Source: Chamaelirium japonicum (Eukaryota > Streptophyta > Magnoliopsida > Liliales > Melanthiaceae). Taken from it: 64,000 bases of DNA. The position numbers and the translations under genes are program-made. The stretch lies in the NCBI GenBank assembly GCA_947650365.1, contig OX393549.1:91619033-91683032 (forward strand), in the 5' to 3' direction. Shown one piece after another: positions 1 through 64,000 of the stretch. Below the pieces are notes generated by a model that was given only the letters and a program-made list of their open reading frames with translations, was not told the DNA's origin and searched no databases. Position 1 is the first letter of the stretch. The number at the start of each line of letters is the position of its first letter.

Positions 1-361
1 CATACCTATTAAATAATTATCATTATACCTCTAGCCACAATTTACACCATAACCTGGGCAATCAAATTCACAATCAAGTTCTAATTGGGGCCATAGACTT
101 GTAACACTCCTATATACAACCCTATAGTAAACTATAAAGAAAATTAGTAGATAAATCTTAAACATATTAGATTAACATCAATTTTTCTATGATAATGATA
201 TTCATGAAGTTGTTGCAAACCATGAGACTCAAAGTATTTCTCAATTAAATTATCACTTGAACTCAGGTAGGCTGGGGATTCGATCCAAGATTTTCAGATA
301 TGTTACTAGAATTATGAGTGTTCCAACATAAATTACTGACATATGATATAAAAAACTTGAG
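1..361. other. AT-rich stretch, no gene seen
   Basis: AT-rich sequence with no coding signal or recognisable repeat. It is either interior of the CACTA element or older flanking DNA; the sequence does not decide. Confidence 0.4.
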
Positions 362-600
362 TTAACCGGGGGGAGGAGGAGGAGGAGGAGCTCATCGGCC
401 GGAGCCCACGAGGAGGAGGAGGAGCTCGCCGCCGGTCGATCGGTCGGCCGGAGGGACGCGAGGGAGGCCGAGGAGGGGGGAGGCCGGGGAGGGGGGAGGC
501 CGGGGAGGGGGGGAGGGAGGCCGGGGAGGGGGGGAGATTTAGAGAGAGAGAGAGAGAGAGGGGGGGGGGGGCGGGGAGAGGTTCAGATCGAAATAGAACA
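362..600. repeat. G-rich purine tract with short tandem units
   Basis: Strongly G/A-biased block. It begins with GGAGGA triplet repeats, continues with several near-identical AGGCCGGGGAGGGG units around 467-530, and ends in a short GA tract and a run of G near 541-573. Many closely spaced runs of three or more G mean it could form G-quadruplexes. It lies just inside the CACTA subterminal repeats. Confidence 0.7.
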
Positions 601-639
601 GAAGGGGGGGATCGCTGAAATTAATTTATCGCAGGCTTT

Positions 640-1440
640 TTACCGACGGAAAATTTTACTTCCGTCGGTAAAAATAACCTTTTTACCGACGACACAATAA
701 TATCCGTCGGTAAAAACCAACGACGAAACTCAGGGTTCCATTTCTTCCAGAGACTCGGTTTTTACCCTGAGTTTCGTCGTGACCTTTTTACCGACGGACA
801 TTTCATTTCTGTCGGTATAATGGCTTTATACCGACGGAAAAATAACTTCCGTCGGTAAAATGTCACGACGAAACTCAGAGTTCCATTTTTTCTAGAGACT
901 CGGTTTTTACCCTGAGTTTCGTCGTGACCTTTTTACCGACGGACATGTAATTTCCGTCGGCATAATATCTTTATCCCGACGGACAAATAACGTCCGTCGG
1001 TACAATATCACGATGAAACTCAGGGTTTCATTTTTTCCAGAGACCCGGTTTTTACCCTGAGTTTCGTCGTGACATATTACCGACGAACGTTATTTGTCCG
1101 TCGGTATAAAGATATTATGCCGACGGAAATTACATGTCCGTCGGTACAAGGTAATACGTTTTACCGACGAAAATATGTTCGTCGGTATAAAGTAACGTCG
1201 TGACTTTATACCGACAGACATTATTTTTCTGTCGGTATAAACTCATTTTACCGACGGAAATATATGTTCCGTCGGTATAAAAAATTATACCGACGGATTA
1301 TATATAACCGTCGGTAATAAATGTGCAAAAAAAATTAAAAAAATCGAAGTTATAATACCGACGGAAATTATTGTCACCGTCGGTAAAAAGTATATTATTA
1401 CCGACGGGAATGAAAATTTTCGTCGGTAAATAACCTATTT
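640..1440. repeat. CACTA subterminal repeat field with three hairpin units
   Basis: More than twenty degenerate copies of ACCGACGGA or its complement occur here, usually as facing pairs around 8-15 bp of AT-rich DNA. Superimposed are three copies of a roughly 145-bp unit, each containing a hairpin whose arms read ACGACGAAACTCAGGGT and its complement (about 720-780, 863-928 and 1009-1073). The field matches the known architecture of CACTA transposase-binding ends, but the larger hairpin unit is unusually regular. Confidence 0.75.
931..1152. repeat. Large palindrome centred on the third hairpin
   Basis: The sequence from about 931 to 1010 recurs in reverse complement at about 1072-1152, with only scattered differences. 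The two copies flank the hairpin at 1009-1073, giving a palindrome of about 220 bp. Confidence 0.65.
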
Positions 1441-1449
1441 CTTGTAGTG

Positions 1450-3440
1450 CCAATTCGGACAATGTCAAAGGGAAAATCGGCCGGTCTAATGCTTTTGGCC
1501 CTCTGCACTATTTGTATGGTTGGATTGTCCTTCACTTCCCGAAAGGGGCTTTCGCCAGACGTGGGCATCCAGCCGTTCTTGCTGGGCATAAGAGGAATCT
1601 TGAATGCCTTCATTAGTTGGGAGCGCCCGAAGGAATGTGCTTGAACTCTTTTATGGAAGATGGGAGGCACAAACTTTGAATTCACGTCGGAGCATTCAAT
1701 GTTGCCTTTAGAGAGGTCGACGGTCCATGACAACGAGGAGCTTTTGAATGGCTTTGTTCTGGAATATGGTCAGCTGCCACCCTGGTTACTTGGTTTGGTG
1801 CCGAGGAGATATAGTGGAGGTGGAACAATACTCCCCTCACCGTTTTGCCCGTCAGTAGGGATTTCGGCAGGAGGTACCTAGTATGCCATAGCGACTGCAG
1901 GGACGTATCAGCCCACATGAGGGTTATCGCCTCTATGCTTCTCTTCACGCTCGGCTGACTAGCGGTATCTTCTTTTTTGGGACCAAGTTGGGGTCTCGGG
2001 TTGCCGCGACTCCAGGTTACTGCAAGTTGATCAAAGAGCGAGTATTCCCGTTACTTGCGAGTCTTCCGGTTGATGTCCTGGTGAGTAGCGAGTTCAAGGG
2101 CTTTAGCTTTGATCCTTCCGCGGGATTGGATGATCGTCACCTCCAGTTGGGGATTCAGAAGACCAAGAAGAGTTGCAGTCATCTCTCCAGTGCCCATCAG
2201 GTTCCCTCTTCGACTCCCGTGTTAGAAGCCGACCTTGCGAATGCCCCCGGGCCGTCCATTCTTCAGAAGACAACTATTGAGAGTGTCCCACCCAAGAGAG
2301 GAAAGTTGTGCATTCCACGTGGGGTGATTCGAGGGTACCTTGTCCGGTCGAGGATGTCGAGGAGCCCTACCTTTTAGGAGATAAGGTGATCCCTCCGTCT
2401 GGGGTAGCTCTGTCCGATCTTGCAGGTACGCACAAAGTTTTTCTCGTTTTGCTTCTTCTTTGATTTCTGGGGGTTCCATTATGTTGAGAAACGTGTTTCT
2501 ATTGGGCAGACTCCGTCGTAGTAGTGGAGTGTGAGGCAAACTCTTTGAAAGCATCTCACGGGCATTTGCCTACTGGGGCCACACAGGAATTGCCCGGGAA
2601 GTACGGGCTAGATGTTCCTCTGGATGATCTGGACCTTCTCAGGCTCTGCGGGGATAATTTTTCCAATGGCGATATAGATTTGGATGATATCGATGTCGAG
2701 GCTTTGTCTTTTCACAAGGAGGCTAAAGTTTCGAGTGTCGGCAAGCGGGATTCCCTGATTGCCGTCTTCTCGGACTTGGTGGAGAAGACTGTAGGTGCGG
2801 CAGTGGCGATGGTACCCCTGGTTTTGCTGACCTCGTTGGCAAAGGCAGCTCCCGTGGCAGCCGCAGTGGAGAGGAAAGTTTTGCCTACGTACTCGGAGGT
2901 GCCCCATCCGAGTTTGAGATCGAAGAGCAGAGTTTCAGAGTTCTTTCTTGCAAGTTGTTGACAGTATATCCGGTCGACGCTTGAGTCCTTTCAGGACGAG
3001 AGCTTTGGCACTCTCCAAGACTGGTGGTCTGCTGACGGTACTGAGTTTTGGTTTTGCCACGTAGATGAACTTACTCTCATGACTGGCAGCGAAGCTTATC
3101 GTTCCTGACGGGCTTTATTGGAGGGGAGTACTTCTGAGTTGGCGGCCGCCGAGGAGAGTTTATGTTAGTCGGAGCGTCAGCTCGCAGAGGCTACCTCTAG
3201 TCTAACGAAGACGCAGAAGAAGGTAAAGTCGGTGCGAGTCTCTCTTCGGGAGGCAGAATCTCGTTTGGCACGAGCCGAGGCTACAGAGAGAGCTTTAAGG
3301 GCGAGCTTCTTGAAGCAGCAATCGGATTTGTCGGCCCGCTGTGATCTTTTGGCCACACGTCCTTTGGAGCTGCAACGAGTAGAGGCTACTAGAGAGGAGC
3401 TACTACGCCGCCTTCGAGCTTTGGATACTTTCTTCTAGTT
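1450..3440 (+). pseudogene. Antisense extra reading region of the Tat-like element
   Basis: Several plus-strand reading segments (for example 1988-2377, 2524-2961 and 3232-3438) lie next to the integrase end of the retroelement but run the other way. The last is rich in Glu, Arg, Leu and Ala and looks like coiled coil. Tat-lineage plant elements are known to carry extra antisense frames here, some related to the plant mobile domain. The loose resemblance here suggests that type, but assignment is by position more than by motif. It is a fossil part of the retroelement, not a host gene. Confidence 0.45.
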
Positions 3441-3633
3441 ACTTCTTGTCTTGTCATTTCATTTTATAATCTCTCTTTTGAACTTACACCATGTGTCGTC
3501 TTCCCTCGAATATCTAATAATATCATCATGTTTCCCAAATCATTTGTTGGTTTTTCTTTTTGTCGGACTGAACCTGAAGTGACTTTTCAGGCTGCCTACG
3601 TACCCCCCTGAGGGGGATCAAGTCACACATAGT

Positions 3634-4690
3634 TCACATTTTTTTTTCCAATGAGTGTGGACTTGCTTTAGGCGTAGTACCTTTTGAGATACTTGTCGTT
3701 GATGGGTCGAGTGTGAGCCCTTCTGGCGTGGTGAGGAGGTATGTGCCGTTGGAATAGACTTCTTTGACGATGTGCGGTCCATCCCATTTGACGTTGAACT
3801 TCTTCCCTCCTCGATGCGAGAGAATGATGGGGAGTTTGACCGCCAGCACCAGTTCTCCTGTTTGGAAGGATCGAGGGCGAATCTTCTTATTGAAGGTGCG
3901 AGTCAATCTAGCCTGATAACACTCCAAACATTGATGAGCTTCGAGGCACCTTTTATCTAGTGACTCCAATTCTACTAGGCGGAGCTGGGCGTTGTCGTTG
4001 CTGGTGAGGCCTGCTTGAATATTGCTATTCTGAGCCATGGGATCTGGAGCTCGAGTGGAAGAACGATTTCTACCCCATAGACGAGGGAGTACGAAGTTGC
4101 TTTGTGTTGGAGTGTGAAATAATGTTCGGTAGGCCCATAGTGCTTCGCCCATATGTTCGTGCTAGTCCTTCTTTGTCTTCGAGATGATTTTCTCCAGAAG
4201 TTTGTAAAGAGTCTTGTTGAAGGCTTTTGCTAGGTCATTGGCCGGAGCATTGTACATTATTGAGCAATTCTGTTTAATATCGTACTTGGCGCAGAACTGA
4301 CTGACAGCAGTATTTTTGAATTGCTTTCCGTTGTCCGTTATGATATAGCGAGGGATTCCGTATCGAAAAATGATGTCATTCTGAATGAAGCTAATGATGG
4401 AGTGTCTTGTAACTTTCTGTAGAGGTATTGCTTCAGCCCATTTGAAGAAGTAGTCCGTTACTGCTAGGATGTAAAGATATTGTTTGGATGATTTGGGCAG
4501 GGGACCGACGATATCGAGTCCACATCCGTCAAAAGACCACGGCGCGATTGTTGGGTGCAAAGGATCTGGCGGTTGACGGATGTAGTCACCGTGTAGCTGG
4601 CAAGCGTGACATTTCTTTGCGAACTCCATGCAGTCTTCAATCATGGTGGGTCAGTAATAGCCTATTCTCCTGACGCGAAAGTAGAGCTTC
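3634..4690 (-). pseudogene. Integrase core and C-terminal region of the Tat-like element
   Basis: Minus-strand translation shows an rve integrase core (WSFDGCGLDIVGPLP, YGIPRYIITDNGKQF) and a C-terminal region with GGKKFNVKWDGPHIV, the chromodomain-less tail common in plant Ty3/gypsy integrases. The zinc-finger side of integrase continues at about 7499-7700, on the far side of the inserted solo LTR. Part of a broken element. Confidence 0.8.
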
Positions 4691-4709
4691 GGACCGGACT
4701 GGTGCGAGC

Positions 4710-7493
4710 TGTTGAGCGTCTATTTGGTGCAAATTATCCTTTCTTTTTCATGCACATATCGCCACTTTGCTATGTAAAACTTTCATAATACACGTAAACT
4801 GCATGAGTTTCTTTGTACCACGATATAGTAGACTCTCATACGAACCCAACGGCATATTGGTTCGCTCTCATACATTGCATGCATGAAAAATATGGATCCC
4901 GATAGTCCAAATTATCCTTTTATCGATAATCGTGTTTGAATCTGATAAGCGTCATTTCATGTGTGTTTTTCTGGGAATTGATCCGGTCTTCGATGTAGTC
5001 AGCTCAAGGACTTCATGACCAAGCCGTGGATATTCTCACAGCGATTTGAAAGAGGCTTTACAACCTGTTCGAAGGCCCTTCTGACGAAGGATGCAGAAAA
5101 GAGCAGTTGTTTGAGTCTGGCGATCCGACGTCACCAGCTCAACATATTTCTGGCTTCGGATCACTAAAGGACTATGCAAATACCAAGGACTTGATGAGTT
5201 CGAACAGCTCGGATGGTTACCTAAGCCTATCGTGTTCTTTTCTTTCAATCTTTCTCTAATTCCTTTAACTGATCCTCCCCTTTCTATGCCTCACAAGACC
5301 ATAGTCGTCCATTTCCTCGAAATCCCTCGTGATAAATACCATGTGATATCCATCATGCTTGCATGCATGCACGTACCCTCATTCCACCTGTACATGCACC
5401 TGATCCCCTCGCTGAGCCAAGCCTATGTACAGTCGTGCATCTAATTTACATACAACCCATGCATGCATGCATGTATTATCACAGCCATCTGGGATTCCTA
5501 CCCGATTCTCTCTATAGATCTAAATCCGGATCCCAGCTCTCTTTTCTCAAAATCAATCACAGTCGTCCCTCTCTCTTCTCTAGACTAATCACAGTCGTCC
5601 GTTGCAAACCCATCAATGCATGCACCCAATCACGGCCGCCCAAGCCTCGTCCCGACCGTCCAAACCCGGCTGTACCTATCCCTTCCATGCACATTCATGC
5701 ATGCATGAATGTGCCATGTTAAAAACCAGGCATTCGATCACAGTCGTCCAGTCCTCTCTTTCCATATCTCTCATTGTTTTTTTTCTCTTATCTTTCTCTA
5801 ATCCCAGCTGTCCAAGCCCATATAGTCGTCCGATACACCCACTCTCTCTCTCCCGTTTCTTTCTCTCCTTTCTCTCTCCGTAAACCTCCGCCTGGAATTC
5901 ACTCTCTCTATCTCTTTACCGTCTCTCTCTATCCCCCATTAATCACAGCAGTCCGATTTAACAACCCATGCATGCAGCCCCTTAAATCTCGATCGGTCCC
6001 AGCTGTACCCGATCGCCCTGCACCCATACGTTCTCTCTCTAAATCTCCAACCGATCTTCTCTCCCTCTCTAGCTAAAAACCTGATCCGATCACAGCCATC
6101 GCTTCAGTCCCCATTACGACCAATCCTGATTTCTCTGTCTATTTCCGAATCACAACCGTCCATTTTACCTGAGCCATGCACGTCCCCTCTCCGAAACCCT
6201 CTCTCTCTTGAACTCTCTCTCTATCTCTATCTCTTCTCTTCCCTATCTGGCCATCCCGTCCGTGTACCCATTCCCGTCCGCAGCCACGCAATAACCCGGG
6301 GCATCTCTATACATTTTCTCTCTAAAACAACCAACCTCTCTGTCCTATATAGGGGGGGATCCGAAACACCAAAGAGGGGGCAGCTTTGGACGACCGAACC
6401 ATCATCACCCACCTTTGCCATTTCCCACCTACGAAAAAAACACCCTAGCTCTCACCACAGAACACCATCCATCATCTTCCACATCCACCGGCCACCACCT
6501 TCCTTCAACCCATCATCAACATCATCATCTAGCTCCCTTCCCGCTACCATCCTCAACCGATCATCATTCACACAACCATCACCTCCAAAAACCCTAAACC
6601 TTCACATTCCGTCATCCATCGTATGAGCCATCGTACCATCGTCAACGACGTGCCGCAGCCGAGTCGAAGTGAAGGAACATCGATCGGAGAGGAGGACAAC
6701 GAAGATCAAAAGCATACTTCTATAATGATTTGTATCTTGTTCTTCCCATCTCTTACTTTTGATGTAGTGTGAACCATGATGAACTAAACACATTGCTAAG
6801 GCTTAGACGAAACCCCGGTTATAAATAATTATTAGGTTTATTTATATTGTCTATGCCATGTTCTTTAGTTTAAATATATGATTTAATTATCGGATTATTA
6901 CGATGGAAGTCTCTCACATAGTATGTCATGCATCATTTGTCGTTATGATGAATCATCGTATTAATCAATGCATGTTATTTAACAAAAATTTAGAATCTTG
7001 ATTAGTTGTGCTTTAGTTAGACATCTAATGCTCTGTTCTAATACATCTTTGTATGAGAATTGAATCATACATATGTCTTCAATCTAATTAAGAGTGTAAC
7101 AATTATATTTTCGAGTCGAGCACGGGATTTGTATTCCCGCATGCTACTCGTTCGCATAGATAAATCTAAATAAACCTAGTAACTACAAATAACCGAGGTG
7201 GATTCGACCGCCTTAGTACCTTCTCCACTTGGAACTCGACTTACCGTAACTTGTTTTTCTTCCTTTAATCAATTTGCTTTTAATCTCAAAACAAATCAAC
7301 TCTAATTAAAACTATCTTTTAAAGTAACTTAGGTAAATAATTAATAACCATAGATTAGATTGCTCCCCTCATTAGCAATCCCTGTGATATCGACCTCGTA
7401 ATATGCACCGCTCCTACAAGCGATTCGTGCACTTGCGAGTTATAATTTAAATCAAATTAACCCCTTAATTTAGGATTAGTTTAGATCGCATCA
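4710..7493 (+). mobile_element. Solo LTR, 2.8 kb, probable Ty3/gypsy family
   Basis: The segment starts TGTTGAGCG and ends GATCGCATCA, and is flanked by a perfect 5-bp target duplication CGAGC (4705-4709 and 7494-7498). It splits the integrase region of the Tat-like element. The last 120 bp (CCTGTGATATCGACCTCG, GTGCACTTGCGAGTT, ending GCATCA) resemble the 3' ends of long plant Ty3/gypsy LTRs, which sets the orientation. A TATA-like CCTATATAGG lies near 6346. No internal retroelement domain is visible between the duplications, so this is best read as a solo LTR left by LTR-LTR recombination. Confidence 0.8.
5300..6165 (+). promoter_or_regulatory. Repeated motif field upstream of the solo-LTR TATA box
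   Basis: About a dozen degenerate copies of RATCACAGYCGTCC are spread over this stretch (for example near 5560, 5588, 5736, 5941 and 6149), separated by CT-rich spacers. CATGCATG-type RY motifs recur near 5362, 5460, 5698 and 5968, including a perfect 22-bp palindrome at 5691-5712. RY motifs are known binding sites of plant B3-domain factors. A regulatory role in this LTR is inference. Confidence 0.5.
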
Positions 7494-7498
7494 CGAGC

Positions 7499-8760
7499 CA
7501 CAGATTTCGGCGTGTACTTCTTCCAGTACTGCTTCTGCTTCTCCTTTTGCGAGGCACCTCAGGAGCGTACCATCGTAACTTCGACGGTACAACTCATTAT
7601 TAAAGTGGGAGAACTTCAGAGACCGTCGGCGAATGTCGATTTTGCGCTTTGGATCATCGAGGAGCTTACCACGGACGAGATAATCCACGAAGGGTTGCCT
7701 TCAGTCTTGATCTTCAATTTTGAGGACGTGCACTGCGTTGGCTTGAACTGGAATCCCGACAGGGCTGTCTTCTTTGGTGATCACTGTTCTTATGCAGACA
7801 GGGACGATGAGCTGATATTCTTCTGAAAACGGGAGTATAGCCACCAAGTTTGCCAGCGCATCGGCCTGCTAGTTGAGGTTCCTGGGGACATGCTGAATAG
7901 AAGCATCCTCGAGTTTGCTGAAGAGTTCCAAAGCTTATGCATGCAGTGGCGTAAGGTTTTCCTTGTTGACCTCGTATGCTCCTAAGACTTGCTGGATGAC
8001 GAGCTGGGAGTCGCCGAAGATCTTGAGTCCTTGACGTTCTATATCGTTGGCGAGTTCGAGGTCGATGAGTAGAGCTTGATATTCCACCACGTTGTTAGAG
8101 CACGGTTCTGATAGTAGAAACAAGAAGGGGAGTATCTCATCGTTTGGAGTGACAAAGATAATCCCGGCTCCTGCTATTGTCTTGCCGCGCTATCAAAGAA
8201 CATCTTCCAGGAAGGGGTGACGTCGATGGAGAATACTTCTTCATCTGGGAGATCTTTTGATAGTTCCTATCCTGCCAGGAGAGGATATTCTGCAAGAAAA
8301 TCCACGAGAGCATGCCCTTTGACTGCCTTCTGTGGCACGAAGGTGATGTAAAACTTGAGGAGTAGTATCGCCTACTTCGTTAGATGTCCGTAGAGCACTG
8401 GTATTGACATGATGTATTTGAGGGGGTCGGCTTTCGAGATGAGTCGGACGGTGTGAGCCAGTATATAGTGTCGCGGCTTCTTTGTAGCGAAGATGAGTGC
8501 CAGTCAGACCTTCTCGATCGGGGAGTACTTTAGCTCGATCCGTCCATGAAAGTTAGCACTTCGTGGCCTGTCGTTGCGTCCACCATTAGCTCCGTGATTG
8601 GCAACGGAAAGTTGTCCTTTGGACATGCGTTGTTCAAGTCTCTAAAATCTACGCACACTCGGATTTGACCATTCTTCTTTTTGACTGGAACGACACTGGA
8701 GATTCATGTCGGGTACTTGACCACTCAGATAAAGCCGGCTTCAATTAGCTTGTTTACTTC
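7499..8760 (-). pseudogene. RNase H and reverse transcriptase region of the Tat-like element
   Basis: Minus-strand translation shows an RNase H-like segment near 7.9-8.2 kb (VEYQALLIDLELA, IFGDSQLVIQQV). A reverse transcriptase segment near 8.5-8.7 kb carries CVDFRDLNNACPKDNFPLP, the Ty3/gypsy RT signature. The part nearest 7.5-7.7 kb is the start of the integrase side. Fossil, broken. Confidence 0.75.
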
Positions 8761-9514
8761 GCCTTCTATTTGGGGTACCAGTTTCGGCCAGTAGTGTCTT
8801 TGTTCTTGCTTGATGGCGTTGGCTCCGTGTTTGACGCTGAGCTGGTGCACTGCAATTTTAGGATCGAGACCCGGTATCTCCTTGTAGAACCATGCAAAGA
8901 CGTCTCTATACTATCGGAGCAGTTTGATGTATGCAGTTTCTTCTTCTTCAGGTGTCAAGAGTGTGCTGACGAATGTAGGTCGAGGCTCCGTTTCTGTGCC
9001 CAAGTTTATTTCCTTCAAGTCATCAACGGTGAACTGCCCCCCTTCTTCGAGGACCGGCGGGGCTTCTTACAACTCGTCGTCCGAAGTAGAAGTATCACCG
9101 TTGTTTGATTCGATAATGGTGATATGATTGACGGCCGCCATGGGTGGGTGGGCAGGTGTTGAAACGGCGTTTCTAACTGGCATTCCCAAACGGTCGAACA
9201 CTGACTTCTTCTTTGCTTGTTTGATTGGCCGAGCCTTTCGAATACGGATGTATACTTTGAATTTGATTGGCTTTGACCGCTTCTCTTTCGCTTCTGGAGT
9301 ATGGCCCGATATTAGGCTCATCGCCTTCTTCCTTTAACTAACTTGCCATTGGGACGACCGGCATAGGTGGAGCGTGCATCGGAGATTGTCGATCTTTCAG
9401 CTGCTTCATCTACCATCTTCGCCCCAATATAGTTAGAGGTGAAGGTCTTCTTAGTTGCAATCTTGACGACTGTAACATCCACCCCAAACGCACAAGATAT
9501 TGTTCGCTTTGCCC

Positions 9515-9620
9515 GTGCCCGCACGAGAACTTTCCAGGGTGGTCACCCATCTTGGTACTACTCTCGCCCGAGCACGCTTAACTACGGAGTTCTTACAAAA
9601 TCTATAGCGGCGCACGGTTT
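9515..9620 (-). other. 5S rRNA-derived block in Cassandra copy 1, left LTR
   Basis: The minus strand shows the conserved 5S sequence AAGCGTGCTCGGGCGAGAGT and GGATGGGTGACC-like segments, which cover the internal RNA polymerase III control region. It is a piece of a Cassandra LTR, not a ribosomal gene. Confidence 0.85.
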
Positions 9621-9942
9621 TAAAATGCGTCTTCTATGTTTGGGAGGGGAAATTATATAAGTAGCTCAGGATCTCCTTCTCTCGAAGCGATGTGAGGCTA
9701 ACTCATGGCCTTGTACACCTTACCTCACCTCACATCACCTCACCTCATCTATCTTGGCATTCCCGCCTCAGGAGTCTTGGCTCTTGGCTATTGGCCTATT
9801 GGATCTTGGTCGTCACAATCCACCCCCCTTAGGGCTATACGTCCTCGTATAGGGTTAGACCCCCCCCATTGCGAGGAGAACCGACTCTGATACCATTTTG
9901 TAACATCCGTCCCAAACACACAAGATACTGTTCGCTTTGCCC

Positions 9943-10048
9943 GTGCCTGCACGAGGACTTCCCAGGGTGGTCACCCATCCTGGTACTACTCTCGCCCGAG
10001 CACGCTTAACTACAGAGTTTTTACAAAATCCATAGTAGCGCACGGTTT
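9943..10048 (-). other. 5S rRNA-derived block in Cassandra copy 1, right LTR
   Basis: Same 5S-like block as in the partner LTR, on the minus strand, including AAGCGTGCTCGGGCGAGAGT and the GGATGGGTGACCACC segment. It is embedded in the Cassandra LTR. Confidence 0.85.
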
Positions 10049-10235
10049 TAAAACGCGTCTTCTATGTTTGGGAGGGGAAATTATATAAGTAGCTCAAGAT
10101 CTCCTTCTCTCCAGGCGATGTGAGGCTAACTCATGGCCTTGTACACCTTACCTCACCTCATCCATCTTGGCATTCCCGCCTCAGGAGTCTTGGCTCTTAG
10201 CTATTGGCCTATTGGATCTTGGTCGTCACAACGAC

Positions 10236-13200
10236 CATCGGGGTTTGACTGGAGCCGATGCCTTGACGATTTAGGAGAATTTATTCGCCGCTTTGAAACA
10301 GACAGGCTTGAGTAATGGTCATCCCATGTGGCGTTGCAGCTGGGGGAAGGGTGCCCATATACATGGTGCTTTCTTTGTTGTAGCCAACTTTGGACAGCAA
10401 CTTGGCGGAGTTTTGCCCCCAACTCTCTTTTGGCTTGAATTCGAGTTGATTGGGGTCGATAGATCCAACAGGTCCAATTGCGCTCGAAACTTGCGTCAGA
10501 CTAGGTAATGGCAATGTCATTTTTTGCAGAGTGATGACATTAGCCTCCGATAGTAGCGGAATCTGTTCTTTTGCCGAAGTCGAAGGTGGTCGCTCAGGTT
10601 TGCGAAGCCATTGAGGTGCGAGGCGCAGGACCGGCATCGCTTGGACGGGCAATAGAGTATGTTGCATGGATCTCGGCTTGGAGCTGATGCACATCCTTTG
10701 TCTTGATTTTGATGCTTTCATGACTATGAGTATCGCCTTGTCGAAAGGTTACATCAGATTTGCAGGTGGAGGAGTTTTACCCCGTCTGATTTCTTCAGCT
10801 TTTCGGGTTCGAGGAGCTTTAACTGAAAGGACTTTTGCTACAAAGTCTTTTGCCTGGTAGAACTTGGCCTCAGCAAGGTATGCTTCGGCTTCATTGAACG
10901 GCTTATCATCAGTGACGATGCACTTCTCTATGCCTTCCTCGTAGTACTTGAGGCACTGGTGCCAAGTGGATACTATGACACTGTTCTCATATTGCCATGG
11001 TCTTCCCAGCAAGAGGCGATACGACATCTAGCAATTAATGATATGGAAGAAGACCGTTGTATCGAGTGGGCCGATCGAAAGCTTCAGACAGATGATTTCG
11101 ATGGTGAACTACCCGCCCTGGTTGAACGCTTGAATGACCAACTGGCTGTGCGAGAGCTGGTTAGCGGTGATGTCGAGCTGCCGTATTGTTTAGATGGGCA
11201 TGATATTGACGGCGGAGCCACAGTCTAGCAGGATTCGGTTTACCGGCTTCTCCTTGATGTATCCTGAGACGTAAACGGGTCGATTGTGTAATCATGCTTC
11301 AAGTTGCAAGTCTTCGTCTAAGAAGGTTATCGCCTCATCGCATGAGGCTACAGTTTTGCCCTTCTCGCCGTCCTTCCTCTTCTTCTTGTAGCTATCTAGA
11401 TCCGCCAAGGCTGCAGCCATTGCTAGGTGAGCTTTCTTCGGAAGGTGCAAGGCTTCTATGAGCGATAAGTGCAAGATTGCCTCGTCGTAAGAGGTAGTGC
11501 CCTCTTTGTCGGAACCACCCTCTGCAGAAGACTCGGTTTTGCCTTTTCCTTCTGGCATTTCATGAACTTCGACCATGCAACAAGAGACCCCGATGTGCTG
11601 ATCGGTTGGGAGGAAGTGACCAGGGAAGAATTCTTGCAATATCGCCGGTTCTGGAAAGCTTTGCTGGTGGAGGTCATCTGGATCTGCCAGCGGCACTTTG
11701 AATGCCTTTCTTCCTGGAGCTTTGCTTTTCTTCTTGTAAGTTCTTCGTTCGGGGAGTTTCCTTGTCACTCGGTCTAGTTTGTGTCGCTTTGCCTATGGGC
11801 TTCGTCTCCGAGGTAGCATTACCCATGCATCTTCATCGGTGGATTCTCCCCTGCTAAGGTGATGGTCGGGAGCAGCAGCTTTGGGTTCCTTATTGGTCTG
11901 AGAAGTTTGTTCTTCCGGAGGCTCTTCTGGCTCGTCTTTCGATCCCCAGCCGGTGGGCTTGATTTCTTCGATCGAAACGGGCAAAGGCCTTGAGTAGAGG
12001 ACATAATAGTCGAATTTGCCCGTGGGATGGCCCAGCAGACCGACTTCTGGATATCCTTGATCATACCTCTTTTGGAAAGTATGTTGGGATGTAGCTTGAT
12101 TGGGAGGGACTTGTTCTTCTGCAGATTTCGTCTCTGATTCCCAGCTAGTTGGCGTGATCTCCTTTATTAAAACTGACGCAGGCTTCGAGTAAAGAACATA
12201 ATAGTCGAACTTGCCTGAGGGGTGGCTCAGCAGACTGACTTTTAGATCTCCTTGCTCAAACCTATGTTGAAGAGTTCGTTGAGACGTGGCTTTGATTGGG
12301 AGAGGTACTGACGTGAGCGACGGTTGCCGCCGAGGCAATGACATTTCCTCCTTAGCGAGCACATGAGCACGTTGTCATCGTTTCGAGACCTTCAGTCGGG
12401 AAGCTGACTTCGCGATTGGCCTTTGACGATTGACGCGCAATTTGGATGTTCCTTGTCGTGCAATAACAGGTACCGACGGGAAGGAACCGAAGGTAATGGA
12501 TGCCATGTTCGCTGTAGCGATCTCCCCGGAGTTGATCTCTATCTTTTCTTGCTTTGCGAGCAACATTATTCTTTCTTTGAAGACGAAGCACTTTTCGATG
12601 GGATGACTAACCACTTGGTGGTATTTGCAGAAGAGAGGGTTGTCGACACGATGCATTTGCTCGGGTCTCTTTGAAGGAGGAAGCTCGATCATCTTTTCTT
12701 GTAGTAATTGGTCGAACATGGCAGAGACTTCCGACTCCGGGAAGGGATACTCTTTTGCTTCGAGCTCCTCGAGAGTCATCCTTTGTCTTTGAGGTGGAGG
12801 CGACGGTATGACGACTCTTTTTTCTTAATCCGACTTGCCACTGATCTTGAGCGGCTTGGAGGTCGAAGCGACGTCGGCGATATTGACTTGCTTTGGTTTC
12901 GGTGCCGAGGCTTGTCCTTCTTCTCCACCTTCAGGAAGTCTTTGCTCTTCGAGTCTCCGTGATTTGCTAGGCTGAGCTCCATATCGTGAGCCCGAGTTGC
13001 AAGTTCTTCGAAGGACCGAGGCTTGATCCCTTTGAGGATGTAGAGTAGGCCCCAGTGTATGCCCTCGGTGCACATCTCGATGGTCGAATCTTCAGACAAG
13101 CGGTCTCATGAATTTAGCACGAGGTTCCTCTATCGGTCGATGTAGTCGATCACAGGTTCGTCCTTCCTTTGCTTGACGGCAGTAAGCTCAGTTATATTGA

Positions 13201-14310
13201 CGATGCATCTGGTGCTATAGAAGCTGTTGAGAAACTCCCTCTTCATCTGATCCCAGCTGTCAATAGATCATGGAGGAAGATCAACATATCAGTCGAAGGT
13301 ATTACCTTTGAGGGTGTGAACGAACTACTTCACTATCTCGTCGCCGTATGTGCCGGCGTTGTTGCAAGTTTTGATGAAGTGGACGATGTGCTGCCTTGGA
13401 TTTTTCTTCCCGTCGAAATGCTAGAACTTTGGTGGTTGGAACCCGGTAGGAAAGCGTAGCTGCTGGATTCTCATGGTGTAAGGCTTCGAGTATACCGCCG
13501 TGGGAATGCATCATGTCGGCCACCAACGCTTGTATTTGCTGGGCATTTATTGTTACTGTCGCCGGAGGTTGTGTAGCCACCGAGACTGGTACTGGAGAGA
13601 CAACTTCTGCCGGGATAAAAACCGAGGAGAGTGCTGGAGTAGTCGCTAGTATTATTAGAATAACCTCTGCAGGAGCGGGAGTTAAAGACGGAGCTAGAGC
13701 GACTACTGGAGAAGCAGGAGGTTGACTGAACATTGTAGCATCTCTCGCACTTAGCCTCTGAAGCAAGGTGTTGATTTGATGATCCTTCTCCTCTATCAGC
13801 CAAGTGATTTGCGCCATGTGCTCACCTATTTGCATGACTTGAAGCTGAAGAGCGGACGGAGGATGATGACAGAGAATGTCTCGATATTGCATGCCTGCAT
13901 CCTCGCTGTCATCGTTAGAGATGAAGTTGTGCCGACTCGCTTCTGGTTGATGATGAACGTTTGCCCCCTGTAAACGAGGTGCAACGTTCGCTGGAGAACC
14001 CGAACGGGCTCGGGGTTGGGGCTGGTCCTTCCCAAACTTCTGGACATGGAGTCCAGGATGGAGCCTTGTTTCTTCATGCACCAAGGCCTTATTGGCGCTT
14101 TAGCGAGCATCTTCGGCAGTAGTTTTTGGCGTGAAGATGTCTGCAAGAGTTCGAGTACGCTGAGTGTAGACGCGTACCATCGGGGGAATATCACCCTCCG
14201 TGTTTACTGGATCGCTGTGTTGGAGTATAAGAGACTGGGTGATGGGCGAAAGGCTTGGAGCAAACGCACCATCGTTTGTCCCAGCCATGGCAAACTTGAA
14301 GCAACTCATT
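10236..14310 (-). pseudogene. Gag and protease region of the Tat-like element
   Basis: Minus-strand reading gives a retropepsin-like segment near 11.1-11.25 kb (CGSAVNIMPI followed by NQLSHSQLVIQAFNQG). A long charged gag-like region between about 12.3 and 14.3 kb begins near 14309. The region 10.2-11.8 kb also shows short low-complexity acidic stretches. Order and strand match the rest of the element. Broken, fossil. Confidence 0.65.
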
Positions 14311-14360
14311 GAGGTGTACGGATAAAAGGAGAGGAGGTCCCACCGGGCATGCCAAAAATC

Positions 14361-16214
14361 TGTATGTGCAGAAAAAGATACGGGTCGTCTTTATTGCAAA
14401 CACACGAAGATTACAGATGCCAGGACCCGGGGACTCGGGGGTGGTGAGCCGGGTGCGGTGAATATTCGATCAGAGATTGTGGGAGAGATCCTCTGGAGGG
14501 TCCCTTTGATCTGCGTCTCTACGTGGTATTCGTGTGAGAGCTCTGAAGGGGTTTCCCAAGACAGAGGTCTTTACAAGGTGAGGGTTTCTTGAGAGGCTAA
14601 GGAATATCCGCCGTCGCTTTTGTCCCTTCCGTGCTTCACGCTTTCTCGGCTAGGGGGTTTTTAGCTTTGTTCCTCGGTCTTCGTATCTTCCTCGATCCTT
14701 GCTAGACCTCGGTGTCCTTGATCGTCGATTCACGGTATCGATCGTGCTTTTGGCATCGGCTTTGGCTTTGGCTTTCGGCTTTGGCGTGGCTCTGGCTTTT
14801 GCTTTGCTTTGGTGCTTGCGCTTGAACGTAGACAGGTAGAAGCTTGTGATGCTTTGGTTCTTCCGGACTTCACGTCGTATCGGCTAGAACGTGCGGTGCT
14901 TTGCTCATGACCGACGTAGTTGCTTGACTTTGGCACTTGCGTTGCTTTGGCGCGGGCTTTACCGGTGTTTCTGCTTTGCCTTTTTGCGTTGGCTTTTGCT
15001 TCAGTGTTGACCCGATCTTCTTCTCGAACGATGATGACTTCTTCAAGGCTTCTGGCTTCCTCGACGGTTAAGACGTCGGCTTGACTTCTCTTCTTCTCCG
15101 GGCTTCTTTGGCGTGATCGGAGTCGAAGGCTTTGCTTTGTAGATGACGGGTATAGCACCGACTTTGCCTCTCTTCTTCTCTGGGCTTCTTTGGCGTGATC
15201 GAAGTCGGAGGCTTCTTTTGAAGATGGCAGGGGTAGCACCAATCTCCGTGCTATGGTTATGGTGTCGACTTTACTTTGAAGACGACGGGTGTAGCGTTGC
15301 TTCGGGTGTCCCTCTCCAAGTTTTCTTCTTCGTGAATGGAACGGACGTTGTTAAAGACGACGGGGTGATGCCGCTTTGATCTTCTTCTCTGGCCTTTGCT
15401 TCTATCGTCTTCGGAGTTGAAGGGTTGTTGGAGACGATGGGGTGATACCGCTCCGATCTTCTTCTCCGGTCTTTGCTTCTGGCGTCTTCGGAGTTGAAGG
15501 TTTCTTCCTCTCTGAGCTTTCTTCTTCGTACGCGGAGTCGAAGGGATGATCTTCTTGTGCAAGGGTCTTCACTTTGATAAGGGCTTTCAATGGACTAAGT
15601 CGGTCCCGAAGGGATAGGCTTGCCCGTGCCTCGTGAAGCCTTGGGTCGATGAAGTCTCCTTCTCTGTAGAGCTTCCTCGCTTTGTCTTCAACTTTCGATC
15701 TTTTGAGCCTTCCCCCTCCCCCTTTATTTATAGGTGAAGGGGGGAGGGGAGAGATATGGGAAGATTTATTTGAATTTTCTTTAATATCTCCCCCATAACT
15801 ACCCAAGATTTATTCTTTCATTAATGGGGGGAATAAACCTTTATTTGCTTTCCTTTTTTGGCGGAGTAGTTATGGCTCAATCCTTTTTGAATTTATTTGA
15901 ATCTTGCACATAAAGTCGATGGCGACTCGGCTTCGTTTGTTGTCCGTCGGATTGAGGGGTCGACGCAGATCCATGCTTATATATACGTCATACGCAACCT
16001 CTCCCCGCGCATGACAGTACTTCTTTCCTTTTTCTTCTTTTCTTTTATTTCTTTTCTTTTTTTCTTTCTTTTCTTTTCTTCCGTGCATGACCGGCCACCC
16101 CCTACCCGCGGGTAGGGGGCACGGTTTTCTAGAAGGGGGGCCGAGTGGGCCCCACTTGAGGATGGGCCCACCCGGGCTCTTGTTTGGCGCGGGTCGGGTT
16201 CGGTTAAGAGCACA
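14361..16214 (-). mobile_element. 5' LTR of the Tat-like element
   Basis: On the minus strand it begins TGTGCTCTTAACCG and ends TGCACATACA. It is followed at once by TTTTTGGCATGCCCGGTGGG, the kind of sequence that sits at the primer-binding region of such elements. A TATA-like CCTATAAATAAA (minus strand, near 15725-15737) lies about 480 bp inside. The LTR holds imperfect internal repeats of a GA-rich unit near 15070-15510. The second LTR is outside the window, so age cannot be estimated from LTR divergence. Confidence 0.65.
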
Positions 16215-16388
16215 CTATGGATTTTATTGAATCTTTACAGACTCCTACTGATAATATCCTTTTGTGAGTTTTAGTTGGGAATATGAGCCTCTTATCTATC
16301 AATGCTAGAGTTGGGAAATAATAGATGAGAGAATATGGCACCAAGCCTATAACTATTAAGTTAAAGCCCAAGTTTTTAATTCATTTTA

Positions 16389-16860
16389 GGGTTTCATACA
16401 AATCAACCCCTATAATCTTCTTTATTTATATATAAACCACTATAAAAGTGATATTTATATATTAACCCCTCAAGTCATTCAAACATTACACATTAACCCC
16501 TGCACATAGTTGGCATCCAAAATGAGAGAATATTTTTTATTTCATCCTTAATATTTTACCTCAAATGGGAGAATTATTCGGATTAGGACCAAGTTAGATT
16601 CAGGTTATGTCTGTATTTGTTTTGGATTGAGTCCATGTTCAATACAAATAGATCAATTTAATTAATTAAAACCATGGTAAATAAGTTATTTCCCCTTTAG
16701 ATTGATGAAATAACAGCCACGTGAAGGAATATTTCATGCTAACTAACTGTAGGGGTCGATATATAAATATTGGATGATTAAGGGGTTTATATGCAAATAT
16801 TGATTTTATGGGGGTTTATATAAATAGTGAAGGTTATAGGGGTCAATTTGTAAAAAAATC
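16389..16860. mobile_element. Mutator-type MITE with long terminal inverted repeats
   Basis: About 130 bp at each end are inverted copies of one another (shared core ACAAATYRACCCCTATAA and TTAACCCCT-type boxes). The element is flanked by a direct repeat ATTCATTTTA (16379-16388 and 16861-16870). A 9-10 bp target duplication and long inverted ends are the hallmark of Mutator-like elements. There is no coding capacity in the 472 bp. Confidence 0.8.
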
Positions 16861-16870
16861 ATTCATTTTA

Positions 16871-17499
16871 TCAGAACCACATGATGAAAGAAAAATACAA
16901 ATTTTAATTGCTGACAAAGTTCACAGAATCCCTGAGAAGGGGGATGCAGCTTTGTCTCGTAACAGAGACCAAAGGCTGCACTAAATTGTAAAAAATTATT
17001 GAGACTGGGTTATGTGAATCAGAATTAGCTTTGATGATTCAATCATGAAGATCAATTGATGAGTATAGGTAATTAGAATGCACTGAGTTGTAAATATTTG
17101 TATATTAATAATAAGCATTTTGGACATAGAGAATTTCCATAACTGAGATTTTCAGGTACCATATTATCCATAAAAAATGAGCTTATGTAATATCTCACAA
17201 TGCCAACTTAGTTTATCAGCTAATTATCTCGCTACACAAGTTTGAATAACTATCCAATAACAAAGATTTTAAATTAATAATAAGCTAAAGAACAAAAACT
17301 AAGCATAGATTCTTTTCATTAATTATACATGGATCGAGTCAAAGTTAGATTTCCACAAAATCCAAAGCGCATAAATGCAAAACTCACAATGTCTCATATA
17401 TGAAATTTGATTGCATCATATACATTACGGTCATAACATGGAGAAACTAAGAGGGGGTATCAATGAATTGTATTACATGTTACATCAAGTGTCGTGAAA
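16871..17499. other. AT-rich intergenic DNA
   Basis: Nothing recognisable: no long reading frame, no clear inverted or direct repeat. Confidence 0.5.
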
Positions 17500-17892
17500 T
17501 TTTTTTTCTTTCTCAATTCCTTGGTACCCACATTGATGGTCAGCCCTTCGACAGAGCCTAAGGGTCATCCCCAACAATATCAAGCATCGTCCCGCTACCT
17601 TCTGACTACATGGTAGATATAAGTCAACACTTAAGCGAAGGCAGGCCAAGGTCATTAACTCGATCACAAATGTCACGATGAAGAAATTGTTCTACTTCTC
17701 AGTAAAGGCCTTCGCTTCCTCAATAGACACGGCCCTCATGTGGCGCAAGTCCACCTTGTTCCCTACCACCATTATCATGATATTACAGTCGGCGTGATCC
17801 CTAATTAATATCTTTCAACCATCTCTCTACATTCTCGAACCAAACTCGTAGACAAGGAGTGCACCAAGGGCCTCAGTAACACGCACTTGTGA
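17500..17892 (-). pseudogene. RABA (Rab11-type) small GTPase pseudogene fragment
   Basis: Minus-strand translation across frames matches the second half of a plant RABA GTPase: [54 protein letters not shown]. It then continues weakly to GDDP and a segment resembling the INVG part of the variable tail. VGNKVDL is the NKxD guanine-specificity motif. The N-terminal half with the P-loop and switch regions is absent. There is at least one frameshift (near 17845) and several in-frame stops (after the DIN segment, after AKAFTEK, and in the tail). The C-terminal prenylation cysteines are not seen. RABA proteins act in trans-Golgi and endosome trafficking; this copy cannot. No intron is visible in the preserved part. 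Confidence 0.8.
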
Positions 17893-17924
17893 TTGCACGA
17901 TACCATTTTGCTAAATAAGGAAGA

Positions 17925-18046
17925 ACAAGTTTATATTTAGCAAGACGATAATATAGACGGCAAAAAAAAAATAAGAACAATCATTATGGGTTTATATTCA
18001 ATAACTTATATAACAAGTTTATATTCAGCAAGACGACAATATAAAC
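17925..18046. repeat. Short direct repeat next to the RABA pseudogene
   Basis: The stretch ACAAGTTTATATTYAGCAAG followed by ACGAYAATATARAC occurs twice, near 17926-17958 and 18011-18044, separated by A-rich DNA. It may mark old intron or transposon debris. Confidence 0.5.
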
Positions 18047-18329
18047 AACATCAGAAAAAAGAAAAAAAAAGAGACAATCATAGGGCATTATATAAAGGGC
18101 ATTTGGTTAGCTCCATGATCGTTTGATCACCTGTAAACATACTAGTAATGCCCGTGCCTGTCGGCACACAAAAGATTTCGAGGGTGACAAAAATATTTTT
18201 CAAGGGCATGGCAATTTTAAGGGAGGAGACAATATTTTAAAGATGACAATAATAATTAAAAAATAGTTATAATATTTCGAGGAAGATTATAATATTTCAA
18301 GGGGGCACATATTAGGGGGGCACTAAATG

Positions 18330-18331
<2 letters not shown>

Positions 18332-18403
<72 letters not shown>
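18332..18403. repeat. (CT)n microsatellite, about 36 units
   Basis: Uninterrupted CT dinucleotide run inside the Helitron. Confidence 0.98.
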
Positions 18404-18408
<5 letters not shown>

Positions 18409-18419
18409 AGTATTAGGGG

Positions 18420-18790
18420 GCACCCACATTTGGCGGGGGCATCAAAATTAGTTCGGCGGCCCCAACATTTGGCGGGGGTGCCCATATTCTGTAGAGGCGT
18501 CAAAATTCTTTTGTCGGGCCCCATATTTGGCGGGGTTGCCAATATTCGATCGCGATGTAAATTTTCTGACAGTAGCGCTTACACGTTAAATGTGGGGGCT
18601 AGCAAACAAATTTTGACAGCCCACCGAATGTGGGCACCCTCGCCGAAAAATGGGCCCCCACCGAATATGATGGTCGCTAAATAATGTAATACTTGTGTCT
18701 TCGATACTCGAATGGGACGGCAAAATTGGTTTGGCGGCATCCACAATTGACGGAGGGACCCATATTCAGATGGGAAGTCCACACTTGGAG
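18420..18790. repeat. GC-rich scrambled direct and inverted repeat block
   Basis: Units like CATATTTGGCGGGG-TGCC recur in direct orientation in the first half. In the second half they appear in inverted form (GGCACCCTCGCCGAAAAATG, CCCCACCGAATATG), giving an imperfect stem of several hundred bases inside the Helitron. Confidence 0.55.
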
Positions 18791-20139
18791 AAAAAAACAT
18801 AATTCATCGGTGAACAAATGATTATCTTTTTTCCTCCTTTTTTAAATAAATTCACATATATCAATTAACTAAAAAAAGCAAGCATTGATCAAATAATACT
18901 CATTATCTCAATTCTCATTTTCTCTTCTTCAATCCTCCTTCAGGGCTGGAGATTGGGTGAACCCTACAGATGCAAGGATGAATCAAAGTAAATAAAGAAA
19001 GCAAACATTTATCAAATAATGCATGAGTACTGCATCTAGAATATTGCAACTCACAAATTAATAACCCTAACAATTACATTGCATTATGAGATTCCTTTCA
19101 TACCAAGGTGCTAATGCTAGATCCTGTTAATGCTAATGCATTATGGGATCGACTATTTACAGTGCAAAAGAAATAATGTACCTTGACAGCATTGGCGGCA
19201 AGCAAATGGTCAGGCCGTCTAAAAAGAAAAAAAAAAACATAATTTTTTTATTATTATCACCAAGATGAACTTAACATTTTCACTTAATCAATATTAGATC
19301 AACCATTATCAGGCTAAAAAAAAAACATAGTGTGCCTATAATAGACATCGTAAACAGAAACCTAAAGATGTTGTACTTCCAACAAAAAAACACACCAAGA
19401 TGAACTCAAGATTTCAAGGAATCCAATATAACTAAACAATCTTGATCAAGTTAATTAAAGAATTCATTGTAGCATGGAAATTGCAGAATATTAACAAAGA
19501 TCACGATCAAATTATCCCATTAATTCATCTTAATGTGTGCGGCGAAACATGGAGGTAATGTGGGACCAACAGATGCCCATTGATTCATCAAAGAAGCCCA
19601 TCATAGCTGAATATTCAAAACAAATGCAGGTCCATTGATGAGAGAGAGAGAGAGCTGACCTGACCTGGGGAAGCACTCAGTTAGGAGCTTAATCAGATCT
19701 GAGTTATTTGAGCAAAAAAAATCTTATCTGATTCAAAAGAAAAATATTAGAGAGAGAGAGACAAATCTGACACCTTCCTTCAGCTCTGATTTAATCAGGA
19801 TGATGCGAATTGATCCATTCCAACAAATACCTGAAGAAAAAAAACTATTAAGAGAAAGAAATATGTGAGAGTGAAAGACATTTGACTCGGCGAAGCTCTC
19901 AATCAGAAAAAAAAAACTTCCTTAAAAAACCTAAAACAAAACAAAAATTAAAGAAAGTAAGACATCTCGTCGGTAAATACAAAGGGTAAAACCTAACCCC
20001 ACACAGTATAATCCTCCCCCTACCCAGCGGAGGAGCCCAGCGATCCAACCATACCAACGGACTCGCCAAACTCAACCCAGAAAAAGCACTTTTGATCTGA
20101 AAACAAATCAAAGAAGAAAACCTAGTGGGGGATGTTTCG

Positions 20140-20360
20140 TAATGAGAAGAAATATAGAAGTCTGGAAATATGAGGTTTTGATGGGATGAGATAGAGAGAG
20201 ATAGTACCTTCGTTCGGTGATAAATCGAGGAGGATCGTGGATCGTAGGTCGAAGTCTGGAAATCCACCATTAGAGCTGGAGGCTTTGATGGGATCCTCTA
20301 GAGAGAAAGAGTACCTTTACCTTCCAAGAGAGAGAGAGTGCCTTTGATTGGCGATAGATA
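20140..20360. repeat. Imperfect direct duplication of about 120 bp
   Basis: Two consecutive segments share the order: AGTCTGGAAAT, a GGYTTTGATGGGAT box, an AGAGAGA tract, a GTACCTT box and a GATAR-TGAGGATC box. They look like an old tandem duplication within the Helitron. Confidence 0.4.
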
Positions 20361-21114
20361 ATGAGGATCATGAACAGTGAGGCCATCAAGATTCTTCCCC
20401 TCCGATTAGCAACCCCAGCCCCTCCTCTGCTCGATCCTTGACCGGACCGTTCAAAATCCCCTTGAGCCTCCACCGAAATGAATGACTATGAAGATTTGGC
20501 AGGAGGCGTGCAATTCACTGGTCGGGGGCGATAAATAGGGAAGCGTGCGATTCATAAACTGGAGGTGCCTGTCGATCAGGGGGTCGGGAGTGCGATTCAA
20601 TGGTCGGAGCATCTCGTCGATCAGAGATCTAGAGGGAGGCATGCGGTTCATTGGTCGGGGGCGGCATGCCTGAAGATCTGGAGGGAGGCAGTTCGCAGAG
20701 AGAGAGAGAGAGAAAGGGAGGGAGGGGGGGAGGAACTGGGGTGGATCACCTGGCCAATCGCAGGAAATACCGTATGGGTTCGACGAGTACAACTGGAGGG
20801 GGTTTCGATTGAGGGGAGATTAAACGGATAAATAGGTGGACGGTGGAGATGGGTACGTGCAGAAAGTAATTTAGGGGGACTGATCGCAGATCGTAGATAA
20901 TTCCGAACGGTTCAGCGAGGGAGAGCGAGCATGATCATCTTCCATTTTTGGGGGCGTGATCAGTGGGAGGAATAAAAGGGCACGGATGAGAATAGGGGTG
21001 ATCATCAATTAGAGGGGATTGGGTTTGCGGGATCGTGTGGTTGAGAGTGGGTTAGAGAGTGACGATCACAACTATTGTTTGTACCCCCCATAAAACTGTC
21101 CCCTATTATATAGA

Positions 21115-22833
21115 TGTTTGAACACAAAGGATAGTACTTCATTGATAACCAAAAGTATTATAAAGGGGTTTTAAAAAATTTTCTCATCAATCTAGTAATG
21201 TAAGAGAATATAAGCATTTGGCTAATTCTAAAATCATCCTACAATGTAGACTAAGACCAACATGGTCTGCCATCATACATGCATATTTTACATACAATGA
21301 ATATCATGATACATCAGTTTTATGTAAATCGAACATTAAAAATAATAAAGTTTGAACGCAAGAAAAACATTATGAGTCTAACTAGAAGTCAAATGAATCT
21401 AATATAAGTATACTAAAATGGAGCCCTCTCTCTCGTGTTTTGACACGTTGACCTCTTTTTAGGAGCAAAAATCCTTCTCCCATGTGTGAATGCAGCTCTC
21501 TTATAATGTTCCATTAAAAACCCACCATAAAAACTGAAAATCATATATCAGTTCAAATCCTGTTAAAAACCTGACCACCATAATTCCATTTAGAACGACC
21601 TATTTAAATCTGCATTCTCTCTCGCTATCTCTACCCATTGAAATTTTGAATAACATTTAAGTTAACCTGCCATAATTCTGAATCATGCACATTTATCTCT
21701 ATCATGTGGAAAATAGCCTTAGTTTTCATCTCTCTCTCTCCCTCTCACGCACGCAAATGATTTCCATCTCGAGAGTTATCTTCTTTTTATCTACAATGAT
21801 CTTTGAGGTAATATAATAAAATTTTTCTTTACTCAATTCAAAGGTGTTTTTCTTTATCCAGCAATTGAAAATCTCACTTTGGTAAGCCTTTATCTAATGA
21901 TACTCTCACATCATTCCTTCAGGAGTTCTTCATTGGGCCAGAGATCTGACAAGATGCATCCATACACTTGATTCTTTCTTGATTTTTATATAGTTTTGTC
22001 TAGAAATTCATTTTCCTTGACTTATGCTTTCTTCTTCTTTATATTAAGTTGTAGGTTTTAGGAATTAACATCATTTTTTGAATTTTTTTTCCCCTTTATT
22101 TGTTAGTGTAGGGTAATGTGAGATTTTTTTTTCTTCTTAGCTTAGTTTCCTATATGGTTCAAATTTCATATGTGAAGGATTATTCGGATGTTTTCCTATG
22201 ATGTGTTCCTTTCATCAATGTCTTTTATAATTCCAATATTGAATTTTATTTTGGTTTTTTGTTCTTGGATTTGTTTATTTTAGGGTTCAAATTTAGTCCG
22301 TGAAATATTTCATAGGCATTGCTCGGGGGGCTCGAGTAGAGTTTAAAGATCAAGCATCACTCTCAGCAACATGTTATCTACCGTTCTAATTACTATTATT
22401 TCATCAAGGTGCAAGGCATCAAAACAAGGTTCACAAATTGAGAGGTTGATAATCACATGGTGATACATGAACTCCAACCCGATCTTAATCACTTAATTTT
22501 CATTTTCAAAATGCTAATTCGTCTCCTCTTCCCTTTCATGGGTCGACCATGCCATTAGTGATAGAACTGGAAAGTTAGTGGGAGGGAGAGAACGAGCTCG
22601 CCTTGCCGAATTTAGATCTTTTACTATTTTGGAAGCTGCGGTTGCCGATGGTAGAATCTGGATGTGTGCCACGATGCCAGGACTAAGTGCGATTCTAAGT
22701 TGACTGTAAAAGAGGGGGAGGAATTTGTAAGAAAGATAGCGATGGGGTTGGTGATGATGGGGTTTGTGTATCATGAGAAAGAAGTACCATGAGAGAGAGG
22801 GTGATCAAGTTTTCTTCCGGGTTTTGTCCCCTT
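21115..22833. other. Intergenic DNA, no gene supported
   Basis: AT-rich DNA with scattered CT-rich runs. A short minus-strand reading frame at 22514-22774 has no recognisable domain and is not supported as a gene. Confidence 0.5.
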
Positions 22834-22889
22834 GATTTGGGCTCATGATCTCCTTCGCGAGGATTTGGGCTCATGATCTCCTTCGCGAG
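22834..22889. repeat. Perfect tandem duplication of 28 bp
   Basis: The 28-bp unit beginning GATTTGGGCTCATGATCTCC occurs twice back to back (22834-22861 and 22862-22889) without a difference, so the duplication is recent. Confidence 0.95.
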
Positions 22890-23421
22890 TCACGCACAAC
22901 AAAGCACCAATGATGTCATGATATCGGGGGGTTTAACATGGGTTAAGTAATACGGCCCCATTGACCTAAAAAAGGAGGACATTGTTTCTGCACCCAAATT
23001 CTGATACTGATTTTTAAATCATGCGATAGAGGTTTAAGAAATTATTTTTGTGAGCATAATCATCATGTGTTAGATAACACATCTACAAAAAATAACACAT
23101 TCTAACACTTCTAAGCTTATCAAGCGTTCTTTTCAAATTAATGATTAAAACAAATAATCAATAAAGCCTTTTAGACTTGATGTGCTCAGAGGCTTTAGAA
23201 TGTACTAAGTGGATGTGCTATATAAGGCAAAGTGATTATGTGATGACTAAGATCTAAAAGCCAAGAGCTAAGACTTCTGAGACTGTGATGCTAAGATAGA
23301 TGAGGTGAGGTGAGGTGAGGTGTACATGACCACGAGCTAGTCACACATCTCCAAGAGAGAAAAAGATTTGGAGTTATTTATGTAATTTTTTCTCTCAAAT
23401 ATAGAAGACACGTTTAAAAAC

Positions 23422-23525
23422 CGTGCACTGTTACGAATTTCGTAAGAACTCTGAAGTTAAATTATGCTCGGGCGAGAGTAGTCCTAGGATGGTGACCCCC
23501 CTGGGAAGTTCTCGTGCGGGCACAG
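23422..23525 (+). other. 5S rRNA-derived block in Cassandra copy 2, 5' LTR
   Basis: Contains GAACTCTGAAGTTAAAT, GCTCGGGCGAGAGTAGT and GGGAAGTTCTCGTG, recognisable as the 5S rRNA internal promoter region. It is part of the LTR and not a rRNA gene. Confidence 0.85.
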
Positions 23526-23823
23526 GTAAATCGGATAATATCTTGTGTGTTTGGGGCGGATGTTACAAAATGACATCATATCCGGTTCTCCTCGTAATGG
23601 GGGGGGTCTAACCCTACACGTGGACGTGTAACCCTTAAAGGAGGTGGATTGTGACGACCAAGATCTAATAGCCAAAAGCCAAGACTCTTGAGGCTGTGAT
23701 GCCAAGATGGATGAGGTAAGGTGTATAAGGCCACGAGTTAGCCCCACATCACCTGGAAAGAAGGAGATCATGAGCAACTTATATAGTTTCTCCACTCAAA
23801 CATATAAGGCGCGTTTTAAATTT

Positions 23824-23930
23824 GTGCGCCGTTACGGATTTCGTAAGAACTCCGAAGTTAAGCGTGCTCGGATGAGAGTGTCCTAGGATGGGTGGCCCCC
23901 CTGGGAAGTTCTCATGCAGGTGCGGGCACG
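23824..23930 (+). other. 5S rRNA-derived block in Cassandra copy 2, 3' LTR
   Basis: Contains GAACTCCGAAGTTAAGCGTG and GGATGGGTGGCCCCC. It is 5S-like and better conserved in the first half than its partner in the 5' LTR. Confidence 0.85.
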
Positions 23931-24135
23931 TGCAAAGCGGACAATATCTTGTATATTTGGGGCGGATGTTACAGATTACACTCGCAAAAAATCAACAACT
24001 TTTGAAACCTCTATCTAATGATTTAAAATCAGTGTAAAAATTTGAGTGCAAAAACAATATCCCCTGAACTTTAAAATCGGTGTAAAAATTTGAGTGTAAA
24101 AACAATGTCCCCTGATCTTAACCCAAGTCGTGATC

Positions 24136-24450
24136 CATAGACCTATTATTTTTTACTTATATTTTTATTCGTCATTCAAATCATTGGATAGAGGTTTCAT
24201 AATTTGCTGATTTTTTATGAGGATCTTCAACTTGCCTTAGATTGCACATCCACAAAATAAAAAATAACACATTCTAAAATCTCTAGATGTATCAAATCTA
24301 AAAAGCTTTGCCAACTATCCATTTTAACCGTTAACTTAAAGAGCACAATTTATACACCTAGAGGTTTTAGAATGTGCTGATTTTTTTATAAATATGCAAT
24401 CAAATACAATGTGATCCTCCACATTAAAAATCAGCAAATTCTAAAGATGA
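24136..24450. mobile_element. Related foldback MITE fragment
   Basis: Shares AATCATTGGATAGAGGTTT and the AATAACACATTCTAA box with the neighbouring MITE. It ends with inverted copies of the AATTTGCTGATTTTTTAT motif (AAAAATCAGCAAATT near 24425). It looks like a second member of the same family inserted next door. Confidence 0.5.
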
Positions 24451-24825
24451 CATGTAAAAGTATGAATGTGAGTCCAAGATGTGCTACCAATGACAAGTTG
24501 ATCATTCTCACTAAAAATTATCAAATTCTTGAGATATCTAGACAATGGGATGAAGGTGATTGGATGCCATGTCAGTATGTATAAAACAATTTGTTTAATC
24601 GTTTGGCTAAAAAAAATTGCTCTATCCAAATATCACAATCAAATATGATACACAACACACGTCTCAAAGGTAAAAACCTCAATTTTATCCAATTTCTTCT
24701 AAATGATCAGCTCGACAAGAATGTCATGTCTGCTCCTCAAGCAATTAAGGAACCACTTGCAACTCAATATGAAAAGGATTAGGGAATTCTTTGTCAGGGA
24801 TTCATTTTTCTTGGCATGGAATAAG

Positions 24826-25295
24826 TAGACATGTCAACGGATCGGATTCGGCTATATCCAAATCCGTTTAAGTATGGACCGGATCATATTCGGATCAGAA
24901 TCCCGATCATGGACAGGAGTACATCGAACGATTGTGAGACCGTTGAGTGTCCAATCTACAGAAGAACAATCGATTCCGAACTTAGGACTCGGAAGGGCCA
25001 GGATAAACATACGAGTCTCGCTCGGAGGACTATGATAAATTTTTTTATATTAACCCTTTGGGCCTTAGATCTAAAGCAATCAAATCTAAAAATAGATAAA
25101 TTTTAATACATTATATTATAGTTTGTCGAATCGGGTTCGTAACGGATTGGATTGGCCTAAATCCATCTTCAATTTGTCAAGTAAACAGTTATCGGGTTCA
25201 TACCGTTATCTTACTATCAGATAAAATAAAAAACATATCCATATCTAACTTAATAGATCAGATTCAGATCAAAATCCGGTCCATTGACAGGTCTA
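24826..25295. mobile_element. hAT-like MITE, TAGACMTGTCAAYGG family, copy A
   Basis: Terminal inverted repeats read TAGACATGTCAACGGATCGG on the left and TAGACCTGTCAATGGACCGG on the right. Flanking 8-mers GGAATAAG and GGAATCGG agree at 6 of 8 positions, as for an aged hAT 8-bp target duplication. The interior is AT-rich with repeated CGGATC-type boxes and no coding capacity. Confidence 0.6.
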
Positions 25296-25447
25296 GGAAT
25301 CGGACGGCCCTAACAGATAGCGGAGGAACGAGGAATAGTACCATATTTTTTCCCCCGGTTAATAGGTGGATATACATGTCAAATGCGATTAAAAGAGACA
25401 ATTTTGAGAATCATATATCATAGAAGGAGTGGGACCCGTAGGATAAA

Positions 25448-25684
25448 TCAGCCATGTTTGATGATAGCAAATTCCGGCGTCAGCTTTCCGGGGCTCCCCC
25501 TGTCCCGGAACAGTGGCATGCCGAGCCGGTATCGGGCCGTCGAAGGGGGCTGCCGGACGCGACGAACGGTACTTGCGTGGCCGCGGTGAGCTCCCCCCGG
25601 CTCTCCGGCGACCGCTGGAAGGGGCTCCAAAGCGAGGCCGACCACCAGCAGGAGCACCAGCAGGGTGGCGGTTCTCGGTGCCAT
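25448..25684 (-). CDS. Candidate small secreted peptide, 78 aa
   Basis: A GC-rich reading frame in AT-rich surroundings. The N-terminus MAPRTATLLVLLLVVGLALE is a classic signal peptide, with a likely cleavage site near AVAG (residues 24-27). The mature part of about 50 residues is basic (HRGH, VRRVRQ, RYRLG) and has no cysteine. Codon third positions are mostly G or C, as in many plant coding exons. On the minus strand a TATTTAAA box lies about 45-55 bases upstream of the ATG, with a tight leader. No match to CLE, IDA, PSY, RGF, CEP or RALF signatures is visible. It could be a peptide gene, a first exon whose continuation is lost, or a chance frame. No splice donor is evident before the stop. 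Confidence 0.4.
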   Translation of the reverse strand: MAPRTATLLVLLLVVGLALEPLPAVAGEPGGAHRGHASTVRRVRQPPSTARYRLGMPLFRDRGSPGKLTPEFAIIKHG

Positions 25685-25727
25685 CGTTCTATGGTTTCTT
25701 GCCGAGACAAAAAGAAACGCATGTTGT

Positions 25728-25736
25728 TTAAATAGG
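25728..25736 (-). promoter_or_regulatory. TATA-like box upstream of the candidate peptide
   Basis: Minus strand reads CCTATTTAAACAAC, about 45-55 bases before the ATG at 25684. Compatible with a core promoter; not proven. Confidence 0.35.
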
Positions 25737-25933
25737 TGTTTTTTTATAAAAAAAAAAAATGGTAAGGAATCATGGGGCCCAGGATCTGGTCAACCTACCA
25801 TCTCTCCACCAATCAACGCAAGCGATTATGTTCACCGCCCTGACAGGGTGTTTAAGGCTTACCTCCCGATGTGGACCGTTGGATACACGTAACTGGTGGT
25901 GTATCATTGGCAGCCGTCCAACGTGATTCCCAA

Positions 25934-26813
25934 TAGGGGTGTGCAGAATCTAAACCAAACCAATCAAACCGACCGAACCAAGCCAAAGTTACCAAACCGA
26001 CTAATTTTGATCGGTTTTGACACACTCAATGGATCGGCTTGGGATTTTAAAAAAATCGATTTGATTGGATCGGTTGATGGATTTGTTAATTCAAAACCAA
26101 CCTAACCGAACCGAACCGACATATGTATATAAATATAATATTTTATTAAATATACCATATGTCCTCATATTCCCTTGCTACCAACAACCATTGCAATATA
26201 TTGTAGGATGACTCAAGATTAGTTAAAAATCTTATTTATGCCTAATGATTTGATAACAATTATTATTTTTTAAGTTTGAACTAGGTTTTAATAGAAGGGA
26301 GGAGAGCCCAATAAGAACATGGCCCAAAGCTTAAACCGACCATCCAATCCAATCCAAACCGTTGGATTGGATTGGATTTCAATCTTAGTTCGGTGTGGAT
26401 CGGATTGAAAATCCTAAAAACCGACCAAGGTTCGATCGGTTTGGGTTTTGCCTAAATAGGTCGGTTTCGAACCGATGCTAGAGATGGCAGCAGTGCGGTT
26501 TAAAGCCGAAAACCGCGATTTTGGTTTGTCAAAATTTAAAACCGTCGCGGTGCGGTTTTGGTTTTTGGTTTCGGTGTAGCGGTGCGGTTTCGGTTTTGAT
26601 CAAAACCATATAAAACCGCACCGCTTAGGCCATTATAGTGATAAACTGCGTTGCACCGCACCACATGGTGCGGTTTCGATTTTACTTAATGGTACACCGT
26701 CGCGGTGCGGTGCGGTTTCGATGTCGCAGTTCGGTGTTGTGATGAGGTTTCGGTTTTACCCAAAACCGCACCGAAACCACACCATTGCCATCCCTAACCA
26801 ATGCACACCCCTA
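25934..26813. mobile_element. hAT MITE, TAGGGGTGTGCA family, copy 1 (with nested MITE)
   Basis: Ends are TAGGGGTGTGCA and its complement TGCACACCCCTA. The body is built of ACCGACC / GGTCGG and AACCGAACC repeats, and the same family recurs in HVA22 intron 1. A second, different hAT MITE is inserted at 26479-26796. Flanks ATTCCCAA and ATTCAAGG only partly agree, so the target duplication has decayed. Confidence 0.75.
26479..26796. mobile_element. hAT MITE, TAGRGATGGCA family, nested
   Basis: Ends are TAGAGATGGCAGCAGTGCGG and the complement of TAGGGATGGCAATGGTGTGG. Flanking 8-mers are ACCGATGC (26471-26478) and ACCAATGC (26797-26804), a 7/8 match fitting the hAT 8-bp duplication. The interior consists of GTGCGGTTT and AAACCGCAC boxes. 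It lies inside the TAGGGGTGTGCA-family MITE and is therefore younger. Confidence 0.8.
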
Positions 26814-28440
26814 ATTCAAGGTCGGATGATTGGAATCGGACAATGATGAGTCTCGTTGGACGGCTGTGAAGGGAAAGGACGAATCGTAGAGGACTCCGAA
26901 TCGTGACTCATTACCAATTGGACTCCAAGTTGGGACTCCTTTGATGTTCATCATTTCTTTTGGTTCACTAGATCATGACCCATCTTATGAGCTTGAACTA
27001 GGTTCAACATTCTGAACCATATACATAATATTATGTGTCTTATTGTTGTCTTGTCAAATTTACCCTTATGTCTTAAAAACATGCGGCGGTCATATAGCAC
27101 TCCCGAGACCCCTCTCCACTTCATCCAAATAGTTATAATCATGTTGGTTTTTTTGTAATTAAACTGCGTCTTTATTCTTATGTATAGGTATCATAATGCT
27201 GCTCCTCAAATCAGTGAGCATCAATCTTCATTGTTGTCAATATTTTATTAAACAAGCTCGTCAACCAAATTAATCCAATTCTTCCTAAGATTTTTCAAAA
27301 CCAGTTAGTATTTCATCAAGGTCTAATGTTTTACCTTTATGCATCATTTCAAAGCATCATCTACTTCAGCTATTTTAATTGAACGATAGTAAACATGTCA
27401 ATCACTAAATTTAATTGCCAAATCTTTTAATAGGTCGAGCGTCAGCCAACATCACAATAACATGATGACAGGCACCCCGAATAGTGCATCGAACTCAACT
27501 CCAACGTGCCTCTATCAAATGGGTGTGTTATATGCACGTCTTAAACCGAGTTAATTAAGAGAAAGGACAAACATGAGAGGACTTGGACTCCTCGACCCCG
27601 CACCCTAGTAACCAACCAACGGGAAATAATCTACAACACAATGAGATCTACTTTGCTCCAGTAACTTACCACCGATACAAGTTGACAGTCGTCTGATTTT
27701 ATTCATCTGTTTGGCAGGCATCAGACGACTATGATTGGGTGCTACGTCGAGATGTACCTACATCAGACGGTTGTAATCAAGCACCGCGTCAAACTATGCC
27801 GACTCTCATTCTGTGATAGGGTGCCACGTGTTTACCTAAGAAATAAAGAAATATTTTTTTTTTTCAAAATGACCCCCCAACTCACAATTATTGTTGGAAT
27901 TGGTCCTGATTGCTTTTTTGCATTACTTTTTCTGGTCACTCATTTTATTTCTAGCTAAAATACCCCCAAAACTTAAAAAGAAGATATTTTCTCATTTATC
28001 CTCATTTTCCTGCATACTGCCCATCAAGAACAACCTTCCTCATACAGCCTCCATGTTCATTGCCCATTACATCCAGGGGTCATCACCTGAAGCCGTTGGA
28101 CTACAAGTAGTTGTCATACTGCATCCATTATCCTCCCATTTTATCCATAAACAAGATATATTACCTCTCTTCTTCCTTATTTATACGTCATTTCACCGGG
28201 CAGTAGCCTTGTTCCTCGTGCAACCATCGTTTTCCTTACCTAGCCACCATATTCCTCACCCATTAGAACTAGGAAGTGCTGGAATCATCTCCTAAGTTTA
28301 CCGAAACTCTAAGTAGTCGTCCGACTTGTAAGCCCAAAATACCCTACTTCATAATTGAAACTGTAGAGGTTTCCAAAGCATGCATCAATGCAAGTATGAT
28401 AATATATGGAGGAGGGAGCGTGTTCCCTCTCAAGGGTGGA
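26814..28440. other. Intergenic DNA, no gene supported
   Basis: No recognisable coding exon. Short frames at 27731-27958 and 27891-28295 are low-complexity and overlap with no motif. Confidence 0.5.
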
Positions 28441-28474
28441 TGCCGGTGCACATCACATTCTTACTGCACCGGCA
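28441..28474. repeat. Perfect 10-bp hairpin
   Basis: TGCCGGTGCA (28441-28450) and its exact complement TGCACCGGCA (28465-28474) are separated by a 14-base loop. No T run follows, so it is not terminator-like. Function unknown. Confidence 0.8.
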
Positions 28475-28566
28475 CAACCACTGTGCCTATGATACTTTGT
28501 TGCGGTTATAGCCATGCCTTGTGATAGGAGCTATCTTTCAGAGGTTGGTGGCGTCGTACTCATGGA

Positions 28567-29075
28567 CCTAGTAGTGGATCGGATTTTGATCTGAATCTGA
28601 TCCGGTCCAACAATCTGATATTGTCCGAATCCGGTAACCCATTTACTTAACAAATCAGATATGGATTTAGGTTAATCCGATCCGTTAAGAATCCTATTCG
28701 ACAAATTGTAACATAATATATTATATTGTATTAATCATTTATTAGATTGCTTTACATCTAAGGCCCTAAGGGTCGATATTAAAAATATTCTCTTGATCCC
28801 TCCATCAAGACCTACATTTTATTTTGGCCCTTCTGACTCCCTAGTTCGTACCTCTTCTACAGATTCGATGCTCAACGATATCACAACCGTCCAATGGAGA
28901 TCTGTTAATGGACCAGATTATGATCTGAATCCGTTTCGATTCGTACTTATCGGATATGGATTGGGTTTTCTAATTCGGTGATCCGATAACACTCCGAATT
29001 CGATAGCTTGTTTACTTAACAAACCATATTTGGATATTGCCTAATCTAATCCAAATTCGATCCATTGATAGGAGT
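28567..29075. mobile_element. hAT-like MITE, copy B of the 24.8-kb family
   Basis: Reverse-orientation relative of the element at 24826-25295. It shares GGATCGGATTTTGATCTGAA, the TTAGATTGCTTTACATCTAAG-like interior box and the TTACTTAACAAAYCA box. Ends are less clear than in copy A. Confidence 0.5.
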
Positions 29076-30779
29076 ACCGATACACAAAAGCATTCTTACA
29101 ATGCCTAAGAGGCATCGAAGCAATATATGTACCGATGATGCGTTGATGCTTCTAATGTTCCTTTTATATTGAAACCTATTATGGCGCTTGATATTCTCAT
29201 TTATTGTTGTTCTAGGGTGCAAATATGGAGGACAATTAACATGTACCGGTGTATATTAAAATATGATATATGCTCCGACGTAGTTGCTACTTTTGTAGTT
29301 TCTAGCATGTGTTTCAATGGAGGGAGCTCATATAGAACGTATTGCACCATCGCATATACATTGCCTCTGAGATATTGAGGATGGTCGGATAATACTACCA
29401 TGAAACTTAGATGTGCCTAGACAATATTTGTTTAATCAAACCTTATTTTACCATCTAGGATGTCTAGGGTTTCTGATAGTTAATGTTAAGGTTTGTTTTA
29501 AATTATATCAAGTTAGGATTTCGTGTATCAAATTAGGGTTTCTTATAAATTTTATGGCTTCGTGTATAAGGTTTTGTATAAGCAAAGTTCAAAATTTCCA
29601 TTTCGACACTCTGGATATGAAAATATTTTGACAGTATAGAAATATTATTGTTTTATAGAAATGGTGAAAATATTGATTGTTTAATAAAAATTTTCAGTGA
29701 AATCCTGGATAGTCATAAACAAAGTATAGATATACACATTGGAACAATCAAATAATATTTATACCCTATCTAGGGGTGTAGAGTTTCACATAGCATGTAT
29801 TTTATGTATTTGAGTATGTGAGTCTTGTGTGTTCTTGTACAGTCTTATTTATTTTAGTTTAATCTATATTTTTTAAAAAATTTTATGGATAAAATATTTT
29901 TAAAATAAAGATTAGTTGATTATTAAAATAATGCTTCAAACGATTTTGAAAACTGACTTAAACCAAGAAAGTTATATAAGTTTGAAATCGTACAAAAATT
30001 ATGCTGAAATGTGAAACACTATTTTTTTATTAAGTCTGAAAAAAATAGTTTTTATATAATTTTTTTTATTCATTCAAAATTTCATTTGACGGATCATGAT
30101 TTTCTAGATACGCTTATAGTTCTACATCTTGTGGAATTTTTTGAGCTAAAAAGAAATTGACTTAACCACATTTTTCAACATGTGGATTTTATGAAAACCC
30201 CTAAAAACCATTTTCTCCTACTAAAACTAAAAATAGAATTTTCTTAATTTTTTTGGTTTTTTATTTTTTTGATATTTTTATTGAAATCGAATATGGAGGT
30301 ATTTGCTTATTTATATAAAACAACTTCAACTAAATGGGAACATAAAAATTAAATACGGTTTTGGGACTGATTTCAATAATATTTTGTGATATTTTGACAA
30401 AAAATTGCATTCTTTTACGAAATATCCTACAGTTTTCCAACCGATCGAGATTGTATATGATATTTTGTATTGAGGTCTCAAAATAACAAAATATTTTGAT
30501 AATTTTATCCTTGGTATCAAGTAACAATTTAGTGTAAAGAGGAAGAGTACCTTGATCATTTACGATGGCCTCCAGCTCGACGACAAATGAAAAGAAACAC
30601 TGTATTACATGCACGTAATGGAAACCTGAAAGAAATGTCCGGTGTCTTGAGTTAGGGACAACAAATGGCACTAGCTCCATGACCTCCGACAATAAGGGGC
30701 GGTTGAGGCAGACAAAATTTAGAACAGGAAAGAGGAACCAATGTTTTTTTTTTACTTTTTATCTATGGGTTTTACACCT
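29076..30779. other. AT-rich intergenic DNA
   Basis: Low-GC DNA without a recognisable gene. Minus-strand frames at 30326-30692 show no domain. Confidence 0.5.
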
Positions 30780-32156
30780 TAGGGCCTGTTTGTATTCGGT
30801 CAACTGACTAACTAGTAAAATAAATAGGTAAAAGTTTTCCTTTGTTGCTGTTTAGATCCAAAAAGTTATAGTAAAGTAAATAGTAGGAGATTTACTACTA
30901 GTAAAAAAGTTTTACTCTGAAAGTGCCGAGTAAAACTTTTGATTTTCTCATAGAAAACTCCGTTGATCCATGCCACATCAGCAATTGCACGATCGAGAGA
31001 TCCCGACCCATGATGCTCCTTGTCCATCATGTGAGTGTCTCTGTTTCTTCCGGCATGACAACAAGAAACGAGAAAGGGTTTTACATCTTGTCCTTCGATT
31101 GCGCTAGATTTTTGTTTCTTCCGCAAACTAGATCCTCTGACAAGATCTGCAGGTATATCTCCTCTTTTGATCATGCCGAATTTGCACTGCCACACCGATC
31201 GTGTCAGATCTTCGTTTCTTCTACCGACAAGATCCTCTCCTTTTTTTTTGCACATCCAAGCCTGATGAACGAGAATGAAATCATATTTACTTTTTGATTT
31301 ACTTTACTGTCAATCCAAACAGTCATCTAGAAGTAATGGTTTACTTTATTGGTCAATACAAATAAGAAGAAGAAAATTAGATTTACTAGTCGATCTGGAA
31401 TATTTACTAGCCCACATGCATACGGTTAACTAACTTTTACTTTGCGGTGTCGAAAAACAAACCAACCCTAAGGACCTATTTGTATTCGGTCAACAAGCTA
31501 AGTAGTATGGGGTAAAAGTTTTACTTTGCAGCTTGTTGGATTTAAAAAGTTGTAGTAAAGTAAATGATAGAAGGTATACTAGTAGCCAAAAAGTTTTACT
31601 CCAGAAAAGCCAAATAAAATTTTTGATTTACTAGTAAAAGGCTCCGTTGATCCATGCCACGTTAACAACTGCACGACCGAAAGAGCATCCCCTAATGGAT
31701 TCCACTCCTGTACACTGATGATTTCATTTTCAATGGCCATGATCTATGGGCCATGGGATGAACCCCTAGGGGTATGCCCCCACCACCAGCCACGGCCCAT
31801 CATCGATCATCACCGCCCCGTTGCCCCACCGGCCGTCGTCCACCACTCGCCACCGGCCACCACTTCGCCAAACCACTGGCCGCCTGTCGGCCCCCATCCA
31901 ACCCGATGGCAAGTGGTGGACGGCGGCCGATGGGGTGGCGGCGAGTTGTCGGTTGTTAGCAGGGGTGGTGGACGGTGGTCGGCGTGGCAGCGGTGAGCGA
32001 CTGATATATTTACTTTACTAGTCAATCAAAACAGTTGTCCAAAAGTAATAGTTTACTTTACTGTCAATAAAAACAACAAAAAAGAAAATCAGATTTACTA
32101 GGCCATTTCTAATTTAGTTGCCTTTACTTTGCGGGTCCAGAAAAACAAACAGATTA
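30780..32156. repeat. Two tandem copies of a MITE-like repeat
   Basis: Both copies (about 30780-31472 and 31473-32156) open with AGGRCCTRTTTGTATTCGGT. They share the AAAGTTTTACT, AAAAAGTTRTAGTAAAGTAAA and CTCCGTTGATCCATGCCAC boxes in order, and close with CTTTACTTTGCGG followed by AACAAAC. The closing sequence is a loose inverted match to the opening, so each copy may be a transposon with weak inverted ends. The two copies differ completely in their middle parts. Confidence 0.6.
31750..32000. repeat. GC-rich insert in the second MITE-like copy
   Basis: A 250-bp GC-rich block made of CCACC, GCCACCGG and GGTGGCGGCG units, with partly inverted halves. It is absent from the first copy at the same place. 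Overlapping open frames here (31718-32025, both strands) reflect composition, not genes. Confidence 0.5.
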
Positions 32157-32170
32157 AAGTAAATCGGTCG

Positions 32171-32314
32171 TGTTGAGATATTCATATATACGTGTGTAGG
32201 TGTATAAACATATACAAAAAGACTAGTCGTCCACAGAATATAAACACATCCTCTATCTTTCTTCTATATACATCTATCTATACACCTACACATGCATATA
32301 TAAATATCTCAGCA
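32171..32314 (-). repeat. Short Copia LTR with inverted arms
   Basis: 144 bp, TGCTGAGATATT to AATATCTCAACA on the minus strand. The outer ~35 bases of each end are inverted copies of each other (GTGTAGGTGTATA / TATACACCTACAC), so the whole LTR could fold into a long stem. Confidence 0.6.
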
Positions 32315-32660
32315 GCCTCCCTCAAACTCAGAGTATATCAACAGAGTGAGTTTGCCTATCAAAAACTGAAAAACGATAAGTAGGGTGAGACTTCGTGAAG
32401 AGTTATGTAATCTGATCAGTATAGGATATGTGTGCTAGAGAGGTGGTTTTAGCCTGCTAGCGCTCTCGAGTGAAGTGGCAGACTGGTAGTTAATCTCGAT
32501 GTGCTTTGTTCTCTCATGAAAATCTGGATTGCAGACATTATGAATGGCACTCCTGTTGTCGTAATAGAGAGTAGTCGGTCCAGATATTTCAACCATCAAA
32601 GAGATCAGACATGTCAGACAACTTCTTTTGCGAATTTGGGGTTGAAATATCTGCACCGAC
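32171..32660 (-). mobile_element. Ty1/Copia element, 3' end fragment
   Basis: Minus-strand translation at about 32500-32620 gives a Copia RNase H segment (YYDNRSAIHN, NPDFHERTKHIEI). Further along the minus strand comes a polypurine tract (complement of CCTCCCTCAAACTC, 32316-32330) and then a short LTR at 32171-32314. Partial and dead. It lies just upstream of the HVA22-like gene and in opposite orientation to it. Confidence 0.7.
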
Positions 32661-32687
32661 TGCTCTTTATTGTGACAACAGGAGTTT
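32545..32687. repeat. Inverted repeat within the Copia fragment
   Basis: The stretch CACTCCTGTTGTCGTAATAG to GATATTTCAACC (32545-32594) recurs inverted at about 32641-32686, with roughly 85-90 percent identity around a 45-base spacer. It lies about 180 bases upstream of the HVA22-like start codon. Confidence 0.7.
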
Positions 32688-32807
32688 TATTTTTTAATGA
32701 AAAGATTTTGTGAAGGGGACACCTGTAGTGCTGATAAATATTTTACGCGAAATCTCCTGCCAGATCGCAGCGAACGCTTTTGTGTTGGAGATTTGTGATA
32801 TCGGAAG

Positions 32808-32844
<37 letters not shown>
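32808..32844 (+). repeat. (GA)n tract in the HVA22-like leader
   Basis: An uninterrupted GA run of about 18 units ending 22 bases before the ATG at 32867. GA/CT runs are common in plant 5' leaders. Confidence 0.9.
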
Positions 32845-32847
<3 letters not shown>

Positions 32848-32866
32848 TTGAGATCGAAGAAAGGGA

Positions 32867-34047
32867 ATGGGCTCCGGATCTTTTCTCAAGGTCGTGGCCA
32901 AAAACTTCGATGTTCTTGCCGGGTATGCATCCGTTCCCCCCCCCCCCCCCCCCCACTCTCGTGATCTTTCTTCCCCTAATTTACCAAAGTTTTTTTTTTC
33001 TCCGGTAATTTGATGCATATAAATTTTTAGGGTTTTGTTGTTCCTTTACCTTGCTTGATCCGAAATTTTGAGGAATGCTTTTTTTTTCTTCCTTATTTCA
33101 GTGTAATCTGTGTTTTTCCTTTTAATCTAAATCACATATTTTATGTGATTTAATCCAAGTATTTTCGTGGGTTTGTCTTGTTTTATATTTTTATGTAAGA
33201 TTTTTGGGAAATCACATAGTGACGTATTTGGAGATTCTTTAATCACTCCCCTTCTTCACTAGATTGACCCTGTTTCAGTTTCTTCTAGTCAGTTGTTGAT
33301 TAAAAGGTATAAAACTTCTGTCACACAATGGAAGTAATTTCTGCTTGAAAGGAACAAACAAACTCGAAGCGGGTTTTAACCTAATAAATTAGAAATCGGC
33401 TGCTTACCAGGCAAATGGTGATGGAAACTCCACACACACACACGCATGCGCACACACACACACACGCACACACACGCACACACATACACACACACTTATC
33501 TCTTGCCAAACCTCTTCAATAGTGCTTACGACCAGTCTTACAATAGCCTCTCAATTCAGACTATTAGCTGGCAAAAGCGAGGTTCATGGATAATTTTGGA
33601 ACATAGAGAACGCACGTAATGTCAGTCTATCACTAGGGCCGGAGCAAGAGGTAATAGGACACTGCAATATAGGTAAAATAGACCAGTCGACAGTTTGAAT
33701 GTGCAAAGAAGGGACGGAGGTGCGATCAGTGAGAGTGGAGGCATCATATGTCATATGTTGGGTAACTCCAAAGTCTAACATCCAAGAGATACCAGAGGCG
33801 ACAATTGACGTAAGCGGTGTCGCAAGAACCCGTGGTAAAGTGTTGGACGGACATCATGCATCCGCTGGGCAAGCTGCTCTATGGAAGGTTGCTAAGACGA
33901 AGAGTAGGGTGACACCTCTGGGTAGGTGGCATCAACATTAGATCATGGGGTGCAAGTCTGATCAATTGAGGGACATGATTGCTGCTTCTTCAGCCCCTTG
34001 GTGCATCCCACATTCGGAAGTCCTGGATATCGATAGTAGTAATCAAT

Positions 34048-34088
<41 letters not shown>

Positions 34089-37000
34089 CCGCACGCCCGC
34101 ACACTTTCTTATCTCTTGCCAAACCTCTTCAATAGTGCTTACGACCAGTCTTACAATAGCCTCTCAATTCAGACTATTAGCTAGCAAAAGTGAGGTTCAT
34201 GTATATTTTTGGAACATAGAGAACGCACGTAATGTCAGTCTACCACTAGGGCCGGAGCAAGAGGTAATAGGACACTGCAATATAGGTAAAATAAACCAGT
34301 CGACAGTTTGAATGTGCAAAGAAGGGACGGAGGTGCGATCAGTGAGAGTGGAGGCATCATATGTCATATGTTGGGTAACTCCAAAATCTAACATCCAAGA
34401 GATACCAGAGGTGACAATTGACGTAAGCGGTGTCGCAAGAACCCGTGGTAAAGCATTGGACGGACATCATGCATCCACTGGGCAAGCTGCTCTATGGAAG
34501 GTTGCTAAGACGAAGAGTAGGGTGACACCTCTGGGTAGGTGGCATCAACATTAGATCATGGGGTGCAAGTCTGATCAATTGAGGGACATGATTGCTGCTT
34601 CTTCAGCCCCTTGGTGCATCCCACATTCGGAAGTCCTGGATATCGATAGTAGTAATCAATGGGTGCACGAGTGTCGGGCTGTGATCTAGCTGGAGGGTGA
34701 GAAGCAGCTGACATAAGAACCGCCTTTGATTCGGTGGTAGCAGATGGATCAGAATCTGATCAGGGTGTGCATACGAGTCTCTTGCGCCACAAGCTATGAA
34801 AGAGTGATCTCCATGTGAGGCCGAGGATCCCGATCGAGTAGCTGTCCTTGAAGAGGCTCGAACTCATGACGAAGGCACAATAGGAACCAAATAATCGATG
34901 GAGTTGACAACGATCACAGTACTGTTGGTACTCGAGCTGAACCGAGGAAGGAAGAATTGGTTCAAGCTCATGTTCCATGGTTGAAAGCTCATGCCAAAAA
35001 CTTTTGAACGGATCACTCACATGCTGAGCGCCATGACAGCGACATAGCAGCTGGTACTCTTGCGCTGCACTACGCTGTACGAAAAGTGCGAGGTACAAGC
35101 ATTTGTCATGAGCCCTTGGAAAGTTCGTCGTGTGAGTGCAAAAAGATGACCTGAGCTTGAAAATACATCATGTAAGAGCAGAGCCTATTGTGGAGTCGAA
35201 GCCACTCAACAGAAGTAGAGCATGCCAACATCCAGTGCAGACTGCAGTAGTTGAACCATGACCAACAGTAGTCGTGATGGACCTGGTGGTACCCGTGGAG
35301 ATAGATGCACAAAGATATTTCGGCTCTGGATCAGTGTCGTTGATGTCGCCCCACATGTCGCAACTGATCAAAATATCTTGAACTGTAACTGGCCAAATGG
35401 GCCCAACATTGGAGAGCTGGATGTCTATATTTGAGAGGAAGTTTCAACCATAGGACACACCATGGGCTTCAGACAACGATGCCATTACACAGAAGATTCG
35501 TGCTTAGGCGAGCAAGGCATGTGAACAATGTTGTTTGCGAGCAAGTTGTGTGGGTAATGCGTGCGAGTAATGATGTGCGATGCACGAAACGGAGATGTGG
35601 TGAAGCGTGATGCAGAAGATGACGCAAAACAAAGGCCTGACTCGAGATCGAAGCTTGAACGACTAAATATAGAAATGGAAGGTAATAATCGCGACACTTG
35701 GCCATTTCACCAAACAATTGATGTGCTCCATTTGAGTCTTGCATGGGAGTCACAACCAATGCAAATCACCTAGGGGCAATCGCACAAAGGGGGTTGAAGC
35801 TCACAAATGCTCGTCAAATAGCTCTTAGCAATCACTGAAAAGGAGTTGGCGAGCTCACAAATGGGTTTGAGGCTTGAATCGGTTGATCCATGGCGACGAA
35901 AGTAGCTCTAATACCATACTAGGGTTTGTAGAATGCTCGGTTGTAATACATGGGGGCAATGACCCAATATATCAAGTGGTGGTGTGAGTCCACCAAATAC
36001 AAGTGTATTCGCCCTTTCACTAGCCTACATATACATGAGATACATACAAGTATCTCTAATAAGGTTCAATGCACACCAAAATTCAAAATAGCTTTAACTA
36101 GTGATCTACTTCGGGTGGCCTTTACTTTGCTCAACATAGGATAAAGTTACTTCCATCCGTCAGTGAAGATCAGATCTTTGAGAACAACAAAACTTATTCT
36201 TTCAAATCCCTCTATAATATCCTCCCTTTTTGTGGTGATACATGGCTATTCTACAGACAACTCCGGAGTTTTCTATCTCCCACTAAGATCCTATGACTGC
36301 TCACTTGAGATAATACCTTACAGTCGACAACCTAGACCAGCTATGCATTTGGTTGAATCAATCCCGCCTTGTATGTTTGAAGGCCAAGACTATTGTTAAT
36401 CTATTCCGCAAATTCACAGTGATTCACCCTCTGGGAGATCATGTATATGCGAATCCATGGTAATAGAGGTTTCCCTAGAACTATTAAATCTCTATGGTCT
36501 AGAGAGAGCTCATGATCAGTAGGTCAAAGAAGAAAGACCAAGTCATAGATTCCACAACCTTGCTATGAGAAACTTGGATAGAGAGAAATGCCATAATTTT
36601 TTCTAACTACTCCAAGCAGACTCAACAACTTTCGTATTCCTTCCTCTTCTTCTCTACTCTATGGGCAAGTTCTCATTAGTTGAAACCGTCATCTTGGATG
36701 ACTAAGATTACTGTGTATTCACTGGCATCAACACGACAAATATACCACGTTTTAGCCCTAAGGGACTCTGTTTTGTAAAAGTGGTTTGCATTATACCTTT
36801 CTCTAAACCTGAGTATGGTCTAGTGAAAGAATCTGCCTTTGCCCTCACCTTTTTTAATTTCTTAATTATGTTACTTAGCTGATATAGTGTCTCGACCCCC
36901 AAATTGAACTTCAGCCTTTGATACACAAATTGGGGTTTGCCTAACCTTTATCCAATATGGATGCAATTTCCTTAAACTTTGTTGTACGAAAGTACTTCTT

Positions 37001-40000
37001 GTTTTCAAGCAATAATTAGCTTCTTCTTGAAGAAAAGTCATACTTTGATACCAAACTGATGCATGAGAGAAATGACTTCGCCATATTTGGGTTTGGATGC
37101 AACTTGTTACAGAAATTTTGAAGTGTAACTAGGTCTCAGTTTGATACAAAATTGCACAGAGATAGAAGTTTTGGGATTCTAAGTAGTAGGGGTGTGCAGG
37201 ATCCAAACCAAACTGACCGAACCAAACCAAACCGACCGAATTTGATCGGTTTCGACACACTCAACGGATCGGATTGGATCAGGATTTCTCAAAACCGATA
37301 TGATTGGATCGGTTATCGGATTTATCAATTAAAAACCGACCTAAACCGAACCGAACCGAACCGGACTCCGGTTTATAATTTACTAATTTAGTGGTAACTG
37401 TTGTAAACTTTTGTTTAATTGTTAACACTGTACTTTGTAGTTTTTAATATTTAATGGATATGAATATTGTGGACATAATGGTATTGTTGTTGATAACTTG
37501 GTATTTTGGTAAGTAATGTAGTATCATTTTATAATTTTTGAAATAATCATTTTAAAGTTGAAACTATGTCCAAATAAAAAAAAATAAAAATAGTAAGCAT
37601 ATGGGCCAAAGCCCAAACCGACCATCCAATCCAATCCAAACCGACTTTAATTGGATTGGATTGGATTGGATTCTAGTCTCAATCGGTTTGGATCGGATTC
37701 CAAATTCTCAAAACCGACCTAGGTTGGATCGGTTTGGGTTTTGCCTAAATAGGTCGGTTTCAAACCGATGCACACCCCTACTAAGTAGTAGTCTAGAAGG
37801 TGTCTATTATTGAGATGACTATGGATCTGAAAGGGTCTTGTGCGTAATTGAGGATTTTTAGAAGAAATCTGCCCTTTGAAATGAGGTTAGTATAATCGGA
37901 CTAGAGGATTTGACTCATTTAGATGCAGAAATTAAGGATAACTATAAAAAAAAATTAAATAAAAAACACTTATCATGGATAGGACAAGAAGAATAGCTAC
38001 TAGATCACTTTTTTAGGATGGGCAAAGGTGTTGCATAAGGAATTTCCAAGGCATCACACCTAGGAATTAAGAAGAAATCTTAATCACTCTTTGGAAAAGA
38101 GGAGAAACCTCTGAAATTTCAATCCTAAATCGATGATCATTTGAAACTCGCTTTACATGTGTGTATAAAGACTCTTAAAACCATCCCAAAATCAAATCTA
38201 GATTGATTGTTTCTAACCCAATACCACTACTAAACTTGGACACTTTAAATAGCTTCCCTACTAAAGTAAGGCTCCTAATTCACTCTAAAAATTGACTAGA
38301 AAATAAGTCTGAAGCTGCAATAAACAAGAAACCCACTGTACAAGAGGAAATCTTCTATCGTCAAGCCAGAGCAATTTTGAATCCAGACCACAGGGAGAGC
38401 AATACTGTAAGTTTGTCTATGTGGGCGACTAAAGAAAGGAAGGGCCACACCTCAAAGAACCTTGTTTGTAGTCAGGGAGTCTCACCAGCAAGTTTTCGAT
38501 TAGGGGCCAAAGTCGAAAGAAATCAGCTAGAAGAGTCTGCCTCTTAGTCTGTCTAAAATTCATTCCTACGTGGATGGTAGGAAGAGAGGAAGAAGATTCC
38601 AGTTTGTCACTTCACTGTGATTCTTTACTTTTTGCAAGCGACTTCTTTCTTAGGCTAGGGTGACGAAACGCAACTTCAATGACAAAAACATCATAGGATC
38701 GCCTCTGGAAGCTAAAGCGAAACCGGGAGAAAAATTGTAAGCTTGCTTGAATATGTTAGGGTCAAGGAAACCCTCGAAAGCAAAAACGCAAAGCCTCACT
38801 TTTGAAATGGAAGGAGAGCGACCGAATCCATCCATGGAATAAAAGAATTTTATTTTCATATAATATCAAATTTGATCATTTTTTATTTAATTGGATATAA
38901 TCCGTTTTGAATTGAACGGGTCGATACAGCCTTTTAGCTCCACGATCTGTCATTCAACTTTGGTCGGGCAGGAGCTTCTCTCGTAACCTAGTATCTTTTC
39001 CCACATAAGGATCGGTTCTTTTTCCTTCATCCCGCAGATCACCTTTAACTGATTCCATCGGATCGCAACATTGGGGTTCAAATAAAGGAATTCATTTTGT
39101 GCTCTCATCTGTCTCTCCTTTTCTCATATCTAATATTTAATCTCTTTCTCAATCTGTATTTTTCTTAGTCTATTCTCTCTGTCTATTTTGTCTGATTTGT
39201 TGCTCTCCCTGCATTTTTCCAGTGCGACTAGTCAAAATAGTATACGTACAGATTTCGTTTGCTGTTTTTTACATATTTTTGCTGTCATTTAGCAACTCTC
39301 TTTACCAAAACATATATGATTCTATCTTTGCTGCATTTTTTTATGAAATTACTGCACTGACATTCTGAATACTAATTTATTGGTGCTAAGAAAATTTCAT
39401 GAAGGAAACTGATTGTCCTAATTATCCTGATTTGCTGAATCCAATTTCCGTTGCCACATTATGGAGATATCGGTGGTTATTTCATTTGATTTGATGCTGG
39501 AAAAAAAAAATCAAATTTGTGTTGATTATATCTCCATCTGGTTGTTGAATATAGGTTTCTTATAATCTTATGTTGGCTTGCTATTAGACCGATGTTATAC
39601 TCTTAGTTGAATCTTCATATTCTTCTCGACAGTTTGGATTCTCCTTGTCTAAGTTAAAAGCTTTCTTCCTTTGTCTAAGATGATGTATTTTAGTTCTATG
39701 GTTTTTATGGAAGCGGACATCCTATTGATTTTCTTCAATTTTTACTCATCGTGCTTTAGAAGTACTTTCTGCAATTCTTCATTTTGATTTTCTTACATTT
39801 TTTACATTATTTTCCTGTGTTTTATTTGCAGGCCTTTCATTACACTTGTTTATCCTCTGTAAGTGGCATCTGAAATGCTCATCTTTGCAAGCTGCATAAA
39901 TTTCTTGTTTTCTTTTTATTAGTTCTACTTGGAGTGAGAACCCCTTAAGCTTTTGCGATTTTGACAGGTATGCTTCAATTAAGGCAATTGAAACGAAATC

Positions 40001-42330
40001 TCCTGTTGATGACCAGCAATGGCTCACTTATTGGGTGTTATATTCTCTAATCACACTTTTTGAGCTTACTTTTGCAAAAGTAATTGAATGGTAACTTACA
40101 GTCCGAAGTTGCTCGCAATTTTGTGACGTTATGCAGCTTAATTGTTCTCATTAATTATTTTCTGTTATTCTTCTTATGCTTCTGGAACTTTCATTATTAT
40201 GATTTTTTTGCTTGTTTATACAATGACAAAATTAGGTTCCTAATAATTGCAAATAATATATGTCTTTGCTACCTCCATTATAAGGGTCAAGTTACTATTT
40301 ACAATAGCTTTAAACTTGAATCCAATGAATGACAAGTTTCATTTTGGAACAGTTGCCTTTTTACATGACAGATTTACTAATCTATTGAACGACGAGGCAC
40401 CTTTTGGCACTGTTACCATGGGAGGAAGCTTAACTTGCCCAAAGGTCATACCATAGGGAGAATGCCTCATGGACAATGCTCAATGTATTAGGGCACCAAG
40501 GTGACATTATATGCAAGTTATATAGGGTGTGATCACCTATTGGTGAGAATGCCACATAAATGTAAAAGGGAAATAACTGTAATGTAAAGACATGAAAAAA
40601 AACATACATACTCTTAACCCCCCCACCCCCTCCCACCCCACCCACTTTTTTTTCCCCTCAAACTCAAGATGGGGATCCACACTGAGTTTGCAAAGGGAGT
40701 AGAAGCAAAAGTGGAACTCAAGGAACAATATATCGCATGGAGAAAGACGGAGCAATATATTGCCAATGAAAAAAATTGGAAATCTTGGAGGAAGCATAAC
40801 AACTCATGGAAGATAGCTGAAGAAGTCAAGAAGTAGTGGCCAAAGTGCTAAGTCTAAGAAAAGCTGGGCAGTAAGCTGAAGAGGTTGACAATGCAACTAG
40901 TGGGGTAGGATTGCAAAGTGTTACCGTAGGCTCAACTCGGTGAAGAGCATAGTGTGAAGCAAAATGTGCGGCTTAATGAAGAGCAAGACATAGTGTGAAG
41001 CACAAGTGCAACTAATAAAGTGCAAGGCGCAGTGTGAAGCACAAGCGTGATTCCTTGAAGAACAAGGCGCATCAAAATGCGAAGCACGAGTGCAGCTAAA
41101 GGAAAAGCCATGCGCGACGTGTAGATCTCTACATGTGATATGTGAAGCCTGATAGCACCGAGGCGAGGAGTACCGAGGCACGACGATCGTGCACTACGCA
41201 CACTTGTGTCGTGTTAGTCAAGTTCGACTAGGAGTTTGTCGAGAAAAGGTTTTTGCTCAACTCTTTGTTTCCGATGAGAATCTGGCCGAATTGTCTCTGA
41301 TTCAGCCTCCAAGGAAGAGAAATGGTGTAGAAGATTTCTAAAAAACAAAAAAAGACCCTCAGCTCAAAAGAATGGAAATGGGCACATAGCCCATATAACA
41401 GACCTTCCAATAAGCTTCGCCCGGCACGGGTGGGTTTCAACCTTAAAACCAGTAGAAACCCACCCGATCCGGGCCAATCCTCGGCTGAAGCAGGGGGAGG
41501 GTGAAACAGGGGGATCAGTGATCGGTTACGGCCGAGATGGATCACTTTCAACCGAAACTCCAAACCTTGGTATGCTCCTTTTCTTTAATATACGTTTGTG
41601 TGGGTCCCATGAAAAATAACATTCACAATTCATGAAAATTGGTTTCAATCATCAGCTTGTACTTTATATTACACCACATCCATGAGTGACACTTATGCTT
41701 AATAAATCTCCACTGGCATACCTGTCGCAGGCTTCCTTTTTGGCCTTATGCAAAACTGATCTTCAACTGTTGGTTGGTCTTGCCCTACTTCACTGGTGCT
41801 GCATATGTTTATCAGCATTTTGTGAGGCCGTTATTCATGAATCAACAGACGAACATCGATTATGTTCCACGAACGAAGGACGCCTTCAGTAAGCCAGATG
41901 ATATTTTATCAGCTGCAGAGAGATACATTGAAGAAAATGGACCTGAAGCATTTGAGAAGCTAATAGGCAAGGTATGCCGATGCAAATGACATAATTTTGG
42001 GGTTCAAGTTCCATATATGTTATTTTTTCTTTGATGAGAAGTGCACTTCAGATTAGTGTGTGCATGCGTTTAAAGCATTGATTTGCAACTATGAGCTTCT
42101 TTGCCTACATCTATAGATGTAATGAGCCATTATCAAATAGCTCGGCAGTACGTCTTTCGACCCTCTTCAGATGATGAAAGTTTTTGCGCCGATTTTCATG
42201 CGTTTTGCAGGCTGAAAGGGTATCAAAACACGTGAACAACAGAAAGACGATCTTAGAGGAGGTGGCGTCTGGAAAGGAATCAAAGCCCTGGAGTAACCAT
42301 TATACTATTTCTGATGATGATCGGTATTGA
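32867..42330 (+). CDS. HVA22: HVA22-like protein, 188 aa, five exons
   Basis: Exons 32867-32922, 39832-39858, 39968-40090, 41731-41971 and 42211-42330 join with GT-AG introns and consistent phase into 188 codons plus stop. The protein begins MGSGSFLKVVAKNFDVLAG and continues through YPLYASIKAIE, DDQQWLTYWVLYSLITLFEL, WPYAKLIFNCWLVLPYFTGA and AYVYQHFVRP. This is the TB2/DP1/HVA22 domain (about residues 20-105) with its hydrophobic hairpins. The C-terminal part (KPDDILSAAERYIEENG, then a charged tail ending SDDDRY) matches plant HVA22a/c-type proteins in length and order. HVA22 proteins are ER membrane-shaping relatives of REEP/Yop1, often induced by abscisic acid and stress. The start is chosen because MGSG is the family N-terminus. 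Exon 2 is only 27 nt. The gene appears intact. Confidence 0.93.
33430..33495. repeat. (CA)n microsatellite
   Basis: Imperfect CA run with interspersed CG and AT steps, directly before the first 556-bp unit. Confidence 0.9.
33495..34663. repeat. Tandem duplication of a 556-bp Copia segment
   Basis: Units 33495-34050 and 34108-34663 have identical length and differ at about a dozen positions (roughly 98 percent identity). They are separated by an AC run plus GCACGCCC repeats (34051-34107), and a similar CA run precedes the first unit. The microsatellite is therefore part of the duplicated block or its breakpoint. Confidence 0.92.
33495..36136 (-). mobile_element. Ty1/Copia element, partial, in HVA22-like intron 1
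   Basis: On the minus strand, a probable LTR (about 35927-36136, TGTTGAGC to TTCTACA) is followed by a Met-tRNA type primer site (complement of GCTCTAATACCA, 35905-35916). A gag-like region and a Copia protease-like segment (WMLDFGVTQHMTYD, QTVDWFILPI at about 34250-34395) follow. That last segment is present twice because of a tandem duplication. No polymerase domains or second LTR are seen. Dead, with many breaks. It is inserted antisense to the host gene. Confidence 0.65.
37187..37780. mobile_element. hAT MITE, TAGGGGTGTGCA family, copy 2
   Basis: Starts TAGGGGTGTGCAGGATCC and ends TGCACACCCCTA, flanked by a perfect 8-bp duplication CTAAGTAG (37179-37186 and 37781-37788), the hAT signature. 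Interior AT-rich, with ACCGACC / GGTCGG repeats near both ends. Lies in HVA22-like intron 1. Confidence 0.9.
40850..41230. repeat. GAAGCACAAG-type repeat in HVA22-like intron 3
   Basis: The run of GTGTGAAGCACAAGTGC-like units, preceded by an AAGCTGAAGAGRYTGAYRATGCAA box, also occurs in the PRAF-like gene intron near 60030-60320. It is thus a dispersed repeat of unknown class. Open frames on the minus strand here are compositional. Confidence 0.5.
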
Positions 42331-43937
42331 ACCAAGAACTGTCTGTCGTCTCATAGGTAAGTGAGCCAACGGCATTGCATATATGATCGTGACTTGTGTG
42401 TATTTCTCCTCTCTTCCATTGTACGTTCGAACTGCTGTTTCCACCAACCGTGTGTGATCTGTTTGTTGTTGCGACGGCTTTGTTCAACAGGAAGGTGATG
42501 TAGAGGCTTGAGGGTCATGCTGAGAGTGGGCTGCAGTTGTTTGACCTCATGAAGGATGTAGCTGTGTTCTTTGTATGTTTGATGCTTTAGTCTGCCCTGA
42601 TGTTCTACATGTCTGTGTATTGTAAATAGGCGGTCGTTATGGATGTAATCTATGTCAGTCTGAGAGACCGATGACATCTTATATTTATCGATGAAACTAT
42701 ATATGAAAATTATGATAGAATTAAGCTAAATCCTGCTTGGCCTTGGCTTGAGATTCCTTAAGGGCAGCTTCATCAGAATTTTTTGAGCATGAATCAAGCT
42801 CAGTGGGACATGTTCAACCATACACTTTTTTCTTTTTTCTTTTTGGGTAATCATGTTCAACCATACTTCATAGTTTATCTGTTATATTTTTTAGATTGGC
42901 GGGTGTCCCTAAAACCTTTCGGGCAATGGACCCACTTCGGGCTCGGAGTAATCCCTCCGAGAACGGCCACCGATCCACTCGGAAGTTTCCCTAGGGGGAT
43001 TTATCTTTTACTTTATAAAGATTGCAGGACTTTCTGAAATTCAAGTCCTTACAACAAGGTCAAGTTTGTTAGATCCAAAATTAGTTTTATGGGTAATTGG
43101 TGTTAGGTCTTTCGAAAGTTTATAATATATTGTTAAGGAAGGATAAAGTTTGTAGTTAGTGTTAGGTCTTTGTTGTTGGACTTTGGTGAGCGCAAGATCC
43201 TTCTGCCACGCCTAGGTAATAACAAAGCTTTTTAAATGGCAATTTTACCTATACGTATAAAGAGTAACAATTTGATAGGATAACATGAATTAATTATAGA
43301 TTGATTATAGCTTATTATAAATAATATGTATATGCATCTGATTACAATAATATGTATATGCATCTGATTACAATATATCTTCAATCTGTCATGTAACAAT
43401 TTGTTAAAATATATATCTGTTAAATAGTATTTCTACATATCTAACCACAATATGATTTTTTTGCGATAAAAAATGTATTTAATTGCAAAATTATGCCGAT
43501 TCTATCTCACATAAAGACTGACAATCTGGTAAGAAATAGTAACTATTTGTTTGATTGACAGAATGTTCTTTTTAATGAAAAAATATATAAAAAAGTTTTA
43601 GATTGTTTTGTGATTTTAAATTGACGGTTTGGAGTGATTTCAAATTGTTTTTTTGTGCAAGAAAGGTTCGGGTTCAGATGATGGTAGGAATGCAAATTTG
43701 ATGAACTTCGACAATGTATTGTTGATTTTTTTTTGGATCAACAGGTTATTGGGAGGGACCTAATGCAATACAGGACTTGTAGGGAAACTTATTATAAGTC
43801 AGTACTTTTGTTAGGGACCTATCACTAAGCCCCAAAATTTGATAAGTTAATGTATAAAGAGAAGGCTGTTATGACACAAACCAAAACAATAGACATTGCT
43901 ACCTCTGTCTTGAGTAAAAATAAAATTATTAAAAAAA
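42331..43937. other. 3' UTR of HVA22-like gene and intergenic DNA
   Basis: The first few hundred bases after the stop at 42330 are presumably 3' UTR; a poly(A) site cannot be placed. Beyond about 42.7 kb nothing recognisable is seen. Confidence 0.5.
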
Positions 43938-44191
43938 GATAAATTACACTTTACCCCCTGAATTTTAGGCCGAAATCATTTAACCCTTGAAGTTTTTATT
44001 TATTCCAAATCGGTCCCTATAGTTTTAAAAGTTAGCACAATTTCCTTTTGTCGACTACTAAATTTCCTATTTTGGTAATTTCCATCCAATTAAAACTAAA
44101 ATTAAAGGAGGCAAAATGTAATTTATTGACTATAGCGGGGTTAGGTGATTTTGTGCTGAACTTCAGAAGGGTGAAGTGTAGTTTACGCCCC
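43938..44191. mobile_element. MITE-like inverted repeat element
   Basis: The left end AAATTACACTTTACCCCCTGA and the right end (reverse complement AAACTACACTTCACCCTTCTGA) are inverted copies around an AT-rich core. No target duplication could be fixed and there is no coding capacity. Confidence 0.55.
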
Positions 44192-44266
44192 CAAAAAGAG
44201 AATAATACTCAGCTCCAATTGGAGCCACGGGCTCCAACAACTATTGTGGCAATAAGTGATTGGACT

Positions 44267-44773
44267 TGTTGAACGTTTAGTCCCACATCGGTAAGGGGAA
44301 TGGGGTGCCATCTCTTAATATACCCTCTTTACTCTCCTCCTTTCAATAGGTTGGCCTTTTGGAGCACTCGGGTGTTGCCACATGGTATATAAGTTGGGCT
44401 CCTTTCGGGAGCGTCTCCTGAGTGGCCTCATCACACCCACTAACATTGAAACATGCTTTGCGTGTGGACGGGTGTTGAACAGCTCATCCTATATCAATAA
44501 GGGAAGCGGGGCAACCTCTTTTTAATATATCCGCCATGCTCTCCTCCCTTCATAACATCGGCTGTTTGGAGCACTCCGGGTGTTGTCACATGGTATTAGA
44601 ACTAGGCCCGTTTCGGGAGCATCTCTCGAGTGGCCACGTCCCACCCGCTAACATTAATTGCGCTCTGTGTACGGGCGGATGTTGAACGGTTAGTCCCACA
44701 CCGGTAAGGGGAATGAGGTGGCCTCCCTTAATATACGTGTTGTGCTCTCCTCCCTTAAAGAAGTGTTGTCATA
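44267..44773 (+). mobile_element. TRIM-type LTR element in tandem, three LTRs and two interiors
   Basis: Three LTR-like units start with TGTTGAACG (44267, 44473, 44680) and share YAGTCCCACAYCGGTAAGG, an AATATA box and TGTTGYCACA at the end. The first two are followed by TGGTATNARAACT-like Met-tRNA primer sites and a short interior ending CTAACATT. The period is 206-207 bp. A unit LTR of about 117 bp with a 90-bp interior fits a TRIM or SMART class element. The third LTR is shorter. Confidence 0.7.
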
Positions 44774-44924
44774 TGACCATACTCAACTATCATGAAGTAA
44801 ACCGATAAAAAAAAAGCTTGGAGTCTAAAGTAGCAATGTGGGTCCCACATGAAAGTCTATGAAGTAGTGGACCCTATAGGTAATAAGTGGGAATGGTCAA
44901 ATCATTGATTGCAACCTCAGGTAT

Positions 44925-45222
44925 TTTTTTGATAATCAAGATACACTACAACGACCGAGAAGAAAAACAACACTTGGGGTAGGGACAAGCCCTTGTCTCC
45001 TCAACAACAGGCATATGCTAACATCCTATAGAGCCAAATCACGTAGTGGAACATGAAAACCATAGAACCAAACTTCGTCACACACCTCGATGAAGTGCCA
45101 TCCCAGCAAGCCAATCAGCTACACCTTTGCCTTCTCGAAAAACATGAGTCACTCGATGATCCCCGAAGAGGCGATGAAGACGTCGATAGTCCTCCATGAG
45201 GGGGCACTCCAGCAAACTGAGT
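44925..45222 (-). mobile_element. LINE 3' fragment
   Basis: Begins (plus strand) with a T run and resembles the tail of plant L1 elements. It shares the ATACACTACAACGACC / AARAAAAACAACA layout with the start of the larger LINE next to it. It is probably a separate 5'-truncated insertion in the same orientation. Confidence 0.4.
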
Positions 45223-45292
45223 TTTATTTTGTTGGTAGACAAAACTACACTAAAACCAAAAAGAAAAACACAACATCACACCCTTTACCAAC

Positions 45293-45799
45293 TCAGCCAG
45301 GATTGTGGATAAGACGAAGCCAGTAGGTCCTCGCCCGATCCTGAAGCAGTATATGTCGAAACTCCTGAAGAGAAGTGTCCCATAGTAAGTGGCTCTGAGC
45401 CATATGGCAGCCATAGTTAGCTAGGAAGTAAGCAATTTGATTTGCCTCCCGATATATGTGTCCGATCTGCCCATAAGAAGTATGGCTAAAAAGAGACCGA
45501 CATTTATGCATAACTGGATCACCAAAATCAAGATTTTGCAATGAATTTATAACGACCTGGGAATCTCCCTCAATCCGGACCGGTTGTGGGGCAAAGTAAG
45601 ACGAATAACATTGAAGCCCAAATAGTAGGGCTAGCTTCTTCGCGACAAAGGAAGAAGTAGTATGAAGAGGCCTACAACCAACTAGTAATAGAGAACCTGT
45701 AGTATCACGAACGACAAAACCATAGCCAGAACAAGACAAGAGGGGATGCACCGAACCATCAAAGTTAAGAGATATGACCCAGTTGGTGGGGGTTCCCAT
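45293..45799 (-). pseudogene. LINE RNase H domain
   Basis: A 168-residue open stretch with plant L1 RNase H landmarks: NFDGS (residues 12-16), GYGFVVRD, EGDSQVVI, HIYREANQIAYFLA. The usual catalytic Glu of AExxAL reads K (AKKLALLFGL) and the usual Asp in REANxxADxLA reads Y. Two of the expected acidic residues are therefore lost and the domain should be inactive. Confidence 0.8.
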
Positions 45800-45946
45800 T
45801 GGACACCAACAAAGGTAGTCCTCCGCAACCTCTGCTGAGTTCGACCGAGATTATTGTTCGCCACATAAGAGTAAATTAAAGATACGATGACCCACACAAT
45901 CAAAATGTTTCATGCAACCTTCAAAAACCAACGTGTTTCGACTCTT

Positions 45947-46275
45947 TCAAATGGCCCATAAGGTTGTCAGCATAAATCCAAGCAATCGACGATTTGTACT
46001 TGGGCTAAGAAGAGGGAAGGAATTAACCTGTCGGATAAGTTCACCCAGGTTTGAAATAACGGGGAAATCAATTTGACCTTTGTTGAATACGCAATTCCAA
46101 ACCACCTGATCATACTCACACATAAACAAAACATGGTTAATGTTCTCAACCTCAAAAAGGTACCATGGCCAAGCAAGTACTGAAATTTGGAAGCCAATGC
46201 GATGTAGGTATTCTTTGGTGGGTAGGTTTTTGTGGAACAATTTTCACCCAAAGCATTGAACTCTAGGAGAAGCAT
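45947..46275 (-). pseudogene. LINE zf-RVT (zinc-binding RT-associated) segment
   Basis: Minus-strand reading shows NLPTKEYLHRIGFQ, then ENINHVLFMCEYDQVVWN, the rlpT...L and HxxxxC...vW pattern of the zf-RVT domain that follows RT in plant LINEs. Only part of the cysteine set is visible. It is interrupted from RT by stops. Confidence 0.75.
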
Positions 46276-46582
46276 CAGCTTTCTAAAGTGCCTGCCAAGG
46301 CCTGATAATCAGAGGTAGCTCACCAGATGTAACTAGAGTATAAGCTTCACGAATAGTGACCATTGCTTTCCCAGTTGGGGCCCAAATCAACGGCCATCTT
46401 GGTGTGTTGGAAAAAATGAGAATTGAGATAATAATACTGCTCCAATATGAAGAGAAGATGTCTAGAACCAGCTCTTGATTCTAGATTCCATCCGCTAGCA
46501 TCAAGTCAGAAATCAAGACTAACCCCTCAGTTAGTTACATATTGAGAGTAATGGGGAGAAAAGCAAAAGGAATTTGGCTCGC

Positions 46583-48430
46583 TCAAGCAACAGTCCATAA
46601 GTTGAACGAAGCCGTTTTCCAGACCAAGTGAATGGGGTGCGCTTTAACATAAGGTAATCCAGGTCTCAACGCTGGCCAAAGCCATGAGCATTGTTTACTA
46701 GAGTGCCAATCCCACAAGTTGTTAGACAACTTGTATTTGTCAAAACAAAAACACCGCCATAAGCTATGTGGATCGTTAAGCATATCAAAAATCCATTTGA
46801 TCATAACAACTAGCTGAAATTTATCCAATTGACGAACACCAAGCCCCCCAAGTGCCACCGGCTAACAAACGGTAGCCCAGTTAATCAGATGAAGACCATT
46901 CATCGTGGAAGATTTAGGCCATAAAAACCGACACAATTCTTTCTTAACAAGGGATGTGAGAGAAGTTGGTACCCAACTGTGAGAAAAGAGAAACAGTGGA
47001 ATAACAGATAATGTGTATTTGATCAAGGTAATCCGATCAAAAAAAGATAAGGATCAGGCTTTCCATCCAGTCAATTTAGTGAGCACCTTTGAAACAATTC
47101 CCATCAAATCCTTAGCAAATAGCTGCTTACCCGAGATCGGTATGCTGAGGTATTGAAGATGTCTCATACACTCCTTAATCCCATAATGTGAAGATAGCAG
47201 ATGACGTTAAGTGAGACACATTTTTTCCACAAATCACTGAAGACTTGGCGAAATTAATAGCTTGACCGGAAGCATTCTCATATCAGAGGAAAATACGAAA
47301 CATTGTTTCAATATGCGCCGAAGAGTCTCGAGAAAACACCAACATGTCATCGGCAAAGGATAACGCCCTAAGAGGATTTGCATTCCTCTTGGCCTTAATC
47401 CCCACAAGGTGATCGTATTCTTGAGCTTGAATAATGTTGCGGTTAAGGACATTTGCCCCAAGAATAAACAAGTAAGGTGAAAGGGGGTCCCCCTGACGAA
47501 GCCCTCTCTCAGAATTAAACCAAGGTGATGGAGTACCATTGAGTAAAATAGAGAACGAAGGAGAGCTGATGCAAGCTTGAATCCAAGATATCCATTGAGT
47601 GGCAAATCCATAACGACAGAGTACCCGATAAAGAAACTCCCAATTCATACGATCATAGGCCAAAGCCATGTCTAATTTGAAAGCCAACATATGCTTGTTG
47701 AGGTGTCAATATTCCATGGAATGAAGAATCTCTTATGCGAGCATAATATTCTCAGAAATATTTCGCCCTTTAATGAAAGCAGATTGCTCATTTGTAATTA
47801 GTTTTGGCATAACTAGCTATAGCCGATTAATGAGGAGCTTTGCAACAATTTTATACAATACCGTGCATAAGCTAATTGGATGATAATGTTCCGGTCTAGA
47901 AGCTTCAACCATTTTAGGAAGTAAAAACAATAAACATAGTCTTTCATTATGTAGGCATGTGATTGGTGAGAAAGAATTCCTTGATAGCATTAGTCACTTT
48001 CCCTCCAATGATATGCCAATTGGTAATGTAAAAATCAGCTATATATCTGTCTGAACCTGGCGCTTTGTTATGAGCCATACCACAAAGGGTACCTTTGATT
48101 TCAGAGGAGGAAACATGTTTCAATAGGCCTACTGTTGTCCTCCACAGAAAATGATAGGAGGGACTGGGTCCAGTAAGGCCTCATCACTCAACCCCCAGGG
48201 GACTGCCATTTGGACTTAAAGTATCGTATGAAAATAACTTTCATACCTTCTAGATCAGTTGTGGCATCATGCTCCCCGTCACATAAAGAATAAATACAAT
48301 TATACTTTCGCCGAATGATGGTGGATCGATTAAAAAACTTTGTATTCCTATCTCCTTCTTGTAACCATTGAACTCAACATTTTTGCCTCCATTTGAGTTC
48401 AATTAAGCTTTAATAATTATGGTAGGATGC
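46583..48430 (-). pseudogene. LINE reverse transcriptase
   Basis: Landmarks on the minus strand: an EGDRNTKFFNRSTIIRRK-like segment near 48.3-48.4 kb, KLDMALAYDRMNWEFLY (near 47.65 kb), GLRQGDPLSPYLFILGANVL (near 47.46-47.51 kb), SFADDMLVFSRDS (near 47.33-47.37 kb) with the catalytic ADD, and GGLGVRQL (near 46.85 kb). Frames change between blocks, so the ORF is broken. Confidence 0.88.
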
Positions 48431-48454
48431 TATCAGCTGACGAAGTTGATGATT

Positions 48455-51400
48455 CTCTTCCACAAACAATTCAGTTGAAATTTTCTGCACTTGAAGTTGA
48501 GGAATGTGGGAATGGATACTACTTAGCCGATGTTCCAACTGACCAATAGTTTCTCGGTTCCATGTCGCAATTGTCGATTTAAGAGAGCATAAGAAAAAAT
48601 GAAGATGCCGAACTGGAGGGTATCTACTCGAATTCTCCTACCAAACAGAAGCTATAAATCGAGACGAGTTAGGATGTCGTAACCAAAAATGATCGAACCA
48701 AAAAAGTCGAGTCCCAAATTGTAAGGACGGAGATCAATCTATCAAAAGAGGGCAATGATCCGAAGCTACCCTTCCCAAGTGTTGAACTTGAGTTTTAGGG
48801 AAAGTATTTAACCAGTGATTATTAGCAAATTCCCGATCGAGTCGTTCCAGGATATGATGGTGACAACTTTGTTGGTTGCTCCAAGAAAATAGCGCACTTG
48901 AGAAGCCAAGATCAACCAAATCATTATAAAAGATAAATTGACGGAACTCATCTACGGCCACTTCAACAATGAAAGGTTTTCCACCCATCATACCTCATGA
49001 AATAATAGCATATTAAAGTCACCCGCCAACAGAATGGGAAATGGTAATGAGTTGAGAGCGGCCAGTAACGACCAAAGTGACCTACGCTCAGAAAGAGAGG
49101 TAGCAACATAATTGCCAGCAAAGAGAAGTAATTGTTTCTGTTTATCAAGAATAATTCAGTTGAAATTTTCTCTTCCACAAACAATTCAGTTGAAATTTTT
49201 TGCACTTGAAGTTGAGGAATATGGGAATGGATACTAGTTAGCCGATGTTCCAACTGACCAATAGTTTCTCGGTTCCATGTCGCAATTGTCGATTTAAGAG
49301 AGCATAAGAAAAAATGAAGATACCGAACTGGAGGATATCTACTCGAATTCTCCTACCAAACAGAAGCTATAAATCAAGACGAGTAAAGATGTCGTAACCA
49401 AAAATGATCGAACCAAAAAAGTCGAGTCCCAAATTGTAAGGACGGAGATCAATATATCAAAAGAGGGCAATGATCCGAAGCTACCCTTCCCAAGTGTTGA
49501 ACTTGAGTTTTAGGGAAAGTATTTAACCAGTGATTATTAGCAAATTCTCGATCGAGTCGTTCCAGGATATGATGGTGACAACTTTGTTGGTTGCTCCAAG
49601 AAAATAGCGCACTCGAGAAGCCAAGATCAACCAAATCATTAGAAAAGATAAATTGACGGAACTCATCTATGGCCACGTCAACAGTGAAAGGTTTTCCACC
49701 CATCTTAGCTCATGAAATAATAGCATATTAAAGTCACCCACCAACAGAATGGGAAATGGTAATGAGTTGAGAGCGGCCAGTAACGACCAAAGTGACCTAC
49801 GCTCAGAAAGAGAGGTAGCAACATAATTGCCAGCAAAGAGAAGTAATTGTTTCTGTTTATCAAGAATAATTCAGTTGAAATTTTCTCTTCCACAAACAAT
49901 TCAGTTGAAATTTTCTGCACTTGAAGTTGAGGAATATGGGAATGGATACTAGTTAGCCGATGTTCCAACTGACCAATAGTTTCTCGGTTCCATGTCGCAA
50001 TTATCGATTTAAGAGAGCATAAGAAAAAATGAAGATACCGAACTGGAGGGTATCTACTCGAATTCTCCTACCAAACAGAAGCTATAAATCGAGACGAGTT
50101 AGGATGTCGTAACCAAAAATGATCGAACCAAAAAAGTCGAGTCCCAAATTGTAAGGACGGAGATCAATCTATCAAAAGAGGGCAATGATCCGAAGCTACC
50201 CTTCCCAAGTGTTGAACTTGAGTTTTAGGGAAAGTATTTAACCAGTGATTATTAGCAAATTCCCGATCGAGTCGTTCCAGGATATAATGGTGACAACTTT
50301 CTTGGTTGCTCCAAGAAAATAGCGCACTCGAGAAGCCAAGATCAACCAAATCATTAGAAATGATAAATTGACGGAACTCATCAACGGCCACGTCAACAGT
50401 GAAAGGTTTTCCACCCATCTTACCTCATGAAATAATAGCATATTAAAGTCACCCGCCAACAGAATGGGAAATGATAATGAGTTGAGAGCGGCCAGTAACG
50501 ACCAAAGTGACCTACGCTCAGAAAGAGAGGTAGCAACATAATTGCCAGCAAAGAGAAGTAATTGTTTCTGTTTATCAAGAATAATTCAGGTGAAATTTTC
50601 TCTTCCACAAACAATTCAGTTGAAATTTTCTGCACTTGAAGTTGAGGAATATGGGAATGGATACTAGTTAGCCGATGTTCCAACTGACCAATAGTTTCTC
50701 GGTTCCATGTCGCAATTGTCGATTTAAGAGAGCATAAGAAAAAATAAAGATACCGAACTGGAGGGTATCTACTCGAATTCTCCTACCAAACAGAAGCTAT
50801 AAATCGAGACGAGTTAGGATGTCGTAACCAAAAATGATCGAACCAAAAAAGTCGAGTCCCAAATTATAAGGACGGAGATCAATCTATCAAAAGAGGGCAA
50901 TAATCCGAAGCTACCCTTCCCAAGTGTTGAACTTGAGTTTTAGGGAAAGTATTTAACCAGTGATTATTAGCAAATTCCCGATCGAGTCGTTCCAGGATAT
51001 GATGGTGACAACTTTGTTGGTTGCTCCAAGAAAATAGCGCACTCGAGAAGCCAAGATCAACCAAATCATTAGAAAAGATAAATTGACGGAACTCATCTAC
51101 GGCCACGTCAACAGTGAAAGGTTTTCCACCCATCTTACCTCATGAAATAATAGCATATTAAAGTCACCCGCCAACAGAATGGGAAATGGTAATGAGTTGA
51201 GAGCGGCCAGTAACGACCAAAGTGACCTACGGTCAGAAAGAGAGGTAGCAACATAATTGCCAGTAAAGAGAAGTAATTGTTTCTGTTTATCAAGAATAAT
51301 TCAGTTGAAATTTTCTCTTCCACAAACAATTCAGTTGAAATTTTCTGCACTTGAAGTTGAGGAATATGGGAATGGATACTAGTTAGCCGATGTTCCAACT

Positions 51401-54400
51401 GACCAATAGTTTCTCGGTTCCATGTCGCAATTGTCGATTTAAGAGAGCATAAGAAAAAATAAAGATACCGAACTGGAGGGTATCTACTCGAATTCTCCTA
51501 CTAAACAGAAGTTATAAATCGAGACGAGTTAGGATGTCGTAACCAAAAATGATCGAATCAAAAAAGTCGAGTCCCAAATTGTATGGACGAAGATCAATCT
51601 ATCAAAAGAGGGCAATGATCCGAAGCTACCCTTCCCAAGTGTTGAACTTGAGTTTTAGGGAAAGTATTTAACCAGTGATTATTAGCAAATTCCCGATCGA
51701 GTCGTTCCAGGATATGATGGTGACAACTTTGTTGGTTGCTCCAAGAAAATAGCGCACTCGAGAAGCCAAGATCAACCAAATCATTAAAAAATATAAATTG
51801 ACGGAACTCATCTACGACCACGTCAACAGTGAAAGGTTTTCCACCCATCTTACCTCATGAAATAATAGCATATTAAATTCACCCGCCAACAGAATGGGAA
51901 ATGGTAATGAGTTGAGAGCGGCCAGTAACGACCAAAGTGACCTACGCTCAGAAAGAGAGGTAGCAACATAATTGCCAGCAAAGAGAAGTAATTGTTTATG
52001 TTTATCAAGAATAATTCAGTTGAAATTTTCTCTTCCACAAACAATTCAGTTGAAATTTTCTGCACTTGAAGTTGAGGAATATGGGAATGGATATTAGTTA
52101 GCCGATGTTCCAACTGACCAATAGTTTCTCGGTTTCATGTCGCAATTGTCGATTTAAGAGAGCATAAAAAAAAATGAAGATACCGAACTGGAGGGTATCT
52201 ACTCGAGTTCTCCTACCAAACAGAAGCTATAAATCGAGACGAGTTAGGATGTCGTAACCAAAAATGATCGAACCAAAAAAGTCGAGTCCCAAATTGTAAG
52301 GACGGAGATCAATCTATCAAAAGAGGGCAATGATCCGAAGCTACCCTTCCCAAGTGTTGAACTTGAGTTTTAGGGAAAGTATTTAACCCGTGATTATTAA
52401 CAAATTCCCGATCGAGTCGTTCCAGGATATGATGGTGACAACTTTGTTGGTTGCTCCAAGAAAATAGCGCACTCGAGAAGCCAAGATCAACCAAATCATT
52501 AGAAAAGATAAATTGACGGAACTCATCTACGGCTACGTCAACAGTGAAAGGTTTTCCACCCATCTTACCTCATGAAATAATAGCATATTAAAGTCACCCG
52601 CCAACAGAATGGGAAATGGTAATGAGTTGAGAGCGGCCAGTAACGACCAAAGTGACCTACGCTCAGAAAGAGAGGTAGTAACATAATTGCCAGCAAAGAG
52701 AAGTAATTGTTTCTGTTTATCAAGAATAATTCAGTTGAAATTTTCTCTTCCACAAATAATTCAGTTGAAATTTTCTGCACTTGAAGTTGAGGAATATGAG
52801 AATGGATACTAGTTAGCCGATGTTCCAACTAACCAATAGTTTCTCGGTTCCATGTCGCAATTATCGATTTAAGAAAGCATAAGAAAAAATGAAGATACCG
52901 AACTGGAGGGTATCTACTCGAATTCTCCTACCAAACAGAAGCTATAAATCGAGACGAGTTAGGATGTCGTAACCAAAAATGATCGAACCAAAAAAGTCGA
53001 GTCCCAAATTGTAAGGACGGAGATCAATCTATCAAAAGAGGGCAATGATCCGAATCTACCCTTCCCAAGTGTTGAACTTGAGTTTTAGGGAAAGTATTTA
53101 CCCAGTGATTATTAGCAAATTCCCGATCGAGTCGTTCCAGGATATGATGGTGACAACTTTGTTGGTTGCTCCAAGAAAATAGCACACTCGAGAAGCCAAG
53201 ATCAACCAAATCATTAGAAAAGATAAATTGACGGAACTCATCTACAGCCACGTCAATAGTGAAAGGTTTTCCACCCATCTTACCTCATGAAATAATAGCA
53301 TATTAAAGTCACCCGCCAACAGAATGGGAAATGGTAATGAGTTGAGAGCGGCCAGTAACGACCAAAGTGACCTACGCTCAGAAATAGAGGTAGCAACATA
53401 ATTGCCATCAAAGGGAAGTAATTGTTTCTGTTTATCAAGAATAATTCAGTTGAAATTTTCTCTTCCATAAACAATTCAGTTGAAATTTTCTGCACTTGAA
53501 GTTGAGGAATATGGGAATGGATACTAGTTAGCCGATGTTCCAACTGACCAATAGTTTCTCGGTTCCATGTCGCAATTGTCGATTTAAGAGAGCATAAGAA
53601 AAAATGAAGATATCGAACTGGAGGGTATCTACTCGAATTCTCCTACCAAACAGAAGCTATAAATCGAGACGAGTTAGGATGTCGTAACCAAAAATGATCG
53701 AACCAAAAAAGTCGAGTCCCAAATTGTAAGGACGGAGATCAATCTATCAAAAGAGGGCAATGATCCGAAGCTACCCTTTCCAAGTGTTGAACTTGAGTTT
53801 TAGGGAAAGTATTTAACCAGTGATTATTAGCAAATTCCCGATCGAGTCGTTCTAGGATATGATGGTGACAACTTTGTTGGTTGCTCCAAGAAAATAGCGC
53901 ACTCGAGAAGCCAAGATCAACCAAATCATTAGAAAAGATAAATTGACGGAACTCATCTACGGCCACGTCAACAGTGAAAGGTTTTCCACCCATCTTACCT
54001 CATGAAATAATAGTATATTAAAGTCACCCGCCAAAAGAATGGGAAATGGTAATGAGTTGAGAGCGGCCAGTAACGACCAAAGTGACCTACACTCAGAAAG
54101 AGAGGTAGCAACATAATTGCCAGCAAAGAGAAGTAATTGTTTCTGTTTATCAAGAATAATTCAGTTGAAATTTTCTCTTCCACAAACAATTCAGTTGAAA
54201 TTTTCTGCACTTGAAGTTGAGGAATATGGCAATGGATACTAGTTAGCCGATGTTCCAACTGACCAATAGTTTCTCGGTTCCATGTCGCAATTGTCGATTT
54301 AAGAGAGCATAAGAAAAAATGAAGATACCGAACTGGAGGGTATCTACTCGAATTCTCCTACCAAACAGAAGTTATAAATCGAGACGAGTTAGGATGTCGT

Positions 54401-56305
54401 AACCAAAAATGATCGAACCAAAAAAGTCGAGTCCCAAATTGTAAGGACGGAGATCAATCTATCAAAAGAGGGCAATGATCCGAAGCTACCCTTACCAAGT
54501 GTTGAACTTGAGTTTTAGGGAAAGTATTTAACCAGTGATTATTAGCAAATTCCCGATCGAGTCGTTCCAGGATATGATGGTGACAACTTTGTTGGTTGCT
54601 CCAAGAAAATAGCGCACTCGAGAAGCCAAGATCAACCAAATCATTAGAAAAGATAAATTGACGGAACTCATCTACGGCCACGTCAACAGTGAAAGGTTTT
54701 CCACCCATCTTACCTCATGAAATAATAGCATATTAAAGTCACCCGCCAACAGAATGGGAAATGGTAATGTGTTGAGAGCGGCCAGTAACGACCAAAGTGA
54801 CCTACGCTCAGAAAGAGAGGTAGCAACATAATTGCCAGCAAAGAGAAATAATTGTTTCTGTTTATCAAGAATAATTCAGTTGAAATTTTCTCTTCCACAA
54901 ACAATTCAGTTGAAATTTTCTGCACTTGAAGTTGAGGAATATGGGAATGGATACTAGTTAGCCGATGTTCCAACTGACCAATAGTTTCTCGGTTCCATGT
55001 CGCAATTGTCGATTTAAGAGAGCATAAGAAAAAATGAAGATACCGAACTGGAGGGTATCTACTCGAATTCTCCTACCAAACATAAGCTATAAATCGAGAC
55101 GAGTTAGGATGTCGTAACCAAAAATGATCGAACCAAAAAAGTCGAGTCCCAAATTGTAAGGACGGAGATCAATCTATCAAAAGAGGGCAATGATCCGAAG
55201 CTACCCTTCCCAAGTGTTGAACTTGAGTTTTAGGGAAAGTATTTAACCAGTGATTATTAGCAAATTCCCGATCGAGTCGTTCCAGGATATGATGGTGACA
55301 ACTTTGTTGGTTGCTCCAAGAAAATAGCGCACTCGAGAAGCCAAGATCAACCAAATCATTAGAAAAGATAAATTAATGGAACTCATCTACGGCCACGTCA
55401 ACAGTGAAAGGTTTTTCACCCATCTTACCTCATGAAATAATAGCATATTAAAGTCACCCGCCAACAGAATGGGAAATGGTAATGAGTTGAGAGCGGCCAG
55501 TAACGACCAAAGTGACCTACACTCAGAAAGAGAGGTAGCAACATAATTGCCAGCAAAGAGAAGTAATTGTTTCTGTTTATCAAGAATAATCCAGTTGAAA
55601 TTTTCTCTTCCACAAACAATTCAGTTGAAATTTTCTGCACTTGAAGTTGAGGAATATGGGAATGGATACTAGTTAGCCGATGTTCCAACTGACCAATAGT
55701 TTCTCGGTTCCATGTCGCAATTGTCGATTTAAGAGAGCATAAGAAAAAAATGAAGATACCGAACTGGAGGGTATCTACTCGAATTCTCCTACCAAACAGA
55801 AGCTATAAATCGAGACGAGTTAGGATGTCGTAACCAAAAATGATCGAACCAAAAAAGTCGAGTCCCAAATTGTAAGGACGGAGATTAATCTATCAAAAGA
55901 GGGCAATGATCCGAAGCTACCGTTCCCAAGTGTTGAACTTGAGTTTTAGGGAAAGTATTTAACCAGTGATTATTAGCAAATTCCCGATCGAGTCGTTTTA
56001 GGATATGATGGTGACAACTTTGTTGGTTGCTCCAAGAAAATAGCGCACTCGAGAAGCCAAGATCAACCAAATTATTAGAAAAGATAAATTGACGAAACTC
56101 ATCTACGGCCACGTCAACAGTGAAAGGTTTTCCACCCATCTTACCTCATGAAATAATAGCATATGAAAGTCACCCGCCAACAGAATGGGAAATGGTAATG
56201 AGTTGAGAGTGGCCAGTAACGACCAAAGTGACCTCCGCTCAGAAAGAGAGGTAGCAACATAATTGCCAGCAAAGAGAAGTAATTATTTCTGTTTATCAAG
56301 AATAA
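48455..56305 (-). repeat. Eleven-copy 715-bp tandem array of a LINE endonuclease segment
   Basis: Unit starts fall at 48455 + 715n (n = 0 to 10), the last unit ending at 56305. In the LINE's own direction each unit encodes the endonuclease from INRNNYFSLLA through PILLAGDFN, GFSSALFSW, ILERLDREF and SDHCPLLID to the linker LEHRLTSIHSHIPQLQVQK. Units differ at only a handful to about fifteen positions each, all scattered. 715 is not a multiple of three, so the array cannot be read through in one frame. At each junction a 16-17 bp direct repeat (TTCAGTTGAAATTTTCT) brackets CTTCCACAAACAA, the likely breakpoint. Confidence 0.97.
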
Positions 56306-56605
56306 CGCCAATAACTGCTGGGCGATTTCTAGAGATAAAAGCCATTTTACAATTCTCCATTCTCCATAAAACCAAGATACCACTTGAGCGACCGGAAGCT
56401 TCAATACAAAAAAACGACCACTTGCGGCCAATCTGAGAAGTCACCCACGAGGCCGCTCTAGCACACAAGTGAGTTTCCACAAGACAAAATAGATAAAATG
56501 GTTGAGTCCTCATCAGGAAACAACAATGGTTCAGACAAACCTTCTTCTTAGCACCCCGATAGGGGTCATCTAAAGAACTATGAAAGTCTCACTAGAATCA
56601 TCTTG
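56283..56605 (-). pseudogene. LINE endonuclease N-terminal part
   Basis: Reads NHCCFLMRTQPFYLFCLVET, HLCARAASWV, then EASGRSSGILVLW and RPAVIGVI, the first third of an L1 AP-endonuclease with the catalytic ET pair in LVETHL. It leads directly into the eleventh repeat unit. Confidence 0.8.
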
Positions 56606-57270
56606 CTTCCTGCGTTTTTTGACCTGTAGAGTCACTAAGCTCCCCTTGAACATTTTCACTAGAACCTGTCTCGGCATTAGCCTCTGATCGAGCAGGCATC
56701 TCCGATTGCAAAGGCTCCTTCTCCAGAACCACCTGGACTTTGAGAAGTAATAGCCTATGAGCCGCCAAATCGGATGTTGTCATAGGGTCAGATGTCGATG
56801 GATTTCTGGACACTGAGCGGTGACCCCTCTTTTGTCTCCCCTAGGAGCTACGCCCGCCAGACGACGGTTGACCAGCTTGGTCACCATCGTGATTGGGAGA
56901 AGCAGAGAAAAACATCTTAGGGATAGTTGGACTCGTATCTGACACCAGCCTAGGATCATTATCATGTTGGAATAGTGGACCATCGTACACAACGACATTC
57001 CTAGTCTCCAAAGCATCTATAGACACCGTACGTAGTAGCCGTAGTTTTGCTGGAAGACACAGTGAGTGGGTCCTTGGCTTCCCAATGTTATTACGAGGCA
57101 AAGGAATAGATGCCCGACTGGCAGGATTTAGAGGAAATGCTGGACCTGGAACCCCCGAGCCACTTAACGGTGGATCATCATTTTTTCCCAACTGTAGCAA
57201 CCTCAGTTGTTGGAGCCCAATGCTTCAACAGCTGTTGGAGTTGAGTATTGTTCCCCAAAATATTATTAAT

Positions 57271-57722
57271 TTTTTTTTTATTGAATAGCAGTTGATCAAA
57301 AATATTTAACACACTAGCGATCTAGCAGCTTTAGTGCGCTGACAGTCACGCGGAGGCCACAACAATTTTATTTTTTTGATTCTCGTGAAACCTAGTAACT
57401 GGGTCATCGGTTTAAAACTTGGTAACCGAAAATTCCATCGCGAAATTCGCTAAGTGTGGGAACTGCGTGCAACATAAGGGGTATAAGGTTTCTGTTAAAC
57501 CCGATGTCTGGAATCCCGAGTTTAAATCTGGCAACCCAGATATCGGGTTTCATGCGAATCAAGATTTTTTTTTAAATGGGCTCTGCTTTACGGTACTGAC
57601 CTACCACGTGGGTGTTAGAGTGCTATTATGTTAAATACTTATGGTCAATCGCTATTCAATTGAATATTTATTTTTAAATAATATTTTTAAAAAATCCCTT
57701 AATTTTTTTTTTGCTGGACCGT
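57271..57722. other. Intergenic DNA
   Basis: AT-rich with long T runs (57269-57278, 57565-57573, 57703-57711). No gene or repeat recognised; a 71-codon frame at 57419-57634 has no supporting feature. Confidence 0.5.
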
Positions 57723-57730
57723 CCAAGCGG

Positions 57731-58196
57731 TAGGGGTGGCAATGGGTCGGGTCGTGTCGGGTTCGTGTCGTGTCTAGTTTTGTGTCGTGTCCAAAACCCC
57801 TAGACCCGGACCCGACCCTTTTAACTAATCGTGTCTAGATCCTAAACCCGTACCCGACCCGCTAATAACTAGGTAAACCCGATAAGACCCGTTTACCACC
57901 TGGGTCTATTCAGTTGACCCGATCCGACTCGACCCAACCTGACCCGAAAGACCCGCTGATATTATATATTAGAGTATCGGATTGCGGGTAGACCCGACCC
58001 GACCCGACACGACCCGTTGAATACTAAACGGGTCTTCCCGGGTCTACCGTGTCCAGACCCTAAACCCGGACCCGACCCATTTATTAAACGGGTCTATCGT
58101 GTCGACCCGTTTACGACCCGAACCCGTTTAGCCCTGACCCAGACCCGCTAACTTCGTGTCGGGTCTGCCGTGTCGGGTCCGAAATTGCCAGCCCTA
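57731..58196. mobile_element. hAT MITE, TAGGGNTGGCAA family
   Basis: Ends are TAGGGGTGGCAATGGGTCGG and the complement of TAGGGCTGGCAATTTCGGAC. Flanking 8-mers are CCAAGCGG (57723-57730) and CCAGGCGG (58197-58204), a 7/8 match. The interior is made of GACCCG and CGGGTC boxes; no coding. It sits about 600 bp upstream of the PRAF-like leader. Confidence 0.85.
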
Positions 58197-58800
58197 CCAG
58201 GCGGTCAAAGGACTGAGTGCTAGAGCAATGGCTCAATGAGGTCCGAAGATCGTAACGGGGGGAGCCAGTCAGCATCTGCTATTTATTATTTTCATATTCC
58301 TGCAAACATGACATCAACAATCAGGATTCACACACACAAACATAACACAACGGCCTTGAGGAAAAATTCGATCTACGGTGTCCATACCGGGAGTTCAACA
58401 AAAAACCTCTCCAATGAGAAAGAGGAAATACCACCAGACTAAGAGCCCGTTGGTAATCCAATATCGATAAAATAGCTCAAATCTGGGGCTCTAGCGGTTG
58501 TCTCATTCCTGTTGGTCGGCCCTGGTCGGTGATCCAGACGTCCAGTCGACCGTGTGCGGCTGTGATTTGCACCGGGCCCACTGTCAGGATCCACCGGAGT
58601 AGATTTGAGCTCAATGAACATAGGGTATCAGCTGGAGATGCACTTTGCGCTGAGCGTCATTTCAGGCTGAGTGTTTGCCTTCCATCGGACGGCTGTGAAT
58701 GCGTCTTTTTCGTACGGGACGCCTTATTGGATCATTCTCTGACCGAATGGCGCGCCGCTCGCGGGCATTTGCTGACGTGTTATTCGGGGGAGAGCCAGGG
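58197..58800 (+). promoter_or_regulatory. Presumed promoter region of the PRAF-like gene
   Basis: DNA between the hAT MITE and the GC/CT-rich leader. GC rises steadily from about 58.5 kb. No clear TATA box was found, and the region is assigned by position only. Confidence 0.35.
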
Positions 58801-59149
58801 AGGCAGCGAGAGGGAGGAGAGAGAGAGAGAGAGAGAGAGCCCGGGATATCGCCTCCCGTCTTCGTTGTCTGGCGAAGCTCTCGATCAGAGCTTCTCTTTC
58901 TCGCGGCGGAAGCGTCGATCTTTCCCGGCCGTTCCCCATCTTCATCAGCACCGATCGCTCCTCATCTCTCCGAGCCGAGCGACCTCAGATTCGAACGGAA
59001 TGGCCGTGCATTGGGGGATCTTTCGCTAGTTCTCGAAGGCGACCGTGGTCTCCCGCCGCCATTGTTGCTAGCCCGAGGGCTTCTACATTCCGAGCAGAAG
59101 CACACGAAGTTTGGTTCCCGATGAATCCAGGGGTTCGAGAGCTTACAAG
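58800..59149 (+). other. 5' leader exon of the PRAF-like gene
   Basis: GC-rich, CT/GA-rich DNA with a GA tract (58816-58840) typical of plant 5' leaders. It ends at a plausible donor, AAG|GTGATAG (59149/59150). The next exon begins after TTTGCAG at 59340. Long frames that cross it (58529-59029 and 58699-59124) are compositional. The transcription start is approximate. Confidence 0.5.
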
Positions 59150-59539
59150 GTGATAGACGGGATTCTAGGGTTTCTGGCGAGGGATTTGAGCTCTTCAGCT
59201 GAGTGTGGATTCCCAGATTCCCAATGTATGTATAAACCTCTGTAAGCCGCGTGTGATGCATCGTGTCATTTTTCTGATCCTGTGTGATTCTAGGGTTAAA
59301 GATGCCACCATTGTTGTTTCTGCTGTTCTATCTTTGCAGAATTCAAGAAGGATGAATCGGTGCCTCACATTCTGATGGAGTGAATGCATAACCTGGGTTT
59401 CTGCTCTCTACAGCAGCAGTTGGGCGCAGCCTTTTTTTTTTATGGGGAAGGCTGGCACATTGTCTTGCATTGGAGCTTCTTCCTATTGTTCAGATGAGTT
59501 TTGTTCTTTGTGCACGCAATACCTGACTTTGGAACGTGG

Positions 59540-59587
59540 ATGGCAGATCCTCTGAGGGGTGGTCCCGTTGAGAGAGATGTTGAGCAG
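59540..59587 (+). CDS. First coding exon of a PH-RCC1-FYVE (PRAF) type gene
   Basis: ATG at 59540 opens MADPLRGGPVERDVEQ and the frame meets a donor CAG|GTACAG at 59587/59588. Plant PRAF proteins (PH domain, RCC1 repeats, FYVE zinc finger, BRX tail) characteristically start MADxL...ERDxEQ before the PH domain, and an intron at this point is plausible. The exon begins at 59340 after TTTGCAG, so about 200 bases of it are leader and hold upstream ATGs (for example 59352). None of the PH, RCC1 or FYVE exons lies in the remaining 4.4 kb, so the gene runs past the right edge. Identification rests on 16 residues and the exon context. PRAF proteins bind phosphoinositides; no further function can be read here. 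Confidence 0.65.
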
Positions 59588-60324
59588 GTACAGAGCTATG
59601 CCACTGTAAATTATTTGTTTTTGGTATGTAAGTTAGTATTTTGGTAGTAATAATAGTAACAATGATTAAAACTTTTGTCGTAAATGAGCATGATGTGATT
59701 AACTTTCGACTATGTTTTCAGACTAATATTTTCTAAGCATAAATGAACATAAACAAGCCGACGGAACTCATCGTATTGGCTATGTGGGTCCTATTTCGCC
59801 ATTGGTTCTTATCCAAGGCCTGCTCCTATGAGTTCAAACCTTATTGATAACTCCAGAGAAGGAAGAAATCTCTAATATTAACTTTGTGTCTAAAACCCTA
59901 TGACAACCCTCTTTATATAGATAGAGGTCAGGGTGTAGTAAAATCAGTTTGCCAAAAAGAAAAGAAAAATACAAAGTCTAGTTGGGTGACACATGGAGTT
60001 TGAAGAGGAGGAATGAGCAAAACCTGTAAACAACAAGCTGAAGAGACTGATGATGCAAACCGGCGCCTAGATGCGCTGGCGACTGGCAACAATGTAACCT
60101 GACATAGAGTGATAGTGTGATGCAGGCATATAACGCTGCATCTAAGCGCATCTCGAAGATGGCACACAACCCAAGGAAGGTGTGTGGCTCAAGAAAGGTG
60201 CATAGCTCGAGAAAGCGCATGAAAGCACATGCGTGAAAGAATACAGAGACAAAAGTGTGCGAAGCGAGCAAAATTGCAAGAAAGAGGCGTGGAAAGCACA
60301 CGAAAGTGTAGAGGCACAAGCAAT

Positions 60325-60664
60325 GTTCAAAATCACGGTATCGGTCGAGGTATTAGTTGGCCCCCGATCGATACGTATTGACCGGTATGTACCGGTCGAT
60401 ACCTGTACTGGTTCATGGCTCCTTTTTTTTTTTTTCCATTCCTTTGCTTCTATAACGGTACCCATAAGATATTTTGCTTAGTTGGGCTTGTATAATAATG
60501 CCCTATGGTCTTATCTCTTAAGATGATGCACTTGTCTACTAAATATGATTTATTGGTTCAAATTATAGTGTAAGGGAGAAAACAAGGTAAATAACGGTAC
60601 CAGATAGTATCGATACCGCTCGGGTTCAAACCGGTACATATCAGTATTGGCAGATATTTTGAAC
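60325..60664. mobile_element. MITE-like element with GTTCAAAAT ends
   Basis: Starts GTTCAAAAT and ends ATTTTGAAC. Inside lie repeated CGGTATCGRTCG and ACCGGTACAT boxes in both orientations. It interrupts a GCACAAG-rich repeat whose halves resume on either side (GAGGCACAAGCAA before, GGGCACAAGCAC after). Target duplication not resolved. Confidence 0.6.
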
Positions 60665-61499
60665 TATGGGCACAAGCACACGAGGCACACAAAAGTACAA
60701 AAGCATAGGTTCACAAGGCACGTAAAAGTCCATAGGCACATGCGTGCAAGACGCAAGGTGAAGGTGCAAAGCGCAAGGTGCACATGCTTGCGAATTTACG
60801 CAAAAGTGCAGATGTACAAGTACGCGAATTAAACAAAAGTGCAAAGGTACAACTGTACAAGGTGAAAGCGCATGGTGCAAAGTTGGTCAAGACTAACGTC
60901 GAATATTTGGTGGGTATAAGCAAAAGATGAGGCCGATGAGTAGGAAGGCCGACAGGCAACGAGGCCGACAAATAGAAAAGCTAACAATGTCAGGCAAATG
61001 GGAGGTGGATTCGAAGGGTCAGTGGCGAGATGGATTTTAATGGCTGAAAAAGAAGTGGGATCCGAAGGGCCGATGGTGAAGTGGATCCAAAGACTGAGGT
61101 GAGAGTTGGAGGAAGCCGACGACATTGGATGCCAGACGTGGAAAAGGGCCGACAGTGGTGGAAGTTGAAAGGTGGAAGATTCCCCGACGATGGTGGAAGC
61201 CGAAGAACTTCAAAGATTGACGATGAAGGAGGTTAGTGAAAGGACGTCGAAGGCCGATGATGGAGGATGTCAGTGAAAGACTGAAGAGGATGCAATACTC
61301 CTATGATGGTTAGAAAGTGCGCAGAGTTTGAGAGTCAAAAGCACACAAAAGATTAGAACTCCATCTTTGATGGCGGTGGAAGCTGAAGTGGAGGAAGTGC
61401 ACATGACGTGAAAGCGAAAAAGCATGCAAAGGGTGCAGATAATACTCACTTTGAATGTGACCTAAGTATTAGCCTGGGCCAATGACCCTGATAGAAGCT

Positions 61500-62560
61500 A
61501 TGTAGTTGCCTCACAATAAAAATCTAGAAGGGGGGGGGGGGTGAATAGACTGATTAACAAATTTTAATTCTTACCCCAACTCTTGGCAACTCTGCCATGC
61601 AAACACAAAAACAAAGAACGCTATCAATCACGGATTGACACACGAGATTTTTAACGTGGTTCGGATCCATATATGTTCCTACATCTATGAGACTATATCT
61701 TAGTATATGCATTATTTTGTTATAGAAGGAACAAGATAGACAATTATACTGTTCCATGGATCAAACTCATTGATGCTGCCTCCTTTGATGCCTCCACACA
61801 GGAACCGTCTTCACTACGGCCCCAACTCTAAGTGCTCGATGTCTACACACGACAATCGTCTTCTCCAAAAGGAATGGCTCCACACTTTTCCGAAAGCATG
61901 CCTCGAAGTTGACACACAACCTCGGAATCTTCACGAAGTAGATCTCAAGTTCTCAACCTTGATGTAGGTAGAGATGGATGGAGAAGGCTACTAAGTGTTT
62001 CTATGTAATGAACAAATCAAAACCCTGGAAGGACCCAAACTCTCAACATCAATGTGATGGAGAAGATGGCTTCTAATATGAAATCCTTAAAAACCAAAGG
62101 CCATGGAACTCTCTCAATTTTGAAAACTTTAAATCATAGGAAAGACTAACATTTTCATGCAAAACAGGTATTATATAGGGTAGCAAAAACGCTATGACAA
62201 TCCTTTCCAAAGTTGGAATTGAAAAAAGTTCTAATATTTAGAAACCGATCAGTCGGTCGCACATTTTCTACCGTTTAGATAAATCCGAACACGACCCGGT
62301 GTTAAAACACTGCCACGAGAAAGCATTCAGATCGATCTGCACTGAAATGGACCTGTCTTCCAGCGAGTCAATTTTCCAAATCTACAAACCAATCGGTCGG
62401 CCAATGAGTTCTGTTTTCAATGAATTAAAGCAGATATACTAGCAAATCGGTTTGACTATATTTTGATCGGTCTTCTAGTGGGACTCAAAAAGCACGATCG
62501 TCATCAATCCAATCGGTCGACCAACAAGGTCTGATCGGTCGACTTCGGACATTTTACCTT
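61500..62560. repeat. Dispersed plant repeat opening AGAAGGGGGGGGGTGAATAG
   Basis: The G-run followed by GTGAATAG, then TTTTTAACGTGGTTCGGATC and later many ATCGGTCGRCC boxes, is a combination I recognise as a frequent plant repeat, though I cannot name its class from sequence alone. No coding domain was found. Boundaries are approximate. Confidence 0.45.
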
Positions 62561-63085
62561 TTTTTTTTGCTCGATTTTTGCAGATTAACCATTTGCTCGT
62601 CTTATTTTTCTTCTATTATTGCATGTTTTCTTGTTTCATTAGGCTCGTGCGTCCATTTCTTGAATGCTATAGCCATTTCTTTCTCGATTTCTATGAATGT
62701 GAACGCTATTACTTGCTAGTTGTGAAGCAATGTAGGGATTGTTGGAGAAGATCTGACACAATAGGTGAATCGGAGGATGCTAGATTTGGAGCAAAATTGT
62801 AAAATTGAGAAAGTAAATTGAATTTGTGCAAATTCCATCAAAAGGGGCTTGAGGCATGAGCAATTAGGGCCAATGATAAACACTAGGAAGAAAAATAAAA
62901 AGGAAGGCAAATAAGTAAATTCACCAAAATATCATTTTTTCCCTCAAAGTTGATCATAGTACTGCATTCACTGCTCATATAAGGTCTTTGAAACCCCCTA
63001 ATCGATTCCTATTCACCTCCATACACGTGGAGTAGTAAACAAGGAAAAGACGAAAAAGGAAAGACTACTTATTTTGGACCTTAAT

Positions 63086-63089
<4 letters not shown>

Positions 63090-63164
<75 letters not shown>
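63090..63164. repeat. (GA)n microsatellite, about 37 units
   Basis: Uninterrupted GA run of 75 bp. Confidence 0.98.
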
Positions 63165-63167
<3 letters not shown>

Positions 63168-64000
63168 TGTTCCTGTATGTGAGTGAAGCCTCTTTCCTTT
63201 CTCTTTTTTTTCCCCCTACAATGCCTCTTGAAATCTCCATTATTTCATAACTTCCTCGATATGTGGCAGTTATTTTATGTCACATAAGCATCAATCCAGT
63301 CTTTCGATTTTAATTTAAAACTACTGAATTTTAGCCCTCCATTTCTTCTTTCAAAATCTAGGAAAAAGGACTAAAATTAATGGAAGTGATTGAAACTCCT
63401 AATCACGCCTAAAAACACAAGATCACCCATAAAATTTATGAATTTTTGATCCTGATTGCCCTCCCTTTGCCTCTAAAAGTTGGCGATCAATCCAAACCAC
63501 ATTATTCCATGTCCAAGGCCTCTATTGAGGTTTTTGTACTTTCCCATACTCTATTGTTGTGTTGTCCACCTATTTCACTTGGTATATATCTATTTTTTTT
63601 GTTTCGTTTTTGATGCATTGCCTTTGCAATTAGCATTCAATTCCCTGTCTTACATCTCTTTTTTTTTCTAACTTTTTAATTTGCATCCTTTTTCCCCTTG
63701 GCGCATGTCTTTATCTTAAGCTTGCACATGTCTTCATCTTAAGCTAGTTGTCTGTTCTACTTCATTCTTAGTCTCCCCATCGATGGTTCAGCGAACCTTT
63801 GGTGGTTCCTCAGTTTCTTGTGTAATCATTCACTTTTTATTCCCTTTTTGGTTCCATGGTTTCACCATTTTGAGACTCGGCCATGCCCCCTCCCTTTGGT
63901 TTGCTCATCATATTAGTTGTTGATAGGAACTTAGCTTCATCTAAATCTGGAGGATTCACCTTTTAGATTTCCAAGGCATTCTTAGTCTCTAGGTCTGTTT

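Follow-up and report, generated by a model that had tools for sequence, protein, structure and literature searches.

Tandem arrays seldom reveal how they began, since in established satellites the traces of their origin have been overwritten. The question is raised again by the window studied here, a stretch of 64,000 nucleotides of the Chamaelirium japonicum genome, in which a LINE copy carries eleven head-to-tail copies of a piece of its own ORF2. How was such an array born inside a single element, how did it grow, and is it the beginning of a satellite family?

Structure of the array

When the window is compared with itself by BLAST, direct-repeat diagonals appear between positions 48453 and 56305 at 715, 1430 and further multiples up to 7150 bp, with 97.3-97.9% identity, and the unit alignment places the starts of the eleven units at 48457 + 715k. 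Both analyses thus confirm the tandem array inside LINE ORF2, with a 715-bp period, which a previous sequence-only reading of this DNA had described; its units are about 97.7% alike. The exact period with one 1-bp exception, claimed in the same reading, is also borne out: the ten copies of the junction between units are spaced exactly 715 bp apart, and the single length change inside any unit is the extra A of the last one (U11, Table 1). This eleventh unit, of 699 bp, lacks the terminal 17 bp present at each of the ten internal junctions. The units had been called nearly identical; any two of them differ at 10 to 24 positions of about 715 (mean 16.1, ~2.3%), and they are therefore not identical. 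The array was absent from the output of TRF run on 40-64 kb, because the longest period considered by this program is 500, and no inverted repeat was found in 48300-49300.

Table 1. Position of the array, its host LINE and the founder junction in the window.
Feature	Position	Strand	Basis
Array, eleven 715-bp units (C-terminal half of the endonuclease, EN, plus EN-RT linker)	48453..56305	-	Self-BLAST, unit alignment, ORF2 mapping
Unit U1, left edge, with the original breakpoint of this side; TTCT microhomology at 48453-48456	48457..49171	-	
Unit U11, right edge, without filler, continues straight into the LINE; extra A at alignment column 138	55607..56305	-	
Host LINE copy of the plant L1 type; approximate ends, probable 5' truncation within ORF1	44921..57196	-	RVT_1, RVT_3, tblastn order, end of L009 similarity
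RNase H-like domain RVT_3 of ORF2	45296..45850	-	Pfam PF13456, E 1e-16
Reverse transcriptase fragment RVT_1 of ORF2	47286..47705	-	Pfam PF00078, E 4.1e-16
ORF2 residues 35-174, right-flank N-terminal endonuclease continuing into U11	56139..56558	-	tblastn, 68.6% identity
Source of the junction filler (TTCAGTTGAAATTTTCT) as in U1	48470..48486	.	Edge/junction comparison
Templated junction filler, first of ten copies, 17 nt of which 13 net; others at +715 steps	49155..49171	.	Edge/junction comparison; genome-wide junction search

The host LINE

A relative on the same contig (L013, G000:C1:103.27 Mb) has an unbroken frame of 1406 aa with PF03372, PF00078, PF13966 and PF13456, that is, endonuclease, reverse transcriptase (RT), zf-RVT and RNase H-like domains. 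The frame upstream of it contains DUF4283 and, slightly below the cut-off, a match to zf-CCHC_4. This set of domains is taken here as the mark of plant L1 elements; L013 has their domain order (EN, RT, zf-RVT, RNase H-like), and the window copy follows that of ORF2. Thus, when the ORF2 of L013 is used as a tblastn query, residues 35-174 fall to the right of the last unit and continue into it, the array units begin at residue 119, residues 176-440 span the left edge of the array, and residues 176-1406 run from 48985 down to 45296 in pieces that overlap or are slightly gapped. The RT and RNase H regions lie further left than this edge. The rest of the LINE is therefore in order on both sides, as had been noticed from the sequence, and in-place amplification of an internal segment is supported. 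By arithmetic from this mapping, the unit comprises about residues 119-353, corresponding to the C-terminal half of EN and the EN-RT linker, so that its description as an endonuclease segment was right as to the former but omitted the latter.

Pfam searches of single window frames did not convincingly identify EN, which gave a weak match below the cut-off (E 0.052, with a query peptide typed by eye). A 7tm_6 match in the window frames (E 0.0023) was below its own cut-off and was set aside. As regards the ends of the element, the window copy seems to be 5'-truncated in ORF1, because its similarity to another relative, L009, stops at 57182. A candidate 10-bp target-site duplication, GCAACCTCAG, is found at 44911 and 57197, beside a T-run; the ends deduced from it are tentative, since by our estimate such a search should yield a few matches of 10 bp by chance.

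The junction between units

The left edge of the array reads ...GATGATTCT/CTTCCACAAAC... and the right edge ...AAGAATAA/CGCC..., whereas the junctions between units read ...AAGAATAA/TTCAGTTGAAATTTTCT/CTTCCACAAAC..., some copies having single point changes. The 17-nt filler that separates consecutive units is equal to unit positions 14-30, and its net length is 13, given that TTCT, four of its bases, is found before the left edge as well. All ten junctions contain this 13-bp net insert and therefore descend from one event. When the 13-nt insert was shuffled, it had a perfect match no more than 100 bp away from the breakpoints in 5 of 100,000 trials. Microhomology accompanies both switches, AA at the first (AANAA with one mismatch) and TTCT at the second.

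This very LINE copy is the most likely template of the filler, because several bases of the source stretch are different in each of the relatives L009, L010 and L011, and the filler itself is absent from L009 and L011 (the match to L010 does not reach the right edge).

An insert templated from the flanks and bounded by microhomology is the form of scar left by polymerase theta end joining; templated insertions have been called a smoking gun for this enzyme and are frequent in A. thaliana, reaching up to about 35% (excerpt of PMC12426944). The best reading of the junction is a single founder end-joining event of this kind, in which the participation of polymerase theta is suggested by the scar. 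Such a scar could also result from microhomology-mediated replication restart. Repair of stalled forks has also been cited as another route to tandem arrays (excerpt of PMC7004042), and it would produce much the same structure as that seen in the array.

Relatives and genome-wide distribution

The whole genome assembly (1.52 Gb, with the window located on contig C1) was searched with one unit and with the junction. It has 28 chlorophyll a/b-binding matches, which points to a photosynthetic organism, although 1 of 14 control genomes, that of a cyanobacterium, gave matches as well; the genome size and the LINE type also speak for a plant. At least 20 matches to the unit are listed, namely the 11 units of the array and 9 dispersed single pieces at 68-87% identity; both counts are lower bounds, and there is no second array among the matches listed for the 1.52-Gb genome. 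A 30-nt junction sequence, with up to three mismatches allowed, occurs ten times genome-wide, always within the array (eight exact occurrences and two with one mismatch), and the reversed-pattern control of the same search gave 0 matches.

The closest relative among the matches listed is L009, on contig C3, in which a single unit runs through both edges. The units diverge from it by 13.3-15.1% (~14%), compared with ~2.3% between them; the array is thus much younger than the split from L009, in agreement with the recent origin that had been proposed for it.

These data bear on the suggestion, made from the sequence alone, that a satellite family is beginning to form at this locus. The suggestion holds insofar as the array is tandem, has the head-to-tail units of a satellite and comes from a retrotransposon, and satellites derived from tandem repeats internal to retrotransposons have been published (excerpt of PMC7004042). 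However, a satellite family has large numbers of units, in long arrays or spread over several loci, and here there are eleven units at one locus in the assembly, from which unassembled arrays may be missing; the ten junctions have no counterpart elsewhere in the assembly within 3 mismatches, and the tree of the units, described below, is a star without any sign of homogenisation. An incipient satellite still in an active stage is thus improbable, and the array looks like an amplification that stopped.

Order of events

A 1-bp deletion is common to 11/11 units, while L009 and L011 keep the base and the match to L010 ends about there. Similarly, two stop codons in the old frame are present in 11/11 units and neither is found in L009 or L010; in L011 the first is also missing, and there is a gap where the second would be. 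The compared relatives have a common base different from the unit consensus at 35 sites, and at 34 of these their base is absent from all units. At the remaining one, U1 keeps the G of all three relatives and the other ten units have A, which may be due to a back mutation or be a hint that this unit split off first. Taking into account that the frameshift and the two stops were already in the ancestor of the units, and that the closest relative lacks them, the comparison indicates that the LINE was inserted and dead before the amplification.

LINE reverse transcriptases can switch templates, and an array could be made in this way by template jumping in the course of reverse transcription, during the insertion of the element. 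This origin is barely credible here, because the ancestor of all units was already damaged, and the divergence of 2.3% between units is far below the ~14% that separates them from their relatives. Insertion was therefore most likely the earlier event.

Divergence among the units

Among the units, 90 substitution events were counted at 83 variable sites, 76 of which are altered in one unit only. Each unit has 5-13 changes from the majority (mean 8.2), as evenly distributed as in a Poisson process (index of dispersion 0.80, P 0.63). Seven sites changed twice, five of them to the same base, compared with 4.6 expected on a star tree when mutations are independent and follow the observed context rates (P 0.50). 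The distance between units is independent of their separation along the array (Mantel r = 0.0, P 0.49), that is, there is no neighbour effect. The tree of the units is thus a star, and the concerted evolution of satellites, with homogenised units and common variants, is not found.

A change from C to T or from G to A accounts for 56/90 events, spread over CG, CHG and CHH sites at rates of 1.8%, 2.6% and 1.6% per site, respectively, all other changes together amounting to 0.43%. This spectrum suggests long-standing methylation of the array in all three contexts, which would be normal for a silenced element, and its C to T excess argues that the units are real and old and not assembly noise. The true copy number would be smaller than eleven if the assembler had repeated the unit. 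Nevertheless, units copied in this way would be identical instead of carrying private changes, and read errors of a systematic kind would affect given sites repeatedly, at odds with the 76 sites altered in a single unit; with the C to T and G to A changes spread over the three contexts, an artefact is very improbable.

The star tree bears on how fast the array grew. If growth had extended over the whole age of the array, seven or fewer non-singleton sites would have been expected with P 0.004 (coalescent) or 0.0006 (Yule). With a block-duplication model, growth over the first 50% of the age gives P 0.145 and over the first 70% P 0.065, only 90%, among the values tried, being below 0.05 (P 0.045). 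Since block growth over 50% or 70% of the age fits, a short burst is the best fit for the tree, not a proof, and a few early block duplications are possible. As for whole-unit replacements after the burst, the data have P 0.049 for three and 0.095 for two, so that three or more are disfavoured.

Proposed origin of the array

Taken as a whole, a break repaired by theta-type end joining with a templated insert, followed by a founder duplication or circle, its rapid expansion and a final freeze, is in our judgement the most likely explanation of the locus. A LINE copy whose reading frame had already been lost would have suffered a break, and an error-prone end-joining activity, most likely polymerase theta, would have joined head-to-tail the ends of a 702-bp internal segment. 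Before joining, 13 extra bases would have been copied from a template located ~13 bp inside the segment, with microhomology at each switch, the product being either a 715-bp circle or a founder duplication in tandem. Expansion of this founder to eleven units would have followed, probably within a period that was short with respect to the mutations gathered since, either through rolling-circle replication and homologous re-insertion or through quick unequal sister-chromatid exchange. Later, the array would have been frozen, with its units mutating largely independently, mostly from C to T; this phase is put, in very rough terms, at 0.9 million years. This age gives an order of magnitude only, derived from a single assumed plant rate of 1.3e-8 per bp per year (quoted in an excerpt of PMC11288735). 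The sequence itself shows the array, its single founder junction with the templated insert, the earlier death of the LINE, the star tree and no other array among the matches listed; the enzyme, the intermediate, the pace of growth and the absolute age are deduced from these. Nothing here points to a function of the array.

The two expansion routes have nearly even odds. In the first, amplification through a circular intermediate is compatible with the star tree. The second, stepwise unequal sister-chromatid exchange alone, starts from the founder duplication and adds blocks of units by crossovers, without any circle; as one of the two routes within the favoured explanation, we assign it a share somewhat short of half. 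It requires no intermediate, the few early block steps that it implies fit the data (as seen for growth in the first half of the age), and U1 is the only unit that retains the ancestral base at one site. On the other hand, nested sharing of variants is not seen and neighbouring units are no closer to each other than distant ones, and later exchange is barely visible, even though eleven copies with such similarity would invite it.

A more radical version of the first route, which we find rather doubtful, is a birth in a single step, whereby a 715-bp circle closed by polymerase theta from the dead LINE, with the templated insert as its scar, would have been copied about ten times by rolling-circle replication, re-inserted once by homology into the same element, and hardly subjected to exchange since then. 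If this were true, amplification and homogenisation would be separate processes, and a new array could start complete and then simply decay.

Comparison with known systems

Satellites derived from LINE ORF2 are known in animals, and seeds internal to retrotransposons are known in plants; the value of the present array lies in its legibility. PROsat (Phodopus roborovskii), Pvc 20 (Phoca vitulina) and HinfI/SCR1 (derived from chicken CR1) are also made of tandem units with LINE ORF2 sequence (excerpt of PMC9659126), but they are named animal satellites, whereas here a single plant array of 11 units is still inside its parent element. The table of PMC9659126 contains plant satellites from LTR and DNA elements and no plant LINE row. 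Among the literature matches listed, judged by titles and the starts of abstracts, no plant satellite or array derived from a LINE was found, and none is described in the available text of a spinach study (PMC6337768).

Arrays internal to retrotransposons are an accepted seed of plant satellites (excerpt of PMC7004042). In Lathyrus sativus, the satellites derived from Ogre likewise go back to short arrays inside a retrotransposon; according to the same excerpt, these lie in the 3' UTR of LTR elements and have been proposed to form during element replication. Unlike them, the array described here lies in what used to be coding sequence, within a dead copy, and is found at one site, with a repair-like junction. 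Another plant LINE, Celine, forms clusters in poplar centromeres, and its possible regional amplification has been mentioned on the basis of fibre-FISH; these elements are centromeric, and in the available text no unit, junction or tandem array is resolved for them (PMC11288735).

With respect to the mechanism, templated insertions by polymerase theta are also short inserts copied from a flank and primed by minimal base pairing (excerpt of PMC12426944); here, the presumed theta scar is the founder junction of a tandem array. Plant extrachromosomal circular DNA derived from satellites offers a circular intermediate that would explain the burst, although those circles come from established satellites and are attributed to homologous recombination (excerpt of PMC2543021).

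In this array one can still read the source element, the two original breakpoints, the scar of the founding event and the private mutations of the units, together with a relative that has a single unit, and this allows joining, expansion and later decay to be separated. A common templated junction together with a star tree could serve as a template for genome scans, revealing how frequently arrays are born in a burst and die before the satellite stage. In sum, rather than an established satellite family, the array is a fossil of the start of a tandem repeat.

Variation among the array units and repeats in related elements

At window position 48607 (alignment column 152), a G is found in U1, the leftmost unit of the array, and in all three LINE relatives compared with the units, while the other ten units carry an A. 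From the alignment, U1 may have reverted to G at this site, or the difference may mark the earliest divergence among the units.

Direct repeats are also found in relatives of this LINE at other loci. In L010, on contig C4, about 1.55 kb of the tail is directly duplicated, the copies being 91.8% alike at a spacing of 2.1 kb, with the second extending to the limit of the sequence examined. In L030, on contig C12, a stretch of about 3 kb, including the 3' half of the LINE family, is present twice in direct orientation (94.9% alike; spacing, 4.4 kb), and this 3' half occurs four times within 40 kb of the contig. A further relative, L013, has an ORF2 that is an open frame of 1406 aa, preceded by a frame of 596 aa.

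Other repeats in the window

Self-BLAST revealed a 613-bp tandem duplication distinct from the LINE array, with two copies 96% alike and its junction within a (CA)n run. It also showed a dispersed repeat whose copies are inverted relative to each other, with about 80% identity, and which contains a direct duplication of its own. An integrase core presumably belongs to an LTR retrotransposon.

Coordinates of the repeats and elements described
Feature	Location	Strand
Integrase core (rve)	window 4165-4650	minus
Inverted dispersed repeat	window 9471-10231 / 23239-23974	
613-bp tandem duplication	window 33438-34663	
L013, ORF2	L013:4153-8370	
L010	G000:C4:51234700-51244500	
L010, tail copies	L010:6146-7684 and 8249-9801	
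L030	G000:C12:31104000-31113900	
Four 3' halves	C12:31105374-31144764
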